Source of the DNA: Syntrophomonadaceae bacterium
Lineage (GTDB): Bacteria; Bacillota; Dethiobacteria; DTU022; UBA8154
Assembly (NCBI GenBank): GCA_007135125.1
Contig: SLJK01000145.1
Location: 1 to 36,415 of the forward strand
DNA length: 36,415 nucleotides
Direction: 5' to 3'
The notes under the pieces were generated by a model. It saw only the letters and a list, made by a program, of their open reading frames with translations. It made no database searches and was not told where the DNA came from. The translations under genes and the position numbers were made by a program. Below are positions 1 through 36,415 of the stretch, piece by piece. Positions within the stretch are counted from its first letter, which is position 1. The number at the start of each line of letters is the position of its first letter.

Positions 1-69
1 AAAATAAATTTTTTAATATTTTTTTATATTTAGGGAGGATTTTTTAAAAAAGGGGTTGAATATATTAAA

Positions 70-99
70 AAAGTGGTGTAAAGTGGTGTAAAGTGGTAT
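70..99 (+). promoter_or_regulatory. MraZ operator: three tandem 10-bp repeats
   Basis: Three head-to-tail 10-bp units, AAAGTGGTGT, AAAGTGGTGT and AAAGTGGTAT, lie 39-68 bases before the mraZ ATG. MraZ proteins autoregulate the dcw operon by binding directly repeated boxes with about one helical turn between them; AAAGTG-type boxes are known for mollicute and Firmicute MraZ. A possible -35 (TTGAAT) lies at 56-61, but no convincing -10 at normal spacing is visible, so the exact promoter is unresolved. The call as operator is inference from repeat sequence, spacing and position. Confidence 0.75.
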
Positions 100-137
100 A
101 AGATAAAAAGATCTAAGAAGTGAGTGGGGTAAAGAAT

Positions 138-569
138 ATGCTCATCGGAGAATACTTTCATACCCTCGATAAAAAGGGGCGGGTAATTGTACCGGCCCGC
201 TTCAGGGACGAACTGGGTGATGAGTTTATTATTACCCGTGGGCTGGATAACTGTCTTTTCTTATACCACACTCGGGAATGGGCCAAATTGGAAAGTAAGC
301 TTAAAGCGCTTCCCTTTACGAAGGCAGAAGCTCGTGCTTTCATGCGACTGTTTTTTTCCGGCGCCTCAGAGGTAGAAGTGGATAAGCAGGGTCGTATTCT
401 TATCCCTCCTTCCCTAAGGGAACATGCAGGCCTTATAAAAGACACAGTTTTTATCGGTGTTTCCAGTAGAGCGGAGATTTGGAGTCTGGAAAATTGGGAA
501 AAATATAGTAAGAGTTCTGACCTGTCTTTTGAACAGGTAGCAGAGAAAATGATGGACTTTAATTTTTAG
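138..569 (+). CDS. mraZ: MraZ, transcriptional regulator of the dcw cluster
   Basis: MraZ is a ring-forming DNA-binding protein of the AbrB/SpoVT-like swapped-hairpin fold that binds repeats upstream of its own operon. The protein shows two typical MraZ halves, the first with [20 protein letters not shown] and the second with [19 protein letters not shown]. The ORF track starts at GTG 120, but ATG 138 gives the canonical N-terminus MLIGEYFHT and a 143-residue protein, the usual family length; a GTGGGG stretch lies about 8 bases upstream. It is the first gene of the cluster and is followed after 13 bases by rsmH. The three boxes just upstream are its likely binding sites. Confidence 0.95.
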
Positions 570-582
570 TGACAGGAGAAAA

Positions 583-1575
583 ATGGGTTACTCAGTGACG
601 GATGCAAACCATGGTCATATCCCTGTGATGGTGCAAGAGACTTTAAAATTTTTGCAACCGGCGCCAGGCAAAATTATTGTTGATGCTACACTGGGAGCGG
701 GTGGGCATGCTGAAATGTTACTAAAAAAAATGACTTCAAAAGGAATGGTTATAGGTATTGACTGCGATAGCCATGCCTTGGAAACAGCGAAAAAGCGTCT
801 TGCTTTATGGGGTGATAATTTCAGGGCTATTCATGGCAATTTTCAAGCCCTGGAAAAGTTGCTTGGTAGGCATGGGATTAAAAAGATAGATGGATTGCTC
901 TTTGATTTGGGAGTTTCCTCCATGCAGCTAGATTCTCCACAGCGTGGATTTACCTATAGAGATGATGCACCTCTTGATATGCGCATGGACCAAACTCTTT
1001 CCCAGACAGCGCTCCAAGTGTTAAAGGAAATGCCTCGCCGCGAACTCTCTCGTATTTTTAAGGAGTACGGGGAAGAACGATGGGCGGCAAAGATAGCTTA
1101 TCTTATTGACAGGCATCGTCGTACAAAGGGAGATATTCAAAGTAGCGGCCAGCTTGTAGAGCTCATAAAAGAAGCCATTCCTCCCGGAGCCAGGCATGGC
1201 AGAGGACATCCGGCCAAACGAGTTTTCCAAGCTCTTCGAATTAAGGTTAACAAGGAACTTGAGAGCCTGGAAAGGGCGCTGGTACAGGGAACACAGATTC
1301 TTAAACCGGGCGGAAGGATCGTTGTCATATCCTATCATTCACTGGAAGACAGAATTGTTAAAAAGTACTTTAAAGAGGTTTCGAGGGAATGTATATGTCC
1401 CCCCAAAATACCGGTCTGTTGCTGCGGATGGACGCCTTTGCTTAAGGTTCTTACCGGGAGGCCTTTAAGGCCTGCAAGCGATGAGATTGAGCGCAATCCA
1501 CGAGCTGCCAGTGCGCGTTTTAGAGCAGCAGAAAGAACTCACCGTCTTATCAGTTCAAACAACTATGGTAGGTGA
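583..1575 (+). CDS. rsmH: 16S rRNA (cytosine1402-N4)-methyltransferase RsmH
   Basis: RsmH (MraW) uses S-adenosylmethionine to methylate N4 of C1402 in 16S rRNA at the ribosomal P site. The SAM-binding loop DATLGAGGHAEMLL is near residues 34-47, followed by LLFDLGVSSMQLDSPQRGF and the late motif VVISYHSLEDRIVKKYF, all hallmarks of the family. Length 330 residues is slightly above the usual 310-315. The ATG is preceded by AGGAG at good spacing. The last codons run into the ftsL ribosome binding site with only 5 bases between the genes, so they are probably co-translated. Confidence 0.96.
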   Translation: MGYSVTDANHGHIPVMVQETLKFLQPAPGKIIVDATLGAGGHAEMLLKKMTSKGMVIGIDCDSHALETAKKRLALWGDNFRAIHGNFQALEKLLGRHGIKKIDGLLFDLGVSSMQLDSPQRGFTYRDDAPLDMRMDQTLSQTALQVLKEMPRRELSRIFKEYGEERWAAKIAYLIDRHRRTKGDIQSSGQLVELIKEAIPPGARHGRGHPAKRVFQALRIKVNKELESLERALVQGTQILKPGGRIVVISYHSLEDRIVKKYFKEVSRECICPPKIPVCCCGWTPLLKVLTGRPLRPASDEIERNPRAASARFRAAERTHRLISSNNYGR

Positions 1576-1580
1576 ATTAA

Positions 1581-1970
1581 TTGTTAGCCCACAAAGAAAA
1601 ACCAAGATTGGATTATTTCAAAGACGGACGTTCGGTAAAAAAACAAACCTCCAGTATAGTTCATCCTACTTCAAGTACTAGACGATTATACAATCAAAAG
1701 GAAAGTCTATTGCTTGTCTGCTTGATTTTTTGTTTAATAGTGATTGGTGTTGGCTTAATCAGTCAGTACAGCCAGGTAGTAGCGATAAACTACCAGATTC
1801 AGCAAACCACAAGAGAGATAAATGAACTACATATAGAGAGACAGCACCTGGAAATAAAGGTAAATAGGCTGAGTTCACTGGAAAGAATAGAAAATATTGC
1901 TAAAAATGATCTAGGTTTGCAATACCCCGAAAATAGACAGTGGCTTCTTATCTCTGCAGTTAAGGATTAA
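1581..1970 (+). CDS. ftsL: Cell division protein FtsL
   Basis: A small bitopic divisome protein. A basic cytoplasmic N-terminus of about 40 residues is followed by one membrane segment (LLLVCLIFCLIVIGVGLIS, about 43-61) and an extracytoplasmic heptad-like helix (about 65-110) ending in the FtsL-typical pattern IAKNDLGLQYPE. FtsL forms a complex with FtsQ/DivIB and a DivIC-type partner and helps activate FtsW-FtsI. Primary sequence is poorly conserved, so the call rests on topology, size (129 residues) and position between rsmH and ftsI. It starts with TTG preceded by an AGGTG-like site at suitable spacing. Confidence 0.9.
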   Translation: MLAHKEKPRLDYFKDGRSVKKQTSSIVHPTSSTRRLYNQKESLLLVCLIFCLIVIGVGLISQYSQVVAINYQIQQTTREINELHIERQHLEIKVNRLSSLERIENIAKNDLGLQYPENRQWLLISAVKD

Positions 1971-1997
1971 GTCGCAGGATAAAAGGAGGGCGGCATA

Positions 1998-3728
1998 ATG
2001 TCTAGAGATCCGGTTTCAATTTTACATATTAGGAAAAGAATCCTAGCTATTTTTTTTATAACAACACTTTTTTTGGCTGCCCTACTTTCTAGGTTGGGGT
2101 GGATTCAATTTGTGATGGCCGACGAATTGCAGCAAAGGGCCTGGGCACAGTGGAATCGGAGTGTCCCGGCCCTTTCTTCCAGGGGGAATATTTTTGACCG
2201 TAACGAGAACCTGTTGGCCGGCAGCGCTATGGCGGAAACTGTAGTAGCTCTTCCTTTACAAATAGAAGATCATTTTTTAACGGCCAGAGCGCTTGCCCCT
2301 CTTTTGGAAATAAGCGAAGAGCGTATCCTGGAACTAATTACTCAAGAACGTGCAGCAGTGTATTTAGAAAGAAGAGTTGATGATGAAATAGTACGTGAAA
2401 TTGAGCTGTTGGATTTGCCGGGCATTATTTTTAGACAAGAACCCAAGCGATATTATCCCAACGATAACCTTCTGTCTCAGGTATTGGGTTTTGTGGGGAC
2501 GGACCAGGGTTGGAGTGGCTTGGAAATTTATTTCGAAGAAGAGCTTAAAGGGTTGGACGGCAATCTGGTATTTCCTACCGACAACAAAGGACGGGAAATT
2601 CCTGGGGTACGCAGTTTTATTCCAGCCAGGGAAGGGTTGGATCTCTATTTGACGATAGATGAAACTATTCAATTTATTGTAGAAAGGCAACTTTCGCAGG
2701 CTATGAATGAGTATTCGCCTCAGAAAGCTATGGCGTTGGCTGTCGATCCCCAGACCGGCCAAATATTGGCTGCTGCCTCAAAGCCAGATTTTAACCCAAA
2801 TAATTTTAGCGAATATGAAAATGAACATTGGCCGCTACTTCCTGTAACAGATACTTTTGAACCTGGATCGACCTTTAAAATTATCCCTCTTGCTGCTGCT
2901 ATCGAAGAAGGGCTGTATAATAGAGAAGAAAAGATCACTTGCGAAGGTTCTGTCCAAATCTCAGGTCATACTGTTCGCTGTTGGACTTCTTCTAAGGGAG
3001 GGCACGGGGAGATTGATTTTTTTGAGGCGGTGCTGCATTCCTGTAATCCTGCTTTTATAGAAATAGGAGAAAAGCTTGGTCCCCAAAAAATGTTTGATTA
3101 TGTGCGAGCTTTCGGATTTGGTTCACGAACAGGGGTTGATTATCCAGGTGAGGGAAGTGGTCTACTTTTCAGACCCGAGCAAGTACGGAGCTTAGAGCTT
3201 GCCACCTCTTCTTTTGGGCAGGGAATTTCTGTTACTCCTATCCAGCAGGTGATGGCTATTTCTACTATAGCCAATGGCGGCAAACTTATGCAACCTTATA
3301 TTGTAGGGGAAATACGGGACTCTGAAGGGGAAACCACTACTAAAAGGGAACCCGAGTTGGTCCGCCAGGTTGTTTCAGAGTATACAGCAGCGGAAGTTGC
3401 TCTTATTATGGAAAAAGTAGTAAAAGAGGGCAGTGGTGTAAACGCTTATATTGACGGTTACCGTATAGCAGGTAAAACGGGAACAGCTCAAAAAGTTGGT
3501 TCCGATGGCACTTATATACCTGGTGAATATATTCTTTCTTTCATTGGTTTTGCGCCCATCGAAGATCCCCAGTTCCTTCTATATGTTGCCGTCGATGGTG
3601 CCAAAAGAGGTCCCCAATGGGGTTCCCAGATAAGTGCTCCTCTTTTTGGGAATATTATGAAGGATGTGCTTTCTTACCTGGAGATCCCCCCCCAAGAAGT
3701 TCTTTCGGAAGGCGAAGATCCTGAATAA
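1998..3728 (+). CDS. ftsI: Class B penicillin-binding protein, septal transpeptidase (FtsI/PbpB/SpoVD type)
   Basis: Monofunctional D,D-transpeptidase that crosslinks septal peptidoglycan together with FtsW. A cytoplasmic basic stretch and one membrane anchor (about 15-37) precede the PBP dimerisation domain (about 57-210, starting SRGNIFDRNENLLA) and the transpeptidase domain. The three active-site motifs are visible: STFK at 291-294, SCN at 348-350 and KTG at 493-495. No C-terminal PASTA domain is present: the protein ends soon after the transpeptidase, unlike B. subtilis PbpB and SpoVD. The ATG is preceded by AGGAGG at 8 bases. It could be annotated spoVD; the cluster position fits either, and the lack of PASTA argues mildly against SpoVD. 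Confidence 0.93.
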   Translation: MSRDPVSILHIRKRILAIFFITTLFLAALLSRLGWIQFVMADELQQRAWAQWNRSVPALSSRGNIFDRNENLLAGSAMAETVVALPLQIEDHFLTARALAPLLEISEERILELITQERAAVYLERRVDDEIVREIELLDLPGIIFRQEPKRYYPNDNLLSQVLGFVGTDQGWSGLEIYFEEELKGLDGNLVFPTDNKGREIPGVRSFIPAREGLDLYLTIDETIQFIVERQLSQAMNEYSPQKAMALAVDPQTGQILAAASKPDFNPNNFSEYENEHWPLLPVTDTFEPGSTFKIIPLAAAIEEGLYNREEKITCEGSVQISGHTVRCWTSSKGGHGEIDFFEAVLHSCNPAFIEIGEKLGPQKMFDYVRAFGFGSRTGVDYPGEGSGLLFRPEQVRSLELATSSFGQGISVTPIQQVMAISTIANGGKLMQPYIVGEIRDSEGETTTKREPELVRQVVSEYTAAEVALIMEKVVKEGSGVNAYIDGYRIAGKTGTAQKVGSDGTYIPGEYILSFIGFAPIEDPQFLLYVAVDGAKRGPQWGSQISAPLFGNIMKDVLSYLEIPPQEVLSEGEDPE

Positions 3729-3889
3729 AAGCGGCTGGTTCATAGTCATTAATGTTTATGAAGATAAAGCAGGGGATTTCTCAAAATACTTCAATATGTT
3801 AAGCAGACATGTGCATAATGTGCATAAGAAGATAGTTGTTATGTTCCTGGTTTTACTGAGCAGGATCAAGCTAGCTTGCTGCAGGCAAC

Positions 3890-3929
3890 CTACTGAAAAG
3901 TCTGCTGAAAAGGTACTTTTCAGTAGACT
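3890..3929. repeat. Overlapping inverted repeats (two mutually exclusive hairpins) before murE
   Basis: CTACTGAAAAGT (3890-3901) is a perfect 12-bp inverted repeat of ACTTTTCAGTAG (3915-3926). A second arm, AGTCTGCTGAAAAG (3899-3912), pairs with CTTTTCAGTAGACT (3916-3929) at 13 of 14 positions with a 3-base loop. The two left arms compete for the same right arm. No T-tract follows, so it is not a simple terminator. The right arm contains the proposed -35 hexamer of the murE promoter, which suggests an operator. Confidence 0.7.
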
Positions 3930-3945
3930 TGGATTAAGGTATAAT
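3917..3945 (+). promoter_or_regulatory. Candidate sigma-A promoter for murE and downstream genes
   Basis: TTTTCA at 3917-3922, a 17-base spacer and a perfect TATAAT at 3940-3945. The -35 matches the consensus at four of six positions and lies inside the right arm of the inverted repeat. A promoter here would let murE onward be transcribed apart from mraZ-ftsI. Predicted by pattern only. Confidence 0.55.
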
Positions 3946-4062
3946 AATCAAGACCACTTTCCCTTATAAATAAGCCTTTTCTTAATGGAGCAGCATATAC
4001 TACTGGTTTGCCACCACCCGGAAAGAACAAGCTAATTTAAAATTATGAACGGAGAGAAGACA

Positions 4063-5583
4063 GTGGAAAAAATTACAGAACTGGAACGTTTACTGGAAAC
4101 TCTCCATTATATTGACGTTGAAGGGCAAACAAAAATTTCAATCCGTGGTCTGGAGTGTCGTTCAGAAAAGGTTAAACCAGGTTATATCTTTTTTTGTCTG
4201 GAAGGCGGTAGAGCAGATGGTCACGATTTTATACCTCAGGCAATTGAAGCCGGTGCTGTGGCGGTAGTGTTGGAAAAGGAAAGAGAAGTTCAAGGCGCCT
4301 CAAAAATCCTTGTCCCTAACGTTCGTATGGCGATGGCGGTGATGGCTGAATTATTTTGGGGTTCACCTTCCCAGGAGCTTTGTCTTATTGGTGTTACAGG
4401 GACTAATGGGAAAACGACTACCACTCATCTTATTGAAGCAGCTTTGCGTGATCAATCGTACAGGACAGCTCTTTTAGGAACAATAAAATATCGAATTGGA
4501 GATGAGATCTTGCCGGTGTTAGCGACAACCCCGGAAGCTGTGGACTTACAAAAAATATTGTATCACATGGTGCAAAAACGAGTAGAGTATGCCGTTATGG
4601 AGGTTTCTTCCCATGCATTGGAGTTGAACCGGGTATCAGGGTGTGATTTTGATATAGCTGTTTATACTAATATCACAGAAGATCACCTGGATTTTCACAA
4701 AAATTTTGAACGTTACCGTGCTGCTAAAGGTAAGTTGTTTTCACAGCAGGGGGGCAGCGTTTTGAAAGGTAATGCTCCGCGTTTTGCTGTTTTGAACCGT
4801 GATGATAGGCATTACAACTTTTTTTTGCGGCAGACGACAGTTCAAGCCGTGTCCTACGGAATTGAAAAAAAGGCCGATGTGCAGGCAGAAAATATCTATA
4901 TCAGCGGTCACGGAGTATCTTACTTGTTGCGTACGCCCTGGGGAACGGAAAATTTTTCGCTGAAGTTAACAGGAAAATTTAGTGTGTATAATGCCCTGGC
5001 AGCAACAACTGTTGCACTTTTAAAGGGAGTCCCTATTTCAGCGATAAAAAATTCTTTAGAATCAGTTGGTGGTATTTCTGGTCGCTTTGAACGTGTAGAT
5101 GTTGGTCAGGATTTTTTGGTCATTATTGATTATGCTCATACACCTGATGGATTGGAGAATATTTTGCAAGCAGCCAAGCATTTTGTGGAGGGGAATATTA
5201 TTACCATTTTTGGTTGCGGTGGAGAGCGTGATAAAGGTAAAAGGCCGGTTATGGGCCGTATCGCTGGAAAATACAGTAATTATTGTATAATTACCTCTGA
5301 CAACCCCAGGGGAGAGGATCCCGGGCGCATAATTGAAGAAATAGAGATCGGTTTGCGGGAGAATAAAGATTTTGGCAGTGGTTACGCGGTGCAGAGTGAT
5401 AGGTTTGAAGCTATTAAACTGGGGATAGAACTTGCCCGTTCTGGGGACATGGTGATCATTGCCGGTAAAGGACACGAAAGTTACCAGGTGTTTAGCGATT
5501 GTACTATCCCCTTTAATGATCGTGAGATTGCGGCAGAACTTTTGGCAAAAAGGATACAAAGCAAAACAAGGGAGAAAAGTTAA
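4063..5583 (+). CDS. murE: UDP-MurNAc-tripeptide synthetase MurE (meso-diaminopimelate-adding)
   Basis: ATP-dependent cytoplasmic ligase that adds the third amino acid to UDP-MurNAc-L-Ala-D-Glu. The ATP-binding motif GTNGKTTT starts at residue 113. The motif DNPR at 413-416 is the signature of meso-diaminopimelate-specific MurE, so the wall is predicted to be of the A1-gamma type. The track begins at ATG 4045, which has no ribosome binding site; GTG 4063 has GGAGAG seven bases upstream and gives 506 residues, so it is preferred. It overlaps murF by one base (TAATG), indicating translational coupling. Confidence 0.95.
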   Translation: MEKITELERLLETLHYIDVEGQTKISIRGLECRSEKVKPGYIFFCLEGGRADGHDFIPQAIEAGAVAVVLEKEREVQGASKILVPNVRMAMAVMAELFWGSPSQELCLIGVTGTNGKTTTTHLIEAALRDQSYRTALLGTIKYRIGDEILPVLATTPEAVDLQKILYHMVQKRVEYAVMEVSSHALELNRVSGCDFDIAVYTNITEDHLDFHKNFERYRAAKGKLFSQQGGSVLKGNAPRFAVLNRDDRHYNFFLRQTTVQAVSYGIEKKADVQAENIYISGHGVSYLLRTPWGTENFSLKLTGKFSVYNALAATTVALLKGVPISAIKNSLESVGGISGRFERVDVGQDFLVIIDYAHTPDGLENILQAAKHFVEGNIITIFGCGGERDKGKRPVMGRIAGKYSNYCIITSDNPRGEDPGRIIEEIEIGLRENKDFGSGYAVQSDRFEAIKLGIELARSGDMVIIAGKGHESYQVFSDCTIPFNDREIAAELLAKRIQSKTREKS

Positions 5584-6986
5584 TGTTTTTTTCAGTAGAA
5601 AACATTATAAATATCACTAAAGGAGAGCTTTGGGCAGGTAAGCTTGAAGGAAGGTTTGAAACTGCCATCATAGATTCTCGCGAAGCCTGCAGTGGTGCGC
5701 TTTTTTTCCCCTTAGAAGGAGAAAAGGATGATGGGCATAACTTTATAGTTGATGCTCTGGAAAGAGGGGCTGCCGGTTCCCTCATAGCCAGGGAGTGGTT
5801 AGACAGATTCAAAGATAAATGTATCCCTAAGAAAAAGAACATTATCATTGTAGATAATGTTTTGGATGCTTTGCATAAATTGGCTTTGAACCATCGTAAT
5901 CGGTTTTCCATACCGGTTGTAGCTGTGACAGGCAGTAATGGAAAGACCACTACCAAAGATCTTATAGCTGCTGTGCTTTCCAGCAGCTTTTGTGTATTGA
6001 AAACAGAAGGAAATTATAATAACCATCTGGGTCTACCACTTACCCTTCTTAAATTGAACGAGACACATCAAATAATGGTGCTGGAGTTGGGGATGAGAGG
6101 AGCGGGTGAGATAGCGCAGCTAACTTCTCTTTGCAGGCCTACTGTGGGAGTGATCACCAACATTGGCGAAGCACACCTGGAGATGTTGGGGACCAAGGAA
6201 AATATTGCCTGCGCCAAGGGGGAACTGCTTAAAGGAATGGAAGCAGGGGGAAAGGCTATTTTAAATGGTGATGATCCACATTTAAGGACTCTTGGAGATT
6301 ATTTTCGGGGGAAGGTATGTTACTATGGTTTCCAGAAGTCGCTAGATTTACAGGCGCTTGATTGTTATCTGGAGCAGGAAGGCTATTCTTTCAATGCCGT
6401 TCTGCCTGACGGTTGTATTAAAAAATTTTGGATTCCTCGGCCGGGTAAGCATAACGTTTACAATGCACTAGCTGCAATAGCAGTAGGAATAACTGCACAT
6501 TTAGAACCGGGTATAATTGAGCAAGGTTTGGCAAGTGCAAATTTTTCGAAGATGCGAACAGAAAATATTTGGCTTGATAACAACTGTTGTATTATTAACG
6601 ATGCCTATAATGCTAACCCTACTTCTATGAAATACGCTTTAGGGGTTTTGGAAGAATGGAATAATAAGTTTACTAAGATCGCTGTCCTGGGTGATATGCT
6701 CGAATTGGGGAGTGCAGCAGAAGAGGGGCATTTAGAAGTAGGACGCTTCCTGGCTGGGTTAAATATTGATTATTTGATTACTGTAGGTGAGAAGGCTCTG
6801 GCGATTGCCAGGGGTGCTTTGGAAAAAGGTTTTCCTGCTGAGCGTGTATTTAAAGTTGAAAACTGCGAGAACGTCATGCCAGTTTTGGAATCCATAAACT
6901 TAAGTGAAGCATATCTCCTTGTCAAAGGTTCACGCGGGATGGAGATGGAAAGCGTGGTTGAGGAGTTGATCGGAAAATATAACTAA
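5583..6986 (+). CDS. murF: UDP-MurNAc-tripeptide:D-Ala-D-Ala ligase MurF
   Basis: Adds the D-alanyl-D-alanine dipeptide, the last cytoplasmic step in building the pentapeptide precursor. The Mur-ligase ATP motif GSNGKTTTKD starts at residue 117, followed by the central-domain signatures EGNYNNHLGLPLTLL and NIGEAHLEMLGT, and NDAYNANPTSM in the C-terminal domain. At 467 residues it is of normal length. The ATG overlaps the murE stop and has GGGAG upstream. It lies in the same Mur-ligase run as murE, mraY and murD. Confidence 0.96.
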   Translation: MFFSVENIINITKGELWAGKLEGRFETAIIDSREACSGALFFPLEGEKDDGHNFIVDALERGAAGSLIAREWLDRFKDKCIPKKKNIIIVDNVLDALHKLALNHRNRFSIPVVAVTGSNGKTTTKDLIAAVLSSSFCVLKTEGNYNNHLGLPLTLLKLNETHQIMVLELGMRGAGEIAQLTSLCRPTVGVITNIGEAHLEMLGTKENIACAKGELLKGMEAGGKAILNGDDPHLRTLGDYFRGKVCYYGFQKSLDLQALDCYLEQEGYSFNAVLPDGCIKKFWIPRPGKHNVYNALAAIAVGITAHLEPGIIEQGLASANFSKMRTENIWLDNNCCIINDAYNANPTSMKYALGVLEEWNNKFTKIAVLGDMLELGSAAEEGHLEVGRFLAGLNIDYLITVGEKALAIARGALEKGFPAERVFKVENCENVMPVLESINLSEAYLLVKGSRGMEMESVVEELIGKYN

Positions 6987-7009
6987 GAGCATGAAAAGGG
7001 AGTGTTTCT

Positions 7010-7975
7010 TTGCCAACACCAGTTTACTATGTTGTAGTATTCGCTTTATTGGTAAGCCTTGCCACATGTCCACTATACATTATATTTTCTCGTCGGTTAC
7101 AATTTGGGCAGCAAATAAGACTTGATGGTCCCCAACAGCATTTGAAAAAGGCTGGAACCCCTACCATGGGCGGCATTGTTTATTTGTTCTCTTTCGTAGT
7201 TGCCCTCATCTTATTTGCACCCAAAACTCCTTTTCTGCTCATGCTTATATTAATAACTTTGGCCGGCGCTTTTTTAGGTTTTCTTGACGACTTCCAAAAA
7301 GTTATTCGAAGGCAGTCACTGGGGCTCAAAGCCAGGCAAAAACTATTAGGGCAGTTTGTTTTTACAGTGGTTTTTTATTATTTATTACAGCTTTATGGAC
7401 ATTCGACAGTAGTTGGTGTTCCTTTTTCGTCGTTACAAATAGATTTTGGTCATTTCTATTTCCTTCTGATTTTTTTGATGCTTACGGGAACTTCTAATGC
7501 TGTTAATCTTACTGATGGTATAGATGGGTTGGCTGCCGGAACGGTTATATTGGGACTTTTTACATTTCTTATGATAGCTTACTGGCAGGGAATGACCGAT
7601 GTAGTTTATTTCTGCGGTGCATTGATCGGTGCCTGTATGGGTTTCTTGGTTTTTAACATCCATCCGGCGCGCATTTTCATGGGTGATGTGGGCTCCCTCT
7701 CTTTAGGCGCTGCTTTGGCTGCCGTAGCCATTATTACCAAGTCTGAATTGTATTTGGTAATTATAGGTGGGGTGTTTGTTTTGGAAACTATGTCTGTAAT
7801 TGTACAGGTATTGTACTTTCGCTTAACCGCACGAAGAGTGTTTTTGATGAGCCCTTTACATCACCATTTTGAATTTAAAGGATGGCCCGAATGGCATGTA
7901 GTTATTGGTTTTTGGGCGCTTGGTTTATGCTTTGCTGTGCTGGGGCTTATAGTTCATACCCCCCTGATGCAGTAA
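7010..7975 (+). CDS. mraY: Phospho-MurNAc-pentapeptide transferase MraY
   Basis: Polytopic membrane enzyme that transfers phospho-MurNAc-pentapeptide to undecaprenyl phosphate to form lipid I. The Asp-Asp pair of GFLDDF (93-94), the NLTDGIDGLA motif (about 166-175), GDVGSLSLG (from 225) and the histidine motif PLHHHFE (about 282-288) are all present. It has about ten hydrophobic segments and 321 residues, typical for the family. It starts with TTG after an AAAGGGAGTG ribosome binding site. It sits between murF and murD as in most Firmicutes. Confidence 0.96.
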   Translation: MPTPVYYVVVFALLVSLATCPLYIIFSRRLQFGQQIRLDGPQQHLKKAGTPTMGGIVYLFSFVVALILFAPKTPFLLMLILITLAGAFLGFLDDFQKVIRRQSLGLKARQKLLGQFVFTVVFYYLLQLYGHSTVVGVPFSSLQIDFGHFYFLLIFLMLTGTSNAVNLTDGIDGLAAGTVILGLFTFLMIAYWQGMTDVVYFCGALIGACMGFLVFNIHPARIFMGDVGSLSLGAALAAVAIITKSELYLVIIGGVFVLETMSVIVQVLYFRLTARRVFLMSPLHHHFEFKGWPEWHVVIGFWALGLCFAVLGLIVHTPLMQ

Positions 7976-7993
7976 AAGATTGTTAGAAATGGA

Positions 7994-9379
7994 TTGTATA
8001 AAATAATGCTGGAAATGATCAGAGGCAAAAGAATTTTAGTTTTGGGACTGGCGCGGAGCGGTCGTGCTGCAGTGCGCCTTTTACTTAAGGCGGGAGCCCA
8101 AAAAGTGATTGCAAACGATATAAAAGACACATACAAGCTATTGCAGGAGATAGAGGGGGTATTGCCACCTAGTGTCCAGGTGGTTGGCGGGGGGCACCCG
8201 ACAGAGTTGCTGGAAAATGTAGATCTTATTATAAAAAGCCCAGGAGTTTTGCCTGGAATTCCTTTGTTACAGAAAGCTTTTTTGATGGGCATTCCTGTTT
8301 ATTCCGAAATAGAACTCGCCTTTCATTTTAGCCAAGTCCCTATTGTTGGTATTACTGGTACTAATGGTAAGACCACGACGGTTTCTTTGACAGGAGAGAT
8401 TTTTAGGCAGGCGAATTCCTCTGTACAGGTTGCGGGAAACATTGGTTTTCCCCTATGCGAAGCAGTCGAGTCAGCTGCGCCGCCAGGTTTTATAGTGGCC
8501 GAACTGAGCAGTTTTCAATTGGAAAATATTAATGAATTTCGAGCAGATATTGGGGCGGTGCTGAATATTTCACCCGACCATCTCGACTACCATCAGACGG
8601 AAAATAAATATTTGATGGCAAAAAGAAACATTTTGAAAAACCAGAGTGAAAAAAACTGGGCTGTACTTAACTTTGATGATCCTGAAACAAGGAAGTTTTC
8701 TGCCTATGTCAAAGGAGGTTTGTTATATTTCAGCCTCAGGGAAGAATTAGAAAGTGGCGTTTGCCTCAGGAACGGTGATATTGTGATTGTCACCGCTAAA
8801 AAACCATTAAAGGTTTGTTCCGCAGCAGAAGTACGTATTCCAGGTAAGCATAATTTAGAAAATGCCCTTGCCGCTACAGCTATTTGTTGGATTGCCGGGC
8901 TGGGGGTAGATAAGATTGCCCAGGGCTTAAAATCATTTCCCGGAGTTCCACATCGCCTCGAGCAGGTAGGTAGAGTTAACGGTGTGACTTTTTATAATGA
9001 TTCCAAGGGGACTAATCCGAACGCCACTATTAATGCCCTTTCCGCATTAAAAGGTTCCAAAATACTTGTGGCCGGAGGATTAAATAAAGGAGGAGATTTC
9101 AGTATTTTGGCCGATTCTTTAAAAGAAGAAGAGGTCAAGAAAATGGTCCTGATGGGCGAGACAGCATTAATTATTAAGAAAGCTGCGGAAGCAAGAGGGT
9201 TTTTAAATGTTGCTATCGTTGCTGATATGAAAGAGGCAGTTGCTGAAGCCTTCACCGCAGCCGAGCCAGGTGATATTGTTTTGCTTTCACCTGCCTGTGC
9301 CAGCTGGGATATGTATAAAGATTACGAAGAACGGGGTAATATTTTCAAGTCTGCCGTGTTTGCTTTACAGGGAGGGTAA
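7994..9379 (+). CDS. murD: UDP-N-acetylmuramoyl-L-alanine:D-glutamate ligase MurD
   Basis: ATP-dependent ligase that adds D-glutamate to UDP-MurNAc-L-Ala. A Rossmann-like N-terminus (GKRILVLGLARSGRAA) binds the uridine part; the ATP motif GTNGKTT starts near residue 122; NISPDHLDYH and FYNDSKGTNPNA are strong MurD motifs, and LLSPACASWDMYKDYEERG closes the protein. The start is uncertain: TTG 7994, ATG 8006 and ATG 8015 are in frame and none has a strong Shine-Dalgarno. ATG 8006 or 8015 would bring the N-terminus closest to the family norm. Confidence 0.95.
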   Translation: MYKIMLEMIRGKRILVLGLARSGRAAVRLLLKAGAQKVIANDIKDTYKLLQEIEGVLPPSVQVVGGGHPTELLENVDLIIKSPGVLPGIPLLQKAFLMGIPVYSEIELAFHFSQVPIVGITGTNGKTTTVSLTGEIFRQANSSVQVAGNIGFPLCEAVESAAPPGFIVAELSSFQLENINEFRADIGAVLNISPDHLDYHQTENKYLMAKRNILKNQSEKNWAVLNFDDPETRKFSAYVKGGLLYFSLREELESGVCLRNGDIVIVTAKKPLKVCSAAEVRIPGKHNLENALAATAICWIAGLGVDKIAQGLKSFPGVPHRLEQVGRVNGVTFYNDSKGTNPNATINALSALKGSKILVAGGLNKGGDFSILADSLKEEEVKKMVLMGETALIIKKAAEARGFLNVAIVADMKEAVAEAFTAAEPGDIVLLSPACASWDMYKDYEERGNIFKSAVFALQGG

Positions 9380-9382
9380 AAT

Positions 9383-10498
9383 ATGCCTAATGTCAATACT
9401 GAGCATGATCTGCGCAACCCACCTGATTTTGCAATTTTATTTACGGTGCTAATTTTAACAGGGTTTGGCCTGGTAATGATCCTCAGTGCCAGCTACATAA
9501 CTTCCCTGGAATTAAGGGGAGATGCCTTTTTTTTCCTGCGCCGGCAAGCTTTTTGGGTGCTGCTGGGCTTGTTGGGGATGATTTGTACTACAAGCATTAG
9601 TTACTGGAAATGGCGTAGAATTATCCCCTTTTTATTACTTGTTAATTTTTTCCTCTTAACTGCCGTTTTTGTGCCCGGTCTGGGGGTAGAAGTGAACGAG
9701 GCAAGGCGCTGGATCAGCGTTGGAGGAATGACCCTGCAGCCTTCGGAATTTAGCAAGTTGGCGATAGTTATTTTTTCTGCAGCATTTTTAAGTAAAAAAA
9801 ACATCAACTTGAACAGTTTTTGGGAAAGCAGTGTATTGCCCCTTGGCTTCATGGGTTTTTCCTTTTTGCTTATTATTAAACAGCCGGATCTGGGCACTGC
9901 TTTGGCTCTTGCTGGTGTGACCTTAATAATCGTTTTTGCTGCCGGGGTTCCTTTGAAGCAACTTTTCCCCCTGGTTTTGTTAATATCGCCTCTGGCAATG
10001 TACCTGACCCTTAGTGAACCATACCGTGTGCGCCGTATTTTTTCTTTTCTCGATCCCTGGTCCGACCCACTTTATTCGGGCTATCATATCATCCAATCCC
10101 TCTATGCTCTTGGGCCGGGAGGGCTGTTTGGAGTAGGTTTGGGCCACAGTAAGCAGAAGCTTTATTATCTTCCTGAACCACAAAATGACTTTATATTTGC
10201 CATTATCGGGGAGGAATTGGGCTTTTTAGGGGCGGTTACAGTCATGGTGCTATTTTTTATCTTAATATGGAGAGGTTTCAAAATTGCTTTAACTGCCCCG
10301 GATGCTTTCGGGAGTCTTTTGGCGACAGGACTGATATCAATAATTACTATTCAGGTTCTTATTAACATAGGGGTTGTTACTGGTTCTATACCTGTGACAG
10401 GTATAAACCTTCCATTTATTAGTGCCGGCGGAAGCTCCCTTTTTTTTAGCATGTGTGCCGTGGGTATCCTAATGAATATTTCTAGGTACACTCGTTAG
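9383..10498 (+). CDS. ftsW: SEDS-family peptidoglycan glycosyltransferase FtsW/SpoVE
   Basis: Integral membrane polymerase that builds glycan strands from lipid II, acting with the class B PBP encoded upstream. The 371 residues contain about ten membrane segments and SEDS signatures: GGMTLQPSEFSKLA, KQPDLGTALAL and the C-terminal TGINLPFISAGGSSL. Position between murD and murG is where B. subtilis carries spoVE and most bacteria ftsW. Because sporulation genes normally near here are absent, ftsW is preferred over spoVE. The ATG has AGGGAGG upstream, three bases after murD. Confidence 0.93.
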   Translation: MPNVNTEHDLRNPPDFAILFTVLILTGFGLVMILSASYITSLELRGDAFFFLRRQAFWVLLGLLGMICTTSISYWKWRRIIPFLLLVNFFLLTAVFVPGLGVEVNEARRWISVGGMTLQPSEFSKLAIVIFSAAFLSKKNINLNSFWESSVLPLGFMGFSFLLIIKQPDLGTALALAGVTLIIVFAAGVPLKQLFPLVLLISPLAMYLTLSEPYRVRRIFSFLDPWSDPLYSGYHIIQSLYALGPGGLFGVGLGHSKQKLYYLPEPQNDFIFAIIGEELGFLGAVTVMVLFFILIWRGFKIALTAPDAFGSLLATGLISIITIQVLINIGVVTGSIPVTGINLPFISAGGSSLFFSMCAVGILMNISRYTR

Positions 10499-10514
10499 GC
10501 AGGAGGTTAATAAT

Positions 10515-11615
10515 TTGCGTGTGCTTTTAACCGGAGGGGCTACAGGGGGGCATATTTATCCTGCTCTTGCCCTGGGAAGATATATCAGAAAAGAAGATCC
10601 AACTGCCGAGCTGCAATTTGTAGGGGCCAAAGGGGGCTTGGAGGAAAAAATAATTCCACAGGCTGGTTTTATCCTGGAAACGTTGGAGGTTAAAGGTTTC
10701 CCGCGGCGTTTCACTCCAGCACTTTTTAAATCCTGTTTCTTGTTGGGTAGAGCTGCTTTGCATGCCTCTCGCATATTAAGAACCTTTAAGCCGGACGTGA
10801 TTATTGGTACGGGAGGCTTTGCCGCTGCTCCGGTAGTGATGGCAGGGTTGGTGCATCGCAAGAGAGTTATCCTTCATGAACAGAATGTCCTGCCAGGGCT
10901 AGCCAACCGTGTTTTTGCCCCTTGGGTTTACGGGGTTTGTCTTTCTTATGAGGCATCAAAGGATTATTTTCGCAGGAGTTCTAATCTTTATCTAACCGGA
11001 AACCCCAGGGCTTCTGAAATGGAAGAAGTGGAAAAAGATTCTGCCCGTAATCTTTTAGGGTTAGACCCCGAGCTGCCTTTGGTGCTGGCTGTCGGAGGCA
11101 GTGGGGGGGCTGAAAAGCTGAACCAGTGTATGCTTGACTTTCTATTTCTTTCGGCAGGAAACAAAAATCTTCAAGTTTTATATGTTACTGGTGAAAAATA
11201 TTATGAACAGGTCATCTCCAGGCTTGCCAAAGGAAAAATAATAGAAAATTACGGCGGCCGACTGCAAGTTAGAGCTTACCAGCAAGAGATACCGCTGGCC
11301 ATTTCTGCCGCAGATTTAATGATAACCAGGGCTGGTGCTACAACCCTGGCCGAGCTAACGGCACTGGGAAGGGCTGCCATAGTGGTGCCTTCTCCCAATG
11401 TGGTTCATAATCATCAGTTGCTTAATGCCCAAGAACTATTTAACCATGGAGCAGTGTCTTTGATAGAAGAAGGAGGGCTCAGTGGTCAGGTGCTGCAGGA
11501 TGAAGTATACAGGATCCTGTACAATTCTTCATTGCTGGAGCAGATGTCCCAAATAAGCAAAAGCCTGGGCTGTACTGATGCCGCAAGCAATATTTATAAA
11601 TTGTTTCTTTCTTAA
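10515..11615 (+). CDS. murG: UDP-GlcNAc:lipid I N-acetylglucosaminyltransferase MurG
   Basis: Peripheral GT-B glycosyltransferase that converts lipid I into lipid II on the inner face of the membrane. The N-terminal glycine-rich loop TGGATGGHIYPALAL (about 6-20), the HEQNVLPGLANR motif, the mid-protein VGGSGGAEKLNQ loop and the UDP-GlcNAc-binding region ITRAGATTLAELTALG are all visible. Length 366 is normal. The start is TTG behind a full AGGAGG at 8 bases spacing. In many Clostridia murC follows; here a 160-base gap leads to murB instead. Confidence 0.96.
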   Translation: MRVLLTGGATGGHIYPALALGRYIRKEDPTAELQFVGAKGGLEEKIIPQAGFILETLEVKGFPRRFTPALFKSCFLLGRAALHASRILRTFKPDVIIGTGGFAAAPVVMAGLVHRKRVILHEQNVLPGLANRVFAPWVYGVCLSYEASKDYFRRSSNLYLTGNPRASEMEEVEKDSARNLLGLDPELPLVLAVGGSGGAEKLNQCMLDFLFLSAGNKNLQVLYVTGEKYYEQVISRLAKGKIIENYGGRLQVRAYQQEIPLAISAADLMITRAGATTLAELTALGRAAIVVPSPNVVHNHQLLNAQELFNHGAVSLIEEGGLSGQVLQDEVYRILYNSSLLEQMSQISKSLGCTDAASNIYKLFLS

Positions 11616-11654
11616 ACGGGGCAGCAAAACAAGTTGTTTTACGAATAACTTAAC

Positions 11655-11690
11655 AGAAAGCCCCCGGCTTTAGAAGTGGGAGTATGTCAA
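11655..11690 (+). mobile_element. IS200/IS605-like right-end scar
   Basis: GAAAGCCCCCGGCTTTAG followed by AAGTGGGAGTATGTCAA resembles the conserved right-end and omega-RNA 3' sequence that follows tnpB in many IS200/IS605-group elements, with a GC hairpin core and a TCAA terminus. The 3' arm has diverged (GAAG where a pairing sequence is expected) and no tnpA or tnpB reading frame is nearby, so it would be a solo relic. A TTAC, the kind of tetranucleotide used as left flank by some of these elements, lies at 11639-11642. Identified from memory of the consensus. Confidence 0.4.
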
Positions 11691-11776
11691 GTACGTGTTA
11701 ATATGGAAGTATAGAAATCCGGCATTTTAAGCGTAAAAATAAAACAGCACAAACAGTGAGTTCAGGGGTGAGTTTG

Positions 11777-12697
11777 TTGAAGTGGAAGGAGAAATTGTTA
11801 AGTGTTTTATCCAGGCCTCCTGCTGTAGAAGAACCAATGTGGAAGCATACTTCTATGCGCATAGGTGGCCCGGCAGAGATAATGGCATTTCCTCAAAGTA
11901 TTAATGAGTTGCGTATTGTACTGGAACTGGCTGCTGTTAACAATGTTCCTTTATTTGTTATTGGTCAGGGAACTAATTTGTTGGTTAAAGATGGAGGAGT
12001 GAGAGGTATTGTCCTTAACCTTGTGGATATGAGCTATTATAGCTATTTTGAGAAGAGTAGTATCAGGGCGGGTGCGTCCGTTAAGCTGACTTACCTGGTA
12101 AAAGAAGCCATAAGGTTTGGCCTAAGGGGGTTGGAGTTTGCTTCAGGGATTCCTGGCAGTCTTGGAGGAGCTATTTATATGAATGCAGGGGCTTATAATA
12201 AATCTATCGGCCAGCTTGTGAGCAGGATAAAACTTATGGATTATGAGGGAAATTTTTTTGAACGCACTGGTTCGGAATTAGTGTTTGGTTATCGTTGGAG
12301 CAGTTTACAGGAAGAAAAACTTATTATTTTGGAGGGAGTGTTAGATTTAATCCCCGGAGAAAGAGAAGAAATACGTCGTTATGCAGAACAGATTCTGCAG
12401 GAACGGCAAGAAAAACATCCCAATTTCCCAAGCGCAGGTAGTTTTTTTCGAAATCCTCCAGGAAAAACAGCAGGATACTTAATTGAGAAAGCTGGGGCAA
12501 AAGGGTTTGCAGTGGGAGATGCACAGGTTTCTATGCAGCATGGTAATTTTATAATCAATAAAGGAGAAGCCACTGCTGAAGATGTATTGAACTTGATGGA
12601 GATGGTGAAGGAAAAAGTAAAAAGTGTAATGAATGTCGAGCTGGAGCCGGAGGTGCGCATAATTGGAGAAAACTGCACTAAACAGGAGAGAGACTAA
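11777..12697 (+). CDS. murB: UDP-N-acetylenolpyruvoylglucosamine reductase MurB
   Basis: FAD- and NADPH-dependent enzyme that reduces enolpyruvyl-UDP-GlcNAc to UDP-MurNAc. FAD-domain motifs GQGTNLLV and EFASGIPGSLGGAIYMNAGAY are present, as is PSAGSFFRNP, which contains the catalytic serine of type I MurB. The track starts at GTG 11756 with no ribosome binding site; TTG 11777, preceded by AGGGGTGA at five bases, gives a 306-residue protein of family length and is preferred. It ends one base before the murA ATG. The usual Clostridia neighbour murC is absent upstream. Confidence 0.95.
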   Translation: MKWKEKLLSVLSRPPAVEEPMWKHTSMRIGGPAEIMAFPQSINELRIVLELAAVNNVPLFVIGQGTNLLVKDGGVRGIVLNLVDMSYYSYFEKSSIRAGASVKLTYLVKEAIRFGLRGLEFASGIPGSLGGAIYMNAGAYNKSIGQLVSRIKLMDYEGNFFERTGSELVFGYRWSSLQEEKLIILEGVLDLIPGEREEIRRYAEQILQERQEKHPNFPSAGSFFRNPPGKTAGYLIEKAGAKGFAVGDAQVSMQHGNFIINKGEATAEDVLNLMEMVKEKVKSVMNVELEPEVRIIGENCTKQERD

Positions 12698-12698
12698 T

Positions 12699-13979
12699 AT
12701 GGAACATTTGATCATAGAAGGCGGAAACAAGTTGAAAGGAACCTTAAAGATTAAAGGCGCAAAAAATTCCGTACTGCCTATCATGGCCGCTTCACTACTT
12801 AATGGAAGCGGAAAGGACGTAATACTGGAGAATATTCCTGATTTGATTGATATGCATGTAATGAGAAAAATCCTGCAGTCTCTGGGAATTACTGTGCATT
12901 ATGTGAATGGCAATTTGAGGATTGCTCCCGGTAATATTAGGAATTATGCGGTTCCAGATCAGTTAATGAGAGAAATGAGGTCGTCTATTTTTTTAATGGG
13001 CCCACTTTTGGCAAAGTTGGGTAAAGTGAAAATTTCATATCCCGGCGGGTGCTCTATCGGGCATCGACCCATAGATCTACATTTAAAAGGGCTTGAGTCT
13101 ATGGGCGCTAAATTTTGGGAGGAGAAGGGTTTTATTTTTGCGTCTGCGACGCAGCTTACAGGCGCTGAAATTCATCTGGACTATCCCAGTGTTGGCGCTA
13201 CAGAGAATTTAATGATGGCGGCGGCCCTGGCAAATGGTAAAACGACAATCAATAATGTGGCTAAAGAACCAGAAATAGTTGATTTGCAGAACTTTTTGAA
13301 TGCTATGGGTGCTGAGGTAAGAGGTGCGGGTACGGAAACACTTAAAATAGAAGGGGTCGAAAGACTGGAGGATTGTACATATCGTGTTATTCCAGATAGA
13401 ATTGTGGCTGGGACTTATATGATAGCTGCCGCCATAACTGGTGGAGAAGTTATTCTTACGGAAGTTATACCCGCTCATCTGGAGGGTATAATAGCCAAGT
13501 TGAGGGAAGCAGGAATTTTCGTGGAGAGCACCGAAGACACCGTGAAAATTGCATGCGGCAACTTAAAAGCGGTGAAAACTTTGCGGACTTCTCCTTATCC
13601 AGGTTTTCCAACGGATCTTCAATCCCAGATGATGGTTTTGCTGTCTCTTGCACGGGGGGAAAGTATGATTGAAGAAAGTGTTTTTGAAGCGAGATTTAAG
13701 CATGTGGTGGAATTAAAAAAAATGAATGCCTCTATAATGGTAGAAGGTTGTAGAGCACATATAAAGGGCATAGAAAAATTAAGAGGTGCAGAAGTAGAGA
13801 TAACGGATTTACGTGCCGGCGCTGCTCTTGTGCTGGCCGGCCTGGCAGCTGAGGGGACCACCATAGTGGCCGGTGTTAAGCATATTGATCGCGGTTATGA
13901 AAAAATTGAAAAAGAATTACAACTGCTTGGTGCCAATATAATCCGAGGACCCAGGGAAAACTTGCTTTACTTTTGTTAG
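12699..13979 (+). CDS. murA: UDP-N-acetylglucosamine 1-carboxyvinyltransferase MurA
   Basis: Commits UDP-GlcNAc to peptidoglycan synthesis by transferring enolpyruvate from PEP. The N-terminal GAKNSVLPIMAASLL carries the conserved Lys-Asn pair (22-23), and the active-site loop PGGCSIGHRPIDLH has the cysteine at 118, so the enzyme should be of the fosfomycin-sensitive kind. The track ORF starts at 12663 inside murB; ATG 12699 has AGGAGAGAG upstream and yields 426 residues, near the usual 420. Firmicutes often have a second MurA; this is the dcw copy. Confidence 0.96.
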   Translation: MEHLIIEGGNKLKGTLKIKGAKNSVLPIMAASLLNGSGKDVILENIPDLIDMHVMRKILQSLGITVHYVNGNLRIAPGNIRNYAVPDQLMREMRSSIFLMGPLLAKLGKVKISYPGGCSIGHRPIDLHLKGLESMGAKFWEEKGFIFASATQLTGAEIHLDYPSVGATENLMMAAALANGKTTINNVAKEPEIVDLQNFLNAMGAEVRGAGTETLKIEGVERLEDCTYRVIPDRIVAGTYMIAAAITGGEVILTEVIPAHLEGIIAKLREAGIFVESTEDTVKIACGNLKAVKTLRTSPYPGFPTDLQSQMMVLLSLARGESMIEESVFEARFKHVVELKKMNASIMVEGCRAHIKGIEKLRGAEVEITDLRAGAALVLAGLAAEGTTIVAGVKHIDRGYEKIEKELQLLGANIIRGPRENLLYFC

Positions 13980-14031
13980 GATCAAATTGCCTTAATCCAA
14001 CGACTCTTACTTTTGGGCTGGTGATAAAATC

Positions 14032-14814
14032 TTGGTGAAACGGTATTTCACAGTTCATGGTGAAAAAAAAGAGGGTGTGGAAAAACGTAAAGAAAAGAGG
14101 AAAGTCAAAAATAGGATTGTTTTTGTAATTATCTTTGTTATCTCCAGCCTATCCTTGTTTTTGTTTTTACGCTCCCCCCTTTTTACTGTTACAGAAATAA
14201 CTGTAACAGGTTTGGAAATGGTTCCTCGTGAAGAATTGTTTTTGGTTATGGGGCTAAGGGATGGTATGAATATGTGGAAACTCAGCCCACCTGAAATAAG
14301 AAACCGTGCTTTGACTGTTCCACAGATAAAGGAGGTTGAAGTAGAAAGAGTATTACCTGATAAACTTTTTATAGATGTTCAAGAAAAGGATCCTCTTGCG
14401 CTTGTTCCCTATCATGGTTATTACCTGGAAGTCGCATCTGATGGAGTGATCATCGGCCTGAGAAATGATTATGAGAAGGATCTGCCCTTGATTACCGGTC
14501 TTTCTCAGGCGAATATGGATGTAGGATATAGTATTGCGAATGGAAAACGGGGGGATATAGTAGGGGAATTTTTGGAGGTTTTTTATAGTAAACCCTCACT
14601 ACCGGTGAAGGAAATTGATGTAAAAGATCCAGATCAGATTATCGTTTATTCATGGGAAGGTGTAGAAATATGGTTGGGAAAAAACGAAGAGCTTCCCAGG
14701 AAGCTGGAAGTTATGGATCATCTTTACCACCGTCTTTTAAAAACAGAAACCAATTTACTGGAGGGTTACCTGGACTTAAGAGCAGTAGAGGCACCCGTTT
14801 TTAAACCTTTCTAA
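14032..14814 (+). CDS. ftsQ: Cell division protein FtsQ/DivIB
   Basis: Bitopic divisome protein that binds FtsL and its partner and regulates septal synthesis. A very basic cytoplasmic N-terminus (about 1-33) precedes one membrane segment (IVFVIIFVISSLSLFLFL, about 34-51) and a POTRA domain that starts FTVTEITVTGLEMVPREEL; the following beta domain includes VERVLPDKLFIDVQEKDPLALV. At 260 residues it matches DivIB. Start is TTG 14032 or GTG 14035, with GGTGAT upstream. Position between murA and ftsA supports the call. Confidence 0.92.
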   Translation: MVKRYFTVHGEKKEGVEKRKEKRKVKNRIVFVIIFVISSLSLFLFLRSPLFTVTEITVTGLEMVPREELFLVMGLRDGMNMWKLSPPEIRNRALTVPQIKEVEVERVLPDKLFIDVQEKDPLALVPYHGYYLEVASDGVIIGLRNDYEKDLPLITGLSQANMDVGYSIANGKRGDIVGEFLEVFYSKPSLPVKEIDVKDPDQIIVYSWEGVEIWLGKNEELPRKLEVMDHLYHRLLKTETNLLEGYLDLRAVEAPVFKPF

Positions 14815-14904
14815 TAATTATTTTTTGTGTTGAAAGGAAAAACATTTCTTGTGTGGAATAAATTAAATAGCATGACAATGCCTGTTATCTTAGGGGGTGT
14901 AGTA

Positions 14905-16131
14905 TTGAGCAGGCGAGATGTAGTAACTGGGATCGACATTGGAACTTCCAACGTTTGCGTAATAGTAGGTGAAATTGCTTCTGACGGTTCGATAAACATT
15001 GTTGGCGTAGGGACAAGTCCTTCAGGTGGGATCAAAAAGGGAATTATTGTTGATTTAGAACGCACTGTAGAAGCTATAAATACTGCTAAATCTGAAGCTG
15101 AACGGATGATAGGGTCCAAGATATCAGAAGTAAGTGTTGGTATAGCAGGGTCTCATGTGGGTTTGATAAATAATCGTGGTGTCGTTGCTGTTTCCAGAGA
15201 TGATAAGGAGATCACGGAACAAGATGTAGAAAGGGTTCTAAATGCTGCCAGAGTAATTGCTTTGCCACAGGATAGGGAGATTATTGATGTAATTCCTCGC
15301 GAGTATATTATTGATGGTTATGATGGCATTCGTGATCCTGTGGGGATGTTAGGGGTTCGACTGGAAGTTGAGGCTATGGTTTTAACCGGATCTATGACTT
15401 CTCTACGCAACCTTTTACGTTGTGTAGAAATTGCTGACTGTGAAATTGAATCGCTGGTACTCAATTCTTTAGGTAATGGAGAAATATGTCTTTCTCGAGA
15501 TGAGAAGGAGTTAGGTGTTTTTTTAATTGATATTGGAGGCGGTACTACCGAGGTGTCTTTCTTTCAAGGAGGGGGATTAAGGGATATAACCGTTTTACCG
15601 GTGGGTGGAGATCACATCACCAATGATCTTGCTGTGGGATTGAGAACGACTTTTCAACTGGCTGAAAAATTAAAAGTGGAGCAAGGATGTGCCCTCAGAG
15701 AGATGGCTTCTGAAGAAGCAAAAATTGAGATTGAGGGTATAAGTGGAAGGGATAAGCGTGTTATTTCGCCACATGAACTTTTTTCGTATATTGAGCCTCG
15801 AATACTGGAGATCATGCAGCTTTGCAGCCAGGAGATGGCACGTATGGGATATAATACAATACCGCCAGGCGGTGTTGTGCTGACAGGCGGCGTTTCTATG
15901 ATGAAGGGGATCGCCGAGCTGGCAGAGTCTATTTTTGATGGCCCTGTTCGGATTGCTCAGCCCGAGTACCTGGGAGTTAAAAGCCCCATTTATTCAACAG
16001 CAGTGGGAATAATTCACTATTCTCTTCGTAATAACACGGTTGGAAGGCCCAAAGCAACCGACAGCAAGATGGGATTTATAGTGGCACTTTGGAAAAGGTT
16101 CAAAGCATTTATTACTGATATTTGGGAATGA
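14905..16131 (+). CDS. ftsA: Cell division protein FtsA
   Basis: Actin-like ATPase that anchors FtsZ filaments to the membrane. Nucleotide-binding motifs GIDIGTSNVCV (from residue 9), LIDIGGGTTEVSFF and GGVVLTGGVSMMKG are visible, and the C-terminus ends in an amphipathic helix (GFIVALWKRFKAFITDIWE) of the membrane-targeting type. The track extends to GTG 14827, but TTG 14905 follows a strong AGGGGGTG at five bases and begins LSRRDVVTGIDIG, the normal FtsA start; this gives 408 residues. ftsZ follows after about 100 bases. Confidence 0.95.
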   Translation: MSRRDVVTGIDIGTSNVCVIVGEIASDGSINIVGVGTSPSGGIKKGIIVDLERTVEAINTAKSEAERMIGSKISEVSVGIAGSHVGLINNRGVVAVSRDDKEITEQDVERVLNAARVIALPQDREIIDVIPREYIIDGYDGIRDPVGMLGVRLEVEAMVLTGSMTSLRNLLRCVEIADCEIESLVLNSLGNGEICLSRDEKELGVFLIDIGGGTTEVSFFQGGGLRDITVLPVGGDHITNDLAVGLRTTFQLAEKLKVEQGCALREMASEEAKIEIEGISGRDKRVISPHELFSYIEPRILEIMQLCSQEMARMGYNTIPPGGVVLTGGVSMMKGIAELAESIFDGPVRIAQPEYLGVKSPIYSTAVGIIHYSLRNNTVGRPKATDSKMGFIVALWKRFKAFITDIWE

Positions 16132-16228
16132 GAAGTATTAATATATATTTTCCCTTGTTATTTTTGTAGATGGAAGACCCGTTATTTGTATTTCTTAAAG
16201 CTGCTGCCAAGCAAAAGGGGAGGTAAAG

Positions 16229-17296
16229 ATGGGCATGATTGATTTTGAGATTGAAATGGAACTTTACGCCCAGATCAAAGTTATCGGTGTGGGTGGAGGT
16301 GGAAGCAACGCCGTAAACAGGATGATCGCTTCCGGGCTTAAGGGAGTAGATTTTATATCAGTTAACACTGATGCACAGGCCCTGGAACTGGCTAAATCTG
16401 GAACCAAGCTGCAGGTGGGTTCAAAGTTAACAAAAGGACTTGGTTCAGGGGGTAATCCTGAGATCGGACTGCAGGCAGCGGAGGAAAGCAGGGACGAGAT
16501 TGAGACTGTTCTCAAAGGTGCAGATATGGTTTTTATAACTGCAGGTATGGGTGGCGGTACTGGTACCGGCGCTGCTCCAACTATTGCAGAAACTGCTAAG
16601 AATTTGAACGCTTTAACTGTAGGCGTTGTAACACGTCCTTTTTCTTTTGAGGGGCGTCGCCGTATGAAACAGGCAGAGGATGGTATCGCTTCTCTTAAAG
16701 AAAAGGTTGATACGCTTATAGTCATTCCTAACGATAAGCTGCTCCAAGTTGTAGATAAACGCACCCCTTTAGTTGAAGCTTTCCGCATTGCGGATGATGT
16801 GTTGCGGCAGGGAGTACAGGGTATATCTGATTTAATCGCTGTGCCGGGCTTAATCAACCTTGACTTTGCTGATGTAAGAGCGATAATGGAAGAAAAAGGA
16901 ACTGCCCTTATGGGTGTGGGTATGGCAAATGGTGAGAATAGTGCTTTGGAAGCAGCGAAAGGAGCTATCTACAGCCCCTTACTAGAAACCTCTATTGATG
17001 GTGCAATGGGTGTTTTAATTAACATTACAGGAAGTAACAGTCTCAGCCTTTTCGAAATTCATGAGGCAGCGGAAGCAATTTCCGAAGCGGCTGATCCCGA
17101 TGCCAATATTATTTTCGGCGCTGTGATTGATGAGTCTTTTAACGAAGAGTGCCGGGTTACTGTAATTGCTACCGGCTTTGATAAACGAGAAATTTCCAAG
17201 CAAAAAAAAGAAATGGTTACTTCTAAAGAAGCTGATTTTGCGGAAACAGATATTGATATTCCTGCTTTTTTAAGACGCCGCCGTTCTAATGGCTAA
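16229..17296 (+). CDS. ftsZ: Cell division protein FtsZ
   Basis: Tubulin-like GTPase that forms the Z-ring. The tubulin signature GGGTGTG is at 108-114, the T7 synergy loop NLDFAD at 210-215, and the conserved C-terminal peptide [12 protein letters not shown] ends the protein. At 355 residues it is short for FtsZ because the linker between the globular domain and the tail is only about 25 residues. The ATG has GGGGAGG upstream. Two terminator hairpins follow, marking the end of the dcw transcript; spoIIGA, sigE and sigG, which follow ftsZ in many spore formers, are not here. Confidence 0.97.
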
Positions 17297-17317
17297 AAAT
17301 TAAGTAGAAAATATTTT

Positions 17318-17360
17318 ATTAAGCTAACGGTGCTGAATGCTGTTAGCTTAATTATTGTTA
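17318..17360 (+). terminator. Terminator hairpin 1 after ftsZ
   Basis: ATTAAGCTAAC (17318-17328) pairs perfectly with GTTAGCTTAAT (17342-17352) in an 11-bp stem that can extend by three further bases into the loop, followed by a weak T-rich stretch. It lies 21 bases after the ftsZ stop. Confidence 0.75.
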
Positions 17361-17411
17361 TTCGTGAATTATATGTAAAAAAAGATTTCCCAGTAATAAC
17401 ACACTGAGAAG

Positions 17412-17441
17412 AAGGTATGGTTTAATATCCATGCTTTTTTT
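17412..17441 (+). terminator. Terminator hairpin 2 after ftsZ
   Basis: AAGGTATGG (17412-17420) pairs with CCATGCTTT (17429-17437) over nine positions including two G-U pairs, with an 8-base loop, and runs straight into a T-tract ending at 17441. With the first hairpin it makes a tandem terminator. Confidence 0.7.
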
Positions 17442-17564
17442 GTGTCACGTTTCAAATCATTCTATTTCTGTTCGTTTTTCCGCAACTCTTCCTCTCTGAC
17501 CGCCAGCATTTACTTTGTCACTTAAGTTTTGGCTCGATTGTTGGAAAAATGGTTTAAGGTGGCT

Positions 17565-17592
17565 TTGCATGCTGAACAAAGTATAATATAAT
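17565..17592 (+). promoter_or_regulatory. Candidate sigma-A promoter for the ylmC-nrdD-like-ylm operon
   Basis: TTGCAT (17565-17570), a 16-base spacer and TATAAT (17587-17592); an overlapping TATAAT also occurs at 17582-17587. It is the only good promoter-like pair between the ftsZ terminators and ylmC, leaving a leader of about 115 bases. Confidence 0.6.
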
Positions 17593-17714
17593 GGAGTAAT
17601 AGAAGAACGTTTTTTCAAAATCTAACTGTTTTCTTGCTTTGCTCCTTTTAACTTCTGTAAAATGGAATTATAAATGGCTTTTTAACGGACAGCATATTAA
17701 AGGGGGAAAATACC

Positions 17715-17969
17715 ATGACTATCCGTATAGGTGATTTGCGTGACAGGGATGTGGTAAATATTAATGATGGAAAAAGGCTGGGGCTTATTAATGATATTGA
17801 ATTAGATGTAGAGAGCGGCACGATCAAAGCAATTATTATCCCGGGTGCAGCCGGTTTTATGGGGGTTCTTGGCCGAAAACAGGATTTGGTTATTTCATGG
17901 GAAAAGATAGTTAAAGTGGGAGTTGATACGATTCTTGTTGATTTTCATGTAGAGGATGACAACAGTTAA
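17715..17969 (+). CDS. ylmC: YlmC/YmxH family PRC-barrel protein
   Basis: A single PRC-barrel-like domain of 84 residues (IRIGDLRDRDVVNINDGKRL, then LGLINDIELDVESGTI and IIIPGAAGFMG). The family is common downstream of ftsZ-sigG or near spore-gene clusters in Firmicutes and is often labelled a sporulation protein; its molecular role is not established. The ATG has AAAGGGGGA upstream. The last 14 bases overlap the next small ORF if that ORF starts at ATG 17956. First gene of the proposed operon. Confidence 0.88.
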   Translation: MTIRIGDLRDRDVVNINDGKRLGLINDIELDVESGTIKAIIIPGAAGFMGVLGRKQDLVISWEKIVKVGVDTILVDFHVEDDNS

Positions 17970-18240
17970 ACTGGACATAAATCCGGGGTTGCTATATAAT
18001 GAAATGCATTCTGATGAGATAAAAAGAGAGCTTCGCAATGAAGGCTACCGCGAAGTTTATTCTGATATAATCGGGACTAAGATTTTGGGCAAACTATTTC
18101 AAATTGATGAAGTAGTGTATGTGCGTTTTGTTTCTGTATTTTATCGCTATCATAATATTGAAGTTTTAAAGAAGAGCAACAAAAATTATTTCATTTACGC
18201 AAGGCAGACATTCAGAAGAGCAATAATGGATTCCTTTTAA
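17956..18240 (+). pseudogene. nrdR: C-terminal remnant of NrdR, the ribonucleotide reductase repressor
   Basis: A 94-codon ORF whose middle part, EIKRELRNEGYREVYSDIIG followed by LGKLFQIDEVVYVRFVSVFYRY, matches the end of NrdR (typically EIERELRNRGEREV, then LDEVAYVRFASVYR). NrdR normally has about 150 residues: a zinc ribbon with two CxxC pairs, then an ATP-cone. Here the zinc ribbon and most of the ATP-cone are missing and the piece is preceded directly by ylmC, so it cannot bind DNA as NrdR does. In relatives nrdR often sits in this place before a ribonucleotide reductase gene. It may be translated from ATG 17956 (overlapping ylmC) or ATG 18004. The last codons form one copy of a 22-bp duplication shared with the start of the next gene. 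Homology is judged by eye. Confidence 0.72.
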
Positions 18241-18266
18241 GAAAATAATGGATTCCCTTAAAGAAG
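18222..18266 (+). repeat. Imperfect 22-bp tandem duplication at the nrdR remnant / nrdD-like junction
   Basis: AATAATGGATTCCTTTTAAG at 18222 is repeated with three changes as AATAATGGATTCCCTTAAAG from 18244, a period of 22 bases. The first copy encodes the end (MDSF, stop) of the NrdR remnant and the second encodes the start (MDSLKEG) of the NrdD-like gene. Because 22 is not a multiple of three, the duplication separates the two frames. Confidence 0.8.
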
Positions 18267-20131
18267 GTGAAAGTTTGGCCAAGGAGAATCTCCCATTCCT
18301 GGAGATTAAAAAGAGAGATGGTAGGGTTGTTTCGTTTGATGAAGGCAAGATTGCGCAGGCGATTTTTAAGGCTGCAAGAGCTGTGGGAGGAGAAGACTAC
18401 GCGCTTGCCGAAGAGATAACGAGAGAGGTAATAGCTTTTTTGAATAAGCAGCAGCTGCCCGGCCTGGTACCTACCGTAGAAGAAATTCAGGACGCGGTGG
18501 AAAAGGTGCTTATCGAAAGGGGACATGCGCGGACAGCGAAAGCCTATATCCTTTATCGGGACAAGCGAACACGTATCAGAGAGGCACGCTCTGAGTTAAT
18601 GGAGGTTGTAGGGGATATTTTATTGGAAGGCAACAATGGCGAAATCTCATTCCCATATTCTCCGGCGGGGAAAATGCATAGAATCGCTTTGGCTGCAAGC
18701 CAGAAATATTATCTTGATAATCTTCTCCCACCTGAAATAGCTTCAGCTCATCGAAGGGGGAGTTTTCATATTCACGGGCTTGGTTTTTATAGTAAAGGCT
18801 TGGGTTCTCTACAGGTTGGCCTGCAACAACTGCTTGAAGCAGGTTTGTCTAATGGAAGAGAGCCTCTGCCTGCAGACTTTTTTTCGGTTCTGCTAAGAAT
18901 AATTGTTTCATTACGAAAAAGCCAGGATGATTTGTATGATGAAGTATCTTTGCCTGATTTTGACATTGCACTGGGCGAAATTTTTCGTAGGGTTTCAGGT
19001 AAATCAGGAAGAGAAGAATTGAATAGATGTTTGGAAGGTTTTATATATCTACTGAATAATATTGCTTGTTATACAGAAAATAGTGCAAAATGTAGTATTC
19101 AACTAGGTTTGGCTACTGATGATGAAGGTAGAGAAATTACAAAACTCTTGTTGGAAGAAAGAAACATTAACAAAAAGAAAAATAGCTGGCCTCATCTTAT
19201 TTTTATTTTAAAAAAGGGTATAAACCTAATACCTGAAGATCCGAACTATGATCTTTTTAAAATGGCAGTGAAAACAGCAGTTTGCCAGGACAATCTTTCT
19301 TTTTCTATGCTAGATACTTCTTATAATAAACCCTTTGGACAGGATGTTTGTTATCATAGTAACGGGGTGCGTATAGCTGAGAACAGGCATGGTCCTATGA
19401 AAGGCATGGGAAGAGGTAATATTTGTTCCGTAACTATAAATCTACCGCAACTGGCACTAAACGCCAATCAGGAAGAAGGGTTATTTTTTGTGGAACTTGA
19501 TAGGCTGTTGCTGCTTGCTGTGCGTATGTTGCTGCATCGTTTCGAAGTTCTGGCAGCCTTGAAAGGAAGAGATCTGCCCAGTGTAATGGCTCAGAATCTG
19601 TATGCGGGTAGCAGCATTATTATGGATGGGGACAGCATTCATAGTTCTTTAAAGCAAGGGCTTATAACTATTGGTTTCACGGGGCTGCCCGAAGCAGTCC
19701 GTATGTTAAAGAAAGAAAGTAAGGAAGAGGTTGGAGTTCTGTATGAATTGGCTGGTAAGGTGGTTTTACATTTGTCACGCAGGGTAAAAAATTTTGCAGA
19801 TGAGTATGATCTTAATATTGGTCTTGGTGGAGCAGGAGACGATAAGGATTTTCGGCGACTATTAGAAATAGATAGAAATGATTTTGGAGTGTTGCCTGGC
19901 ATTACTGACAAGAAGATGTATAATGCTTCTTTTGTTCTCTTTCCGGAAGACGAAGGGCTGGAAAGGAAAATTGCCCTGGAAGGAAAAATACACAGGCATT
20001 GTTTAGCCGGACATTATAGCCGGTTGGTTTTGCTGCCGGATCTCGAGCCGGAAGCATTAGAAGAGATTCTGATTTATATGGCCAGGGCGGATATTGGATA
20101 TTTACAGGTTAAAAACCTTGGAGCTATCTAG
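18248..20131 (+). CDS. NrdD-like protein with ATP-cone, lacking catalytic cysteines and glycyl-radical domain
   Basis: The protein is related to class III (anaerobic) ribonucleoside-triphosphate reductase. Residues about 16-115 are an intact ATP-cone (IKKRDGRVVSFDEGKIAQAI and VEEIQDAVEKVLIERGHARTAKAYI in two parts). The barrel that follows keeps class III landmarks: FHIH (173-176), DPNYDLFKMA, ENRHG, GRGNICSVTINLPQLAL, ITIGFTGLPEAV, GITDKKMYNASF and HCLAGHY. The catalytic parts are gone. Where relatives have a cysteine pair after HIHDLDFY this protein has GSLQVGL; the finger-loop MGCRTRV reads HSNGVRI, so the thiyl-radical cysteine is an asparagine (372); and the protein stops at 627, just before the Cys4 zinc and glycyl-radical domain of about 70 residues. 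pgeF begins 18 bases later, so no separate radical domain is encoded there. The long intact frame suggests a retained role, perhaps nucleotide sensing, but a young pseudogene is possible. Confidence 0.8.
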   Translation: MDSLKEGESLAKENLPFLEIKKRDGRVVSFDEGKIAQAIFKAARAVGGEDYALAEEITREVIAFLNKQQLPGLVPTVEEIQDAVEKVLIERGHARTAKAYILYRDKRTRIREARSELMEVVGDILLEGNNGEISFPYSPAGKMHRIALAASQKYYLDNLLPPEIASAHRRGSFHIHGLGFYSKGLGSLQVGLQQLLEAGLSNGREPLPADFFSVLLRIIVSLRKSQDDLYDEVSLPDFDIALGEIFRRVSGKSGREELNRCLEGFIYLLNNIACYTENSAKCSIQLGLATDDEGREITKLLLEERNINKKKNSWPHLIFILKKGINLIPEDPNYDLFKMAVKTAVCQDNLSFSMLDTSYNKPFGQDVCYHSNGVRIAENRHGPMKGMGRGNICSVTINLPQLALNANQEEGLFFVELDRLLLLAVRMLLHRFEVLAALKGRDLPSVMAQNLYAGSSIIMDGDSIHSSLKQGLITIGFTGLPEAVRMLKKESKEEVGVLYELAGKVVLHLSRRVKNFADEYDLNIGLGGAGDDKDFRRLLEIDRNDFGVLPGITDKKMYNASFVLFPEDEGLERKIALEGKIHRHCLAGHYSRLVLLPDLEPEALEEILIYMARADIGYLQVKNLGAI

Positions 20132-20149
20132 TTTAGATAATAAATTTTT

Positions 20150-20977
20150 ATGGAGTTCCGCGTGGGTGAACCTTTTCAACTGAAAAAAAATAATGGAGTT
20201 GCCTATCTTTCTTATCCACCATGGGATGAAAAAAAAATTGTAGGGCATGGATTTTCTACCCGTCAGGGTGGGGAGAGTAGAGGGCCTTTTGCTTCTCTTA
20301 ACCTTGGTACGCGGGGAGGCGATAATCCGTTTTTGGTGCGGAACAATAGGCAAAAATTTTTGGCTATTTGGGAAAAGGAAATAAAGCAGCTTGTTTATGG
20401 TGAGCAAATTCATGGTATTGAAACTGCGGCAATTGGAAAAACAGATGCTTTCACAGAAAAGCATGAATACCCTGGTGTAGATGCCCTCATAACGGCAGAA
20501 AAAGATGTTGTATTAGGGGGGTTCTGTGCAGATTGCTTGCTGGTATTTTTCCTGGAACCAGAAATTCCTGTGATAGGGTTGGCGCATGCCGGTTGGCGGG
20601 GAACCTGCGGTGGCATTTTAGAAAAAGTTGTTTTTTCTATGCAAGAAAATTATGGGGCTCGTCCCGAAAACTTACAGATTCTTTTTTCGCCTTCTATAAA
20701 AGTTGGGTGTTATGAGGTTGGGGATGAAGTACTGGAGTATTTTAAATGCACTCCAAATAAAGAAGCGGTAGTTTTACAAAAAGATAAAAAGACCAGCCGC
20801 GTTTTTCTGGATATACCAGAAACTAACAGAAATGTTCTTGTGCGAACAGGGGTAGACCCTTCCCATATTACTAGCAGTAATTACTGTACGCATTGTTATC
20901 CGGATTTATTTTATTCTTTCCGGGGTGCTGGCGGAACACTTACGGGTAGCATGATGGGTATTATTTATTTAACTTAA
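20150..20977 (+). CDS. pgeF: PgeF/YlmD family (DUF152, multicopper-oxidase-fold) peptidoglycan editing factor
   Basis: Member of the YfiH/YlmD/LACC1 family. In E. coli the homologue PgeF prevents misincorporation of L-Ser into the peptidoglycan stem by acting on UDP-MurNAc-L-Ser; purine nucleoside phosphorylase and deaminase activity is reported for other members. Metal-binding motifs are present: GEQIHG (about 86-91), ADCLLVFF, LAHAGWRGTCGG, VGCYEVGDEV and the C-terminal YCTHCYPDLFYSFRG. Length 275 is typical. ATG 20150 lacks a Shine-Dalgarno; GTG 20162, preceded by TGGAG, is an alternative. It belongs to the ylm cluster with yggS next but one. Confidence 0.92.
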   Translation: MEFRVGEPFQLKKNNGVAYLSYPPWDEKKIVGHGFSTRQGGESRGPFASLNLGTRGGDNPFLVRNNRQKFLAIWEKEIKQLVYGEQIHGIETAAIGKTDAFTEKHEYPGVDALITAEKDVVLGGFCADCLLVFFLEPEIPVIGLAHAGWRGTCGGILEKVVFSMQENYGARPENLQILFSPSIKVGCYEVGDEVLEYFKCTPNKEAVVLQKDKKTSRVFLDIPETNRNVLVRTGVDPSHITSSNYCTHCYPDLFYSFRGAGGTLTGSMMGIIYLT

Positions 20978-21002
20978 AATACCGACGGTGGGTGTTCGGA
21001 AT

Positions 21003-22133
21003 ATGCGTAGCAAAAATGCCAGAAAACAAAATAAAGGCTTGCGAGTAATACAGGGAGAAGCTAGGAGTAGAAGCTATGTAAGTGATTTCAAGAAAAAGAC
21101 ATTATTTTTCCTGCTTCTCTTCCTGGCTCTTTTTTTGATGGCCCAGATACTGGTGGGATGGGTGTATCGAAAAGTTACGTATGATACAATTAATACGGAG
21201 GTAGCTGTAGAGGGTATTTTGCCGTTAAGCCATTTAACTTCGGGTGTACTTACTTTTGAAGAAGAGATCATTCATGCTTCTCGGTCGGGATTTGTATATT
21301 ATAATATTGAAAACGGCAAACGAGTTCCTGTAGGCACGGAACTGGTCACTATAGCGGAATTTCCGTTGGAAGAGCTGGGACATGAAGAAGGTAGTGATTT
21401 GGAAATGTGGAATGGTGCATATCATTATAGGGACTGGCTTTCGCATGCAGAAGAACCTTATGATGGAGGTTATAGCAATTTTTCACCTTCCCATAGAAAA
21501 GAAAATATTGTTGCTCCCGTAGCAGGGATGGTTATATTACAGATAGATGGCTGGGAAAAATATGGACCAGGTTTTCAATTTCCGTATCTGGAGAATGAAG
21601 AAGAGTTTATGGAAAGTGATCCAGGTGGTAGTGCTGTTCCAGATAACGGCGAACGAGTTTTTATTTTTGAACCTCTTTTAAAGATTATCAATAATTATTA
21701 CTGGTACTATAGTACAGTGTTGCCACCATCGCTGGGCAAGGAAATTACCGAAAGTAGCCAGGTTAAGCTGCATTTTTGTTTTGACACAAATGATCACGTC
21801 AAAGGAGAAAGGGTTGAGGTTAATCAGAGAAACGATGAATACTGGGAAGTAACCTGGCGCATTCGTGAGGCTGCAGATGATTTTTTCAATCAACGTTGGT
21901 GCCAAGCTGAGATTGTTTATCAGGAATTAGAAGGCACATTAATCCCTAAAGAATCTTTATATGAACTGCATGGAGAGAGGGGAGTATATACTGTTGAACA
22001 AGGAGTTGTTACCTTTCAGGAGGCTGTTTTGCTTGGCGAGAAGGAAGATCAGTACCTGATAAAAAACTTGGAACCTTATAAGCAGGTAATAACCAACCCT
22101 TCTAAAGTGAAAGAAGGTCAACACTTTTTTTAG
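21003..22133 (+). CDS. HlyD-like membrane-anchored protein of the ylm cluster
   Basis: A basic N-terminus (1-32) is followed by one membrane segment (FFLLLFLALFLMAQILVGWVY, about 35-55) and a beta-rich extracytoplasmic region with two lipoyl/barrel-sandwich-like stretches: GVLTFEEEIIHASRSGFVYYN with VPVGTELVTI, and IVAPVAGMVILQIDGWE; the end (IPKESLYELHGERGVYTVEQG) resembles the C-terminal beta domain of HlyD-type adaptors. Proteins annotated HlyD family occur at this place between pgeF and yggS in other Clostridia. No ABC transporter is near, so an efflux role is not supported; wall or division-related scaffolding is possible. The track starts at GTG 20988; ATG 21003 with GGTGGGTG eight bases upstream is preferred, giving 376 residues. 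Confidence 0.75.
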   Translation: MRSKNARKQNKGLRVIQGEARSRSYVSDFKKKTLFFLLLFLALFLMAQILVGWVYRKVTYDTINTEVAVEGILPLSHLTSGVLTFEEEIIHASRSGFVYYNIENGKRVPVGTELVTIAEFPLEELGHEEGSDLEMWNGAYHYRDWLSHAEEPYDGGYSNFSPSHRKENIVAPVAGMVILQIDGWEKYGPGFQFPYLENEEEFMESDPGGSAVPDNGERVFIFEPLLKIINNYYWYYSTVLPPSLGKEITESSQVKLHFCFDTNDHVKGERVEVNQRNDEYWEVTWRIREAADDFFNQRWCQAEIVYQELEGTLIPKESLYELHGERGVYTVEQGVVTFQEAVLLGEKEDQYLIKNLEPYKQVITNPSKVKEGQHFF

Positions 22134-22164
22134 TGATGGCCAATGTTAAAGGGGGATTGCTTCA

Positions 22165-22842
22165 GTGCTACAAGAAAATATTGAGACAGTCCGAAAGAGA
22201 TTAAACAAGGCTGCTGCAAAAAGAGGTATTCCTGTGGAAGAGATAACTTTGGTTGCCGTAACCAAAACAATTCCTGCAGCCAGAATACAAAGTGCTCGGG
22301 AGCTTGGAATTAAGGATTTTGGGGAAAACAGGCTTCAGGAAGCCCTTCCCAAGATTAATTCCCTCTCCCCGGAGATCAATTGGCATTTTTTAGGTCATTT
22401 GCAGACAAATAAAGTAAAAGATGTACTTCCTTATTTTAAATTAATCCATTCTCTGGACCGCATGAAACTTGCCCACGTTTTGCAGAAAGAAGCTTTGAAG
22501 ATTGACAAGGTGGTTGACGTGCTGGTCCAGGTAAATATTGGCTCAGAAGAGACAAAGTACGGATTTGAACCAGAACTGGTCGAAGAAGCTTTGAAGGAGC
22601 TTGTCTCGCTGGATATGATAAAAATTCGCGGCTTAATGGCTATAGCACCCCTCCTGGAAGATCCAGAAGAGTTACGTCCTCATTTTCGCCGCCTCAACCG
22701 CATGTTCCAGAGCTTGAATATTCCTGGCACTGAGATGAAGTACCTTTCTATGGGAATGACCAATGATTTTGAAGTGGCAGTAGAAGAAGGTTCGAATATG
22801 GTCCGCATAGGGACGGCGCTTTTTGGTGAGAGGGTAAAGTGA
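22165..22842 (+). CDS. yggS: YggS/YlmE family PLP homeostasis protein
   Basis: Single-domain pyridoxal 5'-phosphate-binding barrel protein (alanine racemase N-terminal fold) that controls PLP and amino acid homeostasis; no enzymatic activity is established. The PLP lysine lies in LVAVTKTIPA (about residue 34), followed by FGENRLQEAL, WHFLGHLQTNKVKDV, VQVNIGSEETKYG and the phosphate-binding SMGMTNDFEVAVEEGSNMVR with IGTALFGE. Length 225 is typical. It starts with GTG with AAAGGGGGA upstream. In Firmicutes it is usually followed by sepF, which is missing here. Confidence 0.94.
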   Translation: MLQENIETVRKRLNKAAAKRGIPVEEITLVAVTKTIPAARIQSARELGIKDFGENRLQEALPKINSLSPEINWHFLGHLQTNKVKDVLPYFKLIHSLDRMKLAHVLQKEALKIDKVVDVLVQVNIGSEETKYGFEPELVEEALKELVSLDMIKIRGLMAIAPLLEDPEELRPHFRRLNRMFQSLNIPGTEMKYLSMGMTNDFEVAVEEGSNMVRIGTALFGERVK

Positions 22843-22854
22843 GGAGGTAAATGA

Positions 22855-22899
22855 GTGGATTTTCGTGAATTTGGTTTTGAAAAATCGAAGTTACCGTAA
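22855..22899 (+). other. Orphan 14-codon ORF with a strong ribosome binding site (possible sepF leftover)
   Basis: GAGGAGG (22841-22847) sits seven bases before GTG 22855, which opens a 14-codon frame reading VDFREFGFEKSKLP and stop. This is where sepF normally lies between yggS and yggT. The FREFGFE pattern is loosely like the short N-terminal helix of SepF, but it is too short for a homology claim. It may be a deletion remnant, a leader peptide or chance. Confidence 0.3.
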
Positions 22900-22950
22900 G
22901 GAAATTATCGGAACTAACAATTCGATACAAGAAAAAGGAGGTAGAGAGTT

Positions 22951-23232
22951 ATTAACCTTTTTATACAGAACATTGTTTCAGCATTTTTTGATATACTGTA
23001 TTTTTTGATATTGATCCGCATTATACTCAGTTTTTTCCCGGTTAATCCATACGGTAATCCTTTACTCTTGAATGTGATTCAGTTCTTCAGGCAGGTTACC
23101 GAGCCCTTCCTTGCCCCTTTTCGAAGTGTTATTCCTCCGGTCCGTATGGGCGGTGGGTATATGGACTTTTCTCCCATCGTTGCGCTTATAGTTTTAGGAC
23201 TTATTCGTCGTATTTTAATGGGGTTGTTGTAA
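22951..23232 (+). CDS. yggT: YggT/YlmG family membrane protein
   Basis: Small two-segment membrane protein of the YGGT family, linked to cell division and envelope organisation in bacteria and plastids. The first hydrophobic segment (INLFIQNIVSAFFDILYFLI) leads into the family motif LIRIILSFFPVNPYGNP, then VTEPFLAPFRSVIPPVRMGG and a second segment (FSPIVALIVLGLIRRIL). The ORF track begins at TTG 23005, which cuts off the first segment. The frame stays open back to a stop at 22942-22944, but holds no ATG, GTG or TTG there; a full AGGAGG (22936-22941) lies nine bases before ATT 22951 and six before GTT 22948. A non-canonical start (ATT chosen here) or a sequence error at GTT is likely. About 93 residues from ATT. 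Confidence 0.85.
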   Translation: MNLFIQNIVSAFFDILYFLILIRIILSFFPVNPYGNPLLLNVIQFFRQVTEPFLAPFRSVIPPVRMGGGYMDFSPIVALIVLGLIRRILMGLL

Positions 23233-23247
23233 AGGTGGAATGTCAGA

Positions 23248-24045
23248 ATGGGTAGATCTAATAACGAATCGTTTTCTAAATATCCAATATTTGCAGAAAA
23301 CAAGTGGGCTGATAACTTTAAGTCTATGGTAGAGAGCTCATTAGAAAAAAATAAGAAAAGCTGGACTTCTTTTACAGATCCCAGGCAGCAGCAGATTGCC
23401 AGGGATATCTTGAAAGGTTTTCAGGAAGTCAGGGCTATTTTTTTTGGTGGCTATCCAGCTGCGGAGCGGGTAAGAATTTTGATTGCTCCTGCATCTCTTC
23501 CCCCCACACACGAGGAAGATGCTGTTAGCTGTCTTTCGTTAAGTGGGTTTCCACAAGGCATATTGAATCACAGAGATTTTTTAGGGTCTGTTTTGGCGCT
23601 GGGCATAAAAAGGGAAGTGATTGGTGACATAATCCACAGTGGGGGTGAGAATGCTTTTGTTTTTTTGATTCCGGAGATAGTTTCTTATGTAAGGGATAAT
23701 TTACAGAAAATCGGTTATTATACAGTTGAGATTACAGAAGTGGAGATAGATGCTGTACAGGCAGAAATTCCTGCGAAGCGATTGAAAGAAATAAAAGGAA
23801 CGGTTCCCTCTATGAGGTTGGATGTTGTGGCCGGGTTGGGCTTTGGTTTGTCCCGCTCACGGATAGCCCCACTTATAAGAGGGGAACAGGTTAAGTTGAA
23901 CTACCAGGTTATACGCCAACCATCAAAAATGGTCAAAGTCGGAGATTTAATCTCAATAATTGGCAAAGGTAGAGTGGAAATCGCAGATTCAAAGGGAGAA
24001 ACCAGGAAAGGCCGCATCCATTTGCTGCTGCACAGGGTTATGTGA
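23248..24045 (+). CDS. ylmH: YlmH family S4-domain RNA-binding protein
   Basis: YlmH is a ribosome-associated S4-domain protein of Firmicutes; it acts in ribosome-associated quality control of stalled nascent chains, in parallel to or with RqcH, and lies in the division cluster. The N-terminal part contains DPRQQQIARDILKGF and FGGYPAAERVRILIAP; the central part IKREVIGDIIHSGGENAFVFL is a strong family signature; the C-terminal S4 domain covers about 185-255 (MRLDVVAGLGFGLSRSRIAPLI). At 265 residues it is the normal size. The ATG is preceded by AAAGGTGG. rqcH is present in the same window at 30148-31917. Confidence 0.93.
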   Translation: MGRSNNESFSKYPIFAENKWADNFKSMVESSLEKNKKSWTSFTDPRQQQIARDILKGFQEVRAIFFGGYPAAERVRILIAPASLPPTHEEDAVSCLSLSGFPQGILNHRDFLGSVLALGIKREVIGDIIHSGGENAFVFLIPEIVSYVRDNLQKIGYYTVEITEVEIDAVQAEIPAKRLKEIKGTVPSMRLDVVAGLGFGLSRSRIAPLIRGEQVKLNYQVIRQPSKMVKVGDLISIIGKGRVEIADSKGETRKGRIHLLLHRVM

Positions 24046-24072
24046 TAGGAATTTTTCCCCCGCTCTAATAAT

Positions 24073-24101
24073 TTGAAATAATGCAGGAAAAGCTATAGAA
24101 T
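24073..24101 (+). promoter_or_regulatory. Candidate sigma-A promoter for divIVA
   Basis: TTGAAA (24073-24078), a 17-base spacer and TAGAAT (24096-24101), about 60 bases before the divIVA start. Matches are five of six at each box. Confidence 0.6.
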
Positions 24102-24160
24102 TGTCGAAAAAGAACTATATAAATAGCTATTTTCTGATTCTGCAAAGGGGGGCAAGAATA

Positions 24161-24655
24161 ATGGGCCTTATGCCAATTGATGTTCAGAATAAAGAATTTG
24201 CCCGTAGTTTTAGAGGTTATAATGCGGAAGAGGTGGACGAATTTCTAGATAAAGTGGCCAAGGATTATGAGCAGGCCATGAAAGACAAGTTAAGCCTGGA
24301 GGAAAATATTCAGGAGCTGCAGGAGAAACTGGAACAATATCAGAAGCTTGAAAATACTCTTCATAATGCCATTATTGTGGCCCAGGAAACGGCTGAAGAT
24401 GTAAAACGAAATGCAAATAAAGAAGCGGAATTGATACGCAAAGAGGCAGATAAAGAAGCCCAGCGCACTGTGGAAGAGGCTCATTATAAGGCAAGTCGTA
24501 TCCTTTCCGAACACGAAGAAGTTTACAAACAGGCGCAGATTTTTAAACTCAGGTTTCGTTCTTTTATTGAGGCCCAGTTGGCTTCTCTGGAGTTGGAGGG
24601 TTGGCTGCAGGTAGAAGATGAAGAATCGGAACCAGAATCACGAGATGAAGATTGA
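24161..24655 (+). CDS. divIVA: DivIVA, polar/septal curvature-sensing protein
   Basis: Coiled-coil protein that binds negatively curved membrane at septa and poles and recruits division or growth regulators. The N-terminal lipid-binding domain reads MPIDVQNKEFARSFRGYNAEEVDEFLDKV, with a long coiled coil (about 30-145) rich in Glu, Lys and Gln, ending in an acidic tail. The track starts at 24101, but ATG 24161 follows an AAAGGGGGG site and gives the canonical MGLMPIDV start, 164 residues. Its own promoter probably lies at 24073-24101. Confidence 0.94.
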   Translation: MGLMPIDVQNKEFARSFRGYNAEEVDEFLDKVAKDYEQAMKDKLSLEENIQELQEKLEQYQKLENTLHNAIIVAQETAEDVKRNANKEAELIRKEADKEAQRTVEEAHYKASRILSEHEEVYKQAQIFKLRFRSFIEAQLASLELEGWLQVEDEESEPESRDED

Positions 24656-24680
24656 AAAAGCATTTGTTTCGTTTTTCCCT

Positions 24681-24709
24681 TTGACGGAAAGAAAAATGAG
24701 CATTATAAT
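24681..24709 (+). promoter_or_regulatory. Sigma-A promoter for the ileS T-box transcript
   Basis: TTGACG (24681-24686), a 17-base spacer and a perfect TATAAT (24704-24709). It lies just upstream of the T-box leader, with a start site expected near 24716. Confidence 0.8.
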
Positions 24710-24715
24710 AGTTAT

Positions 24716-24974
24716 TACCACAGGCTAGGAACGGGAGAGTAGGCAGGGTTTTAGACTTTACAGCGAACCGGAGATGGTGCGAGACCGGTAGGGAGAACAT
24801 GCCGAAGATCACCCGGGAGCCCTTGTTCCCAAAGGGGGTTAAGATTTAATCCCTCCGGTAGTTACAAGCGTTTGGGGTGGCGTTAACACTCGAAAGAGGT
24901 TATGGAAATCCTGTAACAAAAAGGGTGGTACCGCGAGAATTGATCTCGTCCCTGTTGACGAGATTATTTTTTTG
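24716..24974 (+). promoter_or_regulatory. T-box leader (tRNA-Ile responsive) of ileS
   Basis: The conserved T-box AGGGTGGTACCGCG is at 24922-24935. It is followed by an intrinsic terminator, ATCTCGTC (24943-24950) pairing with GACGAGAT (24957-24964) and then a T-tract to 24974. Upstream, the stem I region includes GGGAGAGTAG and a candidate specifier ATC (Ile) at 24808-24810 in GCCGAAGATCACCC. Uncharged tRNA-Ile would stabilise the antiterminator and allow ileS transcription. The specifier placement is inferred from position and from the gene controlled. Confidence 0.92.
24943..24974 (+). terminator. T-box regulatory terminator
   Basis: Eight-bp stem ATCTCGTC/GACGAGAT with a CCTGTT loop followed by TATTTTTTT. 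It competes with the antiterminator formed by the T-box sequence. Confidence 0.88.
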
Positions 24975-24992
24975 TCAAAACACTACATATGC

Positions 24993-25080
24993 AAAAGGAG
25001 GTAGAGCAGCCTGGTTATTTCAGAAAAAGTAAAACCTGTAGAGGTTAAAACTTTTTGCGTTAATAGCCGGGCGGACGAAT
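24993..25080 (+). promoter_or_regulatory. Structured ileS translation-initiation region with displaced Shine-Dalgarno
   Basis: A perfect AAAAGGAGG (24993-25001) lies 79 bases before the ileS ATG, while only a weak GGGCGGACG is near it. Between them GCCTGGTTATT (25009-25019) pairs fully, with G-U pairs, to AATAGCCGGGC (25062-25072), enclosing a second hairpin AAAAAGT/ACTTTTT (25024-25030 and 25050-25056) topped by AACC/GGTT. Folding would bring the strong site to about 15 bases from the ATG. Alternatively the strong site serves a 26-codon frame from CTG 25011 that ends at 25091, overlapping the ileS start by 11 bases. Confidence 0.5.
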
Positions 25081-27864
25081 ATGGATTATAGCAGTACATT
25101 GAATCTTCCTAAAACAGATTTTCCGATGAAGGCGGGACTGCCTAAGAGGGAGCCAAAACTATTAGAGGTCTGGAATAATATTGAATTATACACAAAAATG
25201 AGGGAGAAGCGTAAAGGAGCACCGGCTTTTGTACTCCACGATGGGCCTCCATATGCCAATGGAGATATACACATGGGGACTGCACTTAATAAGGTTTTAA
25301 AGGATATTATTAACAAGTTTAAGTTCATGCAGGGTTATGATGTGCCCTATGTTCCCGGGTGGGATACTCATGGACTGCCTGTTGAGCACCAGGTGATTAA
25401 ATCCAACAAGATTAATAGGGAAGAAATATCCTTTCTCGAGTTTAGACGCTTGTGCAGGGAGTATGCTTTAAAGTATTTGGATGTGCAGAGAGAACAATTT
25501 AAGAGACTGGGAGTAACAGGAGACTGGGAGAATCCATATATTACTTTAGACCCATCCTATGAAGCAGCCCAGATAGGGGTATTTGGAATTATGGCCCAAA
25601 AAGGGTTTATTTATAAGGGTTCGAAGCCTGTTTTTTGGTGTTCACAGTGCGAAACAGCTCTTGCTGAAGCTGAAGTAGAGTACCATGAAAGAAAATCACC
25701 TTCCATTTTTGTAAAATTTCCTGTAGTAGATAACCTGGGAAAGTGGTCCAGTGGTGGAAAACCATCTTCTGTGCTGATTTGGACTACAACACCCTGGACT
25801 ATTCCTGCAAACCTGGCAATTGCCCTGCATCCTAACTATAATTATGTGCTAATTGAGGCAAATAGTGAAGAACTTTATCTACTAGCCGAAGATTTAGTGG
25901 ACGATGTATTTAAAGCAATTAATAAAGAGAAAGGAAAAATTCTTAACCGTTTTAAAGGCAGCGATCTGGAAGGCGTTATCTACAAACATCCTCTTTATGA
26001 GAGAAATTCCAGGTTGTTGTTGGCCGATTACGTAACTCTAGAGCAGGGGAGCGGTTGTGTCCATACTGCGCCGGGGCATGGTCAAGAGGATTATGAAACA
26101 GGACTGGAATATAACCTTGATATTTTTGCTCCGATGGATTCAAAGGGAATTTTTTCCGCAGAGGCGGGAGAGTTCGCTGGACTTCGATATGACGAAGGCA
26201 ACAAGGCAGTTACCGGGGCATTGGAAAGAGAAAATGCTCTCTTGAGCCTTTCCTTTATCAGTCACCAATATCCTCATTGTTGGCGCTGCAAGGAAGAGGT
26301 TATTTTCCGAGCTACTGAGCAGTGGTTTGCTTCTATTGAGAACTTTCGAGAAAAAGCTCTTAGAGCTGTACAAGAGGTACACTGGTTACCTCTTTGGGGA
26401 GAAGGCAGGATGAAGAATATGATTGCTGGCCGCAGAGACTGGTGTATTTCTCGTCAGCGAGTCTGGGGAGTGCCGCTGCCAATTTTCTACTGTTTGGACT
26501 GTGACAAACCTCTTCTAACTCCTGCCAGTATTTCTGCCGTCCAGGACCTCTTTGGGAGAGAAGGCTCTGATGCATGGTATATATATGAGGCGGAGGAAAT
26601 TTTACCTGCAGAGTCCAGATGCTCTTCCTGCGGAGGAAGAGGGTTTCGCAAAGAGCAAGATATTATGGATGTATGGTTTGATTCAGGTTCCAGTCACGCT
26701 GCAGTCCTTGAGGATAGAGAAGAGCTTCGTTGGCCGTCAGACCTTTACTTAGAAGGAAGTGATCAGTTTAGAGGATGGTTTCAATCTTCTCTGCTTACTG
26801 CTGTTGCAACCAGGGGAAAGCCTCCTTACAACAGTGTTCTTAGTCATGGTTGGGTAGTAGATGGTGAGGGGAAAAAAATGTCCAAATCCCTCGGAAACGT
26901 GATTTCACCCAGTGATATTATTGAAAACTATGGTGCTGATATTTTACGCCTTTGGGTTTCGAGTGCGGATTTCACTAATGATATACATCTATCCAAAGGC
27001 ATCCTTAAACAGCTTACGGAGATCTATCGTAAAATACGTAACACATGTCGTTTTCTTCTGGGGAACTGCAGCGACTTTGACCCTTCAATTCATGCAGTCG
27101 ATTATGACAAATTGGAGGAAATGGATCGCTGGGTGTTGCACCGCCTTTATCAGTTAAAGGAGAAAACAGAAAGCGCTTATGAAAACTATGAATTTCACGG
27201 AGTTTTCCATGCCATACACAATTTCGCGGTAGTAGATATGAGCAATGTTTACCTTGATATTATTAAAGACCGTCTCTATGTGCTGGAGAAAAACTCTGCT
27301 TCCAGAAGAGCAGCGCAGACTGTGCTGACAGAGGTTCTTCAGACTATTACTTTGTTTATAACACCTATTTTATCTTTTACGGCAGAAGAAATATGGTCAA
27401 ATCTGCCCTTTCAAAACAAAGACAGCATACTGTTGGCTTCCTGGCCAGAACTTCCTCCTTATTACAAGGATGAAGCGTTGGCAGAGCGCTGGACAATTTT
27501 ATTGGAATTAAAGGAAGAGGTTAATCGTGCTCTGGAGAAAGCCAGGCGTGAAAAACTAATCGGTAATTCTTTAGAAGCTTCAGTAGACCTTTATCCTGAT
27601 GATAATCTTTATGAACACTTACAGAAATATAGTTCTTTTTTGCAAGCTCTGCTGATTGTTTCCGAATGCAAACTTCATGATCCAGCAACTATACCGGGAG
27701 TTGATTTGGAGAAAGCACAAGGGCTTTCCCTCAATATTCGGGTAAGCCCGGTTGAGGGCGAGAAATGCCAGAGATGTTGGAATTTCTCGCTTTCAGTAGG
27801 GCAGAGCGAAGAGCATCCAACTATTTGTTCGCGCTGTTTGGGGATTCTGAATAATATATTATAG
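25081..27864 (+). CDS. ileS: Isoleucyl-tRNA synthetase
   Basis: Class I aminoacyl-tRNA synthetase that charges tRNA-Ile and edits mischarged valine. The HIGH-type motif HMGT lies at 64-67 within PYANGDIHMGTA, the editing (CP1) domain at about 180-390 includes WTTTPWTIPANLAI and GTGCVHTAPGHG-like SGCVHTAPGHG, the KMSKS motif is at 599-603, and a C-terminal zinc site has Cys at 896, 899, 916 and 919. The 927-residue length and C-terminal zinc finger are those of the bacterial-type IleRS. The ATG gives the familiar MDYSSTLNLPKTDFPM start. Expression is under the T-box upstream. Confidence 0.97.
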   Translation: MDYSSTLNLPKTDFPMKAGLPKREPKLLEVWNNIELYTKMREKRKGAPAFVLHDGPPYANGDIHMGTALNKVLKDIINKFKFMQGYDVPYVPGWDTHGLPVEHQVIKSNKINREEISFLEFRRLCREYALKYLDVQREQFKRLGVTGDWENPYITLDPSYEAAQIGVFGIMAQKGFIYKGSKPVFWCSQCETALAEAEVEYHERKSPSIFVKFPVVDNLGKWSSGGKPSSVLIWTTTPWTIPANLAIALHPNYNYVLIEANSEELYLLAEDLVDDVFKAINKEKGKILNRFKGSDLEGVIYKHPLYERNSRLLLADYVTLEQGSGCVHTAPGHGQEDYETGLEYNLDIFAPMDSKGIFSAEAGEFAGLRYDEGNKAVTGALERENALLSLSFISHQYPHCWRCKEEVIFRATEQWFASIENFREKALRAVQEVHWLPLWGEGRMKNMIAGRRDWCISRQRVWGVPLPIFYCLDCDKPLLTPASISAVQDLFGREGSDAWYIYEAEEILPAESRCSSCGGRGFRKEQDIMDVWFDSGSSHAAVLEDREELRWPSDLYLEGSDQFRGWFQSSLLTAVATRGKPPYNSVLSHGWVVDGEGKKMSKSLGNVISPSDIIENYGADILRLWVSSADFTNDIHLSKGILKQLTEIYRKIRNTCRFLLGNCSDFDPSIHAVDYDKLEEMDRWVLHRLYQLKEKTESAYENYEFHGVFHAIHNFAVVDMSNVYLDIIKDRLYVLEKNSASRRAAQTVLTEVLQTITLFITPILSFTAEEIWSNLPFQNKDSILLASWPELPPYYKDEALAERWTILLELKEEVNRALEKARREKLIGNSLEASVDLYPDDNLYEHLQKYSSFLQALLIVSECKLHDPATIPGVDLEKAQGLSLNIRVSPVEGEKCQRCWNFSLSVGQSEEHPTICSRCLGILNNIL

Positions 27865-28212
27865 TATTCACCTTTTCTCCTTAAAAACCCTGAGCTTGCA
27901 GTTGAGCCAGGGGAACTTGTGGAGATTTGAGCCTGTGGTCAGGTGTTTGTAGTATGGCAGAGGAAGAAGAGCAAAGTTTATCAGCCGGGATGGCAGAATT
28001 ATCTCAGCAGATGGATTAATAAAATCTTGCTGATTATATTAATCTCTAAAAATATTTTTAGGCGATAAAAGCTCAGAAAAGTGATATAGGGGGAGAAGAA
28101 GATACTTGAAGGGGAAGAAAATAAAGAACAAGTTGGTTGGCCGGACACATTTGTTATTGACCAAAAACCGCGAAAAGGGAAAAAGCATTTTTGGGGAGGA
28201 AGGGTTTTCTTT
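27865..28212. other. Region between ileS and lspA
   Basis: About 350 bases. It holds a stem-loop CCCTGAGCT (27888-27896) with AGCCAGGG (27905-27912), eight pairs and one bulged A, without a T-tract; a 21-codon frame from ATG 27954 (MAEEEEQSLSAGMAELSQQMD, to 28019) with only a weak AGGTG upstream and no recognised homologue; a perfect 16-bp palindrome CTAAAAATATTTTTAG (28046-28061); and an in-frame N-terminal extension of lspA from 28090. Some relatives have a DksA/TraR-type zinc-finger gene here; none is seen. Confidence 0.5.
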
Positions 28213-28656
28213 TTGGGGTTGGCAGCTATTTTGCTCACTGCAGATCAAGCTAGCAAATACTGGATAAATATCACAATGGACTACACTGAAACTTGGCCAG
28301 TGTTGGAGGGAATCTTTCACTTGACCTATGTTCGCAACTTTGGCGCTGCTTTTGGTATTTTTCCCTACCACAGGACATTTTTTATAATTGCTTCTATTTT
28401 GATGGTTTTACTAATTGTTTATGGACAAGGATACTTTCCACGCCGTTACTCCTTGATCCAGTTAGGGTTATCCTTTATGCTGGGCGGTGTGTTAGGTAAT
28501 CTTTATGATCGTATCAGCGTTGGTTATGTAATTGATTTTTTGGATTTCCGTATTTGGCCGGTTTTTAATCTGGCAGATGCGGCCATTGTAACTGGTGCGC
28601 TCCTTCTAATGTGGGGTTTAAGCAGGCATTTGCCTTCCTTTTGTATAGGGAGATAG
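28213..28656 (+). CDS. lspA: Lipoprotein signal peptidase (signal peptidase II)
   Basis: Membrane aspartyl protease that removes signal peptides from prolipoproteins after lipidation. Four hydrophobic segments are visible. The family motifs are present: TADQASKYWI near the N-terminus, RNFGAAFGIF, GNLYDRISVGYVIDFLDF with one catalytic Asp (108) and FNLADAAI with the other (122). The start is uncertain: TTG 28213 has AGGAAGG upstream but leaves a short first segment; the same frame is open back to 28090, with AGGGGGAG (28088-28095) six bases before ATA 28102, but contains no canonical start. rluD follows at once after the stop codon. Confidence 0.94.
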   Translation: MGLAAILLTADQASKYWINITMDYTETWPVLEGIFHLTYVRNFGAAFGIFPYHRTFFIIASILMVLLIVYGQGYFPRRYSLIQLGLSFMLGGVLGNLYDRISVGYVIDFLDFRIWPVFNLADAAIVTGALLLMWGLSRHLPSFCIGR

Positions 28657-31917
<3,261 letters not shown>

Positions 31918-31943
31918 GATATTTTCCTCCCGGGTGTGCGGTT

Positions 31944-31973
31944 TTCGAAGAAAGTTGAAAAGCTTTCTTCGAA
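31944..31973. repeat. Perfect 11-bp inverted repeat in the rqcH leader
   Basis: TTCGAAGAAAG (31944-31954) and CTTTCTTCGAA (31963-31973) are exact inverted copies with an 8-base spacer. In rqcH orientation they lie between the proposed -10 and the ribosome binding site, so they could form an operator or a leader hairpin near the transcription start. Confidence 0.7.
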
Positions 31974-31977
31974 TTAA

Positions 31978-32006
31978 AGTATAACGGCTATTTATGTATT
32001 AAGCAA
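31978..32006 (-). promoter_or_regulatory. Candidate promoter for rqcH
   Basis: On the minus strand TTGCTT (32001-32006), a 17-base spacer and TATACT (31978-31983). The -35 is weak. It lies directly upstream of the inverted repeat. Confidence 0.4.
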
Positions 32007-32073
32007 ACAAGAAGAAAACACCTGCACTAATAAACAGCAGAATATAGACAGGTAACCTTTCAAAAAGTTTTAG

Positions 32074-32120
32074 AAAATACAGGATAATGCCCTTCTTAGG
32101 ACTAATTCACTGTATTTTTT
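32074..32120. repeat. Intergenic inverted repeat between rqcH and yicC
   Basis: AAAATACAG (32074-32082) and CTGTATTTT (32110-32118) pair over nine bases around a 27-base loop, with two more T after the second arm. No gene is seen in 31984-32206. The hairpin could end a short plus-strand transcript or belong to the yicC control region. Confidence 0.4.
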
Positions 32121-32139
32121 AGAATTACTCCTTTTTCCC

Positions 32140-32167
32140 TTGAATATGAACAATTTTATGGTAGAAT
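32140..32167 (+). promoter_or_regulatory. Candidate sigma-A promoter for yicC-remA-gmk-rpoZ-coaBC
   Basis: TTGAAT (32140-32145), a 16-base spacer and TAGAAT (32162-32167), about 40 bases before the yicC start. It is the best promoter-like pair in the divergent intergenic region. Confidence 0.55.
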
Positions 32168-32206
32168 TAATTATATAAAACGATATTTGCAGTAAGGGGT
32201 ATTAAT

Positions 32207-33088
32207 TTGGTCAAAAGTATGACAGGGTACGGTAGAGGTGAGTCAAGTGAGGGAGGGTTCGGTTTAATTGTTGAGCTTCGCGCTTTGAACCATCGTTATC
32301 TTGATCTGGTTATCAGGATGCCTAAAGAGCTCTCATCTTTTGAAGATACGGTAAGGAAGCAGATTAAAGAAGAGCTGTTTAGAGGTAGAATTGAGGTTTA
32401 TGTTACCATCCAGGAGACAGTACATACAGCCAGATCTGTAAAAATAGATGAAAATCTGGCGAAAGCCTACCTTGAAGCCTTTCAAGCACTTAGGGAATCT
32501 TTGAGCTTGGATGAGGAAAAATGGACTGCAAGCAGTTTGGCTTCCCTCCCTGATGTTTTGCAAATAAACAAAAATGAAATTGAACCGGAAAGAGTGAGCA
32601 GCGTACTTAAAAGCGGCCTGGAAGAAGCTCTTATAAGGTTGAATTTACAAAGAAAAAGGGAAGGAGAGAGGTTGGAAGTTGATATTGCCCGCAGAATTGA
32701 AATAGTAAAAGAAATGGTGCATAATATGAAAGATAAAAGTCCGCAGGTGCTAAAAGACTATCAAAAGAGGCTAGATAACCGCTTAAGGGAGCTTCATAAC
32801 TGTTCTGACTATGATAAACAGCGGTTTTTTACGGAGGTGGCCTTTTTTGCAGAAAGATCAAATATCGATGAAGAGCTTGTTCGACTTCAAAGTCATTTAC
32901 ACACTTTTAAAGAGGACCTGTCCAAGGATGATGGCTTAGGGCGCAAGCTGGATTTTCTTGCGCAGGAAATAAACAGGGAAATTAATACCATTGCTTCCAA
33001 GAGTAACGATTTGGAGATTTCTCGTATGGTTGTTGAATCAAAGAGTGAAATGGAAAAAATCCGTGAACAGATACAAAATATAGAATAA
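32207..33088 (+). CDS. yicC: YicC/YloC family endoribonuclease
   Basis: YicC-family proteins are stress-related endoribonucleases first shown in E. coli and B. subtilis. The N-terminus has the signature VKSMTGYGRGE, followed by LRALNHRYLDLVIRMPKEL; the C-terminal DUF1732 part has EEFFTEVAFFAERSNIDEELVRL-like sequence (TEVAFFAERSNIDEELVRLQ) and ending GRKLDFLAQEINREINTIASK. Length 293 is typical. It starts with TTG behind AAGGGGT. It heads a conserved Firmicute block with remA, gmk, rpoZ and coaBC. Confidence 0.93.
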   Translation: MVKSMTGYGRGESSEGGFGLIVELRALNHRYLDLVIRMPKELSSFEDTVRKQIKEELFRGRIEVYVTIQETVHTARSVKIDENLAKAYLEAFQALRESLSLDEEKWTASSLASLPDVLQINKNEIEPERVSSVLKSGLEEALIRLNLQRKREGERLEVDIARRIEIVKEMVHNMKDKSPQVLKDYQKRLDNRLRELHNCSDYDKQRFFTEVAFFAERSNIDEELVRLQSHLHTFKEDLSKDDGLGRKLDFLAQEINREINTIASKSNDLEISRMVVESKSEMEKIREQIQNIE

Positions 33089-33156
33089 GTTTAAAAATAT
33101 AATCATGCTAAAAGGAGGGAAATAAACCTTCAATAGTTGTTAACGTTTTGGAGTTG

Positions 33157-33297
33157 ATGGAGTTAGAGAACCAAGCAGTTAAGATAGGTGATTATTCAAG
33201 GTTGTATTGTTTCGCAGCATATTTTAAGGAGGTGTCATACCTGTTTGCGGATTTTTTTGTCAGAATCCGCTCAGGAACAGTTCAAAATGAATATTAA
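33157..33297 (+). other. Unrecognised 46-codon ORF overlapping the remA start
   Basis: An ATG frame between yicC and remA encodes [18 protein letters not shown] and onward, ending at a TAA 11 bases inside remA. The initiation site is poor (GGAG only three bases before the ATG), but the 11-base overlap would permit translational coupling. No homologue is recognised; a 57-codon open frame could arise by chance at this base composition. Confidence 0.25.
33231..33280 (+). promoter_or_regulatory. Leader hairpin before remA
   Basis: A strong AAGGAGG at 33228-33234 is followed by GCGGATT (33247-33253) that pairs with AATCCGC (33264-33270), and outer CTGTT/AACAG bases can extend it. The remA ATG at 33287 lies just after the hairpin with only a weak AGGAAC site of its own, an arrangement similar to that before ileS. 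Confidence 0.4.
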
Positions 33298-33541
33298 ACT
33301 TATAAATATTGGATTCGGAAATATTGTTTCGGCAAATCGTATTATTGCTATTGTAAGCCCGGAATCGGCACCAATAAAAAGGATTATAGGAGAAGCAAGG
33401 GATAGAGGCATGTTAGTGGATGCCACATACGGAAGACGTACCAGGGCCGTTATTATTTCTGATAGCGGACATATTATATTATCCGCTGTACAGCCAGAAA
33501 CAGTAAAACATCGCCTGCAAACCAAAGAAGCCGTAGAATAG
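33287..33541 (+). CDS. remA: RemA family regulator (DUF370)
   Basis: Small DNA-binding protein that activates matrix and osmoprotection genes in B. subtilis by binding as a ring-like oligomer. The 84 residues contain the family hallmarks [26 protein letters not shown] (in two parts), [21 protein letters not shown] and [14 protein letters not shown]. The track ORF starts at 33188, but the conserved N-terminus KLINIGFG fixes ATG 33287 as start. In Clostridia without known biofilm systems its targets are unknown. Located between yicC and gmk as in most Firmicutes. Confidence 0.94.
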
Positions 33542-33593
33542 GAATAACAGTTACAATTTAGATTGTTTTTTTTAATGATGCGGAGAGGAAAAT

Positions 33594-34229
33594 ATGGATA
33601 AGGGACTGTTTTTGGTTATCTCTGGGCCCTCCGGAGTCGGAAAAGGAACTGTTTGTAAAAAAGTTGTGGGGCGTAATGAAAGATTGTTACACTCCATTTC
33701 TATGACCACTAGAGCCCCACGAAAGGGAGAAAAAGAGGGAGTAGATTATAATTTTGTCAAAGAAGAGGAATTTATAGAGTTAATAGATAGTGGAGCTTTT
33801 ATGGAGTGGGCAAGGGTTTACGGCAACTATTATGGCACGCCGGCTCTTCGAGTAGAAGAAATAAGAGCTAAAGGTTTTGATGTCCTTTTGGAGATTGATG
33901 TCCAGGGGGCAAAACAGATACGCAGTAATTATGAGGGTGGTATTTTCGTGTTTCTTCTGCCTCCTTCCATGGAAGAATTGTTGAGGAGGATAAAGGAAAG
34001 GGCAACGGATAGTTCTGATAATATTGCCAAGAGATATAGTGCTGCTTATAATGAACTGCAAGAAGTATGGAAGTATGATTATTTTATTGTTAATAATGAT
34101 ATTTCTTCAGCAGTGAAAAGAATCGAAGCAATTATCTTAGCAGAAAAATGTCGCGTCAACAAAAATAATAAATTATTATATCATATTTTGGAGAAGGGTG
34201 ATTGCAGTGATACATCCGTCAACAGATGA
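33594..34229 (+). CDS. gmk: Guanylate kinase
   Basis: Phosphorylates GMP to GDP with ATP. The P-loop GPSGVGKGT is at 11-19, and the GMP-binding region SMTTRAPRKGEKEGVDYNFV follows, then DVLLEIDVQGAKQIR and the lid region RIKERATDS. Core length is normal; the 211-residue protein carries about ten extra C-terminal residues that overlap rpoZ. ATG with GGAGAGGA upstream. Confidence 0.96.
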   Translation: MDKGLFLVISGPSGVGKGTVCKKVVGRNERLLHSISMTTRAPRKGEKEGVDYNFVKEEEFIELIDSGAFMEWARVYGNYYGTPALRVEEIRAKGFDVLLEIDVQGAKQIRSNYEGGIFVFLLPPSMEELLRRIKERATDSSDNIAKRYSAAYNELQEVWKYDYFIVNNDISSAVKRIEAIILAEKCRVNKNNKLLYHILEKGDCSDTSVNR

Positions 34230-34413
34230 TTTGTTAGACAAGGTAGATAGCAGGTATACTCTCGTAATTATGGCTGCTAAAAGGGCCAGGAAGCTTAGGG
34301 AGAGCCAAGTCAACAGGGATGAAGCCCATATATTTAAAGAGGTTTCTGCTGCTTTGGAGGATATTGCAGCAGGCAAAATTACTTACGAAAGAACTAAAAA
34401 TGGCATCAAGTAA
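34207..34413 (+). CDS. rpoZ: RNA polymerase omega subunit
   Basis: Small subunit that helps fold and assemble the beta-prime subunit. The family core DDLLDKVDSRYTLVIMAAKRARKL is clear, followed by the acidic-hydrophobic helix region VSAALEDIAAGKITY. The track starts at GTG 34198; GTG 34207, with AGGGTGA five bases upstream, gives the usual short start MIHPSTDDLL and 68 residues. Both overlap the end of gmk (23 bases from 34207), implying coupling. Confidence 0.93.
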   Translation: MIHPSTDDLLDKVDSRYTLVIMAAKRARKLRESQVNRDEAHIFKEVSAALEDIAAGKITYERTKNGIK

Positions 34414-34446
34414 TAATTGGCGCCTTGAAATGCGGGTGTAGAGCAG

Positions 34447-35652
34447 ATGCTTGAAGGTAAGATTGTCCTTCTGGGTATAAGTGGAGGGATAGCAGCTTAT
34501 AAAAGTGCTGAACTTGCCAGGCTTTTAGTAAAAGAAGGTTGTACTGTACAGGTGGTAATGACTGAGGCAGCTTGTGAGTTTATCAGTCCGTTAACCTTTA
34601 AAACACTTACCGGACGCCCTGTATATTGCTCTCTTTTTGAGAAAAGCCATTCCAGTGCGACAGCGCATATTGATCTGGCCCGTGAACCTCACCTAGCGCT
34701 AATTGCTCCTGCAACAGCTAATATTATCGGGAAAATAAGGGCCGGCATTGCTGACGACCTTCTTTCTACGGTTTTAATGGCTATGGATAGGGGAAGGAGT
34801 CCTGTTATTTTCTCTCCTTCTATGAATTCGACCATGTTTTCCAGTCCTGCGGTAAGGGATAATATTAAAGTACTTCGCCAAAGAGGATATTTGGTAGTCG
34901 AGCCAGGCGAAGGTTTTTTGGCTTGCGGTGAAGTAGGAGAAGGGCGCATGGTTGAACCCCCCCAGCTGGTGACATACCTTAAGAGTATTATCGCCCGCGA
35001 AGAAGGGGATTACACCGGTTTAACTGTGCTTGTAACCGCTGGACCCACCAGGGAACCCTTGGATCCTGTTCGTTATTTTGGCAATCTCTCTAGCGGAAAA
35101 ATGGGATACGCCCTGGCGCGAGCTGCCAGCGAAAGAGGGGCCAGGGTAATACTCATTAGCGGTCCAACTGCACTTGATCCCCCCGAAAAGGTTCATCTAT
35201 CACTTGTAAGTTCAGCCAGAGAAATGTATCACGCGGTCATGGAAGAATATCCTAACGTGGATATTGTCATAAAAACGGCAGCTGTTGCCGACTATCGCCC
35301 GGAAGAATGTTTTCCGGAAAAAGTTAAAAAGGGCAAAGAGATAGAAGTAAAACTTGTGCGTAATCCTGATATCTTGAAAGAGCTCGGTTTAAATAAAAAA
35401 GGACAGTTTTTGGTAGGGTTTGCCGCAGAGACAGAAGACTTATTGGACAACGCGAATAAGAAGATGAAAGAGAAAAACTTGGATATGGTGGTAGCTAATG
35501 ATCTTGGTGTGGAGGGGGCGGGTTTTGCCACCGATACTAATGTTGTACATGTGCTCTACCGAGATGGGTTTGTAGAAGAATTTCCTATTATGGACAAATA
35601 CCAGTTATCTCATTTAATTTTAGATCGGATTATTAGTCTCCGTTCCTCTTAA
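34447..35652 (+). CDS. coaBC: Bifunctional phosphopantothenoylcysteine decarboxylase / phosphopantothenate-cysteine ligase CoaBC
   Basis: Catalyses two consecutive steps of coenzyme A synthesis. The N-terminal flavoprotein decarboxylase domain (1 to about 180) has GISGGIAAYKSAELARLL, the catalytic His 74 in TAHIDLA, the PATANIIGK motif, SMNSTM (125-130) and the active-site Cys 160 in FLACGEVGEGR. The C-terminal ligase domain (about 190-401) has TAGPTREPLDPVRY and NLSSGKMGYALA, KTAAVADYRP and VGFAAET. Length 401 is typical. It ends a conserved operon and is followed by a terminator. priA, its usual Firmicute follower, is not here. Confidence 0.96.
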   Translation: MLEGKIVLLGISGGIAAYKSAELARLLVKEGCTVQVVMTEAACEFISPLTFKTLTGRPVYCSLFEKSHSSATAHIDLAREPHLALIAPATANIIGKIRAGIADDLLSTVLMAMDRGRSPVIFSPSMNSTMFSSPAVRDNIKVLRQRGYLVVEPGEGFLACGEVGEGRMVEPPQLVTYLKSIIAREEGDYTGLTVLVTAGPTREPLDPVRYFGNLSSGKMGYALARAASERGARVILISGPTALDPPEKVHLSLVSSAREMYHAVMEEYPNVDIVIKTAAVADYRPEECFPEKVKKGKEIEVKLVRNPDILKELGLNKKGQFLVGFAAETEDLLDNANKKMKEKNLDMVVANDLGVEGAGFATDTNVVHVLYRDGFVEEFPIMDKYQLSHLILDRIISLRSS

Positions 35653-35706
35653 CTTGAAGGTCGCGCAGAGTAGGGAAATATTAAAGAAACCATATTGGTT
35701 CATTCG

Positions 35707-35732
35707 AAGAGGCGCTAGAGGCCTCTTTTTTA
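35707..35732 (+). terminator. Terminator after coaBC
   Basis: AAGAGGC (35707-35713) pairs with GCCTCTT (35721-35727) around a 7-base loop and is followed by a T-tract to 35731. It ends the yicC-coaBC transcript and abuts the convergent SpoIIM-like stop codon. Confidence 0.85.
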
Positions 35733-36341
35733 TAATACGAGGGATAGTAACCTGGGGGTGACCAGTATTTCTATTATGGCACCCAAAAGCAGAAGCCAAA
35801 TGACCAGGGGAAAAAGCGCCCCATACTCTTTCCAAATGAAAACGATGCTTTGTCTTCTGTTTTTTGGCAGGATAGGAAAAATCAGATGAAATCCAGTTTT
35901 TAGTCCCAGAGCGGCGCTAATAAAGAACGCAGGCAGTTCAAAAATTCCATGAGGAAGTATTCCCAGCACAACAAAAACAAATACAGGAACTTCCTCATTG
36001 CTCAGTGCTGTCATTAGGTAGCCAAGCAATGCTCCGTTACTGAACAAACCTAAAAGGGGTGGAATCCCCAGGATAATGCCTAAAAACATAACGGATAAAG
36101 AGGCAAGAAAGTTATTAAAGAAGATCAACAGTATCCCCCTTAAAGGAGGGGCCTCGAATACCTCTCTAGCCATTTCCTCTAATAATTCTTTTTGCCCTGC
36201 AGTAAGCTCTGAAACCAATAAAAATTCTTCTGTAATAAAAAGTATTGAACTAATAATGCCTATTACAAAGAAAAAAACAGTCAGCGCAAGCCAGTTTAAA
36301 TTACGCAACAAAATGCCCGTGATTTTTTTTCTATCGATCAT
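35730..36341 (-). CDS. SpoIIM/DUF95 family membrane protein
   Basis: Polytopic membrane protein with about five hydrophobic segments and the family motif GILPHGIFELPAFFISAALGLKTG (here across two lines of the protein, about residues 128-151). DUF95 members include SpoIIM of the DMP engulfment complex and many non-sporulation relatives in bacteria and archaea. The 203-residue length and lone position fit either. The ATG at 36341 has GAGGA seven bases upstream and is preferred over TTG 36353 of the track. With other sporulation genes absent from their usual places here, a role in spore formation is not supported. Confidence 0.8.
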   Translation of the reverse strand: MIDRKKITGILLRNLNWLALTVFFFVIGIISSILFITEEFLLVSELTAGQKELLEEMAREVFEAPPLRGILLIFFNNFLASLSVMFLGIILGIPPLLGLFSNGALLGYLMTALSNEEVPVFVFVVLGILPHGIFELPAFFISAALGLKTGFHLIFPILPKNRRQSIVFIWKEYGALFPLVIWLLLLGAIIEILVTPRLLSLVL

Positions 36342-36353
36342 ATGCGTCCTCAA

Positions 36354-36415
36354 ATCTTCTCAGGTTTTGGAAAGAAGGAGTATATAGACCTGTAATACCC
36401 CATATCATGTAGGTG
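36354..36415. other. Right edge of the window, upstream of the SpoIIM-like gene
   Basis: About 60 bases with no gene. It should contain the minus-strand promoter of the SpoIIM-like gene, but no clear pair of boxes is visible within the window. Confidence 0.4.

Follow-up and report, generated by a model that had tools for sequence, protein, structure and literature searches.

The window, by which we mean the whole stretch of 36,415 nucleotides that was analysed, belongs to a draft genome of 2.0 Mb in 172 contigs, 94% complete (G000), and an assembly of Dethiobacter alkaliphilus falls in the same family (two of the collected loci, L003 and L032, are one stretch). The frame under study scores 71.9 bits (cut-off 27) with the Pfam family PF02325 (YGGT), over residues 12–90 of 94, and it sits in the ylm cluster, in the order yggS, (sepF), yggT, ylmH and divIVA (Table 1); score and neighbourhood both place it in the YggT family. 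Downstream of the cluster there is a long open reading frame that we take to be ileS. In several members of the family (G001, G005, G006, G008, G023 and G025) sepF adjoins yggT on the upstream side, and no sepF was detected in the 94% of the genome covered by the window's assembly. The spacer between yggS and yggT contains short open frames only, together with an extra AGGAGG right behind the yggS stop codon. The longest open frame of divIVA opens at TTG 24101, but the ATG at 24161 appears to be the better start, having a good Shine-Dalgarno sequence (SD) and fitting the conserved N-terminus.

Table 1. Features in and around the start region of yggT in the window.
Feature	Positions	Strand	Basis
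yggS/ylmE (PLP homeostasis protein), upstream gene	22165–22842	+	Open reading frame; Pfam Ala_racemase_N; GTG start, SD −14.5 kcal/mol
yggS–yggT spacer, short, without sepF	22843–22934	+	SepF search of the window's genome; family comparison
Extended SD AAGGAGGT of yggT	22935–22942	+	−17.1 kcal/mol helix with the consensus 16S tail
In-frame TAG, overlaps the end of the SD and shuts the yggT frame upstream	22942–22944	+	Sequence reading
Proposed yggT start ATT, 9 nt after GGAGG	22951–22953	+	Chosen by the codon-blind caller; in all 64 genomes of the order the homologous site is ATT, ATC, ATG or GTG
yggT/ylmG coding region, 93 codons and stop	22951–23232	+	Pfam PF02325; open reading frame of 93 aa from ATT
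TTG, first canonical codon, within membrane segment 1, not a start	23005–23007	+	SD only −2.4 kcal/mol; homology of relatives reaches further upstream
ylmH (S4 RNA-binding protein), downstream gene	23248–24045	+	Pfam YlmH_RBD, S4
divIVA	24161–24655	+	Pfam DivIVA; ATG 24161, SD −14.5 kcal/mol at 8 nt

The original prediction, made from the letters of the window, was that yggT has a strong ribosome binding site but no canonical start codon. This was borne out, and all of its coordinates proved to be correct. The AGGAGG core of the SD lies at 22936–22941, and from the TAG that closes the frame to the TTG at 23005 there is no ATG, GTG or TTG in the yggT frame. Two codons had been proposed as the target of this SD, GTT at 22948–22950, with a spacing of 6, and the ATT at 22951. 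The SD energies were computed with the consensus bacterial 16S tail, the 3' end of the 16S being unreadable in these assemblies. Residues 2–18 of YggT, as predicted from the ATT start, read NLFIQNIVSAFF... A hairpin is also predicted in which the SD AAGGAGGT pairs with ACCTTTTT (22955–22962) just inside yggT, with ATT in or near the loop; this structure at 22935–22962, which would mask the SD, is weak, with a z of −1.15 (folded in the window's genome only).

To compare relatives, 71 genomes of the order were searched; yggT was found in 65, and the start region could be read in 64, that of G022 being cut by the contig end. Start sites were called from SD energy and spacing only, blind to the identity of the codon. 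The caller arrived at ATT in 32 genomes, ATC in 14, ATG in 12 and GTG in 2, altogether 60 of the 64, and the other four (G003, G016, G028 and G032) were settled by inspection as ATT, ATG, ATG and ATG, some of them with a shorter spacing, for instance 5 nt in G016. The final count at the homologous site is ATT 33, ATC 14, ATG 15 and GTG 2, with no other codon. Four codons thus make up this column, while the adjoining columns mostly hold 16–29, and ATA is missing from it though present in most other columns. The site normally lies in frame 7–9 nt after an SD of −10 to −20 kcal/mol. The 47 genomes with ATT or ATC cover 28 genera and 5 families, and a canonical in-frame start at a functional distance from the SD is absent from the window and from 42 of the 64 genomes. 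In G044 (L125) and G050 (L111) a canonical ATG or GTG stands one codon ahead of ATC, 5 nt from the SD, and the start of these two is ambiguous or in transition; in three further genomes a canonical codon near the ATT/ATC site has an SD of moderate strength. The yggT gene shows the three marks of a near-cognate start, which are the lack of a canonical alternative, a strong SD at fixed spacing, and a conserved site that is exchangeable with AUG. The best explanation, to which we give a probability of about 0.88 from comparing sequences, is that in the window organism translation of yggT (ylmG) begins with the AUU at 22951.

The alternative that survives best, although we consider it quite improbable, is a start at GTT 22948, as a GTG start that has lost its G. 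The spacing would be possible, GTT aligns with a GTG in many relatives, and GTC and probably also GTT starts exist, as for sigR (PMC5472188). But in the relatives this GTG lies directly against the SD core or overlaps it (GGGGGTGA, GGAGGTGA), and its own SD is essentially nil, about −2 to −7 kcal/mol, which implies that it is not their start; in some genomes stops are found in its place. The suggested change from GTG to GTT was rejected as unlikely, since the GTG of the relatives belongs to the SD. Furthermore, GTT fails to match the initiator anticodon at its first and third bases. In vitro, stable pairing is needed at codon positions 1 and 2, with some tolerance of weaker pairs at position 3 (PMC10158994), and this makes ATT 22951 a likelier start than GTT 22948. 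Of the two codons to which the SD had been said to point, ATT, with its site conserved in the order, is strongly supported, and GTT is unlikely.

About two thirds of the 47 genomes with ATT or ATC have a GTG 9 nt before the start site, and it could be argued that this GTG is the true start, without an SD, and that the window's genome just differs. This seems scarcely credible to us, as the GTG lies inside the SD motif, and infC has the same layout of GGAGGTGA and ATT. Stops at or after its position also shut the frame in other genomes: an in-frame stop is found 9 nt before the start site in the window's genome, G037, G040, G042 and G063, and in G023 a TAA downstream of the GTG directly precedes ATT (3 nt upstream). 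No conservation is otherwise seen in the codons that separate GTG from ATT in the relatives, and TGA is what stands in frame within the SD of G093–G095, members of another family in the class. The distance from SD to ATT varies from 7 to 9, and a GTG or TGA comes into frame by spacing alone (at 8 or 9), which suggests that the GTG is kept as part of the SD and not as a codon, and that it is ATT/ATC that is kept as the start.

Translation might also begin at TTG 23005, a legal start codon, or at another codon downstream, with the upstream homology being conserved untranslated sequence. We give this almost no weight because of the poor SD of the TTG (Table 1) and because several relatives have no canonical codon at all within 60 nt downstream of the site. 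The relatives align to YggT from residue 1–4 on, that is from upstream of the TTG, so that a start there would remove much of membrane segment 1, which is conserved as protein sequence in the relatives; that this segment is encoded upstream of the TTG had been expected from homology, and was confirmed. A sequencing or assembly error that hides an ATG or GTG could be suspected in a draft of this many contigs, but is made very unlikely by the relatives, as ATT/ATC has been seen independently in the 47 genomes of the order and in several genomes of other orders, including one assembled as a single contig.

The same caller was applied to the neighbouring genes and gave ATT or ATC in 1 of 53 divIVA, 2 of 56 ylmH and 3 of 58 yggS genes, which is scattered noise. 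Its canonical rate on these genes was only 53–77%, probably because their N-termini align less sharply, and the controls therefore bound the noise and do not measure start usage. The motif AGGAGGT-N6-8-ATT is by itself not enriched in the window's genome, with 30 copies as compared to 34 for the reversed control, but among the 30 the copy at yggT alone leads into a frame longer than 70 codons that has no canonical codon either at that SD or nearby in frame. The neighbouring genes and the unenriched motif led us to reject the idea that ATT starts are in wide use here. On the minus strand at G000:C21:10259-10274 (L291) a frame of 61 codons begins at an ATT behind AGGAGGT, without a canonical codon upstream, and this may be chance.

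The use of ATT, for which the ATT/ATC at the yggT site of the relatives is strong support, had been likened to that in infC, and the likeness is apt, with an SD and an ATT start for infC in 30 of the 30 genomes checked. The relatives showed the odd start site to be real; what they did not bear out is that it is an oddity of one gene, as the trait spans the order and is found elsewhere in the class. IF3 is encoded in the window's genome, which has one ordinary initiator tRNA-fMet (C1-A72, GGG/CCC stem, anticodon CAU). An initiator tRNA with another anticodon, as a dedicated reader of AUU, was not found among the 29 of 40 tRNA loci of this genome scanned by ARAGORN.

It is likely that the anticodon CAU of the initiator tRNA pairs with the A and U of AUU and is mismatched at the third base, and that the strong extended SD at its fixed distance offsets the mismatch. 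The YggT protein would then begin with formyl-methionine. IF3 would be expected to disfavour this AUU as it does that of infC, and in this way keep the start weak, and the purpose of a weak start may be to keep a membrane protein that is harmful in excess at a low dose, or at one coupled to fidelity. In Synechococcus, overexpression and deletion of ylmG each disturb the nucleoids and division (PMC2923531), and harm from both excess and loss would be a plausible reason, though this is a guess, for a weak start that holds the dose low. We propose, tentatively and at somewhat less than even odds, that IF3 discriminates against the start codon of yggT throughout the lineage, as a second such target beside infC, and that the class in this way makes the amount of a membrane protein related to division or the nucleoid depend on the fidelity of initiation. 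This would imply that the output of YlmG rises when IF3 is limiting.

To our knowledge, only a few genes have a conserved AUU/AUC start, the main one being infC. In these genomes infC resembles yggT in its strong SD of the GGAGGTGA type with ATT behind it, in lacking a canonical start and in being conserved within the lineage. The spacing of yggT, 7–9 nt, is slightly shorter than that of infC in the window's genome (10 nt), and unlike infC, yggT encodes no fidelity factor that could feed back on its own start. The Staphylococcus aureus genes cvfC1 (AUU), ccpN (AUA) and infC (AUA) share with yggT a near-cognate start, an extended SD and conservation within the lineage, but they are other genes and were mapped by ribosome profiling (PMC13009471), whereas yggT is known here from its sequence. 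In reporters the starts of S. aureus cvfC1, ccpN and citZ gave roughly 10–30% of the output of AUG, and the paper (PMC13009471) says nothing of yggT/ylmG. In Escherichia coli, AUU also limits the expression of pcnB, again a gene different from infC (Binns and Masters 2002, as cited in PMC13009471); according to the citing paper the limitation was shown experimentally, and gene and lineage are unrelated to those studied here. The Streptomyces sigR gene also has a rare start, found throughout its lineage behind an SD (AGGAGGTG) and misannotated to an upstream canonical codon, but its GTC has two mismatches to the anticodon and its repression by IF3 has been demonstrated (PMC5472188), while for yggT control by IF3 would be an extrapolation.

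Our search of the literature found no report of a non-canonical start of yggT/ylmG, which does not prove that none exists. The gene would join the known near-cognate starts as a moderately surprising case, for the depth of its conservation and for the gene concerned. That the start is kept over 28 genera and beyond the order suggests that selection can long preserve a weak near-cognate start in a gene unrelated to translation. Start finders that recognise no codons besides ATG, GTG and TTG are likely to put the start of yggT in the wrong place, or to miss it, throughout the lineage.

Outside the order but in the same class, the start of yggT is ATT in four of four genomes of family f8, one of which (G092) is a single contig of 3.6 Mb, and ATT starts are found in five second-copy yggT genes of family f6. 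Elsewhere in the phylum, a canonical start with an SD at 5–11 nt was seen in 58 of 64 yggT genes, as compared to 22 of 64 in the order. A tree of 63 genomes was built from the neighbouring proteins and the remainder of YggT, with the start region excluded, and on it AUU/AUC and canonical starts are separated by 4 state changes, against a mean of 14.4 with shuffled labels. The tree is unrooted and the count gives no direction, but AUU/AUC is most likely ancestral for yggT in the order (Dethiobacter and its kin), with few replacements by AUG or GUG at the same site, and it is also present in other orders of the class.

Several genomes of family f6 have two copies of yggT (L205, L206, L207, L209 and L210), of which the second often has ATT and the first is usually canonical. 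In genus g38 of this family (L145, L148 and L149, also L146) the first copy seems to start with a CTG that follows AAGGAG at a distance of about 8 nt, while a TTG lies right against the SD, and this CTG is possibly another non-canonical start.
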